From Lentilactobacillus laojiaonis (GTDB lineage: Bacteria > Bacillota > Bacilli > Lactobacillales > Lactobacillaceae), in assembly GCF_020616595.1 (NCBI RefSeq), contig NZ_CP085278.1, positions 1,178,001-1,242,000 of the forward strand: DNA of 64,000 nucleotides. The letters run 5' to 3'. Shown piece after piece: positions 1 through 64,000 of the stretch. The notes under the pieces are model-generated. The model had not been told where the DNA came from. It did no database searches and was given only the letters and a program-made list of their open reading frames with translations. A program made the translations under genes and the position numbers. Numbering within the stretch: the first letter of the stretch is position 1; each line of letters opens with the position of its first letter.

Positions 1-367
1 GACCTTCAACCACACTTTGTTTAAATCCACGGAATTCAATACCATCATACATTCTACCTAGAACTTTAGCAGTATCTTCAACTGATTCTTTAGTTCCTAG
101 ATGAATATCATCTTTTCCTTGATAATCAGGATGAGCCCCTAATTCAATTGAAGCAGTGACGAATGATGAACGAGTTCTAGTAGATGCCTTTTCAAAAAGT
201 AAAGCAATGTTTTTACCTTCCAAATATTTATGAGGAATATTATCCTTTTTTAATTGTTTTAAGTGTAAACCAAAATCAACTAAGTAGTTTAATTCGGCTG
301 GTGTTAAGTCAGTTTCTGCTAAAATGCTACGTCCTTGAAATACATTTTGTTTAAAATTCTTATCCAT
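1..367 (-). CDS. arcB: Ornithine carbamoyltransferase, catabolic (N-terminal part)
   Basis: Second enzyme of the arginine deiminase pathway: it splits citrulline with phosphate into ornithine and carbamoyl phosphate in the cytoplasm. Only the first ~122 codons are in the window; the gene runs off the left edge. The start at 367 follows an AAAGGGG ribosome binding site. The family's carbamoyl-phosphate motif is visible as [12 protein letters not shown], followed by [19 protein letters not shown]. It lies 24 bp downstream of arcA on the same strand with no terminator between, so the two are co-transcribed. The catabolic role is inferred from the neighbour. Confidence 0.95.
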
Positions 368-391
368 AATAATTTACCCCTTTAAATTAAT

Positions 392-1630
392 TTAGATATC
401 TTCTCGAACGATTGGACAACTCATGCAACGAGGGCCCCCACGTCCTCTTGATAATTCACTTGATAAAATGTCAATTACTTTAATACCATGTTTTCTAAGA
501 AGTTCATTAGATACATAGTTACGATTATAAGTTACAACCACCCCTGGTGCGATAGCCAAAGTATTTGAGCCATCATTCCATTGTTCTCTACCGGCAATAA
601 TTGGATCGCCCCCACCAGTTGGAATAACTTCTAATTCATCGAGATTTAATACGTCTTTTAAAACTCCTTTTAGATCAGTGCGATGATCTAAGTTAAGTTG
701 ACCATCTTTACCTGGTGTAATAATCCAGGTATCAATCTTGCCACCATTTAAAATTCCTGGGTGAACTGTAAATTGATTGTAGTTAATCATGGTAAAGACC
801 GTATCTAAATGCATCATAGCGTGGTTATGTGGAATCTTAATAGCCACAACGGTATCAAATTGACTATCTTTAAATAGACTATTAGCAATATCTTCAATGG
901 CTTGAGCAGAAGTTCTTTGTGAAACCCCAATAGCCATTACGTGATCACTTAATACTAATTCGTCCCCACCCTCAATACGGGTATTGTGATTACGATCACG
1001 CCAAACATGAACATTTTCATTATTAAATCTTGGATGATGTTTAATAATTACTTCGTTAAATAAAGATTCGCGTTGTCTAGCTGGATAAGTCATGTGATTA
1101 ATGCTTAAACCATTACCAATACAAGCTGATGGATCACGAGTAAAGTACAAATTAGGCATTGGATCCATGAAAAATGGATAATCAGATTCTTCGGCTAAAT
1201 CAACTAGATCATTAGAAACAAAATCTACTTCATTTTTTCGAACCCCGGCCATAATTTTATTAACCATATCTTGGTTATTCATACTTAAAAGATATTCTTT
1301 TAAAGCATCATGAGTTACTCCACCCACAAATCCTGATTCAGCAAGCATGCGGTCAACAAAATTATTTCTAACTTGTTCGCCACCTGCATCTAAAGCTTCA
1401 GCCGCTAATTTTTCCAAATATAGTACTTCTACCCCATTATCTCGAAGTACATTGGTAAAGTTGTCATGCTCTTGCTGTGCGATTGGTAAATATGGAATAT
1501 CATCGAATAACAATCTTGGCATCATTTCCGGTGTAAAGTTTTGGACTTCTTCAGCAGGTCGTTTAACTAAAACCGTCTTTAACTTTCCAATTTCTGATGT
1601 GATGTGAATTGGACCTTGATTTGTTGTCAT
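392..1630 (-). CDS. arcA: Arginine deiminase
   Basis: Hydrolyses arginine to citrulline and ammonia, the first step of the ATP-yielding and acid-protective arginine deiminase pathway. The 412-residue length fits the family. Visible motifs are [12 protein letters not shown] (about 165-176), [11 protein letters not shown] around residue 275, a [16 protein letters not shown] segment and the C-terminal [13 protein letters not shown], where Cys402 aligns with the catalytic cysteine. The start follows GGGGGAAG. It heads an arcA-arcB transcript; a cre site and possible ArgR boxes lie just upstream, and argR is encoded about 1.7 kb away. Confidence 0.97.
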
Positions 1631-1676
1631 AACGCTTCCCCCTCATTTCCATTTACAAATTAATCTTAGCATACAC

Positions 1677-1691
1677 ATGTAAGCGATATCT
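1677..1691. promoter_or_regulatory. cre site (CcpA) upstream of arcA
   Basis: ATGTAAGCGATATCT matches the catabolite-responsive element consensus WTGNAANCGNWNNCW at every position. It ends about 47 bp before the arcA start, where CcpA binding would repress. Carbon repression of arginine deiminase operons is well established; its use here is inferred. Confidence 0.7.
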
Positions 1692-1720
1692 TGATTTTGC
1701 TTACCCCATAATTCCGTAAA

Positions 1721-1777
1721 AATTCAATTATTCAATAATTTTGAATTATCATTTGCATATTTATATTTTTATGCACT
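1721..1777. promoter_or_regulatory. Possible ArgR boxes and promoter of arcA
   Basis: This AT-rich stretch holds an inverted repeat with AATTCAA and TTGAATT arms (1721-1747). On the minus strand it also holds TGCATAAAAATATAAATA, which resembles the ArgR consensus TNTGAATWWWWATTCANW with several mismatches. The nearby argR gene makes the reading plausible, but AT richness lowers its value. Confidence 0.35.
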
Positions 1778-1830
1778 TATTAACGAATATATCGAATTTT
1801 TATACAAAAATTTTTTTTGAAATTTATTGA

Positions 1831-3165
1831 TTAAACAAACAATGATAAACATAAAATTGACAATAAACCGGAAACCCCGATTAAACAAGTTAATGGTGAC
1901 CAAGCAGCAAAGGTTTCTTTCAATGAAAGACCAAAGTACTCTTTAACCATCCAGAAACCAGCATCATTAACGTGACCGCCAAATACACTACCAGCACCAA
2001 CGGCTAGTACCATTAAAGCCGGGTTAGCACCAGTTTGGGCAATTAATGGAGTAACTAAACCAGCTCCGGTTAAAGCCGCAACGGTAGATGAACCTAAACT
2101 TACACGTAAGATGGCAGTGATAATCCAAGCGGCAAGTAATGGTGACATGTGGATATTAGTAAAGATGTTTGAAATATAGTCTGAAATTCCACCAGATACT
2201 AATACTTGTTTAAAGGCACCACCACCACCGATGATGAATAACATACCAGCAATTTGTACAATTGCAGTTTCCATAATTGAGCTAATCTTCTTCATACTGA
2301 TGTGTTGACCAACACCCATAGTGAAGATGGCAAAAATTAGTGAAATTAACATTGCAACATTTTCGTTACCGATAAATGCCACAATCTTATATGCCATAGT
2401 TCCTTTTGGAATCATAAATTCGATAATAGTTGCTAAACCAATTAAAATAACTGGCATCATAGCAGTTACCACACTAATACCAAATTTTGGTGTGTCTTTT
2501 AAATCAAATTCCTTTACTTCCCCCAAAGCAGGTATTTCATCTTGGACACGATAAACGCCTGGCATAACTTTTCTCAAAAATCGATTATAAAGCGGACCTG
2601 AAATAATAACTGTTGGAATTGCAACAATTAATCCATAAATAATAACTTGGCCAATGTTAGCTTTAAAGATTTCTGAAATTGCAGTTGGTGCAGGATGTGG
2701 TGGAATAAATCCGTGCATAACGTTTAATGTAGCTGCCATCGGAATAGCTAGTTCCATCAATGGAACTTCTAATTCTTTAGCAATGATGAAAATAATAGGT
2801 AGTAAAACAACTAATCCAACTTCAAAGAAAAGTGCTAAACCAATAATGAATGATGCTAAAATAACTGCAAGTTGAATGTGCTTTCTACCAAATTTTTCAA
2901 TCAATGTATTGGCAATTCGGTGACCCCCACCAGATTCAGAAAGAAGTTTACCAATCATAGACCCCATTCCGAAAACAATTACCAAACTACCTAATTGAGA
3001 ACCTAATCCATCAGTAATAACTGTTGGAACCTTATCTAAAGGAATTCCCAATACAAGGGCTACTGCAAAAGCAGTGATGATTAAAGAAACAAAGGTATTC
3101 AATTTTAATTTAGTTATTAAGAAAATTAAAAGGACTACCCCTAATGCAACAATTAATAATGGCAT
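1831..3165 (-). CDS. gntP: GntP-family gluconate/sugar-acid:H+ symporter
   Basis: Polytopic membrane permease of 444 residues that is hydrophobic throughout, with roughly 12 membrane segments. The N-terminus, the FGMGSMIGKLLSESGGGHRIA segment near residue 65-85, FIPPHPAPTAISE near 155 and the late SVFGGHVNDAGFWMVKEYFG are typical of GntP/GntT gluconate permeases. The start is set by AGGAGG nine bases upstream. It is a single gene between argR and arcA, and no gluconate kinase is next to it. Two cre sites upstream imply carbon catabolite repression. The exact sugar acid is not readable from sequence. Confidence 0.88.
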   Translation of the reverse strand: MPLLIVALGVVLLIFLITKLKLNTFVSLIITAFAVALVLGIPLDKVPTVITDGLGSQLGSLVIVFGMGSMIGKLLSESGGGHRIANTLIEKFGRKHIQLAVILASFIIGLALFFEVGLVVLLPIIFIIAKELEVPLMELAIPMAATLNVMHGFIPPHPAPTAISEIFKANIGQVIIYGLIVAIPTVIISGPLYNRFLRKVMPGVYRVQDEIPALGEVKEFDLKDTPKFGISVVTAMMPVILIGLATIIEFMIPKGTMAYKIVAFIGNENVAMLISLIFAIFTMGVGQHISMKKISSIMETAIVQIAGMLFIIGGGGAFKQVLVSGGISDYISNIFTNIHMSPLLAAWIITAILRVSLGSSTVAALTGAGLVTPLIAQTGANPALMVLAVGAGSVFGGHVNDAGFWMVKEYFGLSLKETFAAWSPLTCLIGVSGLLSILCLSLFV

Positions 3166-3206
3166 ATACGTATACCTCCTAAGTTAATTATTATCAACAC
3201 GTTTAA

Positions 3207-3221
3207 TTGTAAACGATTACA
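3207..3221. promoter_or_regulatory. cre site 1 upstream of gntP
   Basis: TTGTAAACGATTACA matches WTGNAANCGNWNNCW fully and sits 42-56 bp before the gntP start, a position suited to CcpA repression. Confidence 0.7.
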
Positions 3222-3241
3222 TTTTACCCGTCAACATTTTT

Positions 3242-3256
3242 TGTTATCGCTTTCAT
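3242..3256. promoter_or_regulatory. cre site 2 upstream of gntP
   Basis: The reverse complement ATGAAAGCGATAACA is a full match to the cre consensus, 20 bp upstream of the first site. Two sites imply tight or cooperative CcpA control of gntP. Confidence 0.65.
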
Positions 3257-3317
3257 AAATTGGTATTAAAAAAAGCCAGTAAATTGGTATAGCTCTAAGT
3301 TTCACTAGCTTCTTAAT

Positions 3318-3770
3318 TTATTTTAAATGCTGACTAATAATTTGATTAAATTTTTGAGCCTCGGCATTATCATTACAAAAAATCACCAATGTATCATGAC
3401 CCGCAATGGAAGCTTGTACTTCTGGTAAATCAATATCATCAATAATGGCACCGATCATGTTGGCATAATTAGGCATAGTTTGAATAATATTTAAAAACTG
3501 AATTTGCTTAATTGAGATAACATATTCGCTGATATTTTCGTATAAGCGTTTATATTCATTTTCGTTTCCCGACTTAAAAACTGTATAGTAATATTTTCCG
3601 TTACTATTTTTTTGTTTAATAATCTTTAAATCCTTCATATCTCTGGATAAAGTTGCTTGGGTTACTTCTATACCTGAGGATTGTAAATAGTGCATTAACT
3701 CCTCTTGAGTTCCCACTTGATGTTGGGTAATTATTTTTTCAATAATTAATTGTCGCTTGGCTTTTTGCAT
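3318..3770 (-). CDS. argR: Arginine repressor/activator ArgR (ArcR type)
   Basis: A 150-residue arginine-responsive regulator. The N-terminal winged helix (about 1-70) includes GTQEELMHYLQ and VTQATLSRDMKDL, the ArgR recognition region. The C-terminal domain (about 80-150) has ANMIGAIIDDID and IAGHDTLVIFC, which form the hexamer and arginine pocket. I chose the start at 3770 because AGGTGGG lies just upstream. The open frame continues further upstream, but that extension overlaps the S14 gene and is not ArgR-like. Position next to arcA and gntP suggests control of arginine catabolism. Confidence 0.93.
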   Translation of the reverse strand: MQKAKRQLIIEKIITQHQVGTQEELMHYLQSSGIEVTQATLSRDMKDLKIIKQKNSNGKYYYTVFKSGNENEYKRLYENISEYVISIKQIQFLNIIQTMPNYANMIGAIIDDIDLPEVQASIAGHDTLVIFCNDNAEAQKFNQIISQHLK

Positions 3771-3824
3771 TTTAAAAATCCCACCTAAAAGTATTATTAA
3801 AACCATCATACCAAATTTAGACAC

Positions 3825-3860
3825 AAAAAAAGTAGTGCATTTTAAATGCACTACTTTTTT
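3825..3860 (-). terminator. Terminator of rpsN
   Basis: Inverted repeat AAGTAGTGCAT / ATGCACTACTT followed on the minus strand by a T run. It overlaps the rpsN stop codon and separates rpsN from argR. Confidence 0.85.
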
Positions 3861-4128
3861 ACCAACTGGCTTTTTTAACTCCGGGAAGTTTCCCATCGTG
3901 AGCCAATTTTCTAAAGTTAATTCGAGACATATTAAATTTACGCATATAGGCACGTGGACGGCCATCAATAGCGTCACGGCGATGAATTCTAGTAGGTGAA
4001 GCATTACGTGGTAAACGGCTCAATGCCACATAATCACCCTTAGCCTTTAATTCTTGTCTAATTTTTTCATATTTTCGAACAGTTGCTTCAATACGTTTTT
4101 CTTTTTCAATTTTTGACTTCTTAGCGAT
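3859..4128 (-). CDS. rpsN: 30S ribosomal protein S14, zinc-independent form, with ATC start
   Basis: Small-subunit protein S14 of 89 residues. It begins [16 protein letters not shown] and contains [33 protein letters not shown] and the C-terminal [11 protein letters not shown]. It has no cysteines, so it is the C-minus, zinc-independent paralogue. The codon where ATG is expected is ATC (4126-4128). The frame closes at a TGA eight codons upstream with no ATG, GTG or TTG between, while AGAAGGG lies seven bases before ATC. A Zur-like box lies about 40 bp upstream. Known biology: C-minus S14 replaces zinc-binding S14 in zinc starvation. Confidence 0.9.
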
Positions 4129-4164
4129 AAGATTTCCCTTCTTTCAACAATCAAATTAGTTTAC

Positions 4165-4183
4165 AATAGTAATCATTACCATT
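4165..4183. promoter_or_regulatory. Zur-type operator upstream of rpsN
   Basis: The core GTAATCATTAC (4169-4179) matches the Zur box core GTAATNATTAC of Bacillus-type zinc repressors, and the flanking bases extend partial symmetry. Its place just upstream of a zinc-independent S14 gene is the classic context. Confidence 0.6.
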
Positions 4184-4348
4184 TACTTTAACATATTTTA
4201 AATTTCTGTCAACAATCATTAATTATTTTTCGCATTTTACCACAAAAAATAGCCGATGTTTAGCTATGTAGGCTTATTTTACCAAATATTTAATTCTTGG
4301 TTATATAATTAATTATGAATTTATTATAAAAGAAGGTGAGGAATGATT

Positions 4349-5254
4349 ATGAATAGCAAACTATTGGCGTTTCTAGAAGAGATTAAAACTCAAGGAAATA
4401 TGTCAAAGGCTGCTCAAACTCTATTTGTCACACAACCATATATCAGCCGAGTAATTAAAAATGCTGAAAATCACTTTGGCGTGCACTTAATCGACCGTTC
4501 ATCCCATCCTATTAGATTAACTTATGCTGGTGAACGCTTATTAAGCTATCTACAAGAACAAAATCGGCTAAGAGTAACCTTAGATCGAGAAATGACCCAT
4601 TTATCCGAATACAAATACGGTCATCTGTCAATTGCATCTGACGATTCATTAAGTGACGATGCTTACAGTAAAATTATTACTAAATTTAATAAAAAATACC
4701 CTAATATTCACTTACAAATCATAAATACTACTGCTCGTGATGCCGAAAAACGAGTTTTATCCGGATCCTTAGATTTCTTTATCGGTAAAAAAATTAATAA
4801 TCCTAAATTAACCCATGTATCATTAGTGAATACAGCTTTAGCACTAGTTATTCAAAAATCGATGGCTAGTTTTGATGCCGATAAATTATGGATTGATTAC
4901 GACCCTAATATATTAAATGAATTAATCGGCCACAGCTTTATTAGTATTCCCCACGATAGCAGCTATCAACGAATGATTAATAGCTTTCTAAATGAAATGA
5001 ATCTACCAGTGGAATTTAATTTTGAAGTTCCTACTATTCAATTAGCCGTTAAATTAGCTTTAAATAATCTCGGTGCAGTTATTGCTCCTAAATACATTAT
5101 CAAAAGGAATCAATTTGAAGATGCCGAAGTTTCTTTAATGAAATTACCTAAAGATCAATTGGCTACTAAAATTGAACTTTCCTACCTGGAAAATACTAAA
5201 AATTCTAAGCCCATTAATGAATTAATTGAAATTATTAAAGATGTTTTAGATTAA
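4349..5254 (+). CDS. LysR-family transcriptional regulator
   Basis: A 301-residue regulator with an N-terminal winged helix (about 1-60): NMSKAAQTLFVTQPYISRVIKNAENHFGV followed by LIDRSSHPIRLTYAG. The rest is a periplasmic-binding-like effector domain of type 2 fold. I set the start at the second ATG because AAGGTGAGG lies seven bases before it and only one base before the first. It is divergent from rpsN and is followed by a terminator, so it stands alone. Its target and effector are not evident. Confidence 0.88.
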   Translation: MNSKLLAFLEEIKTQGNMSKAAQTLFVTQPYISRVIKNAENHFGVHLIDRSSHPIRLTYAGERLLSYLQEQNRLRVTLDREMTHLSEYKYGHLSIASDDSLSDDAYSKIITKFNKKYPNIHLQIINTTARDAEKRVLSGSLDFFIGKKINNPKLTHVSLVNTALALVIQKSMASFDADKLWIDYDPNILNELIGHSFISIPHDSSYQRMINSFLNEMNLPVEFNFEVPTIQLAVKLALNNLGAVIAPKYIIKRNQFEDAEVSLMKLPKDQLATKIELSYLENTKNSKPINELIEIIKDVLD

Positions 5255-5287
5255 AAAAACTTCAGTAAAATTACTGAAGTTTTTTAA
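5253..5287. terminator. Bidirectional terminator
   Basis: Stem AACTTCAGTAA / TTACTGAAGTT flanked by A and T runs, shared by the convergent LysR and Apf-like genes. Confidence 0.85.
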
Positions 5288-5293
5288 TCTATA

Positions 5294-5650
5294 TTAATAC
5301 CAACCATAATAAATCCAATGTTTTTTGGCGTTTACCCAACTACCGTAACGATTTTTAACATATCGATCCGCAGTTTTTTCTTGGTTATTTTTAGAAAAAT
5401 CTCCATGAAGATAGCTAGCAGTTAATTGGTAACGACCAATATAAATGCCATTACGAGCTTTGTATGATCCCCGAGATTCACGGTAGGCAATCCAATTTTT
5501 AGCTTTTTGATTAGCTTTTGATAATTTTGATTTATAAGTAGTACTTGCGTAAACTGATTGATTACTAGTCATTGATACTGAATTCATATTCATAACTGTA
5601 AACAATGCCATAGAACTAATGATTAAAACAATTAATTTTTTAAGATTCAT
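5294..5650 (-). CDS. Small secreted Apf-domain (transglycosylase-like) protein
   Basis: A 118-residue exported protein: a signal peptide with a hydrophobic core (about 5-30) ending near VYA, a short lysine-rich link, and one C-terminal domain from about residue 50. That domain reads NWIAYRESRGSY, NGIYIGRYQL, RYGSWVNAKKHW and ends YYGWY. It closely resembles the C-terminal domain of the LysM protein at 17.6-18.1 kb and of aggregation-promoting-factor proteins of lactobacilli, a lysozyme-like fold with a Glu in RES. It lacks a LysM anchor, so it is probably released or loosely bound. Role in wall turnover is inferred. Confidence 0.75.
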   Translation of the reverse strand: MNLKKLIVLIISSMALFTVMNMNSVSMTSNQSVYASTTYKSKLSKANQKAKNWIAYRESRGSYKARNGIYIGRYQLTASYLHGDFSKNNQEKTADRYVKNRYGSWVNAKKHWIYYGWY

Positions 5651-5776
5651 TTTTTAATTAAACTCCCTAAGCAATATAATAATTTATTTATTATTTATAT
5701 GCTAAATATAATATGTATAATATATCAATTATAAATTACGAATTAATTAATCATAATTTACTAAAACATTAAAATA

Positions 5777-5795
5777 ATATTACATTTTGTAATAT
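5777..5795. promoter_or_regulatory. Perfect palindrome between the Apf-like and usp genes
   Basis: ATATTACA and TGTAATAT arms with a 3-base spacer form a perfect inverted repeat in the divergent intergenic region. It could be an operator for either gene. The regulator is unknown. Confidence 0.4.
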
Positions 5796-5890
5796 CAAAA
5801 TTAATAAACCATTTAATATCAATTTATTTAAGATTCTTTTATAATAGGCGTGAATCATAAATTAGCTTTGCGATTAAGGGAGGAAATATT

Positions 5891-6343
5891 ATGTATAACA
5901 AAATATTAGTACCTTTAGATGGTTCCGAAAATTCAAAATTAGCTTTAGATCAAGCTATTGAATTAGCACAAAAATTCAATTCAGAACTTTATTTATTAGC
6001 CGTGGTTGATAGTGTTAGATTAATGCAACATGGATTTAGTTCATCTTACGCTTCTCCATCAATGGATGCAGTTATCAAGCCACTAAAAGATTTTACCCAA
6101 AAGAATTTAGACCAAGCTTCTGAAACTGCTAAAAATGCCAATGTTAAATTTCAAACGGTTATCGAAGAAGCTGACCCTAAAAATGCAATTGCTACTGATA
6201 TACCTGAAAAATATGGTATCGATTTAATCGTAATGGGTAAATCTGGTGCCGATGCCCTTCAACGAATCATGGTTGGTTCTACTACCGCTTATGTAGTCCG
6301 TCATGCTGACTGCAATGTTATGGTAATTTCCGACAATGATTAA
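5891..6343 (+). CDS. Universal stress protein, UspA family
   Basis: A 150-residue cytoplasmic Usp-fold protein. It opens with YNKILVPLDGSENSKLALDQAIELA and ends with the ATP-binding type motif DLIVMGKSGADALQRIMVGSTTAYVVRHADCNVMVI (G-2x-G-9x-G-S/T pattern). AGGGAGG lies just before the start, and a -10 like TATAAT is at 5840-5845. It stands alone and ends in a terminator. The second Usp of the window, at 23.8 kb, is linked to mntH and differs clearly in sequence. Confidence 0.92.
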   Translation: MYNKILVPLDGSENSKLALDQAIELAQKFNSELYLLAVVDSVRLMQHGFSSSYASPSMDAVIKPLKDFTQKNLDQASETAKNANVKFQTVIEEADPKNAIATDIPEKYGIDLIVMGKSGADALQRIMVGSTTAYVVRHADCNVMVISDND

Positions 6344-6352
6344 TTAATTTTT

Positions 6353-6389
6353 AAAACACGACTAATACTATTTATTAGCCGTGTTTTTT
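6353..6389 (+). terminator. Terminator of the usp gene
   Basis: AAACACG-A-CTAAT paired with ATTAG-C-CGTGTTT, then a T run. Confidence 0.8.
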
Positions 6390-6426
6390 ATTTATAATTA
6401 ATTAAAAAAATTAGGGGAACTTGAAT

Positions 6427-6900
6427 ATGAACAATGATTTAAATCCCATCACTAAAGCGGGATACCATATGTTAGAACAACGCATCGAAGCCTTAAAACA
6501 ACAACGGCCCGACAAAATTGCTGCCTTAAAAGCGGCTCGGGCCCTAGGTGATCTATCGGAAAATGCTGATTATTCCGCTGCTAAACGTGATTTACGACAC
6601 CTAGAAAGTCAGTTACGCTTTACCCAAAAACAACTTCAATTTTCTAAAATTATTGAAGTTAGCGATGATGGGATCGTTTCAATTGGTAAAAAAGTTACTA
6701 TTGAATTTTTAGATGATCATGAAAATGATACTTTTATAATAGTAGGTATTTCCGAAACTAATATTGATGAAAATAAAATTTCCTTACGATCACCTTTAGG
6801 ACAAGCCTTACATAACCATAAAGTTGGGGACATTGTTACCATTAATTCACCCGATTCTGTTTATACCGTAAAAATTAATGCCATTAGCCTCGAAGATTAG
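6427..6900 (+). CDS. GreA/GreB-family transcription elongation factor
   Basis: A 157-residue GreA-like protein that rescues backtracked RNA polymerase by stimulating transcript cleavage. The N-terminal coiled coil (about 1-75) carries LGDLSENADYSAAK, which includes the acidic tip residues of Gre factors. The C-terminal FKBP-like domain ends SPLGQALHNHKVGDIVTI. I set the start at ATG 6427 because AGGGGAA is seven bases upstream; the TTG at 6421 is too close. Lactobacilli often have a housekeeping greA elsewhere, so this may be an accessory paralogue. Confidence 0.9.
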   Translation: MNNDLNPITKAGYHMLEQRIEALKQQRPDKIAALKAARALGDLSENADYSAAKRDLRHLESQLRFTQKQLQFSKIIEVSDDGIVSIGKKVTIEFLDDHENDTFIIVGISETNIDENKISLRSPLGQALHNHKVGDIVTINSPDSVYTVKINAISLED

Positions 6901-6911
6901 AGGCTTTTTTT
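6886..6911 (+). terminator. Terminator overlapping the gre stop codon
   Basis: AGCCTC / GAGGCT stem and a T run. The stop codon of the Gre gene lies in the loop, and the convergent LysR gene ends inside the same hairpin. Confidence 0.75.
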
Positions 6912-7784
6912 AATCCATTGAATTAATTGCTGGTATTCTGGTTGATAATAATTATTTTTTAAATATACAAAATACAGATCATGCACTACATTCACATTTT
7001 TAATATTTAATTCCACTAATTTTCCGGAATCAATTTCATTTTTTACCATATTTTTATAGATAAAACTAATTCCCTGGTTATTAATTAATAGGGAACGAAT
7101 CGCAATAATATTATCCACTTGAATAATTTTTGAAAAATCTTCTAAATTAGTATCTTGATAATTCAAAATACTATTAAAAATTTCTCTAGAGCCCGAACCC
7201 GGTTCACGGATGATCAGAGTTTGTTGAAATAAATCCGTAAAATCAATCGGTTGTTTTATTTGGCTTAGCGGATTATCTTTAGCTGCTACAGCCACAAAGG
7301 GTTCCGTCTTTAAAACTTCGCTAGCAAATTCATCTTTGGGAAAAGAACCTTCAATCAAACTAAATTCAACTTCCCCTCTTCTTAACATCTGTAAACTGCG
7401 ATCCGTATTCGTCACGTTACCTTTAATCTCTTGGTAATTATGTTTAATTAAATATTCGGTAATGGGGGGAATAAAATTTTCACTAAGAGATTGAGTCGTT
7501 GAAAAACTAATTTTGGGTTTGGCATGAGATTTAGAAAAATTTTTTTGAAATTTATCTAATTGAGAACGAATCGATCTAAAAAAAGAAGCTAATTCTTTTC
7601 CTTCATTAGTAATAGTTAAATGCCGACCACGATATTGGACTAACGTGGCCTGATAATCTTTTTCTAAACTTTTAATTTGCTGAGTAACTGTCGGTTGAGT
7701 AATATATAACTTTTCGGCAGTTTTGGTATAAGATTTTAAATCTACTAAAGTTAAAAAGGTCTCAGCCCGGCGATCAAGTACCAT
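6897..7784 (-). CDS. LysR-family regulator divergent from yeiH
   Basis: A 295-residue LysR protein with the helix-turn-helix SYTKTAEKLYITQPTVTQQIKSLEKDYQ (about 16-43) and a CysB/YeiE-like effector domain. It overlaps the stop of the convergent Gre gene by four bases. It is transcribed away from the YeiH-type exporter across a 109-bp gap. In Enterobacteria the LysR protein YeiE is encoded beside YeiH in the same way, so autoregulation plus control of the exporter is the natural inference. Confidence 0.88.
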   Translation of the reverse strand: MVLDRRAETFLTLVDLKSYTKTAEKLYITQPTVTQQIKSLEKDYQATLVQYRGRHLTITNEGKELASFFRSIRSQLDKFQKNFSKSHAKPKISFSTTQSLSENFIPPITEYLIKHNYQEIKGNVTNTDRSLQMLRRGEVEFSLIEGSFPKDEFASEVLKTEPFVAVAAKDNPLSQIKQPIDFTDLFQQTLIIREPGSGSREIFNSILNYQDTNLEDFSKIIQVDNIIAIRSLLINNQGISFIYKNMVKNEIDSGKLVELNIKNVNVVHDLYFVYLKNNYYQPEYQQLIQWIKKSL

Positions 7785-7893
7785 AAGTATTTCCTTTCTA
7801 TTATTTTATTTTATATATATATTACCATTCATTATTTTATTTTATTGATAATTTATAATATTATTTATATATACAAATTTAGGAGGAACTTTC

Positions 7894-8964
7894 ATGAAAG
7901 ATTTCGCAGTAATGAAAACCCGCGGATTTTATATCGCTGCTTTAGTTACATTAATCTGTTCAATTATTGGAACGGTATTATCCGGTTTTCCTGGGTTTAA
8001 CTTAGTTGGAGCCCTAGTTATTTCATTATTACTAGGTATGGCCGTTCAAGTTAGCCAACCCATTACCAAAGCTAGTAAAGCGGATGGTGGTGTCGGTTTT
8101 ATTTCCAACAAATTTTTGCGTTTAGGAATTATTTTACTTGGTTTTAAACTTAATTTAATTGATTTAGCCAAATCCGGTGTTAAAAACTTAATTTTGGCAG
8201 TCTTTATCGTTACTGGTACTATTTGTCTAACTTATTGGTTTGGACGTAAATTTGGGGTTGAACGAGAATTAGCAATTTTAACTGCTAGTGGTACTGCTAT
8301 TTGTGGGGCCGCTGCTATTATGGGGATTTCACCACAAATTAACGTTCCTAAAGACCAAGAAGAACGTAAAAAAGAAAATGAAGTAATGGCCGTAGCCATT
8401 ATTTGTATTATGGGTACAGTATTTACCTTATTAGAAATTGCTATCAAACCATTACTTCACATGACTCCTACTCAATTTGGGGTTATGGCCGGAGGTTCTT
8501 TGCATGAAATTGCTCATGCGGTAGCTACTGGTAGTTCAGCTGGTCCTGTTAGTTTAGATGCTGCCTTAATTACTAAATTATCTCGAGTATTAATGTTAGC
8601 ACCAGCTGCTTTATTTGTCGGTATTTGGTATCACAACATTACTGCCAAAGGAATGAAAGTTTCAAATACTGAAACTAATGCTGATGATCAAGAAATGAAA
8701 TCTGCTAAATTACCAATTCCTTGGTTCATGGCTGGATTTTTACTAGCAAGTTGTATTGGAACTTTCTTCCACTTTACACCTGCTTTACTAGCCTTATTAG
8801 TTAAATTAGCCTACATCTTCTTAGGTATGGCTATGGCTGCACTTGGTATTAGTGTTAACTTTAAAGTTATCTTCAAACGTGGTAAAGGGGCTTTCTTAGC
8901 TTGTTTATCTAGTTCAGTAGTCTTACTATGTTTTGATATTGTTGTAAGTAAATTATTCTTTTAA
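7894..8964 (+). CDS. YeiH-family putative sulfate/anion exporter
   Basis: A 356-residue integral membrane protein with about ten hydrophobic segments. Family marks include SLLLGMAVQ near residue 45, ILLGFKLNL near 78-86, the conserved ILTASGTAICGAAAIMG (about 128-144) and GGSLHEIAHAVATGS (about 195-210). UPF0324/YeiH proteins are annotated as sulfate or related anion exporters on limited evidence. AGGAGG precedes the start. The divergent LysR gene probably controls it. Confidence 0.85.
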   Translation: MKDFAVMKTRGFYIAALVTLICSIIGTVLSGFPGFNLVGALVISLLLGMAVQVSQPITKASKADGGVGFISNKFLRLGIILLGFKLNLIDLAKSGVKNLILAVFIVTGTICLTYWFGRKFGVERELAILTASGTAICGAAAIMGISPQINVPKDQEERKKENEVMAVAIICIMGTVFTLLEIAIKPLLHMTPTQFGVMAGGSLHEIAHAVATGSSAGPVSLDAALITKLSRVLMLAPAALFVGIWYHNITAKGMKVSNTETNADDQEMKSAKLPIPWFMAGFLLASCIGTFFHFTPALLALLVKLAYIFLGMAMAALGISVNFKVIFKRGKGAFLACLSSSVVLLCFDIVVSKLFF

Positions 8965-8967
8965 AAT

Positions 8968-9004
8968 AAAAAACTCATCCCTAATTTAGGTGATGAGTTT
9001 TTTT
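8968..9004. terminator. Bidirectional terminator
   Basis: ACTCATC / GATGAGT stem with flanking A and T runs between the exporter gene and the convergent lacI-type gene. Confidence 0.85.
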
Positions 9005-9986
9005 ATTCAAATTTAGCCGGAACAATTATTTTATTATCTTTAATTTGTTCATTATTAATTAAAGATAGAATTAATTCGGCTGAACTGGCTCCCATTAAAT
9101 AGGGATTTTGATATATTAATTTTAATTTTGGTTCTAGATTTTTAGCCAATGGGGTATCGGCAAAACTGGTAGCCGTAATTTTCTTATCATTTAAATATCC
9201 CCGCGATACTAAATTAGGGAAAAATTCCAATAGCCATCGCTCTTTTAGGAAAAAGATTAAATTATTATCTGATAATTTCAATTCACTTTCCAACTTATCT
9301 CGAACTGAATTATGGTTATAAGATGCTTCAGAAACTTCAATAAGGTCTACATTACTTTCACCAGCCGCCGCCAATATTCCTTTATAACGATCCTGTCTAG
9401 ATCTCGCCATATTAATTTCTGAAGATAAAACTACAATATGTTGATAACCTTTATTAATAAAATATTCGGTTGCCTTTTTCGATTCATTAAAATTATCAGT
9501 GATCACTTGTGGCCAAGCAATGTTATCAAGAGCTTTGTCGACAATAACTATTGGTATTGATTTATGTAATTCATTTTGAATAACCGTCGCATCATTCATA
9601 GTTTGAATAATAACTCCATCAAACATCTGCATTCCAATTAAATTAAGCAACCTTTTTTCTCGTTCAATATCAGAATCTGCATCAAATAATACCCCGACAT
9701 AACCACGACTTTCTAAAATTGAACTAATTCCTTTAAATAAACCGGAAGAATAATAATCATCAATATTAGTAACAATTACCGCAATAAATTTGCTAGATTT
9801 AGTTTTCATTTGCCTAGCAATTGAATTCGGGACATAGTTTAATTTATTAATTGCATCGCTAACCTTTAGAGCTGTGGCTTTAGACATTCTATCTAGACTA
9901 CCATTTAAATATCTAGAAACGGTAGCTACCGATACTCCGGCTAGTAATGCAACATCTTTCATATTTGAAACTTTTTTATCATTCAC
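9003..9986 (-). CDS. LacI-family transcriptional repressor of the hexulose-phosphate operon
   Basis: A 327-residue regulator: LacI headpiece MKDVALLAGVSVATVSRYLNG (from residue 9), hinge LNYVPNSIARQMKTK, then a sugar-binding Peripla_BP fold. The start is a GTG with a weak ribosome binding site; the methionine at residue 9 is an alternative. It is encoded just downstream of the hxlB-hxlA-kinase-permease operon on the same strand but after a terminator. The promoter region of that operon has two LacI-type palindromes (14311-14336, 14403-14418), the likely targets. The inducer is unknown. Confidence 0.88.
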   Translation of the reverse strand: MNDKKVSNMKDVALLAGVSVATVSRYLNGSLDRMSKATALKVSDAINKLNYVPNSIARQMKTKSSKFIAVIVTNIDDYYSSGLFKGISSILESRGYVGVLFDADSDIEREKRLLNLIGMQMFDGVIIQTMNDATVIQNELHKSIPIVIVDKALDNIAWPQVITDNFNESKKATEYFINKGYQHIVVLSSEINMARSRQDRYKGILAAAGESNVDLIEVSEASYNHNSVRDKLESELKLSDNNLIFFLKERWLLEFFPNLVSRGYLNDKKITATSFADTPLAKNLEPKLKLIYQNPYLMGASSAELILSLINNEQIKDNKIIVPAKFE

Positions 9987-10048
9987 TATTTATCATTCCA
10001 ATCATTAAGCAAGCTAATATCAATTGTACTATATTATATATTAAAAAA

Positions 10049-10085
10049 ATAAAAGCCTACCAAAATTGGTAGGCTTTTATTTTTA
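10049..10085 (-). terminator. Terminator of the sugar operon
   Basis: AAAGCCTACC / GGTAGGCTTT stem with an A/T flank immediately after hxlB, isolating the lacI-type gene. Confidence 0.85.
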
Positions 10086-10628
10086 TTATTCCATATTGCT
10101 ATGAGTATTACCAGCTGATTCATTAGACACATTGTCTCGTCTACTTAATTTTAAGCATAATACATCTAAAGTAATATGAACAGATTGATCAAATAAAGTA
10201 CTCAATAACTGGATTGATTTAACGCCATCTCCAGTTTTAGTTGCTCCAGGTACAATAATTACTGCATCTCCTAATTTGCTAAGGGGAGAATTTTCATTAC
10301 TAGTAATTGAAATTACTTCTACCCCGTTATCTTTAGCTTTTTGAGTAAGCTCAATAGTACTAGAAGTTTTTCCTGATCCTGAAACTGATACTAAAACATC
10401 ATCTGCTTGAATAGATGGTGTGATAGTTTCTCCAATTACATATACCGTATAGCCTAAATGCATTAAACGCATAGCAAAACTTTTAGCCATAAATCCTGAG
10501 CGACCAGCGCCTAAAACAAAAATACGTTTATCTTTTTGAATTATATTTTCCGCTGCATCAATTTGATCTTCACTAACTAAACTCATAACCTCATTTATTT
10601 CACTCATAACTTCATTTATAAGACTCAT
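10086..10628 (-). CDS. hxlB: 6-phospho-3-hexuloisomerase (SIS domain)
   Basis: A 180-residue single SIS-domain isomerase that interconverts D-arabino-3-hexulose 6-phosphate and fructose 6-phosphate in the ribulose monophosphate route. Family signatures are FVLGAGRSGFMAKSFAMRL (about 32-50), then VYVIGETITP, VLVSVSGSGKTSSTIEL and ISITSNENSPLSKLGD. Its start overlaps the hxlA stop (TAATG) with GGAGG upstream, so the two are translationally coupled. Pairing with hxlA is the strongest support for the assignment. It could act on a related 3-keto sugar phosphate. Confidence 0.87.
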   Translation of the reverse strand: MSLINEVMSEINEVMSLVSEDQIDAAENIIQKDKRIFVLGAGRSGFMAKSFAMRLMHLGYTVYVIGETITPSIQADDVLVSVSGSGKTSSTIELTQKAKDNGVEVISITSNENSPLSKLGDAVIIVPGATKTGDGVKSIQLLSTLFDQSVHITLDVLCLKLSRRDNVSNESAGNTHSNME

Positions 10629-11251
10629 TATCTAATTACCTCCATAAATTTCTTGGCTGCTTTAATTGGGTCATCTGCTTTTATAATACTACCACCGACA
10701 ATGATATAGTCAGCAATTCCTTGCGAAGCTAATTGTTGAGCAACTGTTAAATCAATTCCTCCGGCAATAGAAATTTTTTGAATGTTCACATAATTTTTAT
10801 GAAATTCCATAACCGTATCGACCGCATTAAAATCATTTTGGGAATCGTTAGCATGATGAATTCCATAAATTGCCTTAGGAAATTTATTAATTAGACTCGT
10901 TTTTTCATCATTAATTTCCATCAAATCAATTAACATAGTTTTTCCTAATTCTTCAGTTTGTTTATAAACTTTTTCCAAAGTATCAACTGATGCTCCACCC
11001 ATTACAGTTAAGATATCAGCCCCAGTTTCAAATCCCTTATCAAATTCATAAACACCCTCATCGATTGTTTTTAGATCTAATAATAATTGGGATTTCTTTA
11101 AAGACGGTAACTTTTGCTTAATAGTTATTAAGCCATAATCTTTAACAAGTGAGGTGCCTAATTCAATCACATCCACTATACCATCTAATTTATTAGCTAA
11201 TTCAATCGCATAATCTAACGAAACTCGATCAATTGCTACTTGTAATTTCAT
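10628..11251 (-). CDS. hxlA: 3-hexulose-6-phosphate synthase (OMPDC superfamily)
   Basis: A 207-residue TIM barrel. The reaction of the family is reversible aldol condensation of formaldehyde with ribulose 5-phosphate. The relative UlaD decarboxylates 3-keto-L-gulonate 6-phosphate. Visible motifs are LQVAIDRVSLDYAIELA, IELGTSLVKDYGL, the superfamily DLKTIDEG (Asp-X-Lys-X-X-Asp) near 59-66, KISIAGGID and DYIIVGGSIIKADD at the phosphate site. It overlaps the kinase stop (TAATG) and is coupled to hxlB. The hxlB partner favours synthase over UlaD, but the kinase and sugar-acid type permease leave room for a decarboxylase. Confidence 0.82.
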   Translation of the reverse strand: MKLQVAIDRVSLDYAIELANKLDGIVDVIELGTSLVKDYGLITIKQKLPSLKKSQLLLDLKTIDEGVYEFDKGFETGADILTVMGGASVDTLEKVYKQTEELGKTMLIDLMEINDEKTSLINKFPKAIYGIHHANDSQNDFNAVDTVMEFHKNYVNIQKISIAGGIDLTVAQQLASQGIADYIIVGGSIIKADDPIKAAKKFMEVIR

Positions 11252-12210
11252 TATTCATTGACCTCTTCATTTTGATAAAATTTTTGTAACTCACTAACTG
11301 TTGGATAACCGTCATTATCACCATAAGTTTGTACTTGCAAAGCACCAACTGCATTTCCACGACGGACAGCAGATTTAAGTGATTTATTTTCAAGTAAAGC
11401 AGTGATAACCCCCAGTGCAAATCCATCCCCCGCTCCGACAGTATCTAATACCTTATCAACTTTAAATCCATCTACTACATACTTTTCTCCATCTTTATTT
11501 TTAACAAAAGCTCCTTTAGGTCCGAGTTTTACAATAACGGTTTGCGTACGGTCACCTTTTAGATAGAAGTCGGCAATTTCTTCTGGATCATCTGATCCCA
11601 TTAGAATTTTACCTTCATTGATTCCCGGTAAAACAATATCAGCATAACCCGATAATTCATTGATTGTCGAGATCATTTTATCTTGGCTTTCCCATAATGA
11701 TGGTCTTAAGTTAGGGTCAAAAGTAATCAAAATATTATTATCAACTAATCTGGTTAATAATGTTCTAAAAGTTTCTTCAGCAGTTTTAGAAATTGCGGGA
11801 AAGATTCCGGACATGTGAGCAATTTTAACTCCATCTAAATTAACTTTATCAATGGTTTCTTTTGATAAATTAGCTGCTGCTGAATTAGTTCGATAATTAT
11901 ATGTTTTGGGATCTCCTTTAGTTACTAATTGCTTTAATTGATGGCCAGTCCAATGTTTATTGTCTACGGTAATGTAGTTGGTACCTACATTATTTGCGGC
12001 AATAGTTTTAAGCGTATAGTCTCCAAAAGGCTCTTTACCAACCTGAGAAATATATTCGGTTGAATGACCGAGTCGTTGCACACCAATCGCTACGTTTAAT
12101 TCTGCACCTCCTAATAATTTATGAAATTCCATCGCATCCGTTAGTGATACATCCGGTTCTTTTGATGCAAAAGTTAAAACTGGTTCGCCAATTGTAATAA
12201 ATTCACTCAT
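11251..12210 (-). CDS. PfkB-family sugar kinase, KDG-kinase-like
   Basis: A 319-residue ribokinase-fold enzyme. The N-terminal pfkB signature includes GGAELNVAIGVQRLG (34-48). The catalytic C-terminal motif is DTVGAGDGFALG near 257-268, with the Asp of GAGD as base. Overall it resembles 2-dehydro-3-deoxygluconokinases, with IAHMSGIFPA and FDPNLRPSLW. The position between a permease and hxlA-hxlB suggests that it phosphorylates the imported sugar or acid so that HxlA and HxlB can act. The substrate cannot be named from the sequence. Confidence 0.85.
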   Translation of the reverse strand: MSEFITIGEPVLTFASKEPDVSLTDAMEFHKLLGGAELNVAIGVQRLGHSTEYISQVGKEPFGDYTLKTIAANNVGTNYITVDNKHWTGHQLKQLVTKGDPKTYNYRTNSAAANLSKETIDKVNLDGVKIAHMSGIFPAISKTAEETFRTLLTRLVDNNILITFDPNLRPSLWESQDKMISTINELSGYADIVLPGINEGKILMGSDDPEEIADFYLKGDRTQTVIVKLGPKGAFVKNKDGEKYVVDGFKVDKVLDTVGAGDGFALGVITALLENKSLKSAVRRGNAVGALQVQTYGDNDGYPTVSELQKFYQNEEVNE

Positions 12211-12233
12211 GATTTTTACCTCACTTTATAGTT

Positions 12234-13526
12234 TTATCCAAAGAAGAAATAGACTAATATTTCATTAATTATTGATATTACCCACATTACTGGTACCCCA
12301 TTTTTTAAGAATTGTTTGGTAGATACTTTCATGTAATCTAAGCCCCAAACATTCCAAGATTGGGTAATGTCGGTTGAAACTGCCAAGATACTTGGAACAT
12401 ATAAAAGTGGCAATAAGAATGCATCACTAAATAGCCCAGTTCCTGATAACACAGCTGCAGTAGCTGCTCCAGCTCCCCAAACATGTAAAGGTCCTCTAAA
12501 TAGGGCTAATGGAGCTAGTACTCCTACTACAATTGTTAAAATAAGATTATTGTGGGGTAAAATTGCTTCAAAAATTGGTTTAAAGCATTTAGCATCTAAT
12601 TGAGCTGCCCCACTAAACATGATTAATGACATTAAAAACATAATTAATCCAGCAATGTCACTAATCGCGGTTTGAACAGAATTATTTAAGAAATCAACAA
12701 ATTTCTTATAATTTTTAAACTGGCCGGTAACTAACATGGCACAAATAGTTGCTAAAGTTAATGCAGGAATGGCATCCCATTTAAATGCCATGTTCATAAA
12801 TACGGGGATAACGGGAATAATGAAGGAAATCTTAGGGACGGAATGAAGATCAGAAGAATCTAAGCTTTTGGCACCAATAATTTTTAGATTTTCATCTACT
12901 TTATTTGAATCAATTCTACGACGATTAATTAATAGAAATACAATAACACCAACTATTTGAATTAGCATGGCGATTACACCAAAGACTAAATATTTACCAC
13001 CATATTGGGCGTTAGGGAAGAAGGCTTTAATTTGGTTGTATAAAACAACATTTAAATACATTGGAGCCCCAATTGATAATGAAAAAAGTGATAAAGCTAA
13101 GTCTCGTGGTAAACCAACTGATAGTAAAATTGGTAGTAAGATTACTCCAATAGCTATAACTGAACCAACACCATAAGCACTAATAAAAATTAAAGCGGTT
13201 ACAAAAATAACTAAAATTGCAGCAAGTAAGGGATGTTTTTTCCCCACTCGATTGGTTTGTTCTGAAATTGCTGTTGCAATTCCGCTGTCTACTAATACTC
13301 GACCAAACCATGAACCAAAAACAATGTATATAATTGTAGGGCCATAATTTAAAGCAGGTTCGGCAAAAACTTTTTGGATAACTTGATTCATCGGAACCAT
13401 TCCAATAATTGCCCATAATATTGCCATTACAAAAAATCCAACCGTTAAATTACCACCCTTAATAATATAATAAATAAAAGCAATAAATGTTATTAATAAC
13501 AAAATCGAACTAGCTGTAGCAGCCAA
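12234..13526 (-). CDS. Gluconate-type permease of the sugar operon
   Basis: A roughly 430-residue membrane protein with about 12 hydrophobic helices and a central hydrophilic loop (about 200-230). It resembles the ion-transporter/GntP superfamily in layout, with FGSWFGRVLVDSGIA near 70 and a late FRGPLHVWGAGAATAAVLSGTG. Its divergence from the GntP at 1.8 kb implies a different substrate. I chose TTG at 13526 because AGGTG sits well placed before it; GTG at 13535 is possible. It overlaps the end of the isomerase gene. Confidence 0.75.
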   Translation of the reverse strand: MAATASSILLLITFIAFIYYIIKGGNLTVGFFVMAILWAIIGMVPMNQVIQKVFAEPALNYGPTIIYIVFGSWFGRVLVDSGIATAISEQTNRVGKKHPLLAAILVIFVTALIFISAYGVGSVIAIGVILLPILLSVGLPRDLALSLFSLSIGAPMYLNVVLYNQIKAFFPNAQYGGKYLVFGVIAMLIQIVGVIVFLLINRRRIDSNKVDENLKIIGAKSLDSSDLHSVPKISFIIPVIPVFMNMAFKWDAIPALTLATICAMLVTGQFKNYKKFVDFLNNSVQTAISDIAGLIMFLMSLIMFSGAAQLDAKCFKPIFEAILPHNNLILTIVVGVLAPLALFRGPLHVWGAGAATAAVLSGTGLFSDAFLLPLLYVPSILAVSTDITQSWNVWGLDYMKVSTKQFLKNGVPVMWVISIINEILVYFFFG

Positions 13527-13527
13527 C

Positions 13528-14277
13528 TTAATCACCTACCTCATTTTTTAATAATTTAATTTGTTCCACAATTTTTTCATCACTATCCATCGGAAATTCT
13601 AAGGCATAGTCTACATTAGTTGGTAAATTATGAATGATATCTCGCCAATCATAAATTCCAGCATTTAAATCATCGGAAGTTATTAATCTACCATTTTCAT
13701 CAAGGGTATTTTTTAAATGAATATAGTCTGCATACGGATATAGTTCGCTTGCTGCCAATAACGCATCTTGATGGGTAAAGGCCCAATTTCCTAAATCATA
13801 AACATATCCAATACTATTTAATCCCAATTCTCTAGTTTCAGTTAAAAATTTTTTAATGGCGTTAATATTACCTGAAATTTCGGTCTGATCATTTTCAACA
13901 TTCATTTTTACAGTATTTAGTGGCAATTTACTAAATTCCTGCTTTAAATCACCATTAAATTTTGCAAAATTACCAGTATTAAATTTAATTTTTTTGATTC
14001 CCATAATTTGGGCTTCCTCAAAATATTTTGCAAGCATGGGATTTACAGTACCGTCTGGCAAAAACACTTCATCAGGAATACTATAATTAACTTCTAAATT
14101 ATATTTCTTAGCCAATTCACCGATCTTTTCAATTTCTTTATCGGGTTGCTTAAAATATTCTCGACGTACTTCAATTCCATCGGCACCTAAGTCGGCTACT
14201 CGTGAAAGTAAATCCACTTGGCTTTTCCCCATCTTCACATCATTTTCAAAAACCCATGTATTAATAAACACTGACAT
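13528..14277 (-). CDS. Sugar (phosphate) isomerase/epimerase, AP-endonuclease-2 TIM barrel
   Basis: A 249-residue xylose-isomerase-like TIM barrel. Candidate metal ligands are Glu in KMNVENDQTE, Asp in YVYDLGNW, His in YIHLKN and Glu in ALEFPMD, spaced as in hydroxypyruvate isomerase, OtnI and ketose 3-epimerases. It is the first gene of the operon. The start at 14277 follows GGGGGAG at six bases; an upstream TTG is less likely. It probably isomerises the imported compound or its phosphate before the PfkB kinase or HxlA. The specific reaction is unknown. Confidence 0.75.
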   Translation of the reverse strand: MSVFINTWVFENDVKMGKSQVDLLSRVADLGADGIEVRREYFKQPDKEIEKIGELAKKYNLEVNYSIPDEVFLPDGTVNPMLAKYFEEAQIMGIKKIKFNTGNFAKFNGDLKQEFSKLPLNTVKMNVENDQTEISGNINAIKKFLTETRELGLNSIGYVYDLGNWAFTHQDALLAASELYPYADYIHLKNTLDENGRLITSDDLNAGIYDWRDIIHNLPTNVDYALEFPMDSDEKIVEQIKLLKNEVGD

Positions 14278-14310
14278 ACGAAACTCCCCCAATTCAATTA
14301 TCTATTCGTC

Positions 14311-14336
14311 CGTTTTGGTAAACGTTTACCAAAACG
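14311..14336. promoter_or_regulatory. LacI-type operator 1, perfect 26-bp palindrome
   Basis: Each half reads CGTTTTGGTAAAC and the centre is AACGTT, giving exact dyad symmetry. It lies 34 bp before the start of the sugar operon, where a repressor would block transcription. The central CG dyad is typical of LacI-family sites. Confidence 0.75.
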
Positions 14337-14402
14337 TCAAAAAAATATATTTCGATATAAATTTTAATATAATAGTTTATAAATATATCTTGTATAAATT
14401 CA

Positions 14403-14418
14403 TGGTAAACGTTTACAT
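14403..14418. promoter_or_regulatory. LacI-type operator 2
   Basis: TGGTAAACGTTTACAT repeats the core GTAAACGTTTAC of operator 1. The two centres are about 87 bp apart, a spacing that could allow DNA looping. A cre-like site with one mismatch (14439-14453) follows. Confidence 0.7.
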
Positions 14419-14584
14419 AAAAAATGTCAACACTTTTTGTATGCGCTTTCTTAAAAAACGTTTATTTTACTTAATTTAAAATTAATTTAATCTGGACACA
14501 AAATATTCAATATTTTAACAAAAGTTTATTATATAATAGTATTATTATATTTACTTTCACATTTTATAATTAAAGGAAATCCGC

Positions 14585-15388
14585 ATGAAAAATAAAAAAA
14601 TTCAAACATTAGTAGTTGCAATTATCTTATTATTTGGTGGGTACTTTACAGATAAAGCCATTAACCACGGGAATAACACTACCGTTAGTAATGTAGTCAA
14701 TAAATTTACTAAATCAAATACTGAAATTTCCAGTAATAAAGAAGAGGATTTAGCTAAACTTAATTACCAATCTGGTGCAAATCCGGTGGTTGAAATTAAT
14801 CACAACCAATCAACCTTAGATCCTAATAGTTGGCATACCAACAAAGTTAATTATCAGGATCTTGACCAACTTAACCGAACTAGTAGCTATAATATCGGCT
14901 ACTTAGAAAATCGGAATATTGCTTCCGGGGATTTACGAGTTCGTCAATATGTTAATCCCACTGGTTGGCATCAAAAATTTGTCGATGGTCAGCCTATCAT
15001 TAATCGAGGTCATATGATCGCCTATTCAATCTCTAAAGGTATTTCTCAAAGTGGTACCTATTCAGCTAGTGATTTATCGGGAGATCAAAATAATCCTAAA
15101 AATTTATTTACACAAACTGCTTTCTCTAACCAAAAATTACAGACTATTTATGAAAGCCAGGTTAGAAATGCCCTCTATCATCATAAAAAAGTTATTTTTT
15201 ACGCTCATCCCATTTTTAGAGATAATGAACGGATGGCCCGAGGGGTACATTTACAAGCAATTAGTACCGATAAATCTTTAAATTTCAATGTTTATATTTA
15301 TAACGTTCAACCTAATGTCAAATTTGATTATTTAACAGGTCGGTCAACTATCGATCGATCAATGAACGTTCCCGAACAAAATAGCTAA
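14585..15388 (+). CDS. Membrane-anchored DNA/RNA non-specific endonuclease (EndA type)
   Basis: A 267-residue exported nuclease: an N-terminal signal anchor (about 7-24), a polar link rich in Asn/Ser/Thr to about residue 60, then the beta-beta-alpha-metal nuclease domain. The catalytic motif is RGHMIAYS (141-148, His143), with the metal Asn in DQNNPKNLFTQTAFSNQ (168-184). The EndA family degrades extracellular DNA or processes it during competence in streptococci. Here no competence gene is adjacent, so scavenging of DNA or nucleotides is equally possible. Confidence 0.88.
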   Translation: MKNKKIQTLVVAIILLFGGYFTDKAINHGNNTTVSNVVNKFTKSNTEISSNKEEDLAKLNYQSGANPVVEINHNQSTLDPNSWHTNKVNYQDLDQLNRTSSYNIGYLENRNIASGDLRVRQYVNPTGWHQKFVDGQPIINRGHMIAYSISKGISQSGTYSASDLSGDQNNPKNLFTQTAFSNQKLQTIYESQVRNALYHHKKVIFYAHPIFRDNERMARGVHLQAISTDKSLNFNVYIYNVQPNVKFDYLTGRSTIDRSMNVPEQNS

Positions 15389-15389
15389 T

Positions 15390-15427
15390 AAAAAGGTCTA
15401 AAATCAATTGATTTTAGACCTTTTTAT
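15390..15427. terminator. Bidirectional terminator
   Basis: AAAAAGGTCTAAAATCAA paired with TTGATTTTAGACCTTTTT, a long perfect stem between the convergent nuclease and dehydrogenase genes. Confidence 0.9.
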
Positions 15428-16173
15428 TAGGCGCGTTGACCGCCATCGACTACAAATTCAGCCCCATTGGCAAATTTAGATTCGTCACTACCTAGGTAAA
15501 CACAAATTTCACCAATATCACGTGGTTCTCCCATGTGTCCTACTGGAATAGTGCTAATTATTTGTTCTTTATATGCTTCCGGTACAATTGCGGTATCAAT
15601 CCAACCGGGATGCACAGAATTTACTCGAATATTTAATTTTTCTTGAGCTAATGATAGGGCCGTAGCATGAGTTAACATTCTCGTACCACCCTTACTTGCA
15701 GAGTAGGCCGGTGACATTGGTAAACCAACCAAGCCAGCTACTGAAGAAATATTAATAATTGAACCCTTACCATTATTGGTTGCTTTCATGGCACGAATAG
15801 CATACTTTTCACCTAAGAAATTACCAGTTAGATTAATGGAAATGATTTTATTCCAAGCATCTAAACTCATATCTTCAATCTTGCCATCAGTACCCCCGAT
15901 ACCAGCGTTATTTACTAAAATATCTACTTTACCGAACTTATCAATGGTAGCGTCCATTACCCGTTCCCATGCAGCTTCATCAGCAACATCTTGTTGAACA
16001 AAGAGAGCTTTATCTTCGCCAAATTTTTCTACAGCAGCTTTACCACCATCTACATTATGATTAGCAGTAATTACAACTTTAGCTCCTTCGTCAACAAAAC
16101 TTTGAGCTACTCCTAAACCAATTCCGGCAACTCCCCCGGTAATAATTGCAACCTTATCTTTTAAGCGATCCAT
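15427..16173 (-). CDS. SDR-family alcohol dehydrogenase, R-ADH type
   Basis: A 248-residue short-chain dehydrogenase. The Rossmann motif TGGVAGIG lies near residue 12-19, NNAG near 87-90, the catalytic Ser in NISSVAG and the Tyr/Lys in YSASKGG. The C-terminal end [14 protein letters not shown] and the VHPGWIDTA segment resemble the NADP-dependent R-specific alcohol dehydrogenase of Lactobacillus brevis. The start at 16173 follows AGGAGG at seven bases. It is a single gene. It probably reduces small ketones or aldehydes; the substrate is unknown. Confidence 0.85.
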
Positions 16174-16240
16174 AGTAATTCCTCCTAGATTTTTAATATT
16201 CACAGTTCCAGTTTAAATATTCATAATCTAAATGGCAATC

Positions 16241-16301
16241 ATTTGAATTTAATTTATTGATAAATTAGGTTATAATAAAATTGTAAATGAAAACGTTATC
16301 A
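16241..16301 (+). promoter_or_regulatory. Promoter with cre, copy A of a dispersed module
   Basis: A weak -35 TTTAAT, 17-bp spacer and -10 TATAAT (16271-16276) are followed by the cre ATGAAAACGTTATCA (16287-16301), a full consensus match. The 61-bp block recurs without gaps at 26016-26076 with 53 identical positions by my count. Confidence 0.65.
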
Positions 16302-16326
16302 TTTTAAAACGGAAAGGATGATTTCA

Positions 16327-16500
16327 ATGAATAAAGAAATAAGATTTTCACTAATTGGCTTAATTACCCTGATTTTAGGAACTATATTCGAAGTTCAAAT
16401 TTCTGCGTTAGGATACACTAATCTTGGTTATGAATTACTTATCTTTTTAATTACTGGCACAATCGTCTTTAGCAGTTTTAAACTACTTAAAATAATCTAA
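16327..16500 (+). CDS. Small two-helix membrane protein
   Basis: A 57-residue protein not recognised. It begins MNKEIRFSLIGLITLILG and has two hydrophobic segments (about 7-22 and 34-53) with a basic tail, as expected of a small inner-membrane protein. I chose ATG 16327 since GGAAAGG lies nine bases upstream and abuts the earlier ATG. A cre site directly before it suggests carbon repression. It overlaps the end of the convergent gene by four bases. A relic of a second copy may lie at 26.1 kb. Confidence 0.6.
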   Translation: MNKEIRFSLIGLITLILGTIFEVQISALGYTNLGYELLIFLITGTIVFSSFKLLKII

Positions 16501-17144
16501 CCTAATAAATCTGATAGCCATTTTTTAGTGGCTGAATCCGAAACTAAATTCAGATTTATTTGGTGATCGTCCAACAAACTAGCTACTTTATCCCAATTGA
16601 TTTGTGAACCACTGACGAGACTAGCTTGTAATTGTTCAATTTGTTGCTTGGAAACTTTAGCCAACATTTGGGGATTATTACCAAAAGTTAAAAGATAAAA
16701 GTTTATACTAAGTTGTTGAGCAATCAAGTCAATTATGCCCACTTGTTCGACAAGATGATCTACAATAATTTTAGAAGTTAGTGGTATTGCCGGTAACTCC
16801 TTATTAAAAAAACTTTGTAACTTTCCCCAATCTTCAAAAATAATTTTATAAAATCGCCATGGAACTTGCGTGGCGATTTTTTTAATAGCTAAGTTAAATC
16901 GTTTTTCCATATCCCAATTTTGGTAATCGTCATCCACATTGATCATTTCAATAATAAATCGTTGAATAGTCTCGCCTTGAATGGCGCTAAAATGTTTTTT
17001 TAAGGTTAAGCCATATCGCACTAAGATAAAATCTAAAACTTGTTGTTCTTTAATAGTCGCTTGTGACGTCTTTTTAACCCGGCGTTTTAATTGATTCATA
17101 CGCTTAGTTCGAGATGATTTTGCAAAATATCCTTGTTTAACCAA
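16497..17144 (-). CDS. Hypothetical cytoplasmic protein
   Basis: A 215-residue soluble, basic-N-terminal protein that I do not recognise. The first 30 residues are rich in Lys/Arg (RTKRMNQLKRRVKK), which could contact nucleic acid. The remainder looks helical, with regular leucine/isoleucine spacing and no signal peptide or membrane segment. The TTG start is supported by GGAGG nine bases upstream. The gene stands alone. A helical regulator or nucleic-acid-binding role would be speculation. Confidence 0.6.
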   Translation of the reverse strand: MVKQGYFAKSSRTKRMNQLKRRVKKTSQATIKEQQVLDFILVRYGLTLKKHFSAIQGETIQRFIIEMINVDDDYQNWDMEKRFNLAIKKIATQVPWRFYKIIFEDWGKLQSFFNKELPAIPLTSKIIVDHLVEQVGIIDLIAQQLSINFYLLTFGNNPQMLAKVSKQQIEQLQASLVSGSQINWDKVASLLDDHQINLNLVSDSATKKWLSDLLG

Positions 17145-17560
17145 TTTAAAGTGCCTCCAATAATAATTGTTGTTTTAATTATACCGTGGATTTTTTATTA
17201 AAAACTAGTTATCCCTAATTAATATTATTTTTAAACTCACTTTACACATTTCTTATAGTTAAAATAATTGTTTAATTAACAAAATTTAAAATCGTTTTTA
17301 CAATCTTTGTTATTAAATTAACATGTAAAACCTTTAACCAATTTTGAGCATTTTTTGTGATTGTAACTATTTTGTAATAATTTTATTAAACCCCCATTTT
17401 AATAATATCTATCAATGTAATAATTTTGTCTTATTTAAAAACTTGCTTGACGAATGTTTATAATTTGTTAATATTTAATCTCGTGGTCATTTACGTATAT
17501 ATGGCCTTTAATATTAGATCCTATTGTAGGGACTAATTAAATTTTAAAAGGTGGTTATTT
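17145..17560. other. 415-bp intergenic leader region of the LysM/Apf gene
   Basis: This long gene-free stretch is very AT-rich. It holds a WalR-type box (17362-17378), a -10-like TATAAT near 17459 and the AAAGGTGG ribosome binding site (17547-17554). A long untranslated leader is likely, as is common for abundant wall proteins. I saw no ORF in it. Confidence 0.5.
17362..17378 (+). promoter_or_regulatory. WalR-type box
   Basis: TGTAAC-N5-TGTAAT matches the WalR consensus TGTWAH-N5-TGTWAH in both half-sites, about 185 bp upstream of a wall-protein gene. WalK is encoded at the right end of this window. Confidence 0.55.
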
Positions 17561-17563
17561 ATT

Positions 17564-18100
17564 ATCAAAAAGAATTTATTATCTTTCGCAATTATTTTCG
17601 GTTTCTTCGGTCTAGGAGCAATTACTGCTAGCGCAAATACATACACTGTTAAATCAGGCGACACTTTATCTACTATTGCTAGTGCAAACAATGATACTGT
17701 TGCCAATATCGCCAACAAAAACAACATTTCAAACATTAACTTAATCTACGTTGGAGAAAGCTTAGAAGTTGGTAACACTACTAGTGCTGCTAATACTAAC
17801 ACTACTTCAACTACTCCAGTTGCTAACACAACTGTAAATAACACTACAAACTACTACACAACTTCAACAGTATCATCAAGTGACGATGCTGCTAAAGCTT
17901 GGATCTCAGCTCGCGAATCAGGTGGCTCATACACTGCTACTAATGGTCGCTACATTGGTAAATATCAATTAGATGCATCATACCTAAATGGTGATTATTC
18001 AGCTGCTAACCAAGAACGAGTTGCTAACCAATATGTTGCTAGCCGCTATGGTTCATGGTCAGCTGCCCAATCATTCTGGCAAGCTAACGGTTGGTACTAA
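17564..18100 (+). CDS. Secreted LysM and Apf-domain wall protein, with ATC/ATT start
   Basis: A 178-residue exported protein: signal peptide KKNLLSFAIIFGFFGLGAI ending TASA, one LysM domain (about 26-69, TYTVKSGDTLSTIA to IYVGESLEV), an Asn/Thr/Ser linker (about 70-110), and a C-terminal Apf/transglycosylase-like domain with AWISARESGGSY, GRYIGKYQL and RYGSW. The LysM part binds peptidoglycan, and the Glu of RES may be catalytic. No ATG, GTG, TTG or CTG exists between the in-frame TAA (17531-17533) and the signal peptide. AAAGGTGG precedes ATT (17561) by six and ATC (17564) by nine bases. Probable role: wall remodelling or aggregation. Confidence 0.88.
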   Translation: MKKNLLSFAIIFGFFGLGAITASANTYTVKSGDTLSTIASANNDTVANIANKNNISNINLIYVGESLEVGNTTSAANTNTTSTTPVANTTVNNTTNYYTTSTVSSSDDAAKAWISARESGGSYTATNGRYIGKYQLDASYLNGDYSAANQERVANQYVASRYGSWSAAQSFWQANGWY

Positions 18101-18112
18101 AATTCTTTAATC

Positions 18113-18143
18113 AAAAAGCCTCAGTAATCTGAGGCTTTTTTTG
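18113..18143 (+). terminator. Terminator of the LysM/Apf gene
   Basis: AAAAGCCTCAG / CTGAGGCTTTT stem with a four-base loop and a T run. Confidence 0.9.
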
Positions 18144-18218
18144 TTGCCTTAAAATAAGCAAAATTAATTATGCTTACTAACCTTCGTGATAATATTTTAA
18201 TTAAGGAAGGTTAGAAAT

Positions 18219-19088
18219 ATGAAAAAAATACTAAAACATTTAGCAATCATTTTCTCAAGTATTTTGGCGATCGCTTTAGTGGGTTATGGAATTTATTGGT
18301 CGATGGGTCTGCAAACCATTAGCGACCAGCATTTAGACTTAGACCAACGTAATTCTAATTATCAATTTTCCACTACACCAACTTTATTTTTACACGGTTG
18401 GGCAGGCGATTCGCGAACTTTTAATCAAACCATTGATGCCATGCAGAGTTATCATGTCGCTGAAAAAACTTTAACGGTTTACGTTGATTTTCATGACCAT
18501 CTTCATTTTAATGGTAAATGGGATAATCGTGCGATCAATCCCATGATCCAGGTAATCTTTTACAAGAATTTACCGTTAAAATACGATAGCCAGGCCCCCG
18601 TTTTGGCTCACATTTTAGCTGAGTTAAAGACTCGTTATCATGTCCAGAAATATAATATCGTCGGTCATTCCTGGGGAGGTAGCGTGGCGGCCACTAATTT
18701 GATCTTATATGGCAATAATCACCAACAACCTCAACTGAATAAAATGATTCTTTTAGGCGCCCCCATTGATGAAAATCTCCACACCCGTGGAATTACTCCT
18801 AAATCAGGGTGGCCCCTTTCGCAAAGTAAAAGTTATAAACTACTATTAAAAAACCGTGATAATCTTAAATATCAAAAGCAAATCTCTATCTATAATATTA
18901 TGGGGCGCTTAGGTAAAACTAAATCCGATAATTCCGTTAATATCAATGAAGCAACCGCGTTAAAACCGGTGGTTCAAGGATATCCTAATGTAGATTATCA
19001 TCAAGAAATTTTACCAAATGTTTCTCATTACCAACTTCATTCTAAAAAATCGGTTCTCAAACATGTCGCCGATATCTTATGGCAATAA
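18219..19088 (+). CDS. Membrane-anchored alpha/beta hydrolase, DUF915 type
   Basis: A 289-residue protein with an N-terminal signal anchor (about 6-27) and an extracellular alpha/beta-hydrolase domain. The oxyanion region is LFLHGWAGDSRTF (57-69) and the nucleophile elbow is GHSWGG (149-154, Ser151). A late His in VSHYQLH probably completes the triad. DUF915 hydrolases are common in lactobacilli, and their substrates are unknown. The start is set by AAGGAAGG. It stands alone between terminators. Confidence 0.83.
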   Translation: MKKILKHLAIIFSSILAIALVGYGIYWSMGLQTISDQHLDLDQRNSNYQFSTTPTLFLHGWAGDSRTFNQTIDAMQSYHVAEKTLTVYVDFHDHLHFNGKWDNRAINPMIQVIFYKNLPLKYDSQAPVLAHILAELKTRYHVQKYNIVGHSWGGSVAATNLILYGNNHQQPQLNKMILLGAPIDENLHTRGITPKSGWPLSQSKSYKLLLKNRDNLKYQKQISIYNIMGRLGKTKSDNSVNINEATALKPVVQGYPNVDYHQEILPNVSHYQLHSKKSVLKHVADILWQ

Positions 19089-19126
19089 AAAAAGATTACT
19101 TCTTTAATTAGAAGTAATCTTTTTTG
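19087..19126. terminator. Bidirectional terminator
   Basis: AAAGATTACTTCT / AGAAGTAATCTTT stem with A and T runs between convergent genes. Confidence 0.9.
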
Positions 19127-20035
19127 TTAATCAGCATAGTTAGCCGGAGAATCTTCACAATGATCAACTTCATCGCCCCATGATCCGTTGGGATTATGCC
19201 ATTTGAAATCATCATAATGAAGAACTCGATGATCTTGGCCTTTATCTAAATTATTAATTAGTTCCATATCTTGATCAGTTAACGAAAAATCAAAAATTTG
19301 ACTATTTTCGATAATTCGTTGTTCATGAATCGACTTAGGAATAATAACTAAATCACGTTGATATTCCCAACGTAAAATAATTTGAGCAACCGATTTCTTG
19401 TAGCGGACCGCAATTTGGTTAATTACCGGGTCGGCTAGTGCTTCTCCGCCCCCTAAAGGAGACCAAGCTTCCATTTGAATTCCTTGTAATTTATTGTTAC
19501 TTAAAATTTCATTTTCTTGATTATAGGGATTAAATTCCATCTGATTAATTGTAGGAGTGATCGTAGTACGATCCAATAGTTGATTTAATCTTTCAGTATT
19601 AAAATTAGAAATTCCCAAAGCTCGAACGCGACCATTTTTATATAAAGTTTCCATTGCTTTATATGTATCAATGAATTTACCATCAACCGGCCAATGAACT
19701 AGTAATAAGTCCAGATAATTTAAATTTAATCGTTTAAGCTGATTTTCAAAGGCATATAACGTACTATCGTATCCTTGATCCCCATTAAAGACTTTGGTAG
19801 TAATAAAGATATCTTTCCGATTCATCCCCGTTTTTTGAAGTCCTTCACGAATACCTTGACCTACTCCAGTTTCGTTACCGTACTGTTTAGCTGTATCGAT
19901 TAATAAATAGCCATTCTGAATGGCAGTTGAAACTGCATTTTTAGCTTCTGTGTTATTACTTTTCCATACCCCCAAACCAAACTTAGGCATTTTTACCCCG
20001 TTATTTAATTCTAAAGTTGATTTTAAATTACTCAT
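19127..20035 (-). CDS. Aldo/keto reductase
   Basis: A 302-residue NADPH-dependent TIM-barrel reductase. Family signatures are PKFGLGVWKSNN, LIDTAKQYGNETGVGQGIRE with the catalytic Asp and Tyr, the Lys in FITTKVFN, LLLVHWPVDGKFIDTYKAME with the catalytic His, and the cofactor region IIPKSIHEQRIIEN. It resembles 2,5-diketo-gluconate reductase-like and methylglyoxal reductase members of lactobacilli. AGGAGGGA precedes the ATG at 20035. The terminator of the SDR gene lies only 38 bp upstream, so it needs its own promoter. Confidence 0.9.
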   Translation of the reverse strand: MSNLKSTLELNNGVKMPKFGLGVWKSNNTEAKNAVSTAIQNGYLLIDTAKQYGNETGVGQGIREGLQKTGMNRKDIFITTKVFNGDQGYDSTLYAFENQLKRLNLNYLDLLLVHWPVDGKFIDTYKAMETLYKNGRVRALGISNFNTERLNQLLDRTTITPTINQMEFNPYNQENEILSNNKLQGIQMEAWSPLGGGEALADPVINQIAVRYKKSVAQIILRWEYQRDLVIIPKSIHEQRIIENSQIFDFSLTDQDMELINNLDKGQDHRVLHYDDFKWHNPNGSWGDEVDHCEDSPANYAD

Positions 20036-20073
20036 ATTAATCCCTCCTCTATACATGTTAGTCTAACACTAAC

Positions 20074-20100
20074 AAAAAAGACTCGCATTAGCGAGTCTTA
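20074..20100 (-). terminator. Terminator of the acetoin reductase gene
   Basis: AAGACTCGC / GCGAGTCTT stem and T run on the minus strand. Confidence 0.85.
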
Positions 20101-20105
20101 ATTTT

Positions 20106-20891
<786 letters not shown>

Positions 20892-20933
20892 TTAATTTTA
20901 ATTACAAATTAATTATATTAAACTTAGACATAA

Positions 20934-22133
20934 TTATCTATTAGGAATTCGTGAATTAATTCTAAAAGTCAAAATAAAGGATGCAAATAAGAAAACTGCT
21001 ACTACTAAGTATGGATAATGATAATTCATATCTAGTAAGGCGCCGGAAACAATTGGTCCAATAATATTACCCACACTGGTTAAGGACATATTTAAACCAT
21101 TTACAAAACCTTGATTGTTGGTGCTAGCTTTAGTTAACAAAGTAGTGATAGCAGGTCGAACCAAATCAAAGGCGGTAAAGGCTAATAAGGTGGCAATAAT
21201 AACTTCTAATTTTCCATGTGACATAATAATCCAAATAGTCCCGATAAAGGCTAATAAGAAGCAGTAACGAATTACTCGTTTCTCACCTAGCCAAGTAACC
21301 ATTCTTTCAAATAAAGCAATTTGGAAAAAGAGGGAAATTAATCCATTTAAGGTTAAAACTAAGGCAATATTTCCCATGGTAAAATGAAAGACCTCATTTA
21401 CATAGATACTATAAATACTTTCAAAACCAACTAGTCCAAATGCGGATACTAAAATCATTACAAATAATATTCCCATCGGTCCCTTAAGCATTTCAACGGC
21501 TTCTTTTAAGACACTTGAACCAGGCTCAACCGTACTTTCGTGATGGTGAACTTTAATATGAGATTGTTCTTGTAAGGTTTTATCATTAGGCATTAAAGCA
21601 ATTAATAAGACCATACTAATTAGTCCTAGAACCGCAGCAAACCAAAAAGGTGTTTTATAACTCGATTTGGCTAACATACCACCAATTCCGGGTCCTAAAA
21701 TTAGTCCCCCACTAAAGGCTGCCGACAATAATCCAATTACCTTAGCCCGTTGTTTGGGCGTAGTAACATCCGCAGCTAAAGCATTTGAGGTTGGCACGAC
21801 CATCGCTGCAGCTAATCCTCCAATGGTTCTAGAAATATCAAACATAAATAAATAGTTAGTAGAAGCAAATAAGATTTCTGAGAACATGAATAAAGCTAGT
21901 CCCCAAACTAACATTGATTTTCGACCAACTTTATCAGAGATTCTCCCCACAATCGGTGAAGCTACTAATTCAGCAAAAGCAAATAAAGAATTCATAATTC
22001 CCATATCAGTAGCTGATAAATGCAATTCAGTTTTAATAAAGGGCATAACCGGAAAAATTAAACTCATTCCTAAACAGACGAGGAAGTTACTAAAGATTAA
22101 AATTCCGATTGTACGTTTTATCTTTTTCGACAT
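20934..22133 (-). CDS. MFS multidrug efflux transporter (12 helices)
   Basis: A 399-residue major facilitator with 12 predicted segments and a central polar loop around 190-215. Motif A is visible as GRISDKVGRKSMLVWG (about 62-77), and motif C-like GGLILGPGIGGML (about 140-152) marks drug:H+ antiporters. It resembles the NorA/Bmr/TetA group. The start follows AAGGAG. The gene is alone between butA and a DMT transporter. Substrates are unknown. Confidence 0.85.
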   Translation of the reverse strand: MSKKIKRTIGILIFSNFLVCLGMSLIFPVMPFIKTELHLSATDMGIMNSLFAFAELVASPIVGRISDKVGRKSMLVWGLALFMFSEILFASTNYLFMFDISRTIGGLAAAMVVPTSNALAADVTTPKQRAKVIGLLSAAFSGGLILGPGIGGMLAKSSYKTPFWFAAVLGLISMVLLIALMPNDKTLQEQSHIKVHHHESTVEPGSSVLKEAVEMLKGPMGILFVMILVSAFGLVGFESIYSIYVNEVFHFTMGNIALVLTLNGLISLFFQIALFERMVTWLGEKRVIRYCFLLAFIGTIWIIMSHGKLEVIIATLLAFTAFDLVRPAITTLLTKASTNNQGFVNGLNMSLTSVGNIIGPIVSGALLDMNYHYPYLVVAVFLFASFILTFRINSRIPNR

Positions 22134-22231
22134 GTATACGTTCTCCTTATTTTTTATTAGCGAATTTTTGTCAATAAAAACTATTCTATAACATTTAGAA
22201 AGTTAAATGCAACTTAATAAATAATGTTAAC

Positions 22232-22258
22232 AAAAAAAGCCCATATAATAGGCTTTTT
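22232..22258 (-). terminator. Terminator of the EamA transporter gene
   Basis: AAAGCC / GGCTTT stem with an A run on the plus strand, which reads as a T run on the transcript. Confidence 0.7.
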
Positions 22259-23165
22259 AACGACGATAACGTTGTAATATAAAGATAGCGATAATTACTA
22301 AGACAGATCCTAAACATTCTACCCAGTTAAACTTAAGGCCTAAGAACAAAATACTTAAAACAAAAGTTACTACCGGTTGAACCGCATCTAAAATACTTAC
22401 TACCGATGATGGAGCGAAGTTTAAACTATGTAACAATATTAAGAATGGCAAAATAGTTCCAATTAAAATTATTGTTAGAATAGCAACGATCGTACTAGTA
22501 TGAATTGGTGGCACATTTACCCAGAATGGATGATAAATGTTAAATAAGACTCCGGCAATCACTAATGCCCATCCCAATACAATCATTGGTGGATATTCCC
22601 GATTAATCGGTGTCGGTAAGACCACATAAAATGCTGCCGTGATTCCAGATAAAATTCCCCATATCAAGGCATTAGTTGGAATGGCAAGTTCATGAATATT
22701 TCCTCGAGTAATTGCAAGAAATACCCCAACTAAGGCTACTATAAAGGAAATAACATCAGCAGAAACTAATTTTTGATGAAAGAATAAGGCTCCACCAATT
22801 ACAATAAATAACGGACTTAAATATTGTAAAATAGTTGCCGCTGAAGCATTTCCCTTTTGAACACTCATGTAAAAAGTAAATAAATTAGCCATTAAGCCAA
22901 AAATTGCATAGGCAAATAACCAACCAACTGCTCGCCAAGACTTAAAGATATCAAAAATTTTAGTTCCATAACGGATGAAACTTACCACAATTAAAATCAA
23001 GCCAGCTCCACTAGTTCTAACTGATAAAACCCAAGTTGCTGGTAAAGCTTGGTGAGAAACAAATTGTAAAACGGTTCCTGAAATTCCCCACATTGCTGAA
23101 GCAATTAATGCCCAAAAAATACCAGTTTTTATTCGTGATTTGGTCATTTTTTCAGTTTCTTGCAT
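22257..23165 (-). CDS. EamA/DMT-family permease
   Basis: A 302-residue protein with ten hydrophobic helices in two repeats, each of EamA type. It opens with FWALIASAMWGISGTVLQF and has VQKGNASAATILQYLSPLFIVIGG at the end of the first repeat and FAPSSVVSILDAVQPVVTFVLS in the second. These proteins move metabolites or amino acids across the membrane; the cargo is unknown. AAAGGAG precedes the ATG. Confidence 0.87.
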   Translation of the reverse strand: MQETEKMTKSRIKTGIFWALIASAMWGISGTVLQFVSHQALPATWVLSVRTSGAGLILIVVSFIRYGTKIFDIFKSWRAVGWLFAYAIFGLMANLFTFYMSVQKGNASAATILQYLSPLFIVIGGALFFHQKLVSADVISFIVALVGVFLAITRGNIHELAIPTNALIWGILSGITAAFYVVLPTPINREYPPMIVLGWALVIAGVLFNIYHPFWVNVPPIHTSTIVAILTIILIGTILPFLILLHSLNFAPSSVVSILDAVQPVVTFVLSILFLGLKFNWVECLGSVLVIIAIFILQRYRR

Positions 23166-23386
23166 TTTTAACTTCTCCTTTCGAATCCTAATCTATATAT
23201 TATAGCAAATCGTTTCATAAAATATTCGTATTTAACCATAACTTAATTAAATTGTATATTAAAGGACCTTAACAAAAAGATGTACAAACCGTTACAGTTT
23301 GCAAATTCGATTGTATTTACTTGCAAGCAGTGGTATATGGCCTTAAATTATAAGCAAATACAATTTGATTGAAGGGATGCGATAAT

Positions 23387-23818
23387 ATGGTTAAAAAAAT
23401 ATTTTCAACAGACGTTGTTAAATTGTTTCTTACAATGCTATCTAGCATTATATTATTAATATCTTTTGGCGCATTGGCCGATCATGTATCGGCTAATACC
23501 GTAGCTAAAAACGAAGCATCTATGGCCAATAGTTTTTCAGTTGTACCTTCAATTACTCTAGATCAACAATTTCAACTTAAGAAAGTTAAAAATAATCCAG
23601 AAACTAAGGACCCGGATAAAATCACTTATCATGAATTTAATAAAAACATTACTGATAAACCCAGAATCATTAATAAAAAATCGCACCACAATATCGTTAG
23701 TTGGATAGAGTTTTTAATAATTACCATTTTAATCATCGGCTGCCTGATTTTTACGTTTTTAAAAATAAGAAAAGAATATCATCAACAACGATATACTAAA
23801 AAAGATCCCGCACATTAG
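23387..23818 (+). CDS. Hypothetical bitopic surface protein
   Basis: A 143-residue protein that I do not recognise. It has an N-terminal signal-like segment (VKLFLTMLSSIILLISFGAL) ending near VSA, an extracellular polar region of about 65 residues rich in Lys and Asn, then one membrane helix (WIEFLIITILIIGCLIFTFL) and a basic cytoplasmic tail RKEYHQQRYTKK. The topology suits a small surface or sensor subunit. I chose ATG 23387 because GAAGGGATG lies upstream. The leader (23310-23370) contains an imperfect inverted repeat with ATTGTATTT / AAATACAAT arms. Confidence 0.6.
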   Translation: MVKKIFSTDVVKLFLTMLSSIILLISFGALADHVSANTVAKNEASMANSFSVVPSITLDQQFQLKKVKNNPETKDPDKITYHEFNKNITDKPRIINKKSHHNIVSWIEFLIITILIIGCLIFTFLKIRKEYHQQRYTKKDPAH

Positions 23819-23831
23819 CGGGATCTTTTTT
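23798..23831. terminator. Bidirectional terminator
   Basis: AAAAGATCCCGC / GCGGGATCTTTT stem that overlaps the stop codon at 23818 and ends at the convergent usp stop. Confidence 0.9.
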
Positions 23832-24276
23832 ATCTAACTACCATTACTGAAATTGGTGAGTGTTTTGACATATAAGCGGCTTGCGAACCAAACATCTTTT
23901 TAAGACCCTTGGTAGACATTGAACCAATGATCAATAAATCCGCATCAGTTGCCGGAATGACACTATTTACAATAGTCTCACCAGCATCGCCTTCATCGAC
24001 GACCATTTCAACTTTCTTAACACCAGCTCGTTCGGCTAAATTTTTATAGTCATTCAAATGTTTCATAATTTCATTACGTTCATCATGAATATGATTTTTA
24101 TCTAGCGCTTGAAATACTGACATATCCTCATTTTCTAGGATGGTCGTTAAAATTAACGTAGCGCCGGTATCTCGAGCCTGTCTTACTGCATAGCGATAGG
24201 CTAACTGCGCATCTGGTGAGTCATCAACCCCCACTAGGATTCGTTCAAAATTATGTCTAACTTCATTATTATTCAT
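23830..24276 (-). CDS. Universal stress protein linked to mntH
   Basis: A 148-residue UspA-fold protein. It begins NNNEVRHNFERILVGVDDSPDAQLAYRYAV and ends DLLIIGSMSTKGLKKMFGSQAAYMSKHSPISVMVV, with the nucleotide-binding pattern. The start at 24276 follows AGGGGAA by seven bases. It lies 19 bp downstream of mntH on the same strand with no terminator, so it is probably co-transcribed. A Usp gene behind mntH recurs in lactobacilli; a link to metal or oxidative stress is inferred. Confidence 0.9.
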   Translation of the reverse strand: MNNNEVRHNFERILVGVDDSPDAQLAYRYAVRQARDTGATLILTTILENEDMSVFQALDKNHIHDERNEIMKHLNDYKNLAERAGVKKVEMVVDEGDAGETIVNSVIPATDADLLIIGSMSTKGLKKMFGSQAAYMSKHSPISVMVVR

Positions 24277-24295
24277 AATCAATTTCCCCTAATAA

Positions 24296-25864
24296 TTAGT
24301 TCTTATTTTGTGATTCTAAATAACGTTTGTTACTACGATATAAATCGTAAATCATCCAGGCAAGTAATGCTAGACAAAGTACAATTACAGCATAAGCTAG
24401 CGTATCGGCCATCATCAATTGTTGACTAGTTGGATGAGCCCCAAAGAATGCTTCAAATTGACCTGGTAGACCGGACATATTCAAGTAAGTTAAACCAATT
24501 ACCGAAATCCAGCCGAGTAATTTAACAATTGTGGAATTTTTAAATCGTTTACCCATTTCACGTTCACTATCAGTAAACATTAATAATGGGAGCATTGAAA
24601 ATGGTAGCGCAAAAGCTAAGAACACTTGGGAATTATTCATTAATTCATTTAAAGCTTCGTGTTGTTGTAATTCTGGTTTTCTACTAGTTAATAAAACGGC
24701 AATTACTACGGGAACAACAGATAGTAAACGTGTTACTAATCGACGTAACCATAGTGGCATTCGTAAGTTAATAAAACCTTCCATAATAACCTGACCAGTT
24801 AAAGTACCCGTAATAGTTGAATTTTGACCTGAAGCTAATAAGGCTACCGCAAATAAAGTAGAAAGAATTCCTGTTTTAGCTACGGTGGCTAAAATTCCAT
24901 TACTTAAAGTACTTGGATCAGATAATGCTTTGTAAAGACCAAAGAATGATGGATCGTTGATAGAACCAGCCTTAAATACGGCAGCCCCTACAATTAATAG
25001 TAAAGCGTTAACCAAGAAGGCCATTGATAATTGAATATTTGAGTCCCACATGGTAAAACGAACAGTTCTTGCAACATCTTCTTCATCATCATGATCAACA
25101 ATTCGAGTTTGTGAAATTGCTGAATGAAGATATAAGTTATGAGGCATAACGGTAGCACCAATAATTCCTAATGCTCCGGTAATTGGAGTAATTCCACCAA
25201 TTTCTGGAGACTTAGCGAAGGTGCCGGCAGTTGGAATAAGCCCCTTAATTGCCGCTCCCCAATTAGGATCAGATAATGCAACTTGATATACAAACACAAC
25301 GAAAATTACAAAAATCAAACAAACTACAATTGCTTCAATTTTTCTAAAACCGATTTTAGTTAGAAGTAACAAGACCATAACATCTAATACGGTGATTAAT
25401 ACTGCAACTAATAATGGGATTCCAAATAATAAATAAAGGGCAATCGCTGCACCAATAACTTCCGCGATATCCGTCGCCATAATTGCTAATTCAGTTAATA
25501 TCCATAAAATTATACCTAATGCTTTACTGGTTCTGGCACGAATAATTTGCGCCAAATCCATCTGTGTCACAATGCCCAGTTTAGCCGCCATGTATTGCAG
25601 AAGCATCGCAATTAAACTCGACATTAAGATAACAGACATTAATAAATATTGAAAACTTTGTCCACCAGTAATTGAAGTTGACCAGTTACCCGGATCCATG
25701 TAACCAACTGCTACTAATGCACCTGGTCCAGAATATGCTAATAAAGTTTTAAAGAAACCTTTATCTTTAGGAACTTCAACGGTTCCATTAATTTCACTTA
25801 ATGATGGACCGTTGGCATATTTAACTAATTTTGTTTTCTTTTCTTTTTTATCCTTGTTTGCCAT
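24296..25864 (-). CDS. mntH: NRAMP-family Mn2+(Fe2+) transporter
   Basis: A 522-residue proton-coupled divalent metal importer with about 11-12 helices. The hallmark metal-binding DPGN lies in VGYMDPGNWST (about 53-63), and the second unwound helix is MPHNLYLHS near residue 240. Lactobacilli use Mn as an antioxidant cofactor, and MntH is their usual importer. AGGAGG precedes the start. The Usp gene follows in the same transcript. No clear MntR box was found in the 430-bp region upstream. Confidence 0.95.
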   Translation of the reverse strand: MANKDKKEKKTKLVKYANGPSLSEINGTVEVPKDKGFFKTLLAYSGPGALVAVGYMDPGNWSTSITGGQSFQYLLMSVILMSSLIAMLLQYMAAKLGIVTQMDLAQIIRARTSKALGIILWILTELAIMATDIAEVIGAAIALYLLFGIPLLVAVLITVLDVMVLLLLTKIGFRKIEAIVVCLIFVIFVVFVYQVALSDPNWGAAIKGLIPTAGTFAKSPEIGGITPITGALGIIGATVMPHNLYLHSAISQTRIVDHDDEEDVARTVRFTMWDSNIQLSMAFLVNALLLIVGAAVFKAGSINDPSFFGLYKALSDPSTLSNGILATVAKTGILSTLFAVALLASGQNSTITGTLTGQVIMEGFINLRMPLWLRRLVTRLLSVVPVVIAVLLTSRKPELQQHEALNELMNNSQVFLAFALPFSMLPLLMFTDSEREMGKRFKNSTIVKLLGWISVIGLTYLNMSGLPGQFEAFFGAHPTSQQLMMADTLAYAVIVLCLALLAWMIYDLYRSNKRYLESQNKN

Positions 25865-26015
25865 GTTACTCCTCCTTTTTATTCCAATGCCATTTTATCA
25901 ACGATTTAGACAACTGTAAACAATTAATTTGGATCGCCTAACTTTACGTTTTAAAACACCTAACAATTAGCTTTTGTGAGCAATTTATTCTAAGAAATTT
26001 CCATAATTAAATAAA

Positions 26016-26076
26016 ATTTGAATTTAATTTATTAAACAATTAGGTTATAATAAATTCATGTATGAAAACGTTATCA
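26016..26076 (+). repeat. Promoter/cre module, copy B
   Basis: Ungapped repeat of 16241-16301 with 53 of 61 positions identical by my count. It keeps the -10 TATAAT (26046-26051) and the perfect cre ATGAAAACGTTATCA (26062-26076). It no longer drives an intact gene. Confidence 0.65.
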
Positions 26077-26099
26077 ACAAAACTAAAGAGGTGGTTACT

Positions 26100-26123
26100 T
26101 TGAATCCAGCGGTCATTAATTAA
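26100..26123 (+). pseudogene. Seven-codon open frame, possible gene relic
   Basis: TTG start with AGAGGTGG five bases upstream, reading MNPAVIN and then stop. It sits behind promoter copy B exactly where the 57-residue membrane protein gene sits behind copy A, so it may be the stump of a lost duplicate. A functional leader peptide is the alternative. Confidence 0.35.
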
Positions 26124-26300
26124 TTAATTTTTATAAGCTCCATTATAATAGAAATCAATCAATAAGCTTTAAATTTTGATTTTTAAATAAATTTTTCTAA
26201 ATTAATCACAAATTCAATTGGTAAAATTATCACATTATTGATATAATGCATTTGTGAAAAAATTATTAACACACTATTTTAAACCAAAAGGAGATTTACA

Positions 26301-27638
26301 ATGCAGTCTACCGTTAAACAGAGTTCTTCTTGGACCCAACTTTCTGATGGGTATCTATCAAAAACTCCCATATTTCAATATATAATTGTTTCACTTATTT
26401 TCCCTCTATGGGGGGCCGCTGCTAGTTTAAACGATATTTTAATCACACAATTTAAAACGGTTTTCCAACTCAATGATGCCGCTACTGCTTTTGTTCAAAG
26501 TGCCTTTTATGGCGGATATTTCTTAATTGCGATTCCCGCTTCGTTAATTATTAAAAAGCATAGTTATAAATTTGCTATTATGATGGGACTTATTTTTTAT
26601 ATTCTTGGTTGTGCAATCTTTTTCCCAGCATCACAAGTAGCTACTTATAGTATGTTCTTAGTGGCGATCTTCGCCATTGCCATTGGGTTGAGTTTCTTAG
26701 AAACTTCATGTGATACCTATGTATCAATGTTAGGACCTAAAAAATCTTCTACCATTCGACTTAACCTATCTCAAACTTTAATTCCTTTAGGAGATATCAC
26801 TGGAATTTTATTAGGTAAATTTTTAATTTTTGGTTCAGTTGGTAATTTAAGTGAAAAAATGAGCCACATGCATGGGGCCGCTCGTATTGCCTATGGCGAA
26901 AAGATGTTACAATTAACTCTTCGTCCATACAAATACATTTTAGCTGTATTAGTAATCATGCTAATTATCTTTGCAATTACTCCAATGCCTAAAGCTAAAG
27001 CCTTATCAACTACTAATGATGATAAAGAAGTTGAAGATCGCCCATCACTTAAAGATACTATCAAATATCTTTCAAAAAATTCCGGCTTCAAAAAAGGTGT
27101 TTTCACTCAATTCATCTATGCTGGTTTACAAACCACAGTTTGGTCATTTACTATTCGTTTAGTACTTAACTTAAACCACCACATTACTGATAGTGCTGCT
27201 TCAACTTTCATGGTCTACAGTTACGTTGCCTGGTTTATTGGTAAAATCGTTGCCAACTACTTCATGACTAAATACTCAATCACTAAAGTTTTAGCAATTT
27301 ATTCATTATTAGGAACGATTGCTTTAGTTATTACCTTTACCATTCCAAATATGATTGCCGTTTATGCCGCAATTATGACTAGTTTCTTCTTTGGTCCTGA
27401 ATGGCCAACTATTTACGCTCACACCTTAGATAAAGTTACTGATAAGAAATACACTGAAACTGCCGGAGCTATCATTGTTATGGCCCTAATCGGTGGAGCT
27501 TTAATGCCAGCTATTCAAGGAATCGTGTCTGATATCACTGGTTCAATGCAACTATCATTCATCGTTCCTGCTCTTTGTTACTTATATATCACAATTTACT
27601 TCATTTCCGAACACCGTCGCGAAAAGAAACTTGCTTAA
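26301..27638 (+). CDS. FucP-type MFS sugar:H+ symporter
   Basis: A 445-residue major facilitator with 12 helices. It resembles L-fucose permeases: QFKTVFQLNDAATAFVQSAFYGGYFLIAIPAS at helix 1-2 and GLSFLETSCDTYVSMLGP at helix 4. Late FFFGPEWPTIYAHTLDKV is also FucP-like. No fucose or other sugar catabolic gene is adjacent, so the sugar is unknown. AAAGGAG precedes the start. A cre site lies 225 bp upstream in the promoter module, perhaps too far to act directly. Confidence 0.85.
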   Translation: MQSTVKQSSSWTQLSDGYLSKTPIFQYIIVSLIFPLWGAAASLNDILITQFKTVFQLNDAATAFVQSAFYGGYFLIAIPASLIIKKHSYKFAIMMGLIFYILGCAIFFPASQVATYSMFLVAIFAIAIGLSFLETSCDTYVSMLGPKKSSTIRLNLSQTLIPLGDITGILLGKFLIFGSVGNLSEKMSHMHGAARIAYGEKMLQLTLRPYKYILAVLVIMLIIFAITPMPKAKALSTTNDDKEVEDRPSLKDTIKYLSKNSGFKKGVFTQFIYAGLQTTVWSFTIRLVLNLNHHITDSAASTFMVYSYVAWFIGKIVANYFMTKYSITKVLAIYSLLGTIALVITFTIPNMIAVYAAIMTSFFFGPEWPTIYAHTLDKVTDKKYTETAGAIIVMALIGGALMPAIQGIVSDITGSMQLSFIVPALCYLYITIYFISEHRREKKLA

Positions 27639-27639
27639 T

Positions 27640-27670
27640 AAAAAAACCTCCCTTTATAGGGAGGTTTTTT
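27640..27670. terminator. Bidirectional terminator
   Basis: AAAACCTCCC / GGGAGGTTTT stem between the permease and the convergent nitroreductase. Confidence 0.9.
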
Positions 27671-28415
27671 AATTGAGCATTAATCCTTGAGATTGGATTG
27701 ATTCAAACACATCAGGACGTTCCATTCGGTTGGTCAATTCATCCACAATATGTTCACTAAAAGTCATCTTTTTATTATTGGTATCACGACTATTATAGTA
27801 ATTTGCAACTACCTTATTATAGTCAGCCATTTTAGCATGAAAATTAAACGGTACCTTGTAACCATTTTGGAAATACATTAATTCCTTGGGTAAGCGTGGC
27901 TTTAAATCAGGAATTTCCGCTGGATAGCCAACGGCTAATCCGAGTAACGGAAAGGTCAATTCGGGTAAATGTAATAACTCAATTAAGTGTCGAGAGTTAT
28001 TCAAAACACTTCCCATAATAGTAGTTCCTAAGCCCATTCCTTCAGCGGCAATCACCATATTTTGAGTAGCAATTGATGCATCATAAACACTAGCTAAAAA
28101 TTTATCAGTTGAGCTAAGCATTTTAGGATTTACTCCAGCTTCTTTTGCTAACTGTAAATTTCGATATTGATCAGCTATAATTACAAAGTAATGTCCACTA
28201 TCTTCCATCCAATGTCTGGTGGTTAATCCACCAATTTCATGTAAAATATCGGGATCCGTTACGCTGATAATTGAATATTGTTGTGAAAAGGTGCTAGTAG
28301 CGGCATGCTGAGCGGCTGAAATTAATTGATCAACTTGCTTTTGCGTTAACTGCTTATCTTTAAATTTACGTATGCTGCGATGTTCATTCATTAATCCTAA
28401 GATTGGATTTTCCAT
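27669..28415 (-). CDS. NADPH-dependent nitro/flavin reductase, NfsA/NfrA type
   Basis: A 248-residue FMN-dependent oxidoreductase. It begins NPILGLMNEHRSIRKFKDKQL, the typical Arg-Ser-Ile-Arg FMN-phosphate region. It continues with ISAAQHAATSTFSQQYSII, GTTIMGSVLN, LGLAVGYPAEIPDLKPRLP and an end that fits the NfsA group rather than the shorter NfsB group. It reduces nitro-compounds, quinones or flavins with NADPH. GGAGAAG precedes the start. The gene stands alone. Confidence 0.88.
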   Translation of the reverse strand: MENPILGLMNEHRSIRKFKDKQLTQKQVDQLISAAQHAATSTFSQQYSIISVTDPDILHEIGGLTTRHWMEDSGHYFVIIADQYRNLQLAKEAGVNPKMLSSTDKFLASVYDASIATQNMVIAAEGMGLGTTIMGSVLNNSRHLIELLHLPELTFPLLGLAVGYPAEIPDLKPRLPKELMYFQNGYKVPFNFHAKMADYNKVVANYYNSRDTNNKKMTFSEHIVDELTNRMERPDVFESIQSQGLMLN

Positions 28416-28513
28416 TAGTTAACTTCTCCTAACATTTACTTTTATGTACTTTAGCTTTATTATAAATCTACTTATACTTATTTACCTAAAATTTATACTA
28501 AGGGGTCGACTTC

Positions 28514-29197
28514 ATGAAAAAAAAGTTTAGTTTAGCTAAACGTTTAAACATTATGCGAGCTGCCGTTATGGGCGCCAATGATGGTATTATTTCAATTGCC
28601 GGAATTGTAATTGGAGTTGCGGGAGCCACTACCAATCAATTTTCCATTTTTATTGCGGGAATCTCCGGAATTTTAGCGGGAACCGTCTCTATGGCAATGG
28701 GAGAATATGTATCCGTTAATACTCAAAAAGATTCGGAAAAAATTGCGATTAAAACCGAAAAAGATAATTTAGAAAATAAATACGAGGAAGTTTTTAGCTT
28801 TGTTGAGCAAAAATACCTAGACGAAGGTATTGATCCTAAACTAGCTAGACAAGCTACTACTGAAATGATGGAAAATGATCCCCTCACTACCATCATTCGT
28901 GAAAAATATGGGTTTAACGTTAATGAATTTACCAGTCCCTATGATGCTGCGATTTCATCAATGATTGCATTTCCGCTGGGATCAATTTTGCCCATGGTGG
29001 CGATTTCCATATTTCCGAATAACATTAAAATTATTGCCACTTTTATTGCGGTTTTAATTGCTTTAGCGATTACCGGATATAGTGCGGCTAAATTAGGTAA
29101 CTCAAACCGTAAGCATGGGATGCTTAGAAATATTATCTCAGGAATTATCACCATGGCAGTGACTTACTTTATTGGTCACTTAATTGGAAAATTTTAG
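28514..29197 (+). CDS. VIT/CCC1-family metal transporter 1
   Basis: A 227-residue membrane protein. The N-terminal helices carry the family signature RAAVMGANDGIISIAGIVIGVAGA, followed by ISGILAGTVSMAMGEYVSVNTQKDSE. A cytoplasmic metal-binding domain with acidic and Glu-rich helices (about 75-140) follows, and three helices close the protein. VIT/CCC1 proteins export Fe2+ or Mn2+. It is followed nine bases later by a paralogue, so the two are co-transcribed and may form a heterodimer. Confidence 0.9.
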   Translation: MKKKFSLAKRLNIMRAAVMGANDGIISIAGIVIGVAGATTNQFSIFIAGISGILAGTVSMAMGEYVSVNTQKDSEKIAIKTEKDNLENKYEEVFSFVEQKYLDEGIDPKLARQATTEMMENDPLTTIIREKYGFNVNEFTSPYDAAISSMIAFPLGSILPMVAISIFPNNIKIIATFIAVLIALAITGYSAAKLGNSNRKHGMLRNIISGIITMAVTYFIGHLIGKF

Positions 29198-29206
29198 GAG
29201 GGCCAT

Positions 29207-29893
29207 ATGACAAAGAAGAACAAGTCTAAACAAACTATGGACGAAAAACTCAATACCCTCCGTGCCGGGGTTTTAGGATCCAATGACGGAATTTTAACCG
29301 TTGTGGGAGTCTTATTTAGTGTGGCGATTGCTACTACTGATCCCTTCACGATCTTTATTGCTGGTTTAGCCGATTTATTAGCTTGTGCCTTTTCGATGGC
29401 CTCGGGTGAATATGCTTCGGTTAGTACCCAAAAAGATACGGAAAAATCTGCCGTTGTTAAGGAAAACCTTTTAATTAAAACGAATTTTAAAGATGAATTA
29501 AAAGTCGTTCAAGATTTTTATATACAAAAAGGAGTTTCCGAAGAAACCGCCTATAAAATCGCCGAAGATTTAATGCATAAAAATCCTCTTAAAACCGTGG
29601 TTAGCGTTAAATATAATATTCAAATTGGACATTATCTTAACCCTTGGGAAGCAGCTTTTTCATCCCTCTTTGCTGCTGCCCTAGGTGGTAGTTTCCCATT
29701 ACTTGCCATGACACTAACTCCGGAACCATTTAGATGGCCCGTTACGATTCTATCAGTTTGTTTATCAGTCGCATTAACTGGATTTATTAGTGCTAAATTA
29801 GGTGACGGTAACACCAAAGAAGCCGTTACCCGTAACGTGATCGTCGGAATTATTACTATGATCATTCACTATTCTTTAGGAATGCTTCTCTAA
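29207..29893 (+). CDS. VIT/CCC1-family metal transporter 2
   Basis: A 228-residue paralogue of the preceding gene. It has the signature RAGVLGSNDGILTVVGVLFSVA, then FSMASGEYASVSTQKDTEKSA, a charged middle domain and C-terminal helices. AGGAGG lies just upstream within the gap. It overlaps the convergent mazF stop by four bases. The tandem is an old duplication, since most of the middle domain differs. Confidence 0.9.
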   Translation: MTKKNKSKQTMDEKLNTLRAGVLGSNDGILTVVGVLFSVAIATTDPFTIFIAGLADLLACAFSMASGEYASVSTQKDTEKSAVVKENLLIKTNFKDELKVVQDFYIQKGVSEETAYKIAEDLMHKNPLKTVVSVKYNIQIGHYLNPWEAAFSSLFAAALGGSFPLLAMTLTPEPFRWPVTILSVCLSVALTGFISAKLGDGNTKEAVTRNVIVGIITMIIHYSLGMLL

Positions 29894-30213
29894 TAGGTTT
29901 CTGAAATCATTTTTAATACTTCATCTAAAATATTTTGCGGACATTTTTCTACAAAGTGGGTATCTCGCGCATGGGTATCTAAAGTGCGTTCCTGCTCGGT
30001 TAAAATTTGCCCGCTCGTAATTAGATTAGCTGGTAATTCAATGTGGAGCGGAAATTTTTCTCCGTGGGTAGTAATCGGAACTACCTTAGTTAAATTAGTG
30101 TAATGATTAAAATCGTTATTCGATACTACTAATAAAGGGCGGTAACCCGATTGTTCGTGACCTTTGACGGGGCTTAAATCAGTTTTTATAATATCGCCTT
30201 GTTCATAAATCAT
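29890..30213 (-). CDS. mazF: MazF-type endoribonuclease toxin
   Basis: A 107-residue toxin of the PemK/MazF fold that cleaves mRNA at short motifs. Visible marks are QGDIIKTDLSPVKGHEQSGYRPLLVVSN, the beta-sheet core VVPITTHGEKFPLHIEL and the conserved QILTEQERTLD. I set the start at ATG 30213, which follows GGGGGAAG. A GTG at 30228 overlapping the mazE stop is less likely. It is downstream of mazE, as expected for type II modules. Confidence 0.9.
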   Translation of the reverse strand: MIYEQGDIIKTDLSPVKGHEQSGYRPLLVVSNNDFNHYTNLTKVVPITTHGEKFPLHIELPANLITSGQILTEQERTLDTHARDTHFVEKCPQNILDEVLKMISETY

Positions 30214-30227
30214 CGTTACTTCCCCCA

Positions 30228-30494
30228 CTATTTAAAAATTTCATTTCCCATGGATTTTCCCCAATGAAATTCATGGTTATTCTTAATTTTTTCATGATAA
30301 CTATTAACATCAAAATTAGCGAAACGTTGATCTAGTTTGGATACGTTTGGCTTTTTTTTAATGGTAATTTTTTCATCATCATGATCTAAATACACTGCTT
30401 GGTCTTTTTCAGTTAGTTCTAATTCTTCTAACATGCTAGCTGGTAAAATAATGCCCTTTTTACCATTAATTTCAATAATTTTTGCGATTGCCAT
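30228..30494 (-). CDS. mazE: MazE-type antitoxin (AbrB/SpoVT fold)
   Basis: An 88-residue antitoxin. Residues 1-48 form the swapped-hairpin DNA-binding domain (MAIAKIIEINGKKGIILPAS, then TEKDQAVYLDHDDEKITIKK). The C-terminal part is polar and extended, as needed to wrap MazF. GGAGGAAG precedes the start. The gap to the upstream phosphodiesterase gene is only 15 bp, so the module may be read from that promoter and lacks room for a classical mazE promoter. Confidence 0.88.
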   Translation of the reverse strand: MAIAKIIEINGKKGIILPASMLEELELTEKDQAVYLDHDDEKITIKKKPNVSKLDQRFANFDVNSYHEKIKNNHEFHWGKSMGNEIFK

Positions 30495-30509
30495 GATTCT
30501 TCCTCCATA

Positions 30510-32261
30510 TTATCTAATTGGAAATTGAACGTTTAACATGTAATTTAATAATCGTTTAGCATAATTGTGGCGGTTATCTGCTAACACCCGATTTAATTTT
30601 TGAGCATCATTAGTTACAATCCCGTCAACGCCTAAAAAATACATTTTCTTCATATCATTAGCATTATCGACCGTCCAGGCCAATACTTTTTTATGTTGTA
30701 GATGGGCCTGCATGATAAACATCGTATTTAATGTTGGATATTCCATCGTGTACATGTCCCCATGCATTTGCGGAGTTCCTAGTAAATTATATGACATAAT
30801 ATAGCCCGTTTTTAAGGTTGGGGCTTGTGATTTAATGGTTTGAACGGCCTCAAAATTCATTGAATGCATTAAATCATGGTCCTTTACCAGTTGTTGACCA
30901 TATTGTTGCATAAATTTTTTAGCAAATTGTGCACTAGTAAATTTAGTGTACTTTAATTCGACCAACAACTTTTGATGATGTTGCTTAGCAACTGCGAAAT
31001 ATTTTTTAAAACTCACTAACTTGGCATGATGACCAGTTTCTTTAACCGTCATATTTTCCAGTTGATTTAAAGTAAAATGTTGTGGGCTGTGGTTCTGATT
31101 GGCTAATTGTTTAAGATTATCATCGTGCAAAACTACAAATTGGTGGTCTTTAGTTTCTTGGACATCAATTTCTACATAGTTGGGGTTTACTTGGTGGGTT
31201 TTTAACATCGCTGGCAAGGTATTTTGCACGCCATCATTTTGATTGACCCCGCGATGCGCAATCACCATTGGTTCCACTAATAACTTACTATTTACTGTCC
31301 AAGTATTTACGCCTAAATAACCAATCAACAAGCCTAACACTAGCCAACGACTAATTGGATAATGGGGTCGTTCAAAATCAATTGGCTGGTTAGTTTTACT
31401 TTTATGTAACACGATTAAAATAATCATGGTCGTTAAGTAAATCTCATTAAAAATAATAATGAGGCTAACCAAACTAAAATTAAAACTGACTACAATTTTG
31501 GCATATGTCATTAAATGTTGATCCACTAAAATTTGAAGATGATAAATTAACCAAAAAATACCTAAAGTCACTACTTCAGTCACTAAAAATAGTAGACTAA
31601 TTGCCCCTAATAAATTTAATTGATTAACCTCAGTAATGGAAAAACTACCTTGAACAGCGTGGCGGACCGTATAATGCTTAAAGAGCATTAAGGGATACAC
31701 ATAAATTAACCGTATACTTAAATATAAAATTACCAAGTATACCGCCACGATTACCGGCCCCCAGTACTGACTAAATACTAGCGAAATTACTTGATTGGTA
31801 AACCGCAAACGTCCTAATAAATCAATTCGCAAACCTAAGCCGACTAATGGCGCTAAAGCAATAAAATAAATTAAAAATATGCCCAGCGCTTTACCAGCCT
31901 GGCGGATAGCCGCAAAAGTTTGTTTAATTAGGCTAGTAAAACGAACGTACATATTATGACTGATTTGGTAATTACCTAAGATCACAAAAATAAATTTAAA
32001 GTATAAAATTAATACCGCTAATCCCCATATTAATAAGATGCCTAGCATTAAAAAGGGTTTATTTTCCCAAAGTTCGAAAAAATTACGATAGGAAATAAAG
32101 CCCACCTGATAAGTATTTTGAATTACGTCGCCTAGCAAGATAAAGACCCCCACTAAAATTAAGTCCGTGAGGAGACTGATCGACACCATCAGACTGATAT
32201 AATCTTTCCAATGATTAATAAATTGTTGATTGGTACTTTTTAAAATTTGCAAAATTTTCAA
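30510..32261 (-). CDS. Glycerophosphodiester phosphodiesterase with membrane domain
   Basis: A 583-residue two-domain protein. The N-terminal ~320 residues hold about eight membrane helices of the GPDPase membrane family. The C-terminal ~250 residues are a GDPD TIM barrel with VIAHRGVN, YVEIDVQETKDHQFVVLHDDNL and a late WTVDNANDMKKMYFLGVDGIVTNDA. The catalytic His and metal Glu/Asp lie in these motifs. It hydrolyses glycerophosphodiesters or related lipoteichoic acid parts outside the membrane. I chose TTG 32261 because AAAGGTGG is eight bases upstream. It precedes mazEF. Confidence 0.9.
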   Translation of the reverse strand: MKILQILKSTNQQFINHWKDYISLMVSISLLTDLILVGVFILLGDVIQNTYQVGFISYRNFFELWENKPFLMLGILLIWGLAVLILYFKFIFVILGNYQISHNMYVRFTSLIKQTFAAIRQAGKALGIFLIYFIALAPLVGLGLRIDLLGRLRFTNQVISLVFSQYWGPVIVAVYLVILYLSIRLIYVYPLMLFKHYTVRHAVQGSFSITEVNQLNLLGAISLLFLVTEVVTLGIFWLIYHLQILVDQHLMTYAKIVVSFNFSLVSLIIIFNEIYLTTMIILIVLHKSKTNQPIDFERPHYPISRWLVLGLLIGYLGVNTWTVNSKLLVEPMVIAHRGVNQNDGVQNTLPAMLKTHQVNPNYVEIDVQETKDHQFVVLHDDNLKQLANQNHSPQHFTLNQLENMTVKETGHHAKLVSFKKYFAVAKQHHQKLLVELKYTKFTSAQFAKKFMQQYGQQLVKDHDLMHSMNFEAVQTIKSQAPTLKTGYIMSYNLLGTPQMHGDMYTMEYPTLNTMFIMQAHLQHKKVLAWTVDNANDMKKMYFLGVDGIVTNDAQKLNRVLADNRHNYAKRLLNYMLNVQFPIR

Positions 32262-32344
32262 CTTACTAACCACCTTTATCTTGTTTTTAGCTCTATTCTA
32301 CCGAAAAAAATTTAAAATATGTGAAATTTTATTTGCAATTTCTA

Positions 32345-32364
32345 TTTACTTACTTTTTGTTAGA
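32345..32364. promoter_or_regulatory. ACTTAC/GTAAGT-type operator before the nitroreductase gene
   Basis: TTTACTTACTTTTTGTTAGA keeps the left half TTACTTAC with a degenerate right half. A second shorter repeat ACTTACAATAAGT (32383-32395) overlaps the ribosome binding site. It is related to sites at 38962 and 52236. Confidence 0.45.
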
Positions 32365-32408
32365 TGATATATTATATTTAACACTTACAATAAGTTAGGA
32401 GATTGATT

Positions 32409-33005
32409 ATGACTAAATTTACTGATACTTTAAAAAACCGTCGTTCAATTTACGCATTAGGCCGTAACGTTAAACAAACCCCAGAAGAACTTGAAGCTTT
32501 AATTAAAGAAGCTATCAAACAAAGTCCTACTGACTTCAACTCTCAATCTACTAGAGCCGTAATCCTATTTGGAAATGCTCACGAAACTCTTTGGAACATT
32601 GTGGAAGATACTGTTAAACCACTTACTCCAGCTGAAAACTTCCCACGTACTCAAGCTAAGTTAAAAGGCTTCCGTGATGGTTTCGGTACCGTAATGTTCT
32701 TCACTGATACTGATGTAGTTACTGAATTACAAAACCAATTCATTCCTTATGCTGACAACTTCCCTGGTTGGGCTGAACAATCAAACGGAATTGCTAACGC
32801 TAACACTTGGGTAGCCTTAGAAGACCAAGGTTTAGGTGCTAACTTACAACACTACAACCCAATTATTGATGAAGCCGTTGCTAAAGAATGGAACATTCCA
32901 GCTAACTGGAAACTTCGTTCACAATTAGTCTTTGGTTCTAAAGAAGGCGAAGCCGGCGAAAAAGAATACATGGACGATGCTGAAAGATTTAAAACTTTTA
33001 AATAA
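32409..33005 (+). CDS. Nitroreductase, CinD/Frm2-like
   Basis: A 198-residue FMN-dependent nitroreductase of the compact Frm2/CinD type. It starts TKFTDTLKNRRSIYALGRNV, with the FMN phosphate residues, and contains QSPTDFNSQSTRAVILFG and WVALEDQGLGANLQHYNP. Lactococcal CinD is induced by copper and acts in oxidative stress. The ATG at 32409 follows AGGAG by seven bases; the TTG at 32403 is too close. The upstream inverted repeats suggest redox-responsive control. Confidence 0.88.
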   Translation: MTKFTDTLKNRRSIYALGRNVKQTPEELEALIKEAIKQSPTDFNSQSTRAVILFGNAHETLWNIVEDTVKPLTPAENFPRTQAKLKGFRDGFGTVMFFTDTDVVTELQNQFIPYADNFPGWAEQSNGIANANTWVALEDQGLGANLQHYNPIIDEAVAKEWNIPANWKLRSQLVFGSKEGEAGEKEYMDDAERFKTFK

Positions 33006-33012
33006 TTAGTTT

Positions 33013-33045
33013 AAAAAAAGACCACTGTAAAGTGGTCTTTTTTTG
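33013..33045. terminator. Terminator after the nitroreductase gene
   Basis: AAAGACCAC / GTGGTCTTT stem with A and T runs. It may also serve the convergent DUF2316 gene. Confidence 0.88.
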
Positions 33046-33060
33046 TTTCACATGAAACTT

Positions 33061-33372
33061 TTAATCATCACCAGGTGACATTTTCCCCGCATCAATCGCA
33101 TCCGTATCTAAAAAAATGTAGCGGTGATAATCACCTCGTAAGACGGAAAATGGTACGGGTGACTGATGATTTTCTAGAACTTTTTTAATTAAATAGTGAC
33201 TTAAAATCCAAGGATCTTCTAAAGCTTGTTGATCAAGTTTCATGATTTTTTTAAACTTAGTTTTGCTAATCTTTAAATCATCGGCAGCTTGTTGGGCGGT
33301 TAAGCCCGCTAATTCAAAATTAGTTTTTAATTCATTAATTGCATTTTTACGTTGTGTATCATTTAGTGACAC
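33061..33372 (-). CDS. DUF2316 family protein
   Basis: A 103-residue soluble protein resembling DUF2316, a small family of lactic acid bacteria. The region AGLTAQQAADDLKISKTKFKKIMKL (about 18-42) looks like a helix-turn-helix, so DNA binding is possible. The C-terminal part holds PFSVLRGDYHRYIFLDTDAID. The start is GTG with GGGGGATG upstream. Function is unknown. Confidence 0.7.
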   Translation of the reverse strand: MSLNDTQRKNAINELKTNFELAGLTAQQAADDLKISKTKFKKIMKLDQQALEDPWILSHYLIKKVLENHQSPVPFSVLRGDYHRYIFLDTDAIDAGKMSPGDD

Positions 33373-33399
33373 TTAAATCATCCCCCAAATCATAGTGTA

Positions 33400-33729
33400 C
33401 TAGATTTGGTTAAATTTATCGCGTAAGTTATTTTGCATTTTCGCAAACCAGAGATTATCCGGATATTGAGCCATTAAATTATTCGCAAAGATAACGGGAT
33501 CGTCCCCAATCACTTGTTTTACAGGCACACGATTAGCGGCACTTTCCGTAAATAATTCTAGGGTCTGATACAAGACCTCCATAAACCCATTATTTCCCGC
33601 AAAATTATACATATATTTTTCTAAAGCCTCTAACGCTTGGCGATATTCGCTAGGTAATTGTTGTTTCTCAGCCTTATATTGGTGATAACGTTGTTTGTCA
33701 GCTAACATCTTTTTAAAATAATTTTTCAT
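33400..33729 (-). CDS. DUF1048 family protein, partner of PadR
   Basis: A 109-residue soluble helical protein of the DUF1048 type (MLADKQRYHQYKAEKQQLPSEYRQ, LEALEKYMYNFAG). Members are commonly encoded directly after a PadR regulator, as here: the ATG overlaps the padR stop, with AAAGGGG upstream. It may modulate or sense the PadR signal, but no function is established. Confidence 0.75.
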   Translation of the reverse strand: MKNYFKKMLADKQRYHQYKAEKQQLPSEYRQALEALEKYMYNFAGNNGFMEVLYQTLELFTESAANRVPVKQVIGDDPVIFANNLMAQYPDNLWFAKMQNNLRDKFNQI

Positions 33730-34053
33730 TTAAGCTTCCCCTTTAATCATTCGTAATTTTTCTTCAATAAACGCCTGCTTTTCCCAAAAACTAGCTAGAT
33801 AGGCTACTCCCGCAGCATTTAAGGTATAAAACTTGCGCATGGGACCAATCTTAGATTTGCGTTTGGTTACCGTTAGTAATTGTTTCTTTTCTAACCGGAT
33901 GAGCACCGTATATACCGTGCCTTCGACGATATCTTCAAACCCGAGTTCATTTAGGTAACGTGTGATTTCATAACCATATGTTTCACCCTGGCTAATCTTT
34001 TGGAGCACCACACCTTCTAAAACACCCTTTAACATTTCAGTTAATCCATTCAA
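33730..34053 (-). CDS. PadR-family transcriptional regulator
   Basis: A 107-residue winged-helix repressor. Typical PadR features are LKGVLEGVVLQKISQGETYGYEITRYLNELGF and DIVEGTVYTVLIRLEKKQLL, then a recognition wing ending KIGPMRKFYTLN, and a short C-terminal dimerisation helix. The start is TTG with GGAGGAAG upstream. A long inverted repeat in the promoter (34066-34113) is the likely autoregulatory operator. It is followed by DUF1048 in one transcript. Confidence 0.88.
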   Translation of the reverse strand: MNGLTEMLKGVLEGVVLQKISQGETYGYEITRYLNELGFEDIVEGTVYTVLIRLEKKQLLTVTKRKSKIGPMRKFYTLNAAGVAYLASFWEKQAFIEEKLRMIKGEA

Positions 34054-34065
34054 CTGACTTCCTCC

Positions 34066-34113
34066 ATCTACTTAGTATTACTATTTACTGCTATATTGTA
34101 TTGCTAAGTAGAT
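34066..34113. promoter_or_regulatory. Inverted repeat in the padR promoter
   Basis: Arms ATCTACTTAG and CTAAGTAGAT, ten bases each and perfect, flank a -10-like TACAAT (minus strand, 34095-34100). PadR proteins commonly repress their own promoter. Confidence 0.55.
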
Positions 34114-34124
34114 AAATAGTCAAT

Positions 34125-34155
34125 AAAAAAACCAATATCAATTTGATATTGGTTT
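34125..34155 (-). terminator. Terminator of the DUF916 gene and WxL cluster
   Basis: AAACCAATATCAA / TTGATATTGGTTT stem with a T run on the minus strand. Confidence 0.85.
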
Positions 34156-34159
34156 AACT

Positions 34160-35191
34160 TTAGTATAAGTCATCTTCGGTTTCTTCGTCTTTTTTGCGAC
34201 GCTTGAGCCAGATAATTAACCATAATAAGAGTAATAATATGATGATTAATAAGACAATCCACCACCAATTAAAACCCTTTTCGGCGTGTAAGTTAGCTTT
34301 TTCAGCTTGTTCTTTAGTAATGGTAAAGTTCTTAGTAAATTCCCAATGGCCTTCATTAGCATCTGCTACGATTCTAATTTGGTAATTTCCCGCTTTCAAA
34401 CGTTCACCCTTAGTATTAACTAAATAGTTAAAGTTTGATCGGGGCGCCATCCCTAATTTACTGCGGGTAGTTTCATAAAGTACCCGATTGTGTTGCTTGA
34501 TTTGACCCTTGATTTTTAGGTTCGTAATCATGGCAGGTTGCGTATTTTCTAAATTGGCTGAAAAGGCCGGGCTAAAACTAGCCGCTTGATCAATTCCCGT
34601 GCTAATGGTATTTAATTGCATATCGGGTTTGACACTGCCATTTTCTCGTAGCACTACGCCCAATTGTAAGGCAAATTTATTATGAATCGCTAAATTACCT
34701 CGGCTAGATTGCTTAGCTGTATCGGTCAACTGACTTAGGTAAATAGCCCCTTCTAAAATGCCCTTGTAAGGCTTGGAAGGCATAATCAATGGAAAACTAA
34801 CAACCTTCTCTTCTTTAGGTTTTAGCGTGATGATTTGCTTACCACCCGTCAAACTGGATAGTTGGTTAATCTCTGTAGAGAGATCTTTAGAATAGGGATT
34901 AAGTTGATTATACGATTCAGTCCCATTACCAGAAGTATAACTAGTATTAACACTTCCAGCGATTTTTAATTCTTGATTGGTTAAGTTATATAGCTTAACT
35001 TTTAAATTCGTATGTTGACCCGGTTTAACTGTCATATCAAAATAGCCGACAGAATCATTGGTTTGGTAAGGGTTGTCCACTCGACTGGCAGTAAATCCCA
35101 TTCCGTTATTAGCTGCATCTGCATTAGTGGTAAAAAATCCTAGCATTAATACGCCTATGATCACGGCTAGTAAGTATCTAAATTTTTTCAA
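34160..35191 (-). CDS. WxL-interacting protein (DUF916/DUF3324) with C-terminal anchor
   Basis: A 343-residue surface protein: signal peptide (about 1-26, ending ADA), the DUF916 peptidoglycan-binding domain (about 30-155, YFDMTVKPGQHTNLKVKLYNLTN), the DUF3324 WxL-binding domain (about 160-290), one membrane helix (WWWIVLLIIILLLLLWLIIWL) and a basic tail RRKKDEE. In lactobacilli and enterococci this family holds WxL proteins at the wall. The start is TTG with AAGGAG upstream. It lies downstream of two WxL proteins, as expected. Confidence 0.9.
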   Translation of the reverse strand: MKKFRYLLAVIIGVLMLGFFTTNADAANNGMGFTASRVDNPYQTNDSVGYFDMTVKPGQHTNLKVKLYNLTNQELKIAGSVNTSYTSGNGTESYNQLNPYSKDLSTEINQLSSLTGGKQIITLKPKEEKVVSFPLIMPSKPYKGILEGAIYLSQLTDTAKQSSRGNLAIHNKFALQLGVVLRENGSVKPDMQLNTISTGIDQAASFSPAFSANLENTQPAMITNLKIKGQIKQHNRVLYETTRSKLGMAPRSNFNYLVNTKGERLKAGNYQIRIVADANEGHWEFTKNFTITKEQAEKANLHAEKGFNWWWIVLLIIILLLLLWLIIWLKRRKKDEETEDDLY

Positions 35192-35208
35192 TTTAAACTC
35201 CTTAAAAT

Positions 35209-35240
35209 AAACAAGAGCCTAGACATTTGCCATCAGCTCT
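35209..35240 (-). promoter_or_regulatory. Intergenic hairpin between the WxL and DUF916 genes
   Basis: CAAGAGC / GCTCTTG arms around a 17-base loop. It has no strong T run, so it is more likely a stabilising or attenuating stem than a terminator. Confidence 0.45.
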
Positions 35241-35259
35241 TGAAGTTAAAAATATTTAA

Positions 35260-35874
35260 TTATTTAGTTGCAGATGCATTTCCATCTGAAGATGTATCTG
35301 CAGCAGTTTGACTTAAAGTCCAAGTAATATTTGCATCATATTGTCCGGCAGTTAAGCCAGATTTTTGGTCACCAGTAGTTGGAGTCACTGTTAAAGTTGT
35401 ATCATCTTCTTTTGGTGTACTTGAATAAGTATATTCATTACCGTGAGCAATCACAGATGATCCTGTATTACTAATAGTTCCTAAACCTTTATAATTCAAT
35501 ACACCATTAAGACTTGATTTACCGTTACTAAATGCTGCCATAGTAGCATTGACAGTCCATCCAGCATCTGTTCCACGGTAATCAGTAAGATCTAATGAGT
35601 TTTGATTTGATTTACTTTCAGCATTGCCTTTTACAGCATCAGTTCCAGCTGCATAATTTAAAGTAGTAGTGTTATTTTTTACTAAATTTTCAAAACTTAC
35701 GTTGTTAAATAACATATCCGGAACTTCATTTAAGGTTAATTTACCGGCATCGACATTAAATTCAGCAACTGATGTATTTCCTGCTGGTGTTTCAGCAGCG
35801 TTTACTGATAATACTGATAAAGCAGAACTACTTAATAAGGCAGCTACTGCTAATAATAAACTTGTTTTTTTCAT
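35260..35874 (-). CDS. WxL-domain cell surface protein
   Basis: A 204-residue secreted protein: signal peptide (about 1-27, ending VNA) and one WxL domain with the distal TWTLSQTA motif near residue 185. GGTVSFEN-like repeats are replaced here by DMLFNNVSFENLV. WxL domains attach non-covalently to peptidoglycan and to DUF916 proteins. ATG 35874 was chosen, with AGGAG eight bases upstream. The gene is in a cluster with a second WxL protein and the DUF916 partner. Confidence 0.88.
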   Translation of the reverse strand: MKKTSLLLAVAALLSSSALSVLSVNAAETPAGNTSVAEFNVDAGKLTLNEVPDMLFNNVSFENLVKNNTTTLNYAAGTDAVKGNAESKSNQNSLDLTDYRGTDAGWTVNATMAAFSNGKSSLNGVLNYKGLGTISNTGSSVIAHGNEYTYSSTPKEDDTTLTVTPTTGDQKSGLTAGQYDANITWTLSQTAADTSSDGNASATK

Positions 35875-35980
35875 TTTACCCACTCCTATTTATTAAATTA
35901 TAAGCACCCATTCACCTATAACTTAAAACTTGTATTCTTTATAATTTTATCCCAAGCTAGTGCCTAATACAATACGTAGT

Positions 35981-38182
35981 TTAGCTGGCCAGCTGAAGGA
36001 CCCACTTTAGCGGTAATTGTTTCTTATCCAAATCAGTAATACCTTCTTTAGGGGTAAACGCTAATTTAACTGATAACTTGTCATCTATTAAATTGTTATT
36101 ACTAAATAGATTAATATCTTCAACCGTAGTTGGTTCTAATATATTATCATTAGCCGTAAAGTTACTCCAACTATCATTTCCTAACAAAGTATATCCGTCT
36201 GAAGCCGTCTTTAATTCGGAATTAAAACCAAAGTCTAAATTATATTTAATTCCCCAATCATTCGTAGCCGGTAAACTCAATTCTTTTACGTAATTACTAT
36301 TATCGGTGCGATTAAATTTGAAGAACGTCGGAACTTCAACGGATAACTTTCCGGTTTCATTTAACTTAAAGGACTTGGTTGTGTAATCCTCAATATTCTC
36401 AGCGGTGGGAGTAACGCCATCGGGAACTAAAGCAAAGTGTAAAATATTAGTTCTAGTAACATCTAAATTAAGTGATTGGGTTGCGGGTTCTCGATCAGGC
36501 AGAGTATCGAGACTGCTAATGCCCTTCGAAGTAAAAGTTCCATCACTTAAACTGTCAATTTTAAAAGTCGATAACTTATGAACTGTATCTCCAGCCTGAA
36601 TGCTACCGTCTTTAATTAAGTTGTCTCTATCTTGATTGAACCAATAATACAGATTATAAGTCCCGTTTACTTTACTTAAATTAACTGCTAAATCACTGAA
36701 TTGGCTTTTATTACCATTAATATTTTTGAGACTTTCATCAGCAGTATCTGTCACCGTCTTTTCCTCGTCCGTATCATATTTATAGGAAAGACTATTAATA
36801 TTTCCTAGGTTGTTAGGATCTAAGTTATTTAAATCATCACCTCTGATATTTCCGGTATCAAACGCTCCTGCGATTACTCGCATGGATAGCATGTTATTTT
36901 CCAACCTTATGTTTTTACCAGAAATTACACTACCTAGAAAATATTGTCCTACATTCGCTATATCAACGTTGGCTTTAGGAGCAATTACCGTTCCAGTAAA
37001 TTTATTATTCGGATCTGCTTGATCAAAAGTTACATAATTATTACCGGACACTTCTAAATTCGGAAAATTATTTAAAACGCGACTAGCGATTAATTGATTG
37101 ACGGTAGCTTTAGAACCATCTGAATTCTCAACATTAGTTTGACCCGTAATTGAACCATTAATTTTAAATACATAAGGATTATTCCAAGTACTATTAATAT
37201 TCTGTTCATTTTCGTAACCATCCCAATTAAAAATAATATAGGGCGCATTTTTATACGATGCAAACCAAGGATCCTTATCATGATCCTTACCACCGTATAG
37301 TTTTTGCGTAGTAGTATCCATATTATTGATGTTTACCGTAATATTAGTACTGTTTTTGGGCAATTTAATTACAACTATAGGTTTATCTGTATAGCCATTT
37401 TTTAAATTAATTGTGACATTATTATCCGAAGAACTATGATCAACATTAACCGACTCTACCGAACCATTAAAAACCGAATCATTTTTAGTAGTAAATGAAT
37501 CATAATATTTAGAAATATTTTCAATTTGGTCTTTAGCGGCGGTGAAATAATTTTGAGCATCAACCGCCTGTGGGTCTAAATCAATAGACTGTCCATTATG
37601 ATTTTTTTCGTAATTTTTAATCAAAGAGTCCTTATTAATTCCAAATGCTTCCGTATCACCAACATTTTTATCTAATAATGTGGTCATTAATGCCTTATGC
37701 ATAGTATTTTTAGCAGTATCAGACCATGTTCCTGACTCTTCATGTAAACTATTAATAATTAGTTTATTATTAGGACTTATTTTTAAGTTTTCAATACCTT
37801 TAATAATGTCAGAAACTTCTTTTTCATTAGGATCAATCATATGTCTCAGATTTTCCCCTTTTGTATCATCAGATAACTTATTGGTTGTAAAAATTGGAGC
37901 AAAGTATGATAATTTACCCCACTGTAGGTTTTGTCCTTCACTAAATTGATCAACACTATCGCCCATTTCATTAGCGGCATAACTTCCTTCTAGTTCATGA
38001 ACTGGACCACCATTGATTTCTAATTTTCCGGCTGCAAAGGCATTATAATTGGATCCCACTCCAAGAATATAGCCTTTCTCGCTAGGAAAGGGTTGGCTAC
38101 TAGCATGCGCTAGCTTCCCAAATGACATCATTGCCCCCACAGCTAACATCAAATTTCCCATATATTTAATTACTTTATACAT
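35981..38182 (-). CDS. Large WxL-type adhesin with choice-of-anchor A domain
   Basis: A 733-residue surface protein. It has a signal peptide (about 1-28, ending AHA). A choice-of-anchor-A/ice-binding-like adhesive domain (about 35-440) follows, opening YILGVGSNYNAFAAGKLEING and closing FTGTVIAPKANVDIANVG and FLGSVISGKNIRLENN. The remaining ~280 residues are Asp/Asn/Thr-rich beta-type sequence ending in KWVLQLAS, a WxL motif at the very C-terminus. It probably mediates adhesion and is held by the downstream DUF916 protein. AAAGGAG precedes the start. It heads the cluster. Confidence 0.82.
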   Translation of the reverse strand: MYKVIKYMGNLMLAVGAMMSFGKLAHASSQPFPSEKGYILGVGSNYNAFAAGKLEINGGPVHELEGSYAANEMGDSVDQFSEGQNLQWGKLSYFAPIFTTNKLSDDTKGENLRHMIDPNEKEVSDIIKGIENLKISPNNKLIINSLHEESGTWSDTAKNTMHKALMTTLLDKNVGDTEAFGINKDSLIKNYEKNHNGQSIDLDPQAVDAQNYFTAAKDQIENISKYYDSFTTKNDSVFNGSVESVNVDHSSSDNNVTINLKNGYTDKPIVVIKLPKNSTNITVNINNMDTTTQKLYGGKDHDKDPWFASYKNAPYIIFNWDGYENEQNINSTWNNPYVFKINGSITGQTNVENSDGSKATVNQLIASRVLNNFPNLEVSGNNYVTFDQADPNNKFTGTVIAPKANVDIANVGQYFLGSVISGKNIRLENNMLSMRVIAGAFDTGNIRGDDLNNLDPNNLGNINSLSYKYDTDEEKTVTDTADESLKNINGNKSQFSDLAVNLSKVNGTYNLYYWFNQDRDNLIKDGSIQAGDTVHKLSTFKIDSLSDGTFTSKGISSLDTLPDREPATQSLNLDVTRTNILHFALVPDGVTPTAENIEDYTTKSFKLNETGKLSVEVPTFFKFNRTDNSNYVKELSLPATNDWGIKYNLDFGFNSELKTASDGYTLLGNDSWSNFTANDNILEPTTVEDINLFSNNNLIDDKLSVKLAFTPKEGITDLDKKQLPLKWVLQLAS

Positions 38183-38339
38183 TTAATACGTTTTCTCCTT
38201 TAAGTTCATTCCACTAAATTAATAATATACCTAATGGCATCCATAATATAGATATAATTCAAATGATGTTTATAAAACTAACTCCACCCTTTTTGATTTA
38301 AATAGGTTTATACTATGGCCCAAAGGGGAGGCCATATCA

Positions 38340-38741
38340 ATGAAAACTTTAAATTCAATGTTAGTTTTGGCATCATTTGGTATTTTAGGTGGAGTAAGTC
38401 TAAATCAGCCAAACCAAATGACGGCCCACGCAGCAACCAAAGTCGTCAAAACCATTCCAGCCAATTTCCAACACAAATGGCTCGGTAGTTTTGATGAATG
38501 GACCCGTTTAACACCTCATACCCAATCAATTGGCTATCGAGAATATACTAGTTGGTTAGTAAAAGCTAAAACTGTGAAAGTTTATAATAAAAATCACATC
38601 CGAGTTTATTCTTACAATATGCCAACATTTGATTACCAATTAAAATACAATAAATTAAATCAATTTCAAGAAAACACCAAGAATTGGCACCTTTATTCGC
38701 ACATTGTGGGTAGTGAAGCCACCTACGCTTTTCACAAATAA
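38340..38741 (+). CDS. Small secreted protein of unknown function
   Basis: A 133-residue exported protein. The signal peptide covers about 1-32 (LNSMLVLASFGILGGVSL to AHA). The mature part of ~100 residues is basic and aromatic, with IPANFQHKWLGSFDEWTRL and GYREYTSWLVKAK, and has no cysteine. I do not recognise a domain; similar small secreted proteins are common in lactobacilli. AGGGGAGG precedes the start. It is divergent from the WxL cluster, with ~157 bp between them. Confidence 0.7.
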   Translation: MKTLNSMLVLASFGILGGVSLNQPNQMTAHAATKVVKTIPANFQHKWLGSFDEWTRLTPHTQSIGYREYTSWLVKAKTVKVYNKNHIRVYSYNMPTFDYQLKYNKLNQFQENTKNWHLYSHIVGSEATYAFHK

Positions 38742-38769
38742 AAAAGACTGCCCAAAGGCAGTCTTTTTT
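38739..38769. terminator. Bidirectional terminator
   Basis: AAAAGACTGCC / GGCAGTCTTTT stem with A and T runs. It ends the secreted-protein gene on the plus strand and could end a minus-strand small RNA (38742-38892). Confidence 0.88.
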
Positions 38770-38892
38770 ATGCTAAGGTGTGAAAATCCGCTCACAGCCA
38801 AAGCTTCTTTTGACAATCCACTTATAGTAGTCGGAAGTGATTGCCAGCGCAATAAGCGTTCATGACATAAAGCCATGATGGTTTGGCACCAT
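38742..38892 (-). ncRNA. Candidate structured small RNA (minus strand)
   Basis: A stretch visibly richer in G+C than other intergenic DNA here. Minus-strand promoter: TTGATT (38922-38927), exactly 17 bp, TAATAT (38899-38904). Transcription from about 38892 would end at the hairpin at 38739-38769, giving ~150 nt. The 5' part GCTA-CAT-GGTG can pair with the 3' part CACC-T-TAGC as a closing stem. Inside, GCAATC-ACTT pairs with AAGT-G-GATTGT (one wobble), and GTGA/TCAC and other short stems form. No convincing ORF is present. I do not recognise an Rfam family. Confidence 0.5.
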
Positions 38893-38958
38893 GTAGCTAT
38901 ATTAACAGAATCAAATTAGCTAATCAATTTTTTATAAGATAAATTTTAATTCAATTAC

Positions 38959-38987
38959 TTGCTTACTAAAAGTAAGTGAACTATAAT
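38959..38987 (+). promoter_or_regulatory. lox promoter with operator in the spacer
   Basis: -35 TTGCTT (38959-38964), 17-bp spacer, -10 TATAAT (38982-38987). The spacer contains CTTAC-N5-GTAAG (38962-38976), the same type of repeat as at 52236-52252. Repressor binding here would exclude RNA polymerase. Confidence 0.65.
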
Positions 38988-39022
38988 TAATTTTATCTTA
39001 TAACTATATGGAGGGATTTTAA

Positions 39023-40132
39023 ATGACAGATGTAAATGGTTATGAACAAAGTGATCGTGAAGAACACATTAAGGTATTAAATCTTGAATCATTACAGGAA
39101 CGTGCTAAAAAGATCATTCCAACTGGTGGTTTTGGATACATTGCTGGGGGTTCTGAAAACGATTGGACTTTAGAAGCCAACCGTAAAGCCTTTACCCACA
39201 AACAAATCTATCCTAGAGCTTTAACCAATATTGAAAAACCTGATCTCAGTACCAACGTTTTTGGCATTGATTTAAAAACTCCAATCATGATGGCACCCGT
39301 AGCTGCCCAAGGACTTGCTAATTCTCAGGGGGAAAAAGATACTGCCAAGGCCTTTGCTGCTGAAGGTGCCCTAATGGCTCAAAGTACATATTCATCATCA
39401 TCGATTGCCGATACGGCTGCCGCTGGTAATGGATCACCTCAATTTTTCCAACTCTATATGAGTAAAGATTGGAAATTTAACGAAGCTATTTTAGATGAAG
39501 CTAAAAAAGCTGGCGTTAAAGGCATCATCTTAACTGTAGATGCTACCGTCGATGGTTATCGCGAAGCTGATATCGTTAATAATTTCCAATTCCCAATTCC
39601 TATGGCTAACTTGGAAAAATTCAGTGAAGGTGCTGGTAAGGGCCAAGGTATTGCTGAAATTTATGCAGCCGCTGCTCAAAAAATTAGTCCGGAAGATGTT
39701 CGTCGTATCGCCGAATATACTGACTTACCAGTAATCGTTAAAGGTATTCAAACTCCAGGTGATGCTGAATTAGCAATCGGTGCCGGAGCAGCCGGAGTTT
39801 ACGTTTCTAATCACGGGGGACGTCAATTAAATGGAGGCCCTGCTTCCTTTGACGCTTTAGAAGCGGTAGCTAAGACGGTTAGCGGTCGTGTGCCAATTAT
39901 CTTTGATAGTGGTATTCGTCGTGGTTCTGATGTATTTAAGGCGCTAGCTTCTGGTGCTGATTTAGTTGCCATTGGTCGTCCAATTGTTTATGCCTTAGCC
40001 TTAGGTGGCGCTCCAGCTGCTCAAGATGCTTTGCAAGAATTAAACAATGAATTTAAAACTACCATGCAATTAGCTGGTACCAAAACTATTAAAGACGTTC
40101 AAAACACGACTTTAGCCGAATTTAAATATTAA
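39023..40132 (+). CDS. lox: L-lactate oxidase (FMN)
   Basis: A 369-residue member of the alpha-hydroxy-acid oxidase family. It oxidises L-lactate with O2 to pyruvate and hydrogen peroxide. Motifs are IAGGSENDWTLEANRKAF, PIMMAPVAAQGLA, FQLYMSKDW, the catalytic SNHGGRQLNGGPAS (His264, Arg267) and the FMN-phosphate region DSGIRRGSDVFKALASGADLVAIGRP. AGGAGG-like GGAGGG precedes the start. The gene is alone between a regulated promoter and a terminator. Lactate utilisation under aerobic conditions is the expected role. Confidence 0.92.
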   Translation: MTDVNGYEQSDREEHIKVLNLESLQERAKKIIPTGGFGYIAGGSENDWTLEANRKAFTHKQIYPRALTNIEKPDLSTNVFGIDLKTPIMMAPVAAQGLANSQGEKDTAKAFAAEGALMAQSTYSSSSIADTAAAGNGSPQFFQLYMSKDWKFNEAILDEAKKAGVKGIILTVDATVDGYREADIVNNFQFPIPMANLEKFSEGAGKGQGIAEIYAAAAQKISPEDVRRIAEYTDLPVIVKGIQTPGDAELAIGAGAAGVYVSNHGGRQLNGGPASFDALEAVAKTVSGRVPIIFDSGIRRGSDVFKALASGADLVAIGRPIVYALALGGAPAAQDALQELNNEFKTTMQLAGTKTIKDVQNTTLAEFKY

Positions 40133-40163
40133 AAAAAGCACTCCAAATTGGAGTGCTTTTTTA
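40131..40163. terminator. Bidirectional terminator
   Basis: AAAAGCACTCCAA / TTGGAGTGCTTTT stem between lox and the convergent membrane protein gene. Confidence 0.9.
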
Positions 40164-40823
40164 CATTTCTGGATCCATCCAAGCAGTAAAACCGGGTAAA
40201 AATTCGGTATAGAAATCGACTAAGCGACCTGTAATCAAAGCGGCAACAATCGAACCTTCTCGTACCCCGACAAACCCATGTAGGGCTAGCAAGGAAATGA
40301 TCACGGCGGTTAATACCATCGTAGCATCAGCCCAAACTTTAACTTTGGGAAATTTCTGCTTAAACCGAACCGCAATCGCCATGGAAATACCTTCTCCGGG
40401 CATCACCACTGCATGCGAGTTAATTTCTAAATAAACTCCTAAAGATAAAATCACAATACTTATTAAGGTAACAATTACGCGTTCTAAATAATTATTTACG
40501 GGAACCCAGCTAAATAATTTGACACATAGGTCAATAAAGACCCCAAATAGGATTCCCGGCACTAATTGTAACCAAGCGGTTTGTGAAAATTCTGACCGTA
40601 AGACCACCCACTCCAAGAGAATAAAAACTACCATAAATACAATCGTTAATTGGCCAATAGTCAGTGGTAAAAACATACTTAAAACATTGGGAATACTAGA
40701 AATTGGCGACGTGCCTAGGCCAGCTAATCTCGCCATGGCTACGCCGATAGACATAATAAATATCCCACATATTAAAATCACTAAACTTTTAATAATTTCT
40801 ACAAATGATCGATTTCTTTTCAC
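40161..40823 (-). CDS. YczE/YitT-family membrane protein
   Basis: A 220-residue integral membrane protein with about five or six helices. It shows SIGVAMARLAGLGTSPISSIPNVLS (about 20-44) and VVMPGEGISMAIAVRF (about 135-150), marks of the YczE/YyaS/YitT group. The family has no firm function; related Bacillus YczE acts with secondary-metabolite synthesis. The start is GTG with a poorly placed ribosome binding site (AAGGAG 16 bases away), so the true start is uncertain. Confidence 0.8.
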   Translation of the reverse strand: MKRNRSFVEIIKSLVILICGIFIMSIGVAMARLAGLGTSPISSIPNVLSMFLPLTIGQLTIVFMVVFILLEWVVLRSEFSQTAWLQLVPGILFGVFIDLCVKLFSWVPVNNYLERVIVTLISIVILSLGVYLEINSHAVVMPGEGISMAIAVRFKQKFPKVKVWADATMVLTAVIISLLALHGFVGVREGSIVAALITGRLVDFYTEFLPGFTAWMDPEM

Positions 40824-40927
40824 AATGCGTGCTTTTGAACTCCTTTTAAATGGTTTTTATTAGTTAATTCTAATTTACGGCTAATTCTGGGGCCTTGTCA
40901 AATTATTTTCAGCTACGCAACGTAGTA

Positions 40928-40966
40928 AGCCAATCATTAGGAGCATTTCTCCAATGAGCTTATAAT
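40928..40966 (+). promoter_or_regulatory. Promoter with inverted repeat before the HesB-like gene
   Basis: CATTAGGAG (40935-40943) and CTCCAATG (40949-40956), with outer AAGC/GCTT arms, form an inverted repeat over the -35 and spacer. The -10 TATAAT is at 40961-40966. A CTACG-CAA-CGTAG stem precedes it. Probably an operator; the regulator is unknown. Confidence 0.4.
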
Positions 40967-41012
40967 TTAGTCGATAATTTAATTATCAATAATTTATTGG
41001 GAGGACATTGCC

Positions 41013-41399
41013 ATGAAACTAAATATTACAGATACTGCTTTAACCGCATTGCAGGATAAAGTCAGCGATTATCACATTTTCGCTTTAATTTTAGATGATG
41101 GATCTAATAAGTATTCCGATATTGGCGGTACTTGTTCCATTGGGGACAGTTATCAAATAGTGGCATTAGATCAAGTGGATCCCGATTTTAATGAACAATT
41201 ATCTACTAATAGTAATGATCAATTTTATAGTACTAAAAATGAATTTACTTTTTGGGGCAATGGTCTAACTTTGGACTACACTGCCAATAATTTTGTTTTA
41301 AGTGATGATAGTGGCGTTTTAGATGGTGCCGTTTTATTAAAAATTGGTACCAATCAAAATCCTAATGTAAACGTCCAAAATCAATCCGCTAGAAGATAA
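41013..41399 (+). CDS. HesB-like iron-sulfur cluster biosynthesis family protein
   Basis: A 128-residue protein with a HesB/IscA-like fold (KLNITDTALTALQDKV start, LILDDGSNKYSDIGGTCSIGDSYQIV). It has only one cysteine, so it lacks the three-cysteine cluster site of true A-type carriers, as is usual for this lactobacillar subgroup. It may bind iron or a redox cofactor differently. GGGAGG precedes the start. It lies 16 bp before a thioredoxin gene and is co-transcribed with it, which supports a thiol-redox link. Confidence 0.75.
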   Translation: MKLNITDTALTALQDKVSDYHIFALILDDGSNKYSDIGGTCSIGDSYQIVALDQVDPDFNEQLSTNSNDQFYSTKNEFTFWGNGLTLDYTANNFVLSDDSGVLDGAVLLKIGTNQNPNVNVQNQSARR

Positions 41400-41415
41400 T
41401 TTAGGAGGCGTAATT

Positions 41416-41727
41416 ATGGTAATTGAAACTAACGATAATAATTTTACTTCAGATACCCTCAACGGTCTGAATGTTACCGACTTTTGGGCAACTTGGTGTG
41501 GACCATGTAAAATGCAATCACCAGTCATTGAAGAATTATCCAATGAGATGCCCGATGTTAAATTTACCAAATTAGATATTGATAAAAATCCGCAAACGCC
41601 TGAACAATTTGGAATTATGAGTATTCCAACAATGCTCGTTAAAAAAGACGGCGTAGTAGTAGACAGTATTGTGGGTTACCACAGTAAAGACCAACTAAAA
41701 GAGATTTTAAGTCAATATACGGCCTAA
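41416..41727 (+). CDS. trxA: Thioredoxin
   Basis: A 103-residue thioredoxin-fold protein with the active site WATWCGPC (Cys28 and Cys31) and the cis-Pro loop MSIPTMLVKKDG. It reduces protein disulfides using thioredoxin reductase, which is not in the window. AGGAGG precedes the start. It is in an operon with the HesB-like gene. Lactobacilli usually carry several thioredoxins, so this may not be the main one. Confidence 0.92.
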   Translation: MVIETNDNNFTSDTLNGLNVTDFWATWCGPCKMQSPVIEELSNEMPDVKFTKLDIDKNPQTPEQFGIMSIPTMLVKKDGVVVDSIVGYHSKDQLKEILSQYTA

Positions 41728-41762
41728 TAAAAAAAACGCAAACTACTAGTTTGCGTTTTTTT
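41728..41762. terminator. Bidirectional terminator
   Basis: AAAACGCAAACT / AGTTTGCGTTTT stem between the thioredoxin gene and the convergent Tet(M)-like gene. Confidence 0.9.
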
Positions 41763-43689
41763 ATGCAATCGGATAACGGTAAGCTACATGCGCCATTTCC
41801 GGTACTTGATCCCATTTCACTGGATAGCCAGCGCCATGCGCACAAAAGACAGAATCCGGAGTATTGCTAACATCGGCTACGGGATCGTATTGCAATCCAT
41901 CAATTACTTCTGAAGTATTGTGAGCTACTTGATAGCCAGAGAAAATACATTCCAGACTACCTTGACCATGAGTATAGCCATTTACAGTTTGAGCATAATC
42001 CTGCATTTCTGCTATTGGGGCTTTACCAGTTATAGTGACCATGGTTTGATCATTAGTTTCACTCTCTAGGTTAAATTTACCGTCCATTCGTTGGATATCA
42101 TTGATGGCGCGCCCGACTTGGTCTTTACCAACGACTAAGGTAAATTGATACCACGGTTCTAGCAATGCTAATCCATCTTGGGCTTTTAACATCATCAGGC
42201 CTTGTCGTAAAGCCCGCCAAGTAGCTTCTCTAAAGTCGCCACCAACCGTATGCACATTACTTGCTCGTCCGGTTACTAATGTAATTTGGACGTCTGTTAA
42301 TAATGAACCGGTTAATACGCCTAGTTGCGGTTTACTTTGTAAATTAGCTAGGACTTGATGTTGCCAATTGATGCTTAGAACTTCTTGAGGACAATCTAAG
42401 GCTAATTTGATTCCAGATCCCCTCGGTAAAGGTTCAATTAGTAAATGAGCTTCAGCATAGTGCCGCAATGGTTCAAAATGCCCCACTCCTTCAATTGATT
42501 TAGTAACCGTTTCTTTATATACAATACTTCCCTTATCAAAGGTAACTTCCAAATTGAAACGCTCCATTAAAATTTGTTGGATAATTTCTAACTGCATATT
42601 ACCCATAATTTGAATTTGGATTTCTTGCGATTCACTTTGCCAAATTACATTTAATAATGGATCTTCATCCTCTAACTGGCGTAGGGCGGTTAAAACCTTT
42701 TGTAAGTCATTATCATTTAAATTAACTGAGTAATTCAAAACTGGCTGAATTAACGGGGCAACTGTATCAGATTTATCACCAATTCCTTGTCCGGGATACG
42801 TCGCCGTTAATCCTGGAACAGCGACGACTTGACCGGCAACCACTTCGCTAACCACCGAAAACTTGTTTTCGCTATAAGTTCGCAACTGGTTTGCCTTTTG
42901 ATCGCCGACAATTAAATCCTTAACTTTAAGTTGGCCACCGGTTAAACGTAGCCAAGTTAAACGTTCGCCTTTGGTATCATGAGATATTTTAAAGACTCGC
43001 GCACCAAATTCGCGTTTGGTTTCCATTTCCAGTGTCCACTTTTCCATGCCCGTTAATAATTCAACAATTCCTTGTTGTTTTAAAGCGGCCCCAAAATAGA
43101 CCGGGAAAATTTGGCGCTGTTGGATTAATTTCTGAATCGTCAAATCACTTAAACTATCCGTACTCATATACTCTTCCAAAGCTTGATCATCTTGCATGGC
43201 TATGGTTTCTAAATCTAATTTATCAAATGCGAGGCACCCTTCCGACAGTTCCTGTTGTAGTTGAATTAACGACTGATTGGCATTAGCGGTAATGGTATCC
43301 ATTTTATTAACAAAGATAAAAGTTGGTACTTGATAAGTTTGTAATAGATTCCATAGGGTCCGCGTATACCCTGTTACTCCATCAGTGGCTGAAACCACCA
43401 AAACGGCATAATCTAATACACTTAATACTTGTTCAGTTTGACTGGCGAAATCAGCATGTCCGGGAGTATCTAATAAAGTTAAATCTAGGTTATTAAATTT
43501 TAATTTAGCCATGTGTGAAAAAATCGTAATGCCCCGTTGTTTTTCTAAATCCTCAGGATCTAAAAAAGCATCTCCGTTATCCACCCTACCCAACTTGCGT
43601 AGTTCTCCTGCTTCAAATAACATGCCTTCGGATAAAGTGGTTTTACCAGCATCAACATGGGCCACAATTCCGGCTACAATTGATTTCAT
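41761..43689 (-). CDS. Tet(M)-like ribosomal-protection family GTPase
   Basis: A 642-residue translational GTPase related to EF-G. The G1 motif is AHVDAGKTTLSEG (about 10-22), with DTPGHADF (G3) and FVNKMDT (G4), followed by EF-G domains II-V. Length and layout fit ribosomal-protection proteins (about 640). The sequence differs visibly from acquired tet(M), and the gene lies in ordinary chromosome, so it is probably an intrinsic paralogue. Whether it frees ribosomes from tetracycline is unknown. AGGAG precedes the start. Confidence 0.82.
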   Translation of the reverse strand: MKSIVAGIVAHVDAGKTTLSEGMLFEAGELRKLGRVDNGDAFLDPEDLEKQRGITIFSHMAKLKFNNLDLTLLDTPGHADFASQTEQVLSVLDYAVLVVSATDGVTGYTRTLWNLLQTYQVPTFIFVNKMDTITANANQSLIQLQQELSEGCLAFDKLDLETIAMQDDQALEEYMSTDSLSDLTIQKLIQQRQIFPVYFGAALKQQGIVELLTGMEKWTLEMETKREFGARVFKISHDTKGERLTWLRLTGGQLKVKDLIVGDQKANQLRTYSENKFSVVSEVVAGQVVAVPGLTATYPGQGIGDKSDTVAPLIQPVLNYSVNLNDNDLQKVLTALRQLEDEDPLLNVIWQSESQEIQIQIMGNMQLEIIQQILMERFNLEVTFDKGSIVYKETVTKSIEGVGHFEPLRHYAEAHLLIEPLPRGSGIKLALDCPQEVLSINWQHQVLANLQSKPQLGVLTGSLLTDVQITLVTGRASNVHTVGGDFREATWRALRQGLMMLKAQDGLALLEPWYQFTLVVGKDQVGRAINDIQRMDGKFNLESETNDQTMVTITGKAPIAEMQDYAQTVNGYTHGQGSLECIFSGYQVAHNTSEVIDGLQYDPVADVSNTPDSVFCAHGAGYPVKWDQVPEMAHVAYRYPIA

Positions 43690-43724
43690 TACCTAACTCC
43701 TTTTATAATTAATGACTTTTAAAT

Positions 43725-43755
43725 AAAAAAACGCGAACTAAACAGTCCGTGCCTT
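43725..43755 (-). terminator. Weak terminator of the DHA2 exporter gene
   Basis: On the minus strand, CACGGACT pairs with AGTTCGCG (one mismatch, one wobble) and is followed by seven Ts. It overlaps the stop codon. Confidence 0.6.
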
Positions 43756-45210
43756 GTTATTACTTATAATTGCTATTATACAGATAATCATCGCGACTAC
43801 TAAGAAACTTAACGCCAATAACATAATATTGTGTAAACCATTGTGTAAGATAACTCGCATCTGCGGAATTAAATGTTGTGGTAAATGTTTAGCCGCTTCG
43901 GCATCACTAAGATGATTTAACATCCCCATCGTGATTTGTCCGTGGCTTTGTTTAACTCCTGCATGTAACGCATTATTTAAAACAATCCCACAAATTGAAG
44001 CCATAAAGGTTTGACTTAATTTACGCATTAAGAAACTTAGTGAAGTAGCTGTCGGTACATCTTGAGGATCTGCATCTTCTTGTACACTAATTTGTAAAAC
44101 ATTAAAACAAAGTCCCGAACCAAACCCGACAAAACAGCCTGCCAATAATAAGACCCAGTAACTAGCTGAAATGCCTGATAAACCTAAAATCGTAAAGGCC
44201 ACCATCAGAGTAAAGATTCCTAAGGCCGTAATAACTCGAGGTCGCATATGACTGGATAAATTAACCACCGATCGAGCACCGATAAAATTGGTAAAGGCAC
44301 TTGGAATTTGCGTAACTCCCCCAATAACCGCTGACGTTGCTAGTAATCCCTGCGCCCACATGGGAGCATATTGATTAAAACCAATAAACGTTGCCCAAAT
44401 TAAAATAAATAAAATAAAATCGATAACTAATTTTTTATTTTTAAATAGGCGACTAGGGACAATCGGATCATTAGCCGTTTTTTCTACAAAACCTAAAATA
44501 ACTAGTAAAGCAACTGCAATAACTAATAAAGCAATAACCCACATAGTTGATAAAATGTTAATCATTTCAATACCGACTAATAACATTACTAGGCCAGTGG
44601 TTAATAAAGTAATTCCCTTAATATCAACTGGATTATCAATTTTTAAGGAATCGTCTTGCTTGAAATAATGTTGGACAATCAAAATTGATAGTAGTCCTAA
44701 CGGCACATTAATATAAAATACCCAATGCCAACTAATCGTATCTACAATCCAGCCACCTAGCAAAGGACCAATAATGGTTGCCGAACTATAACTAGCCGTC
44801 ACAAATCCTAGGACTTTAGAACGCTTCTTGGGATTTTTATACATATTAGCATAAATGATATAAGGAATCGAAGTCATTCCTCCCGAACCTAATCCCATGA
44901 TCCCACGCGCTACAATTAAGAAGATAACGTTGGGCGCCATTCCTTCAAAAAATGAACCAATCACAAATAACGTGGTGGCAATTTGATAAGCAGTTTTATT
45001 ACCAATATGTTCACCTAATTTACTCCATAGCGGAGTACTAACCGCCGTAGTTAATAAGAAAATGGAAACTATCCATCCCATAAATTCAATCCCATGCAAG
45101 TCACTGACGATTGCTGGTAAGGCCGTATTGATAATGGTACTGTCTAAACCATTCATTGCGTTAGACATTAATAAGGCTAACGTAACGATTTGGATTTCCT
45201 TTTTATTCAA
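43738..45210 (-). CDS. DHA2-family MFS drug exporter (14 helices)
   Basis: A roughly 490-residue EmrB/QacA-type antiporter. NAMNGLDSTIINTALPAI is the family's helix-1 motif, with WSKLGEHIGNKTAYQIA (motif A) and SSATIIGPLLGGWIVDTISWHWVFYINVPLG (motif C region). It extrudes toxic compounds by proton antiport. I chose TTG 45210, since AAGGATGG precedes it, whereas ATG 45231 has no ribosome binding site. A palindromic operator overlies the promoter. Confidence 0.85.
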   Translation of the reverse strand: MNKKEIQIVTLALLMSNAMNGLDSTIINTALPAIVSDLHGIEFMGWIVSIFLLTTAVSTPLWSKLGEHIGNKTAYQIATTLFVIGSFFEGMAPNVIFLIVARGIMGLGSGGMTSIPYIIYANMYKNPKKRSKVLGFVTASYSSATIIGPLLGGWIVDTISWHWVFYINVPLGLLSILIVQHYFKQDDSLKIDNPVDIKGITLLTTGLVMLLVGIEMINILSTMWVIALLVIAVALLVILGFVEKTANDPIVPSRLFKNKKLVIDFILFILIWATFIGFNQYAPMWAQGLLATSAVIGGVTQIPSAFTNFIGARSVVNLSSHMRPRVITALGIFTLMVAFTILGLSGISASYWVLLLAGCFVGFGSGLCFNVLQISVQEDADPQDVPTATSLSFLMRKLSQTFMASICGIVLNNALHAGVKQSHGQITMGMLNHLSDAEAAKHLPQHLIPQMRVILHNGLHNIMLLALSFLVVAMIICIIAIISNNKARTV

Positions 45211-45236
45211 GCTAAAACCATCCTTTTTCATAAAAA

Positions 45237-45255
45237 TACACTAACTACTAGTGTA
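45237..45255. promoter_or_regulatory. Operator at the DHA2 exporter promoter
   Basis: TACACTA-N5-TAGTGTA is a perfect inverted repeat whose outer arm is the -10 TACACT (minus strand). A -35 TTGCTA lies 17 bp upstream, and the spacer holds the palindrome AATTCCGGAATT (45261-45272). The size fits a TetR- or MarR-type repressor, not encoded here. Confidence 0.55.
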
Positions 45256-45276
45256 GTCCCAATTCCGGAATTTAGC

Positions 45277-45307
45277 AAAAAAGCCTAATAGCAATTGCTA
45301 TTAGGCT
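45277..45307 (-). terminator. Terminator of the ClC gene
   Basis: AGCCTAATAGC / GCTATTAGGCT stem followed by a T run on the minus strand. Confidence 0.88.
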
Positions 45308-45314
45308 AGATTAA

Positions 45315-46568
45315 CTATTTATTAACAGGATCTTTTAAAATTAATTTTCCACATAAAATTGCTAAGGCTACGCCCAATCCTAGTGGTAAAAAGGCCGAAT
45401 AATTTAAATGACAGATTTCAAACATCATAAATAAGGCCATTAAGGGAGCTTGCTGGGAAGCAGCTAATAAAGCACTGGCCCCAATCACTGCACATTGCCA
45501 GATCGGCATAACGGGAATCCACAAACTCGCTATAAATCCAATGGTTCCTCCAATCGCTGCGCCAATCGCAATTGAAGGTGCTAGTTTGCCCCCGAAAGCT
45601 CCGGCTTTTAATGAAAAAGTCGTAACTAATGATTTAGCTAGCGCTCCAATTAATAAAATTAACGCCACCTTAGAAGTATGGATATGAATCGCTGCTTCAG
45701 CTAATGAGCGCCCATTTCCCATAATTTCTGGAAAGTACATCGCAATTAATCCCGTAATTAAACTAATTAAAGGTAACTGCCATAAAATTTTATTTTTAGT
45801 AGCTTTCGTTCTTTCGGCCCATTTAAATCCTTTTCTAAAAAGGGCCCCACAAATGCCACTAATTGGCGCAATAATCAATGTTAATGCCACCACTGGCAAT
45901 GAAAAGTTTCCCTGCCCCACTAAGTAGTAAGGTTTAAAGCCTTTAAGGGTTGAACCCATTAACATTGCAATGATTGACATTAATAAACTCACAGAAACCG
46001 TCTTTTTATTAACTTTATTTAATAAAATTTCTACACTAAATAGCATTCCCGTCATCGGGGCAATATAAATTCCCGCAAAGCCGGCTCCAGCAGCGGCCGC
46101 CAATAACAACTGACGATCTTCCGGATCAATTTTAAAACTTCTAACTCGATCTAAAAAATTCATCCATTTTTGAGCAATTAAGGTACCCACCAAGCGAGGA
46201 GCAACTTCACGGCCAACCGGGCCACCAATTCCTACAAAAAATACCTGAGTAAATGAATTTAATAAAGTAGTACTAACCGGCATCTGAGCGCCTTTAATAC
46301 TGGCTTCTACATTTACCGTTGGTTTTAATTTTACACTAATATACCACCATAAAATCGTGGCAATCATTCCACCGATGACTAATGATAATAATCGGTGAAG
46401 GGGCGAAATTTGGGCCGGTGCAGGATACATAGCCGTTTCTTTGTAATTTAAGAATACATATTCAATAATTTCAATCATTTTACCTAAAATCATTGCACCT
46501 AAACCAACTAAAATACCCAGTATCGTCGTGGTTCGTAGTAGCCCGAGCGTACTTTTATGTTTTGCCAT
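45315..46568 (-). CDS. ClC-family chloride channel/antiporter
   Basis: A 417-residue membrane protein with the ClC pore signatures GIGGPVGREVAPRLVG (about 114-129, the GxxGPxxx anion site and gating Glu region) and KAGAFGGKLAPSIAIGAAIG (about 320-339). ClC proteins exchange chloride for protons or conduct chloride or fluoride. In lactic acid bacteria they are thought to help acid tolerance. Start ATG 46568. The gene is alone and ends in a strong terminator. Confidence 0.9.
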   Translation of the reverse strand: MAKHKSTLGLLRTTTILGILVGLGAMILGKMIEIIEYVFLNYKETAMYPAPAQISPLHRLLSLVIGGMIATILWWYISVKLKPTVNVEASIKGAQMPVSTTLLNSFTQVFFVGIGGPVGREVAPRLVGTLIAQKWMNFLDRVRSFKIDPEDRQLLLAAAAGAGFAGIYIAPMTGMLFSVEILLNKVNKKTVSVSLLMSIIAMLMGSTLKGFKPYYLVGQGNFSLPVVALTLIIAPISGICGALFRKGFKWAERTKATKNKILWQLPLISLITGLIAMYFPEIMGNGRSLAEAAIHIHTSKVALILLIGALAKSLVTTFSLKAGAFGGKLAPSIAIGAAIGGTIGFIASLWIPVMPIWQCAVIGASALLAASQQAPLMALFMMFEICHLNYSAFLPLGLGVALAILCGKLILKDPVNK

Positions 46569-46683
46569 AAATTTATATCATTCCTTTTTTAGTAATATTT
46601 CTAGTATATACGCCTTAATTTTAAAAATTCAATAGCTAGCCAATATTAAATGATTGATTAGTGCTAAGTCGGCATAAAATCAA

Positions 46684-46721
46684 TAAAAAACGGAAACTAA
46701 TTAGATAGTTTCCGTTTTTAT
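46684..46721 (-). terminator. Terminator of lemA-htpX
   Basis: AAACGGAAACTA / TAGTTTCCGTTT stem with a T run on the minus strand. Confidence 0.88.
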
Positions 46722-46737
46722 TAGAATATACTTGCGC

Positions 46738-47724
46738 TTATCTAGGTTGTTGATCCTGACTTTCGCCTAATACTCGCTTCAAGTTTTCGATGCGTTCTTC
46801 TAATGGTGGATGATCATCCATCATTTTAGACCACCAAGAACGCTTATTATTTTTGCCAAATAGTGGTTCTACCAAATATAAATCACTAGCTTGTGGTGAT
46901 AAATTAGAAGCTGCCGGTTGGGGTCCTTGAAGTTTTTCCAGGGCCTTAATTAAACCGGCCGGATTACCCGTTAATTCCGCTCCCGAAACATCGGCTAGGG
47001 CTTCACGTTTTCTCGACAAAATTTTAGACAATAGATAACTAAGTGGTAACCCAATAATTAAGATTAAACCACCAAGGACTACTAAAATTAGGCTTAAATA
47101 CCGGCTAGAATTATCATCATCGTCATCGCTATAACCAAAATACGACATCGATTGACCAGAACGTAATAACCCATATCCCAATAAACTAATAAAGCCCACT
47201 AAGGCAATTGATAAAGTAGTTACGCGAATATCATAGTTTTTGATATGACTCATTTCATGAGCAATCACACCCTCTAATTCTTCCCGATTCATAATATCAA
47301 TTAACCCTTGAGTAACCGAAATACTAGCTTTATCAGGACTCATCCCCGTCGCAAACGCATTAGGAGAAGCATCCGGAACAATAAAGACTTTCGGCATTGG
47401 TAATCCGGCTGCTAAACTAACTTCAACGACGATATCATAAACTTGTCGATAACTAGGATCGGCCACATCTTCATAGATTTCTTGACCCTTGTTCATGCGA
47501 ACAATTTCCATTCCACCTTGCCAGTAGCGATACAAGATATATAAGATTAATACGATTTCTAAACCTAGCATGGCTTTAGCCGTATTAACTAAATCGCCAC
47601 CAGTAAAAACATAGGCTAAAATTGCAAAAATTATGTTAATTAGCAACAAAAACATCGCAATGGTGTATACAGAACGCTTTTTATTTTCATTAATTTGCGC
47701 TCCTAAAGTATCTAATTTAGCCAC
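46738..47724 (-). CDS. htpX: HtpX membrane zinc metalloprotease (M48)
   Basis: A 328-residue protease of the inner membrane with two N-terminal helices (about 19-40 and 52-68). The zinc motif HEMSH is at 156-160 and a further helix pair at 168-185 and 210-235. The third ligand Glu lies in KREALADVSGAELTGNPAGL. It degrades damaged membrane proteins. It lies 12 bp downstream of lemA, a conserved pair in lactobacilli. C-terminal HPPLEERIENLKRV is typical of the family. Confidence 0.95.
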   Translation of the reverse strand: MAKLDTLGAQINENKKRSVYTIAMFLLLINIIFAILAYVFTGGDLVNTAKAMLGLEIVLILYILYRYWQGGMEIVRMNKGQEIYEDVADPSYRQVYDIVVEVSLAAGLPMPKVFIVPDASPNAFATGMSPDKASISVTQGLIDIMNREELEGVIAHEMSHIKNYDIRVTTLSIALVGFISLLGYGLLRSGQSMSYFGYSDDDDDNSSRYLSLILVVLGGLILIIGLPLSYLLSKILSRKREALADVSGAELTGNPAGLIKALEKLQGPQPAASNLSPQASDLYLVEPLFGKNNKRSWWSKMMDDHPPLEERIENLKRVLGESQDQQPR

Positions 47725-47736
47725 TTATCTTTCACC

Positions 47737-48333
47737 TCAGAACTTAACTTCCGGAACAGTTTCATTAGCAGGATCGGTTGGTAATTGTTCACGCTTAGTG
47801 AAATGAAACATCCCGGCTAACAAATTAGCTGGAAATGATTGAATTCTAGTATTGTAGTCACGGACTACCCGATTAAAGTTAGTCCGGCTAGCTGCCACTC
47901 GATTTTCGGTTGTCGTTAATTCTTCTTGGAGTTGACCAAAATTAGTAGAAGCTTGTAAATTAGGATAATTTTCAGCAACCGCAAAAATTTGACCCAAGCC
48001 CGCATTAGCAGCATCATTAGCTTGAACTCGTTGAGCTAAATTAGCTTGATCATTGCCCATCACTTCCGCAGCAGCTTGTAAATCGGCTAAAGTCGCTCCA
48101 TTATTATGGCCCGCATTACGTGCCTCAACGGTATCCATAAAGGTATCGTGTTCATGTTTAGCATAACCTTTGACCGTGTTTACTAAATTAGGAATTAAAT
48201 CAGCTCGGCGTTTTAATTGCACACCAATTTGACTTTGGGCTTCATCAACCGTGTTGCGAGCGCTGACCATGCCGTTATAAATTAAAATTCCGATTACTAC
48301 TAATACTACTAAAATTATAATTGTAATTATCAC
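47737..48333 (-). CDS. lemA: LemA family protein
   Basis: A 198-residue protein with one N-terminal membrane helix (about 1-20) and a helical coiled-coil body. Family marks are YNGMVSARNTVDEAQSQIGVQLKRRADLIPNLVNTVKGYAKHE and the late YNTRIQSFPANLLAGMFHF. LemA function is unclear; with HtpX it is thought to act in membrane-protein quality control. It is first in the lemA-htpX transcript. GGGAGTTACTG-like sequence precedes the start. Confidence 0.95.
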   Translation of the reverse strand: MIITIIILVVLVVIGILIYNGMVSARNTVDEAQSQIGVQLKRRADLIPNLVNTVKGYAKHEHDTFMDTVEARNAGHNNGATLADLQAAAEVMGNDQANLAQRVQANDAANAGLGQIFAVAENYPNLQASTNFGQLQEELTTTENRVAASRTNFNRVVRDYNTRIQSFPANLLAGMFHFTKREQLPTDPANETVPEVKF

Positions 48334-48506
48334 AGTAACTCCCTCTTTTCATAAATATCAATTTAACCTAAGTCTAACAACCAATATCTGGTATAGCAAG
48401 AAAGGTACCTATTTTGCGATCAGCTTTATTAAATTATTAATGATTTAGACAAACTGCTATAATAAGCTAGTTGGAATTACTAAATTTAATCATTAGGAGC
48501 CCAAAT

Positions 48507-49676
48507 ATGAATGAAATTTTAAAAGAACAATTTTTTGTGGATGATCTTTCTGCCGATCAAAAAAATGTAATTAGCCAAATGAATACTTATATTGGACAAA
48601 GTCTTCAACAAAATCTCCATTCCGTAGCCATTATTAAAGGGGCAGCGGGAACTGGTAAATCAGTTGTTTTAATGGAATTAGTTCGCCAATATATGACCGA
48701 TAAAAATTACCAAACGGCTTTAGTTGTTAATCATCCCGAACTATACAAAGCTTATCGTGACCTAGGAAAATCTATTCCAAATATGGATGTTAAATCCATT
48801 TTACGTCCCACGGCTTTAATCAATAATGCGCAAAAAAATCACAAAAAATACGACATTATTTTTGTTGATGAAGCGCACCTACTATACTCTAAATCCGAAC
48901 CCTATGCGCACTATCGCGGCCAAAATCAACTAACTGATTTAATGAATTTAGCCAAAATTGTAGTCGTCGTATACGATTTCGATCAAGTCTTCCAATCTAA
49001 AATGTACTGGGATAAAGAACTATTATTCAAGACCATTGACCAGCATCCTTACCAAATTTTTGATATGAATTTCCAATATCGAATGGTAGCCAGTGATGAA
49101 CAAGTGGCTTGGATGGATGATTTAACTAGTCAAAAACCACTCAAAGCCTTCCCGGAAAATAGTGACTTTGAATTTAAAGTTTTCGATACCGCCGGGGAAG
49201 TTTTCGAAAATATCAAGAAACGTAACAAAGAAGTCGGCATGAGTCGCATGGTGGCTACTTCCGGCTTTCCACGAATCGATGGTCGTCATAATGTAGAAAT
49301 GGATACCTTTAACTTACCTTGGGATGAATGGGATCCCCAACGCACTCACTGGGCTAAACGTGAAGGCTCACTTACTCAAGTGGGAACCATTTACACCTTA
49401 CAAGGTTTTGATTTAAATTACGTTGGAATGATTATTGGACCTTCATTTGGCTATGATAAGGCCACGGATTCCATGACCATTATTCCAGAAAAATATTCAC
49501 ATAAAGAAATTTTCAAGAAACGTAAAGATCGTAAATTCACTCAAGAAGAATATAAGGTCTTTATCGCTAACGTGCTCAATGTTTTGATGAAACGTGGTAA
49601 ATATGGACTCTACCTCACGGCTTACGATGATGATCTTCGTCAAAGACTAGTAGAGCTTTACCAAAATAAGAAGTAA
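48507..49676 (+). CDS. DUF2075 P-loop NTPase (helicase-like)
   Basis: A 389-residue ATPase of the DUF2075 group. Walker A is GAAGTGKS (45-52), and Walker B with a DEAH-like box is IIFVDEAHLLYS near 113-124. A region resembling superfamily-1 helicases follows (VVVVYDFDQVFQS), with an Arg-rich motif and TLQGFDLNYVGMIIGPSFGYD towards the end. No extra nuclease domain is present. Function is unknown; nucleic acid repair or defence roles are often guessed. I chose ATG 48507 as AGGAG lies seven bases upstream. Confidence 0.8.
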   Translation: MNEILKEQFFVDDLSADQKNVISQMNTYIGQSLQQNLHSVAIIKGAAGTGKSVVLMELVRQYMTDKNYQTALVVNHPELYKAYRDLGKSIPNMDVKSILRPTALINNAQKNHKKYDIIFVDEAHLLYSKSEPYAHYRGQNQLTDLMNLAKIVVVVYDFDQVFQSKMYWDKELLFKTIDQHPYQIFDMNFQYRMVASDEQVAWMDDLTSQKPLKAFPENSDFEFKVFDTAGEVFENIKKRNKEVGMSRMVATSGFPRIDGRHNVEMDTFNLPWDEWDPQRTHWAKREGSLTQVGTIYTLQGFDLNYVGMIIGPSFGYDKATDSMTIIPEKYSHKEIFKKRKDRKFTQEEYKVFIANVLNVLMKRGKYGLYLTAYDDDLRQRLVELYQNKK

Positions 49677-49702
49677 TTTTTATATAACGTAATTTTATTA
49701 AT

Positions 49703-49741
49703 TAAAAAACGCTCGTCTCATAATTGAGACGAGCGTTTTAC
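49703..49741. terminator. Bidirectional terminator
   Basis: AAAACGCTCGTCTC / GAGACGAGCGTTTT strong stem between the DUF2075 and rsgA genes. Confidence 0.92.
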
Positions 49742-50794
49742 TTATTTCTTTAAATCTTTTAACATTTGTTTCATTTTATGTTTACTACCAAACATCCGCT
49801 TAATTTTTTCATTTTCTAATTCCCGCGCGTTTAGCTGACTATAAGTGAGTTCTCGTTGTAGTTTTTGATAACTTTCTAAACGTTCAATGGGCAATGTCCC
49901 CGCCTCAATTGCTTGACGAACGGCACACCCCGGATCACTTTGGTGTTGGCAATCCTTAAATTTACATTGCGCCGCTAATTGTTCGATATCTTGAAACGTA
50001 TGAGCTAAATCTCCGGTATGAATACGTAATTCCCGCATTCCGGGAGTATCGATAACGACTCCTCCGGTGGGTAATTTTAATAATTGACGAAAAGTCGTGG
50101 TATGGCGACCTTTATCATCATCGGATCGAATGGCCTTCGTTGCAAAAATATCTTGCTGCATTAGTCCATTAATTAAGGTAGATTTACCCACTCCTGAAGA
50201 TCCTACAAACGCCACCGTCTGATCATTATCAGTGTATTTTCGTAACTCGTCATAACCTTCATTTTGCTTGGCCGAACAAATGATTATATCAACGCCAATC
50301 GCCACTTCACCTAGTTCGACTAGCTTTTGATCTAAATCGGTACATAAATCGGCCTTAGTTAAAACGATCACTGGCATAGCACCACTTTCCCAAGCGATGG
50401 TTAAATAACGCTCAATTCGGCGAATATTAAAATCCGCATTGAGTGACATACAAATAAAAACGGTATCTAAATTAGCTGCAATGATTTGACCCGCACCTTC
50501 ACTGCCAGCCGCTCCTCTAGTAAGGACACTTTTTCGCGGAAGGACTTGTTGAATAGTAGCTTGTTGGCCGGTAGTTGCCGTAAGCATTACCCAATCTCCC
50601 ACGGCAGGAAAATCCGTTACATTTCTAGCATTATGCTGAAATTTACCACTTACCTGGGCCGAAAATTCCCCTGCCGCACTAATTACTTGATAAAGTTCCC
50701 GATGTTGTTCGGTTACTCGAGCTAAAATTTCATCGGGAAATGATTTAGCTGCCTGTTTAATAGTTTCAGTTAATCCGTATTCAATTAAATTCAA
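49742..50794 (-). CDS. rsgA: Ribosome small subunit-dependent GTPase A
   Basis: A 350-residue late 30S maturation GTPase with circularly permuted motifs: an OB fold (about 25-95), G4 TKAD (146-149), G1 GSSGVGKST (198-206), then G2/G3 with IDTPGMREL. The C-terminal zinc finger is CKFKDCQHQSDPGC. TTG 50794 is favoured, with AAAGGA eight bases upstream; GTG 50821 is less likely. A pentapeptide ORF and a hairpin occupy the leader, so translation-linked control is possible. It is related to the RsgA/YloQ of the main ribosome cluster. Confidence 0.9.
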   Translation of the reverse strand: MNLIEYGLTETIKQAAKSFPDEILARVTEQHRELYQVISAAGEFSAQVSGKFQHNARNVTDFPAVGDWVMLTATTGQQATIQQVLPRKSVLTRGAAGSEGAGQIIAANLDTVFICMSLNADFNIRRIERYLTIAWESGAMPVIVLTKADLCTDLDQKLVELGEVAIGVDIIICSAKQNEGYDELRKYTDNDQTVAFVGSSGVGKSTLINGLMQQDIFATKAIRSDDDKGRHTTTFRQLLKLPTGGVVIDTPGMRELRIHTGDLAHTFQDIEQLAAQCKFKDCQHQSDPGCAVRQAIEAGTLPIERLESYQKLQRELTYSQLNARELENEKIKRMFGSKHKMKQMLKDLKK

Positions 50795-50927
50795 TGTTTT
50801 ATTCCTTTCGTTAATCCGCACATCAGGTCAAGGTAAATTATCTATTTAAATTTACTGAATCATTTACCAAGTATCTGAGCACACCAAATAAAGCAGCAAG
50901 TTTACTGCGATTTTTTCAGTTAATTAC

Positions 50928-50945
50928 TTAGTCAACGACCCTCAT
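50928..50945 (-). CDS. Leader pentapeptide MRVVD upstream of rsgA
   Basis: ATG AGG GTC GTT GAC TAA with a near-perfect ribosome binding site (GGAGGA, seven-base spacer). The promoter TTGACT-18-TAAGAT (51001-51006 and 50977-50982 on the minus strand) lies just upstream. A GCAG/CTGC stem followed by TTTATTT comes after the ORF. The CCGCA bases of the leader can pair with TGCGG next to the rsgA start. Peptide-dependent attenuation is a hypothesis. Confidence 0.45.
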   Translation of the reverse strand: MRVVD

Positions 50946-51009
50946 ATGCGGTTCCTCCGAAAGTTTAATTGCAGTTATCTTAGCATAGTCAATTTTATTC
51001 AGTCAACAT

Positions 51010-51390
51010 CTAAAGAACTTTCCGTAATTCAAATAACCACTGCTTACCAGTTTGTTTAAGAGTATGTTGAATGGTTTGGCAATCCACGATCGTTTTAGTA
51101 TCCGGATCCACAATTAATAACGTCGATTGGGCGACGACCGTTTTATCAGTTACGGTCACAATCAGTGGCGCAATCGTTAAGTGTTGAGAATGTGCCGGCT
51201 CTTTTTGCCAAGTAGCTTGCGTAAAAGAAATTAAATTGGATTTTCCAGTAACCGTTCCTTTAATTCCCGCAATTTTTCCATCATCGCTAAATAAATTTAC
51301 ATAGGCTTCGGCCTGACGAGCAGTCGCTAATTGATCGGCTTGCGTTATCATATTAAAAATTTCCAATTGTTGAGTAGCTGTTAATTGCAT
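51010..51390 (-). CDS. SnoaL-like (NTF2 fold) protein
   Basis: A 126-residue soluble protein of the NTF2-like group: a helical start (TATQQLEIFNMITQADQLATARQAEAYVNLFSDDGKIAG) and a beta-sheet half with LTIAPLIVTVTDKTVVAQSTLLIVD. Such folds serve as isomerases, cyclases or binding proteins. No catalytic residues can be assigned. The ATG is preceded by a GGGGGATGA-type site. It is upstream of rsgA on the same strand but has its own stop before the rsgA promoter. Confidence 0.7.
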   Translation of the reverse strand: MQLTATQQLEIFNMITQADQLATARQAEAYVNLFSDDGKIAGIKGTVTGKSNLISFTQATWQKEPAHSQHLTIAPLIVTVTDKTVVAQSTLLIVDPDTKTIVDCQTIQHTLKQTGKQWLFELRKVL

Positions 51391-51497
51391 AAAATCATCC
51401 CCCTTTTTTAGTATACGAGCTTTAAAATTTTTTGAGCTTTTTAAACCCCATTAACTATTTAATCCTGCTACAATATGCCCCAAAGGAGGGAATTTAC

Positions 51498-52196
51498 ATG
51501 CAATTAGTTTTTCACGGTCATTCATGTATAGAAATCCGTTTAAATAATGGCAAAGTTTTATTAGTTGATCCTTGGATCACTGGCAATCCTCAAAGCGATC
51601 TCGATTTAGATTTTAAATGTGATGCGATTTTAGTTACTCACGGACATCAACATCATAGTGGTGACATGATTACTCTTAGTCAGCGTAATCAGGCACCGAT
51701 TATTGGGATGAGTGAATTAGTCTATTATGCTAAACATAATGGAGCGCCTTTGGGTCATGCCATGGACTTGGGTGGCCAATGGAACTTTGATTTTGGCACA
51801 ATAAAAACCACGCATGCTCAGCACAGCTCGAGCTTAATTATTAATAACCAACCGGTCTACATGGGAGAAGCGTGCGGTTTCTTAATCATGGCAGATCACC
51901 AAATTGTCTATATTGCTGGGGACACTTCCAATTATGGTGATATGAATCTCTTTGGTAAGGCCTACAACATTGATGTCGCAGTTTTACCAATTGGTGATAA
52001 TTACACGATGGGACCCAAGGCGGCAGCCAGTGCAGCTAACCGTGTTAAAGCTAAATATGTAATTCCCGTTCACTACAATACATTTCCCGACATCCAACAA
52101 GATCCACAAGCTTTTGCGAAATTATTACCTGCGGGGATGGTAAAAGTTTTAAAAGCGGGAGAATCGTTTGAGATTCCTACCCCTTCAATAAATTGA
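51498..52196 (+). CDS. UPF0173-type metal-dependent hydrolase
   Basis: A 232-residue metallo-beta-lactamase-fold protein. The opening LVFHGHSCIEIRLNNGKVLLVDPWITGNP is typical of the UPF0173/YtkL group. The metal motif reads THGHQHHSGD, where the family's HxHxDH has His in place of the expected Asp. The later ligands GDTSNYGDM and VIPVHYNTFP are present. The substrate is unknown. I chose ATG 51498, which follows GGAGGG. The change in the motif may alter metal binding. Confidence 0.85.
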   Translation: MQLVFHGHSCIEIRLNNGKVLLVDPWITGNPQSDLDLDFKCDAILVTHGHQHHSGDMITLSQRNQAPIIGMSELVYYAKHNGAPLGHAMDLGGQWNFDFGTIKTTHAQHSSSLIINNQPVYMGEACGFLIMADHQIVYIAGDTSNYGDMNLFGKAYNIDVAVLPIGDNYTMGPKAAASAANRVKAKYVIPVHYNTFPDIQQDPQAFAKLLPAGMVKVLKAGESFEIPTPSIN

Positions 52197-52252
52197 TTGC
52201 AATATTAGATAAAGTATACTATCCTTATTTTATTAACTTACAAAAAGTAAGT
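52193..52252 (+). promoter_or_regulatory. Promoter and operator of the LLM gene
   Basis: -35 TTGATT (52193-52198), 16-bp spacer, -10 TATACT (52215-52220). The perfect inverted repeat ACTTAC-N5-GTAAGT lies at 52236-52252, around the start point of transcription. The same type of repeat is found before lox and the CinD-like gene. Confidence 0.65.
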
Positions 52253-52273
52253 AAACGACTGGAGGCTTAAATT

Positions 52274-53326
52274 ATGGTAGACGTAAATAAATTAGAATTT
52301 GGAATTGAAACTTTTGGTGATATTGTCGCTAACGAAGATGGCAGTTTAAAAACCGCCGCTGAATCAATTCGCCAAATTGTTCATGAAGGTGAATTGGCTG
52401 ATAAACTAGGGATTAACGTCATCGGTGTTGGTGAACATCACCGTCCTGATTATAGTGTTTCTAGTCCGGAAACGGTTTTAGCTGCGATTGCTCCGGTTAC
52501 TAAACAAATTAAATTAGCTACCGCGGTAACCGTTTTGAGTTCCGACGATCCCGTGCGCGTTTATGAACGCTTTGCAACCTTAGATGGTCTTTCTAATGGA
52601 AGAGCCCAAGTTATGCTAGGTCGTGGCTCATTTACGGAATCATTTCCACTATTTGGCTACGATTTAACCGACTATGACGATTTATTTAATGAAAAACTAG
52701 AATTATTCGATTTACTTCGTAAAGAAGATGCCGTTACCTGGTCAGGTAAGTTTAGAGCCGAATTGAAGAATCAAGAAGTTTATCCTAAGACCGAAAAAGA
52801 ACTCGAAACCTACATTGGAATTGGTGGATCGCCTGAATCTATTATTCGAGCTGCTAAATTTGGTTATAAAGTTATCATTGCTATTATTGGTGGCCAAGCT
52901 GAACGTTTCAAACCTTATATTGAACTTTACCGCCGAGCTGCTCAACGTAATGATATGCCTACTTATCCCGTTGCAGTTCATTCGCATGGTTTTATTGCTG
53001 ACGATAAGGATGAAGCTGTGGAAGTAGCCTTTAAAAATATTAAAGCTAACTTTGATCGTATTGGACTAACTCGTGGTTGGGCCCCAATGAGTCGTGAACA
53101 ATTTGATAATGAAACTAAAGTCGGTTCATTTTACGTGGGAGATCCTGAAACAGTTGCTCAAAGAATTGCCCACACCATTGACCAATTGGATCTGGGTCGA
53201 TTTGATTTAGTCTATGGTGCCGGTAACCAAACAGCTGCTCAACGTGAACGGATGATTGAACTTTATGCTACTAAGGTTATTCCTCGAGTTAAGGAAATCT
53301 TAGCTAACAAGGAGGCATCTAAATAA
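52274..53326 (+). CDS. LLM-class flavin-dependent oxidoreductase
   Basis: A 350-residue luciferase-like TIM-barrel enzyme. It has the typical LGINVIGVGEHHRPDYSVSSPETVLAAIA (about 41-69), TAVTVLSSDDPVRVYERFATLDGLSNGRAQVMLGRGS and YIGIGGSPESIIRAAKFGY. Bacillales/Lactobacillales members use FMN, not F420. The substrate is unknown; some members act on aldehydes or quinone-like compounds. It overlaps the next gene (TAATG), so the two are translationally coupled. Confidence 0.88.
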   Translation: MVDVNKLEFGIETFGDIVANEDGSLKTAAESIRQIVHEGELADKLGINVIGVGEHHRPDYSVSSPETVLAAIAPVTKQIKLATAVTVLSSDDPVRVYERFATLDGLSNGRAQVMLGRGSFTESFPLFGYDLTDYDDLFNEKLELFDLLRKEDAVTWSGKFRAELKNQEVYPKTEKELETYIGIGGSPESIIRAAKFGYKVIIAIIGGQAERFKPYIELYRRAAQRNDMPTYPVAVHSHGFIADDKDEAVEVAFKNIKANFDRIGLTRGWAPMSREQFDNETKVGSFYVGDPETVAQRIAHTIDQLDLGRFDLVYGAGNQTAAQRERMIELYATKVIPRVKEILANKEASK

Positions 53327-54006
53327 TGCAATTTAAAAAAATTGGTATTATTGGCGCCGGTAAAGTCGGCATTGTTTTAGCTGGATTAGCTTTGCAAGCT
53401 GGTTATGAAGTGCGTATTTCTGGTTCAGGGTCCGTTAAAAAAATCGATCTTACCATTGATACTTTAGTTCCAGGCGCAATTGCAACCGAAAATGCTGATT
53501 TAATCGCTAATAGTGATCTAATTATCTTAGCCATCCCACTTAGCCGCTATAAAAATATTGCACCTAAATTATTAAAAAATAAATTAGTAATTGATGCGAT
53601 GAATTACTGGTGGGAAACTGATGGTAATCGAGAAGAAGTTCTATCTCCTGACTCAACTTCCAGTGAACAAGTTCAAAATTATTTTAAAGACAGTACAATT
53701 GTAAAAACTTTTAATCATATGGGTTACCATAATTTACAAGATGAAGCTAAGCCACAAGGTGCTCCTAACCGTAAGTCCCTTTTTGTGACGGGTGATAATC
53801 CTCAAGCCGTAGATCAAGTTGCCGAATTCGTAAATACCATGGGCTTTGATCCAGTGGTCCATTACCACCTAGAAGATGGTATTATGACTGAACCGGGTAG
53901 TCCTTTATTTGGCGCTAGTTTAAATGCAACTGATTTAAATGATGTAATTGAAAACTTTGCTGACACTGATTTTGGTAAACAAATTGCTGCTGCAAAGAAA
54001 AAATAA
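53326..54006 (+). CDS. NADP oxidoreductase, F420-dependent-like (NAD(P)-binding)
   Basis: A 226-residue Rossmann protein: IGIIGAGKVGIVLAGLALQAGYEVRISGSG (about 7-36) binds NADP, followed by ANSDLIILAIPLSRY and VIDAMNYWWETDG. The family includes F420H2:NADP oxidoreductases, but lactobacilli are not known to make F420. It may supply reduced flavin to the LLM enzyme or act as a dehydrogenase on its product. Operon with the LLM gene and a shared terminator support a joint role. Confidence 0.8.
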   Translation: MQFKKIGIIGAGKVGIVLAGLALQAGYEVRISGSGSVKKIDLTIDTLVPGAIATENADLIANSDLIILAIPLSRYKNIAPKLLKNKLVIDAMNYWWETDGNREEVLSPDSTSSEQVQNYFKDSTIVKTFNHMGYHNLQDEAKPQGAPNRKSLFVTGDNPQAVDQVAEFVNTMGFDPVVHYHLEDGIMTEPGSPLFGASLNATDLNDVIENFADTDFGKQIAAAKKK

Positions 54007-54043
54007 AAGAGTAACTACTCAGATGAGTGGTTACTCTTTTTAT
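54005..54043 (+). terminator. Terminator of the LLM operon
   Basis: AAAAGAGTAACTACTC / GAGTGGTTACTCTTTT stem with a T run. Confidence 0.9.
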
Positions 54044-54136
54044 TTTCATTAATTATGACCGCTGATTTTCACCTAAAAAATGAACGTTAATTATTAATAT
54101 GGTATGCTAAAAAATAAACTTCTAGGGGGAATATTT

Positions 54137-54487
54137 ATGCATAGTAAAAGTTGGTGGTTGGCACTTGGTTTATTTTTATTAGGAATATCTACTTATATAT
54201 TTTTTAATTCAGATTTTTATACCGCTAATCAATTAAATTACCAAATGAATAAAATGGTTAGTCAAAAAGAATATCAAAAAATGAAAAGCATCGCTAGTAA
54301 TCAAAATACATATTCGTTTTTAAAAAATTTATCTAGTAAAAATAAATTCCAAGATACTACGGATTCACAAGGCGGATCTAATCAGGGTTTGTACTATGTT
54401 ACCGTTGTAAAAAATCAAACTCTAGATGTCTATATATGTAAAGTTAATGCCATCAATTGGCAAGTAATTTATGTTAATAAACAGTAA
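54137..54487 (+). CDS. Small membrane-anchored hypothetical protein
   Basis: A 116-residue protein that I do not recognise. One hydrophobic N-terminal helix (WWLALGLFLLGISTYIFF, about 5-22) is followed by a polar ~90-residue domain rich in Asn, Lys and Ser, with YYVTVVKNQTLDVYICKV near the end. It is probably anchored outside the cell. AGGGGGA precedes ATG 54137; the earlier ATG at 54104 has no ribosome binding site. The gene stands alone between terminators. Confidence 0.65.
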   Translation: MHSKSWWLALGLFLLGISTYIFFNSDFYTANQLNYQMNKMVSQKEYQKMKSIASNQNTYSFLKNLSSKNKFQDTTDSQGGSNQGLYYVTVVKNQTLDVYICKVNAINWQVIYVNKQ

Positions 54488-54525
54488 TCTGAAGGTTATT
54501 TAGGAGCTTAATGGAATGATTTAAA

Positions 54526-54563
54526 AATAAAAAGAGAACTCCATTTAGAGTTCTCTTTTTTAA
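54526..54563. terminator. Bidirectional terminator
   Basis: AAAAGAGAACTC / GAGTTCTCTTTT stem between the small membrane protein gene and the end of the SIR2 gene. Confidence 0.88.
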
Positions 54564-54658
54564 GTTATAGAGTAAATATAATTTTAATTCATAAATATAT
54601 TATCATTCAAAAAAGTATTTTTTAAAATTTTATTACTGATGACAGGTTGTTACTTATT

Positions 54659-57600
54659 TTAACAAAATTCACTCATAAGCTTATCCATTTCATCTTGGGA
54701 AATAACATTTTTAGCCTCATTCAATATTTTTGATATATTATCTTTCAATCCCGCATCTAATAACCTTTCTAAAATATTTGATATTTGAATAATTACGGTT
54801 TCATTTACTAATAATAAATTTCTAGAAAAAATTGTTTTTATACAATTTCCAATTAAAATTAGTTGTTCTGTATTAACTTCATCAATTCCAGGAATATAAC
54901 TAAAAATATATTGATTTACTTTTTCATCTTTTGTAATTTTTACATTATTAATAATATTTATTAGCTGGTTTCCTCTCTCAATTGATATATTTGATAAATC
55001 TCTTAGTAAGTTAGATACTGCAGTATTCACTGTACCAGAATAGTTATTAATAAACCATTCAATCCACTCTGATGCATTATAATTGCCTGAATCTTCTTGC
55101 TTAAGAAAGAACTTTATTAATTGAATAAATACTGACGACTTAATAGAATTCATATGCTTATTTTTTTTAACTTCTTGATTATATTCTGGATTTAGTGAGG
55201 TAAGCATAATTACAGTCACATTATTAATTATCGCTTGAAAATCATCAATTTCTGATTTTAATAACTCATTAACCACATTTTTATATTTTTCTGACCATTT
55301 TTTTTCACCTAAATAAATTCTATAATTATGAGAAAATCCCATAAAACCTGAACTTGTAATAATTTCCTTGTCATCTTCAAATTCAGTAGCAAACATACCT
55401 TTTAAATAACATCGATAATTATAATTTTTTTGTTCCTTAATATAATTTTTAAGATGTAATTTATTTTTATCCGAAATCACATTTTTATATTTTTTTTCAA
55501 TTTCTTTAACCAAATAATAATAAATACCGCTTTTAGAATTAAGGAAACTATTATAATTATCAAGAATATTTGGAATTTCTAGATCAGATGGATCAATATT
55601 AAACAAAAAATTATAAATCTTTGCATTTTTATCATTTTGAGCTTTTTGAATCATTTTAAGAAATAAATCTTCATTTGAAATGGTAAACGCTAATTGTTTA
55701 TTACCTGATAATTTTTTTAAAAAAAGATCAGATATATATTGTACATCATATTCATTTTCTAATGCAAAATATAACATATCAACAATAACAGAAAAATAAT
55801 TTTCAAATAGAAATTCATCATTAATTAGATTTTCAATAAATTTGATATTTTGATTCCGGTAATTTTCCCACTGGCTTTTATTATTTAAAACTGACTCTAA
55901 TTTCCCGTACTGACCAGTAAATCCAATATTAACAAAGCTATCTCCAATCTCGATATCTTTTTCAACTGATTCTTCTCTCAATTTAGTTACTAGATCATTC
56001 ACCTGTTGATCATTTTTTATCGGTTGAACATTAAAAAATGCTTGTTCTTTTACAATAGACATTGGAGTAACTACATAGTCATCATCAATATAGTAAAATG
56101 AATCTTTAGGAATAAGATTATGTTTTTCAGAAAATTTAATTATATTTGATCCTAAATAGCTGTTATTTATATCTATTTTTTCTATTAAACGATCTAATAT
56201 TTCAGAATTTAGATTATTCTCCAGGTCAATACTTATTAAAATTCTCTGTACTAAAATAATTTCATAAAAAGAATCTGGAAAAATTTGTTGTTTATCATAT
56301 GTTATCTTGCCAGACTTTATAAGCCAACTTAAGTTTTTAACTATTGTATCTTCTAAAAGATAAGACATACTTGCATTTTTTTTATTTTGTTGAAAATCTT
56401 TCATTTCTTTTTCAAAATAATGTAATGTATCTTGATTAAAGTCAAAAGAAATATCATCGGATAATCTATAGTATAGATAACCATTCTTCGTAAAATTAAC
56501 TTGGTGACTTAACCATAAACACCTAATATCCTGATCCTGTATTTCATTATCTATATAGGTAATATTTAACATTTTATCAAGTATTTCATTTAAATTGCTA
56601 ACCCTATTTTCTGATAATTCATCTACGTATTGTGATACTATATTAAAAATAATTTTAATAAAATGTATATTGTCTACAATTCCAATACTTTTAATTTCAT
56701 ATATAATTTTTTCTTTAAATTTTGAACTAAGAAGTGGAAATATTTTTTCGATACATTTCCAATATTCAATAAAATATGGTTTGATTGCTGTATGATTGTC
56801 AAAGAGTAAACTTTCAGCAGTATATTCAATGTTCCTTATTTCTACTTCTTGAGGTAATTCTTTGTATTTTTTAAAGATTGAATCTATAACATAATAAGAT
56901 TTAGAATCAATCGCTTCATTAAGTAATTTTATAAAATTTTCTTTATTTTCACCTGATAAAAGTACTTTTTCTAACTCGTCAGGATTTGGTAAAAAGGACA
57001 TCTCTAAATCATGTACAGACTTAGATAAATCAGAAACGAATACTGGCAAATCAGAATAATCATTTCCATACCAAATAAAATTAACATTTTGTTCTTGGAT
57101 ATAGTAATCTTGTATTACCGAGTTATGAAATTTAATTTCTTCAGGTATATAACCATTATCATCATATTTCATTAATGCGTAATATTGAATATTTAATTCA
57201 TTAAATTGTAATAAGTTTAATACTTCATCCTCTTCCATACTACAGCCAACATAAATAATCACAGGATTTTTTTTATCCAAAAATATTTTTTTTATGCTAT
57301 TCCTTACACGATTTTCTTTTAAATATAAGTCAGTATATGACTTGGAAGAACTAATCACTCTAGATAAATTATTTGAAGGTAACCCATGTAAATGGATCAC
57401 TGTATTAAATGCTACATTATCTTCAATAGAAAAAGCATCCGGAATTACCCTTGGACTTCTTCCTAAAATAGATCGATAAGAATTCTCAATCTCCTCATCA
57501 TAATTAGTTGTAATAAATGATGAATTTAGTTTAACCAACTCATTTAAAATTAAATTTTCATGTAATAAAGGTTCTTCTTCAGAAAAAATGAATTTTTCAC

Positions 57601-57976
57601 ATTCTAAATAGTAGTATTTATATAATTCTTCAGTTTTTCTATTATTACCAGTATCACAATATTTTTTTACAATAAAATTTACAAGATCAACTTTACGCTT
57701 ATTAGACTGTGATGAATCATTTAAACTTCTAAGAAACAAAACATCATTTCTGTCTACCCTATTAATTAAGGTATCTGAATTATCAGTTATCGTTTTTAAA
57801 CTAGAACTCCAGTAATCAATTAGTTCTTGAACATAATCATTCCAATTTGGATATCCCTGGGATATGGAAACACCAGCACCAACCACACATATAAGAGAAC
57901 CCTCACGACGTGCATTTACAATGTCATTCGTTAATTTAATAATTGTATCTTTTGAATTATATTTACTCAAATTCAC
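54659..57976 (-). CDS. Large SIR2-domain protein, probable NAD-consuming phage-defence effector
   Basis: A 1105-residue protein. The N-terminal ~310 residues are SIR2-like: CVVGAGVSISQGYPNW (30-45), SSFITTNYDEEIE (152-164), VIHLHGLPS (193-201, candidate catalytic His197) and IIYVGCSMEEDEVL (240-253). The remaining ~800 residues are charged, helical and without recognised domains. This matches the DSR-type plan of a sensor fused to a SIR2 NADase. The gene is visibly more AT-rich than its neighbours. The GTG start follows ATGAGGT. It lies 56 bp behind rlmH on the same strand with no terminator between. Defence function is inferred. Confidence 0.72.
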   Translation of the reverse strand: MNLSKYNSKDTIIKLTNDIVNARREGSLICVVGAGVSISQGYPNWNDYVQELIDYWSSSLKTITDNSDTLINRVDRNDVLFLRSLNDSSQSNKRKVDLVNFIVKKYCDTGNNRKTEELYKYYYLECEKFIFSEEEPLLHENLILNELVKLNSSFITTNYDEEIENSYRSILGRSPRVIPDAFSIEDNVAFNTVIHLHGLPSNNLSRVISSSKSYTDLYLKENRVRNSIKKIFLDKKNPVIIYVGCSMEEDEVLNLLQFNELNIQYYALMKYDDNGYIPEEIKFHNSVIQDYYIQEQNVNFIWYGNDYSDLPVFVSDLSKSVHDLEMSFLPNPDELEKVLLSGENKENFIKLLNEAIDSKSYYVIDSIFKKYKELPQEVEIRNIEYTAESLLFDNHTAIKPYFIEYWKCIEKIFPLLSSKFKEKIIYEIKSIGIVDNIHFIKIIFNIVSQYVDELSENRVSNLNEILDKMLNITYIDNEIQDQDIRCLWLSHQVNFTKNGYLYYRLSDDISFDFNQDTLHYFEKEMKDFQQNKKNASMSYLLEDTIVKNLSWLIKSGKITYDKQQIFPDSFYEIILVQRILISIDLENNLNSEILDRLIEKIDINNSYLGSNIIKFSEKHNLIPKDSFYYIDDDYVVTPMSIVKEQAFFNVQPIKNDQQVNDLVTKLREESVEKDIEIGDSFVNIGFTGQYGKLESVLNNKSQWENYRNQNIKFIENLINDEFLFENYFSVIVDMLYFALENEYDVQYISDLFLKKLSGNKQLAFTISNEDLFLKMIQKAQNDKNAKIYNFLFNIDPSDLEIPNILDNYNSFLNSKSGIYYYLVKEIEKKYKNVISDKNKLHLKNYIKEQKNYNYRCYLKGMFATEFEDDKEIITSSGFMGFSHNYRIYLGEKKWSEKYKNVVNELLKSEIDDFQAIINNVTVIMLTSLNPEYNQEVKKNKHMNSIKSSVFIQLIKFFLKQEDSGNYNASEWIEWFINNYSGTVNTAVSNLLRDLSNISIERGNQLINIINNVKITKDEKVNQYIFSYIPGIDEVNTEQLILIGNCIKTIFSRNLLLVNETVIIQISNILERLLDAGLKDNISKILNEAKNVISQDEMDKLMSEFC

Positions 57977-58032
57977 TAAATATTACCTCATTTTGTTTTT
58001 AACTATCATATATTTATAAAATATTCACCTAA

Positions 58033-58512
58033 TCACTTATGATACGGACTACCTTCATTAATCATAAAGGCGCGGTAAATTTGTTCGGTTAATACTAAAC
58101 GCATCAATTGATGTGGCAAGGTGAATCTACCAAATGAAATCTGGGTATCAGCACGCTTTAAGACGTCCTGAGACATCCCTAACGATCCCCCAATAACAAA
58201 GGTAATATCAGATTTACCATAGGTAACCAAGTTATCGATTTCTTTAGCAAACTCCTCAGAAGAACGTTCTTTACCTAAAATGGCTAGGGCATAGACGTAC
58301 TCTTTATCCTTAATTTTAGCTAAAATGCGTTCACCTTCTCGTTTCATCACGTCTTCCATTTGATGCTCACTTAAAGATTCGGGAGCTTTTTCATCGGGAA
58401 CTTCCACAATTTCAAATTTGCAAAATCTAGATAACCGTTTAGCATATTCTTCAATGCCCTTTTTTAAATATTTTTCCTTTAACTTTCCGACCACAATTAA
58501 CTTAATATTCAT
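58033..58512 (-). CDS. rlmH: 23S rRNA (pseudouridine1915-N3)-methyltransferase
   Basis: A 159-residue SPOUT methyltransferase that methylates pseudouridine 1915 in helix 69. It begins [27 protein letters not shown], has the SAM-binding [10 protein letters not shown] (about 105-114) and ends [14 protein letters not shown], as in the family. AAAGGAATAAATTTGA precedes the start. In staphylococci the 3' end of this gene is the SCC integration site. Here the DNA directly behind the stop carries a SIR2 gene, but no flanking repeat of the 3' end was found. Confidence 0.95.
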
Positions 58513-58561
58513 TCAAATTTATTCCTTTCACCGGCTTGTCAACTATTTTGCCTGTAAATTT

Positions 58562-58853
58562 TTATCCACAAGTTATCCACAAGTTCGCAATTTAGATTTG
58601 GATTTCGTTTTTTCAGTCAATTTTCAAATTGATTTTTTTAAGCGAAAACTTTTCCACAGCCAAGTTTTTTTAACATGTTCGTCTTTACATTTTAAAACCC
58701 TTTTAAATCAACGATCATTAGATTTTTTCAGGCGAACAAATCTAAAATTATATAGTTATCCACAGGCAACTGTTGATAACTTTTAAGTTTTTTTGAACTA
58801 ATTTTTGACCTATTTTTAAACTAGTTAATTAGTTATCCACATAGTTATCCACA
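58562..58853. other. DnaA-box cluster between rlmH and htrA
   Basis: Five exact TTATCCACA boxes lie on the plus strand (58562-58570, 58573-58581, 58756-58764, 58833-58841, 58845-58853). Two one-mismatch boxes follow: TTTTCCACA (58650-58658) and, on the minus strand, TTATCAACA (58771-58779). All but one point the same way. The 450-bp region has no gene. It could titrate DnaA or be a secondary initiator-binding site; no dnaA gene is in the window. Confidence 0.75.
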
Positions 58854-58930
58854 AGCTAATTACAAACGTTTCCACTTAAATTACCACTAAGTTGTTCGAC
58901 TTTTTTAATTATATAACATTTGATGCCAAA

Positions 58931-58960
58931 TAAAAAACTGACCTAAATTAGGTCAGTTTT
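58931..58960 (-). terminator. Terminator of htrA
   Basis: AAACTGACC / GGTCAGTTT stem with a T run on the minus strand. Confidence 0.88.
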
Positions 58961-58964
58961 CTTT

Positions 58965-60242
58965 TTAGTCACTAGTTGATTTACTTAAGACAATATTTCC
59001 AGTTTCTTTTTTACCATTATGGTAATAAGTTACGGAAACTGTTTCGCCAACTTTGTGTTCATACAATATATCACGCAATCCAGTTTGACTAGTAATCTTT
59101 TTACCGCCAAGCTCTGTAATAACGTCATATTTAGCCAAACCAGCCTTCTTAGCTGGAGAACCTGCTGAAGCTTTATAAACTACCGCACCACTTTGAACAC
59201 TGCTTGGAAGTTTTAAGATACTTGACTGTTGTTCTTCTGAAATATTTGAAAGATCAATATAGCTAATTCCTAAGGAAGGTCGGCTAACAGATCCATTAGT
59301 AATTAATTGGTTAATAATTTCGACCACTTCATTACTTGGAATTGAGAAGCCCATTCCTTCAACACTATCCCCAGAATTATCACTAGCTAATTTCATTGAA
59401 TTAATCCCAATCACTTGGCCGTCCAAATTAATTAGCGGACCACCTGAATTTCCGGGATTAATTGCAGCATCCGTTTGAATAACGGTCGCATTACCGATTT
59501 GTTGGCCACTTGAAGAAGTTTGCGGAACTTCGCGTTTCTTCGCTGAGATAATACCTTGAGTAACCGAAGTTGCATAATCGGAACCCAGTGGTGAACCAAT
59601 CGCTAAGACTGGTTCAGCCACCTTAATTTTATCGGAATTTCCAAATGAAGCGACTTGGGTGATCTTATCAGAATTAACTTTTAAAACTGCTAAATCAGTT
59701 ACTTCATCCTTACCGACAATTTTAGCCGAGATCTTTTGGCCGTTACTTAAAATAATTTCCAACGAATTAGATCCTTCGACCACGTGGTTATTAGTAACGA
59801 TATAAGCATCATTACCATCTTTCTTATAGATAACTCCGGATCCTTCACTAGCCGTCTCTAATTCACTATTACTTGATGATTTAGATTGGGATGAAGAATC
59901 TTCTGAGTCATCATTACCAAACAAGCTGGAAGAATTACTATTGGATTTAGAATTACTTCCACCAAATAGACTGGCTAAGCCATTATCTTCACTTTGTTGT
60001 TTCTGTAGATTAATTACGGAAACTACCGCGTTTTTGGTTGAGTTAAAAGCTTTTTCAGACTGAGTAGATACATTGACACTAACATTGCTAACTTTAGTAG
60101 TTCCATTACTATTAGAGTTAGTAATTAAGTTGCTATTATCGGATGCATTCCGGTTTAATATTGATGCACCACCATAAGCTGCACCTCCGCCGATTAATCC
60201 AGCAATAAGGGCAGCAAGTACTGTTTTACTTTGACTTTTCAT
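58965..60242 (-). CDS. htrA: HtrA-type membrane-anchored serine protease (DegP/HtrA)
   Basis: A 425-residue surface protease. It has an N-terminal anchor (about 8-28), a long Ser/Asn linker (about 35-130), a trypsin-like domain with His153 (IVTNNHVVEGS), Asp183 (TDLAVLKV) and Ser266 (NPGNSGGPL), and one PDZ domain (about 320-415). It degrades misfolded secreted proteins. It is the last gene of the wal cluster in lactobacilli. A 19-bp imperfect inverted repeat covers its ribosome binding site. Confidence 0.96.
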   Translation of the reverse strand: MKSQSKTVLAALIAGLIGGGAAYGGASILNRNASDNSNLITNSNSNGTTKVSNVSVNVSTQSEKAFNSTKNAVVSVINLQKQQSEDNGLASLFGGSNSKSNSNSSSLFGNDDSEDSSSQSKSSSNSELETASEGSGVIYKKDGNDAYIVTNNHVVEGSNSLEIILSNGQKISAKIVGKDEVTDLAVLKVNSDKITQVASFGNSDKIKVAEPVLAIGSPLGSDYATSVTQGIISAKKREVPQTSSSGQQIGNATVIQTDAAINPGNSGGPLINLDGQVIGINSMKLASDNSGDSVEGMGFSIPSNEVVEIINQLITNGSVSRPSLGISYIDLSNISEEQQSSILKLPSSVQSGAVVYKASAGSPAKKAGLAKYDVITELGGKKITSQTGLRDILYEHKVGETVSVTYYHNGKKETGNIVLSKSTSD

Positions 60243-60253
60243 CAGAAAAAAAT

Positions 60254-60305
60254 ACCCCCTTGATTATTTAATCTATTTTATACTTAATTAAATCATCAAG
60301 GGAGT
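60254..60305 (-). promoter_or_regulatory. Inverted repeat over the htrA ribosome binding site
   Basis: Arms of 19 bases (60254-60272 and 60287-60305), 17 of which pair, enclose a 14-base loop between walJ and htrA. The htrA AAGGGGGT site lies in the 3' arm, paired with ACTCCCTT. The transcript continues with TATTTTTTTC. The element could sequester the ribosome binding site or act as a terminator/attenuator. Confidence 0.6.
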
Positions 60306-60329
60306 ACTTTTATTCGAGTTTAATAAAAT

Positions 60330-61130
60330 CTATATAATTAATAAATCGGAAGCTTTATCAGCATTCGTATCAAGTAAGTTAAATTCACTGCCCACTCCAA
60401 AATCATGGTCTTCTAAGACCGAAGCTACCGTTAAATGAGCTAAACTTTTTAAATTATTATGTCGGCTACGATGACCTAAAAATACGTTTTTCGTGCGATT
60501 ACCAATAATTTGAGTCATGGCTTCGGCACTATCTTCATTTGATAAATGTCCGCGATCGCCTAAAATTCGTTGCTTTAATGACCATGAATAACTACCATTA
60601 CGCAACATATCTAAATCATGGTTACTTTCCATCAAAAGCGCATCCGCATTGCGGGTAATCCCCACAATACGATCAGATACATAACCAATATCGGTTAGAA
60701 CTACAAAGGTTTTATTAGCATGATGGAAGGCGTAAAACTGTGGATCGGCGGCGTCATGAGAAACTGAAAAACTCTCGATATCTAAATCACCAAAGTCCAT
60801 GACCGTGTTAGGCGCAAAAATATTTTTTTGTGCTAAGGGGACTTGGCCAATTTTAGTGCCCATTGCTTCCCAAGTCTTTTGGTTAGTATAGACATTAATA
60901 TTATATTTTCGGGCTAGAACCCCCACACTTTGGCGGTGATCGGAGTGTTCATGCGTAACCAATAAGATATCGACTTGAGAAATGTCTCGATTAATCGATG
61001 CCATTAATTCAGTTAAATGCTTACCGCTTAATCCTGCATCTAATAACACCTTATGTTGCGGAGTTTCGATGTAGGTTGCGTTTCCCGTACTACCACTCGC
61101 CAAAACACTTATTTTCATTCCATCATCCAT
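60330..61130 (-). CDS. walJ: WalJ/YycJ metallo-beta-lactamase-fold nuclease
   Basis: A 266-residue hydrolase with THEHSDHRQSVG (HxHxDH, about 61-72) and later ligands including FLGHRSRHNN. It begins ISVLASGSTGNATYIETPQHKVLLDAGLSG, the YycJ signature. WalJ is a 5'-3' exonuclease-like protein linked to DNA repair and replication/cell-division coordination in Firmicutes. AAAGGAAC precedes the ATG. It lies between walI and htrA in the operon. Confidence 0.93.
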   Translation of the reverse strand: MDDGMKISVLASGSTGNATYIETPQHKVLLDAGLSGKHLTELMASINRDISQVDILLVTHEHSDHRQSVGVLARKYNINVYTNQKTWEAMGTKIGQVPLAQKNIFAPNTVMDFGDLDIESFSVSHDAADPQFYAFHHANKTFVVLTDIGYVSDRIVGITRNADALLMESNHDLDMLRNGSYSWSLKQRILGDRGHLSNEDSAEAMTQIIGNRTKNVFLGHRSRHNNLKSLAHLTVASVLEDHDFGVGSEFNLLDTNADKASDLLII

Positions 61131-61153
61131 TTGTAAGTTCCTTTAAATTAATT

Positions 61154-61975
61154 TTATTTTAATGAAGTATTATTTTCATTTTCTTTAATTAAACTACCTG
61201 AAAAGGCGTTAATCCGTTTAACTACATAGTTATTATTACCACCAACTTGAGAGCGAATTGCTACTTGCCAAGTTGGAATTAACACTTGGTTATTATCGAC
61301 CGTTATATATTTAGTATAGCCTAATTTAACCCAGCTAATTTTAGTGTTATTAGGGATTTGGTTATATTGATACAACAAGATAACAGCTTGTTGCTGTGAA
61401 ATGGTTTCCGATCTTTCACGTAAACTAGCAATATTATCCAAATGTCCTTGCGTATAACTCACAATATTACGCTTAGAATTCAAATCAAATCGAATTTGTC
61501 CACTTGATGAATAGATTGGATAGCCAAACGCGGTTTGCGTATAAATCAGCTCATTATCAGTCGAGAGCTCGGAATTATATTTATACTCATTTCCAAAAGA
61601 GACAAATTCAGGATCCGATAGTTTATTGTTAATGGTCTTAACTGGATCGTTATCTTCTAATTCAATAGGTGTCTTAAATTCACTTTTAAGTTTCTTTTTG
61701 CTCATGCGCACCGTTTGGTTTTCCAATTGGTTAGCTTGAGTTTTTAATAAGTCATCTTGACTACCCGAAGCGTAATAAGAAAATCCACTTTTATTCGATA
61801 GATGGCCAACTTTAATCTGGTCATTGCTAATTTCTTTTAAAATGGTTGAATTAGAATTTCCCTGAGCAACTTTTTCAGTTTGTAAATTTTGATTTTGGAT
61901 AAACATGCCTAATAGAAATAAATTTAGGGCAATGAAGGTACCCAAAAAGATTAATTCAATTCTTTTGAAATTCAT
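61154..61975 (-). CDS. walI: WalI/YycI regulator of WalK
   Basis: A 273-residue membrane-anchored protein. A short cytoplasmic start (MNFKRIELI) is followed by one helix (about 10-26) and an extracellular YycI domain (about 30-265). Together with WalH it contacts the membrane helices of WalK and restrains the kinase. AAAAGGAG precedes the start. Operon order walK-walH-walI-walJ is conserved. Confidence 0.93.
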   Translation of the reverse strand: MNFKRIELIFLGTFIALNLFLLGMFIQNQNLQTEKVAQGNSNSTILKEISNDQIKVGHLSNKSGFSYYASGSQDDLLKTQANQLENQTVRMSKKKLKSEFKTPIELEDNDPVKTINNKLSDPEFVSFGNEYKYNSELSTDNELIYTQTAFGYPIYSSSGQIRFDLNSKRNIVSYTQGHLDNIASLRERSETISQQQAVILLYQYNQIPNNTKISWVKLGYTKYITVDNNQVLIPTWQVAIRSQVGGNNNYVVKRINAFSGSLIKENENNTSLK

Positions 61976-61997
61976 TGTTCGATGCTCCTTTTAAATT

Positions 61998-63287
61998 CTA
62001 ACTATCCATTAATTGACTATAGCTATGCCAGCGACCACGATACAAAATATACCAATCAGGTGTTAAATTAACTACCAATTTAGAATCCTTATCAATTTTC
62101 CAAGTGTATCCTAAGCTAATTTTATTAATATCGTTGACACGATACCCAGCATTTTCCAAATTATTTAAGACCTTTTTGGTCGAAGGCAAGACAATGGGGT
62201 TCGCATTACTTGGCAATGGAACTTGCGGGTTATTTAATGAGAAATTATATTTTTTAGCCGTCTTACTTTGAATTTGGATGCTAACGGAAGAACTGCTTCC
62301 AAAAATCGGAAACCCTTCTACAAACGTATTAAAGTTAGCGGTTTTCGTTTTCTCATCATATGCAAAGAAACGGACATTTTCCAACGGATATCCCAGACGG
62401 ATTAAGTCATTATAGGATTCCGTTAAATTGCCTTCTAAGCTATCCTTAGACTGATTATTTTGATAATTAGAATACTGAACAGCTTTACTTTTAGTGTTAA
62501 ACAATAGCTGACGATTCTTACTATCACTATAAACATTAATATCTTTGCGGCGCTTAGTAGTAATACTTTGAGTGTCCTCATCATTTAATAAACGACTAAC
62601 ATAAAAACTTTCTGACTGGGTATTTAGCATGTATTTATATGGTTGCATTTGAACATCATTATCAATAAATACTTCGGGACGGGTGCCAATTTGTTGCAAC
62701 GAAGCTGGGATTTTTTGCAAACTAGTTTTCAATATGTTCGCTAACTGGTTTGTGCTATGTTTGCGTAAATCAACTTGGTAAACTTGGAACTTATCATCAC
62801 TAAGTAAATACAACTTAGCTTCTTTATTTAACGGTACCACTATGCGATTAATTTGATAATTTTCATCATTAGCCACATCACCCTTAAATAACTTCGTAAC
62901 AAATTTAACTGGGACTGCATCGGGATATGATAACAAATATGCGTTAGTCATTTTGGCAATCTTAAAATATTGTGAGGCCGAATTTTCACTAACCTTTTTA
63001 ATATCAGTACCTTCATAATTTCTAATTGAACGTTTAATTTCACTAACTACGTTCACTGAACTATTAGTTAGTAAATTAGATTCGCCACTATCGTCCATAT
63101 AGAGGGCCTGCACTGGTGTGAAAATATAGCGTTTGGACTTACCTACAATTTCATCTTTCGTGCCGGTCGTATTCGATTGCTTACTCCGGTAATTAGTCGG
63201 ATTAGTCCATAAAACTACGGATAATACCACACTTAGAATCACCATGAGCGTTAAGGATACTGGTATTATATATTGTTTAAACTTCAT
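61998..63287 (-). CDS. walH: WalH/YycH regulator of WalK
   Basis: A 429-residue protein with one N-terminal helix (about 8-28, IIPVSLTLMVILSVVLSVVLW) and an extracellular YycH domain. It acts with WalI to negatively control WalK. Its start overlaps the end of walK by 11 bases, so the two are translationally coupled. Sequence identity with Bacillus YycH is low, as usual, so the call rests on position and topology. Confidence 0.92.
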   Translation of the reverse strand: MKFKQYIIPVSLTLMVILSVVLSVVLWTNPTNYRSKQSNTTGTKDEIVGKSKRYIFTPVQALYMDDSGESNLLTNSSVNVVSEIKRSIRNYEGTDIKKVSENSASQYFKIAKMTNAYLLSYPDAVPVKFVTKLFKGDVANDENYQINRIVVPLNKEAKLYLLSDDKFQVYQVDLRKHSTNQLANILKTSLQKIPASLQQIGTRPEVFIDNDVQMQPYKYMLNTQSESFYVSRLLNDEDTQSITTKRRKDINVYSDSKNRQLLFNTKSKAVQYSNYQNNQSKDSLEGNLTESYNDLIRLGYPLENVRFFAYDEKTKTANFNTFVEGFPIFGSSSSVSIQIQSKTAKKYNFSLNNPQVPLPSNANPIVLPSTKKVLNNLENAGYRVNDINKISLGYTWKIDKDSKLVVNLTPDWYILYRGRWHSYSQLMDS

Positions 63288-64000
63288 CCCACAAATCCTC
63301 CTCAGCTAACGGTTCATACGGCAATGCAATATAGAAGGTTGAACCCCGACCTTCAATACTTTCTACCCAAATTTGACCATTTAAGGCTTCTACAACTTCT
63401 TTAGAAATGGCTAAACCTAAGCCACTTCCGCCCTGCTTTCTAGAACGGGCCTTATCGACTCGATAGAAGCGATCAAAAATATGAGGAATATCTTTACGCG
63501 GAATTCCTAAACCTTGGTCACTAACGCTTAAAATCACCTTATTACGGGTCTCATACAAACGACAAGTAATCGTACCGCCATCGGGTGAATATTTAATAGC
63601 GTTATTCATCAAATTATCTAAAACTTGCGTAAAGCGATCGGTATCTAATTCAACCCATAGATCCCGTTTGGTAAATTCTCGGCGGATCTTATAGGTCTTT
63701 TCAGGATGTTCATCCTTCTTTAAAATCATCTCGAAACGATTCAAAATATAATTATATAACTCATTTATATTAACTAATTCAGTATTAATTTTTTGTGTAC
63801 CTGAATCCATTCTAGATAAAGTTAATAAGTCATTAATCATTCGAATCATTCGATCAGTTTCATCTTCAGTAACTTTTAAAAATTTAGGAGCTAACTCAGG
63901 GTCTTTCCAGGCTCCGTCGGTTAAAGCTTCAATATATGAGCGAACACTCGTTAATGGCGTTCTTAATTCGTGAGAAACATTTGATACGAATTGACGTCGA
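63277..64000 (-). CDS. walK: WalK sensor histidine kinase (C-terminal part)
   Basis: The last ~240 residues of the essential wall-homeostasis kinase; the N-terminal sensor, HAMP and PAS parts lie beyond the right edge. The reading frame stays open to base 64000. Visible are the phospho-acceptor box RRQFVSNVSHELRTPLTSVRS (starting at the edge), the N box LMNNAIKYSPDGG, the G1 box LSVSDQGLGIPRKDIPHIFDRF and the G2 box GGSGLGLAISKEVV. WalR boxes are expected at wall genes, and one lies at 17.36 kb. Partial by truncation of the window. Confidence 0.95.
   Translation of the reverse strand, partial: RRQFVSNVSHELRTPLTSVRSYIEALTDGAWKDPELAPKFLKVTEDETDRMIRMINDLLTLSRMDSGTQKINTELVNINELYNYILNRFEMILKKDEHPEKTYKIRREFTKRDLWVELDTDRFTQVLDNLMNNAIKYSPDGGTITCRLYETRNKVILSVSDQGLGIPRKDIPHIFDRFYRVDKARSRKQGGSGLGLAISKEVVEALNGQIWVESIEGRGSTFYIALPYEPLAEEDLWDEV

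Follow-up and report, generated by a model that had tools for sequence, protein, structure and literature searches.

DnaA boxes between rlmH and htrA

The DNA analysed here, a stretch of 64 kb that we call the window, corresponds to C1:1178001-1242000 of the single 1,242,019-bp contig of Lentilactobacillus laojiaonis. In the window, rlmH and an htrA-like serine protease gene are separated by a gap of 452 bp (58513-58964) with a GC content of 28%, and this gap contains a cluster of likely binding sites (boxes) for DnaA, the initiator protein of chromosome replication (Table 1). The protease was also matched by the NCBIfam HtrA models, all below cut-off. Among the listed ORFs of at least 80 aa, no credible gene was found within 58513-58964. 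The only ORF of this size across the gap (58418-58786, plus strand, TTG start) overlaps the beginning of rlmH in antisense orientation and was rejected as a gene. An Rfam search of positions 58400-59100 gave no match to an RNA element.

Table 1. Coordinates of the genes flanking the gap and of the features within it (window positions)
Feature	Position	Strand	Remark
rlmH (23S rRNA pseudouridine-1915 methyltransferase)	58033..58512	-	Downstream of the cluster; NF000985 match over cut-off
Exact DnaA box TTATCCACA	58562..58570	+	Sequence match
Exact DnaA box TTATCCACA	58573..58581	+	Tandem with 58562, 11 bp start to start
One-mismatch DnaA box TTTTCCACA	58650..58658	+	Sequence match
Promoter-like site TCAACA-18-TATAAT toward rlmH	58747..58776	-	Overlapped by boxes 58756 and 58771
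Exact DnaA box TTATCCACA	58756..58764	+	Inverted neighbour of 58771
One-mismatch DnaA box TTATCAACA	58771..58779	-	Sequence match
Exact DnaA box TTATCCACA	58833..58841	+	Sequence match
Exact DnaA box TTATCCACA	58845..58853	+	Tandem with 58833, 12 bp start to start
Terminator-like hairpin	58934..58960	+	htrA end of the gap
htrA-like serine protease	58965..60242	-	Upstream of the cluster; trypsin and PDZ domains over Pfam cut-offs

A first-pass annotation of the window had described five exact and two one-mismatch boxes within about 300 bp of gene-free DNA, mostly in one orientation, and had considered five exact 9-mers improbable by chance. The listing of boxes and ORFs agrees with this description: all five exact boxes lie on the plus strand, and the one-mismatch boxes lie one on each strand. 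The spacings of the two tandem pairs (11 and 12 bp) correspond to approximately one helical turn. The expectation of rarity was also borne out. The 64-kb window contains five exact matches to TTATCCACA, all of them in the gap, while 100 dinucleotide shuffles of the whole window gave a mean of 0.75 exact matches, with none of the 100 reaching five, and a mean of 21.2 matches at up to one mismatch. For a stretch as long as the gap (452 bp), this corresponds to approximately 0.005 exact matches and 0.15 matches at up to one mismatch, compared with the five and seven seen.

The promoter-like site that faces rlmH is the only one in the gap, and this number is not above chance, as 2.7 such sites were expected in shuffles. 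An alignment of this locus with 17 related ones, inspected by eye, showed a better promoter, TTGTTY-17-TGnTATAAT, at the corresponding place in many of them; this promoter is lost in the window.

Directly downstream of rlmH, a gene on the minus strand (54659-57976) encodes a protein of 1105 aa with a SIR2-like domain (PF13289). The region around it (54001-58000) has a GC content of 24-25%, compared with 34% for the window. The gene looks recently acquired and is perhaps a defence gene; PADLOC gave no match for it, and no second copy of the 18-base 3' end of rlmH was found in the window at up to three mismatches.

Boxes in the whole chromosome

Altogether 31 exact boxes (17 forward, 14 reverse) were found in the chromosome. 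Ten of them belong to the dnaA region (9.6-18.5 kb) and five to the rlmH gap, and 16 are scattered. Clusters of exact boxes in the 1.24-Mb chromosome thus occur at oriC and in the rlmH gap only; this uniqueness applies to exact boxes, and clusters of degenerate boxes may exist elsewhere. Exact boxes in the same direction and at most 30 bp apart were found genome-wide only as the two pairs in the rlmH gap. Three further genomes of the genus gave the same picture: at least three exact boxes per approximately 300 bp were present only at dnaA and at rlmH. With several boxes within a few hundred bp outside oriC, the locus has the make-up of a Bacillus-type DnaA-box cluster. In the dnaA region itself, exact boxes at L034 9600, 11885, 12421 and 14402 fall inside gyrA-, gyrB-, recF- and dnaN-like ORFs beside oriC, as judged by eye.

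Distance to the origin

The gene dnaA, which according to the first-pass annotation is not beside the cluster in the window, is indeed located outside the window, at 14945-16252 of the contig and some 20-22 kb from the cluster across the contig join. Across the two contig ends, a single frame of 623 residues can be read that by eye looks like a WalK-type kinase, and the response regulator next to it matches NF040534 (YycF) over cut-off. Because its ends join in one walK-like frame, the contig closes, and the cluster lies approximately 20.2 kb from the dnaA-dnaN gap. The genes of the dnaA region (gyrA, gyrB, recF, dnaN, dnaA) were named by eye, and oriC was located between dnaA and dnaN. Here, tandem boxes precede GGCCC, TACTATTACTACT and an extended AT tract, a layout that we take to be that of the B. 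subtilis unwinding region. At 1.24 Mb, the genome is small, and its completeness was rated at 88.8% despite the closing contig; genome reduction may be the reason.

The many boxes near oriC and the AT-rich DNA of the gap (28% GC) could indicate a second or auxiliary replication origin, and an extra origin-like region had been one of the suggestions of the first-pass annotation. This did not hold. Neither a DnaA-trio array nor a strongly AT-rich unwinding element was found in the rlmH gap, in contrast to the dnaA-dnaN gap; the lowest GC content of any 40-bp segment was 0.15 in the former and 0.05 in the latter. Moreover, the GC skew, calculated in 2-kb bins, is negative in each bin from window position 54 kb to contig position 14 kb, approximately, and is positive from dnaA onwards, so the switch takes place at dnaA instead of at the cluster. 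The bin at window positions 52-54 kb, farther from dnaA, is positive. A second origin was therefore rejected as highly improbable.

Conservation upstream of rlmH

Conservation of the boxes between rlmH and htrA in relatives, proposed earlier as a check, was strongly positive. Of 80 Lactobacillaceae loci, 78 carry one or more exact boxes in the 700 bp that precede rlmH, 75 carry two or more, 68 three or more and 56 four or more. The density of exact boxes in these loci was 5.88 per kb before rlmH and 0.033 per kb over the other 450 kb, that is, 329 boxes against 15 in eightfold more flanking DNA. As a control, 1500 letter-permuted 9-mers gave a mean of 0.8 matches and at the highest 54, compared with the 329 of the box. 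At least one exact box was also present in 72 out of 91 Lactobacillales loci of a second set and in 33 out of 63 loci of other Bacilli. These counts exclude the locus of the window itself (L116); the set of 91 partly overlaps that of 80, and the added upstream stretches were chosen across families, non-randomly, from 60/198 and 39/151 genomes. Most exact boxes are antisense to rlmH in all three sets (266/329, 187/243 and 59/78). Among the titles and abstract openings that were screened, none dealt with this cluster outside B. subtilis; key papers on the topic are Ishikawa 2007, Okumura 2012 and Washington 2017.

Loci without any exact box before rlmH numbered 2/80, 19/91 and 30/63 in the three sets, and according to the per-locus list they include entire groups. 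In Secundilactobacillus similis (L059), the 700 bp contain no exact box, and five are located farther upstream, at 1.66-2.0 kb, beyond another ORF. In Lapidilactobacillus gannanensis (L111), 37 bp separate rlmH from the end of another gene, and no exact box was found in the locus of 6.5 kb. In one genus of the same family (g2), seven of the nine genomes examined have zero or one exact box and five to eight boxes with at most one mismatch; the two of these genomes that were examined in full have mixed variants, with TTTTCCACA occurring twice in each. In genome G047, the cluster is absent both at rlmH and everywhere else outside the dnaA region.

Such losses would be expected if the cluster were a neutral leftover of an ancestral site. 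This explanation is hardly compatible with the excess of boxes before rlmH over the flanking DNA, or with the retention of boxes despite rearrangement and in loci that lack the YyzF ORF (see below), and we consider it barely credible.

A LexA-like sequence, GAACNNNNGTT, was observed at approximately -167 to -184 from rlmH in many Lentilactobacillus loci, just downstream of a conserved promoter-like motif. GAAC-N4-GTTC with at most one mismatch is present in the 700 bp before rlmH in 49/80 loci, and the best control palindrome in 33/80. In the gap of the window, the site is degenerate and no LexA-like site was found.

Correspondence to a DnaA-bound region of B. subtilis

We take the B. subtilis gene yydA to be rlmH, which agrees with the synteny of YyzF and RlmH. 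An ORF of the YyzF family was found directly before rlmH in at least 38 of the 63 loci of other Bacilli and in at least eight of the 91 Lactobacillales loci, both being lower bounds that result from a strict pattern. A search with the SSS motif had given nothing, and a looser pattern found the ORFs; those tested by profile matched TIGR04129 (6/6) and PF14116 (5/5). As a YyzF ORF stands just before rlmH in many Bacilli, the cluster locus is that of the B. subtilis DnaA region 8. According to PMC4447404, region 8 lies upstream of yydA, spans yyzF, contains seven sites and is among the eight regions bound by DnaA in vivo in B. subtilis, with Kd values of 0.16 µM for ATP-DnaA and 0.33 µM for ADP-DnaA. 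The set yyzF-yydABCD is also listed among the directly regulated sets in PMC8203912.

The proposal of the first-pass annotation that the boxes form a DnaA-box cluster of the Bacillus kind is thus supported by position, since the cluster is situated upstream of yydA/rlmH, in the yyzF region, as is the known one. The two are alike in locus by synteny, in having seven sites and in lying outside oriC. They differ in that no YyzF ORF was found in the L. laojiaonis gap, and in the distance to oriC: the cluster lies approximately 20 kb away in L. laojiaonis, and the B. subtilis one, at position 4113012 of the 4.2-Mb circle, some 100 kb away. Furthermore, L. laojiaonis has one extra-oriC cluster of exact boxes, whereas six such clusters are described for B. 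subtilis in PMC5295017 and PMC13220808.

With the strict pattern, a YyzF ORF was found in none of the 81 Lactobacillaceae loci, of which 76 have at least two exact boxes. On the other hand, 18 of the 63 loci of other Bacilli have the ORF with fewer than two exact boxes; the ORF and the boxes have therefore been lost independently. In L176 and L182, exact boxes upstream of rlmH are positioned within the coding sequence of the YyzF-family ORF, so that coding and binding constraints overlap there.

Linkage to rlmH, htrA and oriC

The distance between rlmH and dnaA ranged from approximately 21 to 584 kb in 51 genomes (L. laojiaonis included) that have both genes on one contig and for which the upstream stretch was at hand. 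Two or more exact boxes within 1450 bp were present in 15/15 genomes with distances below 50 kb, in 4/11 at 50-150 kb, in 8/11 at 150-300 kb and in 11/14 above 300 kb. A strict tie to oriC proximity is weakened by the 11 genomes in the last group, though the number of exact boxes falls weakly with the distance (Spearman -0.33, p 0.017, relatedness ignored).

A strict tie to htrA is weakened as well. In 25 of the 80 Lactobacillaceae loci, no htrA was recognised upstream, one of the stretches being only 657 bp long and recognition being based on the motif GNSGG only, by which some htrA genes may be missed; in 23 of these 25 loci, the cluster stays with rlmH, with at least two exact boxes. Conversely, the cluster stays with htrA in two genomes in which rlmH is separated from it, which weakens a strict tie to rlmH. 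In G060, a TrkH-type gene and a second ORF separate rlmH from the cluster, whose three exact and four one-mismatch boxes lie between the convergent 3' ends of this second ORF and an htrA-like gene. In G130, five exact and four one-mismatch boxes follow an htrA-like gene, and rlmH is located at a distance of approximately 120 kb, beside a gene that by eye resembles the same kind of transporter. No exact box was found within 800 bp upstream of rlmH in either genome. As the cluster is kept beside htrA in these two genomes, it is not just an rlmH operator, and the fact that it can part from rlmH or from htrA argues for a role of its own.

It could nevertheless be that the cluster is mainly an operator, at which DnaA represses rlmH (earlier yyzF-rlmH) and makes transcription follow the replication status, with titration as a by-product. 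This would suit the usual position of the boxes directly before rlmH, which is found even without a recognised htrA or more than 300 kb from dnaA. It would also suit the presence of an antisense box with at most one mismatch between -110 and -20 relative to the rlmH start in 75/80 Lactobacillaceae, 59/91 Lactobacillales and 32/63 other-Bacilli loci, as well as the apparent repression of the yyzF-yydD operon by DnaA in B. subtilis, as given in PMC4447404. However, the arrangements in G060 and G130 are difficult to reconcile with a main function as operator, seven boxes in 290 bp exceed the needs of an operator, and the gap of the window lacks an above-chance promoter. Taken together, we find this explanation rather unlikely.

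Proposed role of the cluster

The explanation that we favour, with slightly better than even confidence, is that the locus is an extra-oriC DnaA-box cluster, a counterpart of the B. subtilis yyzF/yydA cluster, that sequesters DnaA, limits initiation and probably also represses rlmH. We infer that cooperative binding of DnaA would begin at the two tandem pairs and extend from there to the rest of the seven boxes. The bound share of DnaA would be held away from oriC, which would restrain early re-initiation. Because the cluster lies approximately 20 kb from oriC, it would be copied almost at once after initiation, which would double its capacity and hinder a second early start. DnaA bound at the cluster would probably also lower the transcription of rlmH, as the boxes cover its upstream region.

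Against this explanation stand the loci without an exact box in all three sets, genome G047 without a cluster and the retention of boxes in only 4/11 genomes at 50-150 kb. In addition, given the range of distances between rlmH and dnaA, early duplication cannot be a general rule. Even in B. subtilis the role of such clusters is debated (PMC5295017, PMC13220808). In favour of the explanation, deletion of six such clusters in B. subtilis led to early initiation, and one cluster replaced at various places gave partial relief (PMC5295017; the six-cluster deletion is also covered in PMC13220808). On the other hand, approximately 10-fold overproduction of DnaA in B. subtilis took place without over-initiation, according to PMC13220808, which is awkward for titration.

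The tight same-strand pairs and the one inverted pair, with partly conserved spacing, could alternatively point to a site resembling datA or DARS of E. coli that changes the nucleotide state of DnaA by ATP hydrolysis or ADP release. The E. coli datA locus is presumably unrelated to the rlmH-side locus. Like the cluster described here, datA is a non-coding group of DnaA boxes outside oriC, and it restrains initiation; unlike it, datA works with IHF, which it requires, by promoting ATP hydrolysis (PMC5295017). IHF, datA and DARS are described as absent from B. subtilis in PMC13220808, and we regard a site of this type as improbable.

The cluster belongs to a known kind; what is notable is its breadth of occurrence, its separability from rlmH in two genomes and its standing as the sole extra-oriC exact-box cluster in four genomes of the same genus. 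More tentatively, and with confidence a little short of even, we propose that the rlmH-side cluster is an independent replication-control element of ancient origin and Bacilli-wide occurrence. Such an element would predate the split between Lactobacillales and the other Bacilli examined, outlive yyzF, survive removal from rlmH and work at any distance from oriC, and it would be the only extra-oriC cluster left in the genus of the window.

As a contribution to replication timing in Gram-positive bacteria, initiator titration on extra-oriC boxes is difficult to examine in B. subtilis, where six redundant clusters have to be removed. The four same-genus genomes examined have one extra-oriC exact-box cluster each. 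The persistence of the cluster after separation from rlmH suggests that it is kept for replication control and not for rlmH; if so, it would provide a single-site test of titration together with a broad comparative data set. As the sole extra-oriC cluster in this genus, an element of this kind would allow one deletion to test the titration model that took six in B. subtilis.

Other clusters

We take ywlC to encode L-threonylcarbamoyladenylate synthase. The B. subtilis ywlC/ywlB cluster and the cluster described here are both extra-oriC DnaA-box clusters; in the L. laojiaonis genome, no second extra-oriC cluster of exact boxes was found. In G062 (L271 2133-2973), eight exact DnaA boxes were observed around the start of a ywlC-type L-threonylcarbamoyladenylate synthase gene, and this is a second B. 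subtilis cluster shared with Lactobacillales. Four exact boxes were also observed in G136 (L273 1992-2902), near an integrase-like gene; they lie in and beside genes that by eye resemble those for choloylglycine hydrolase and a PHP-domain protein.
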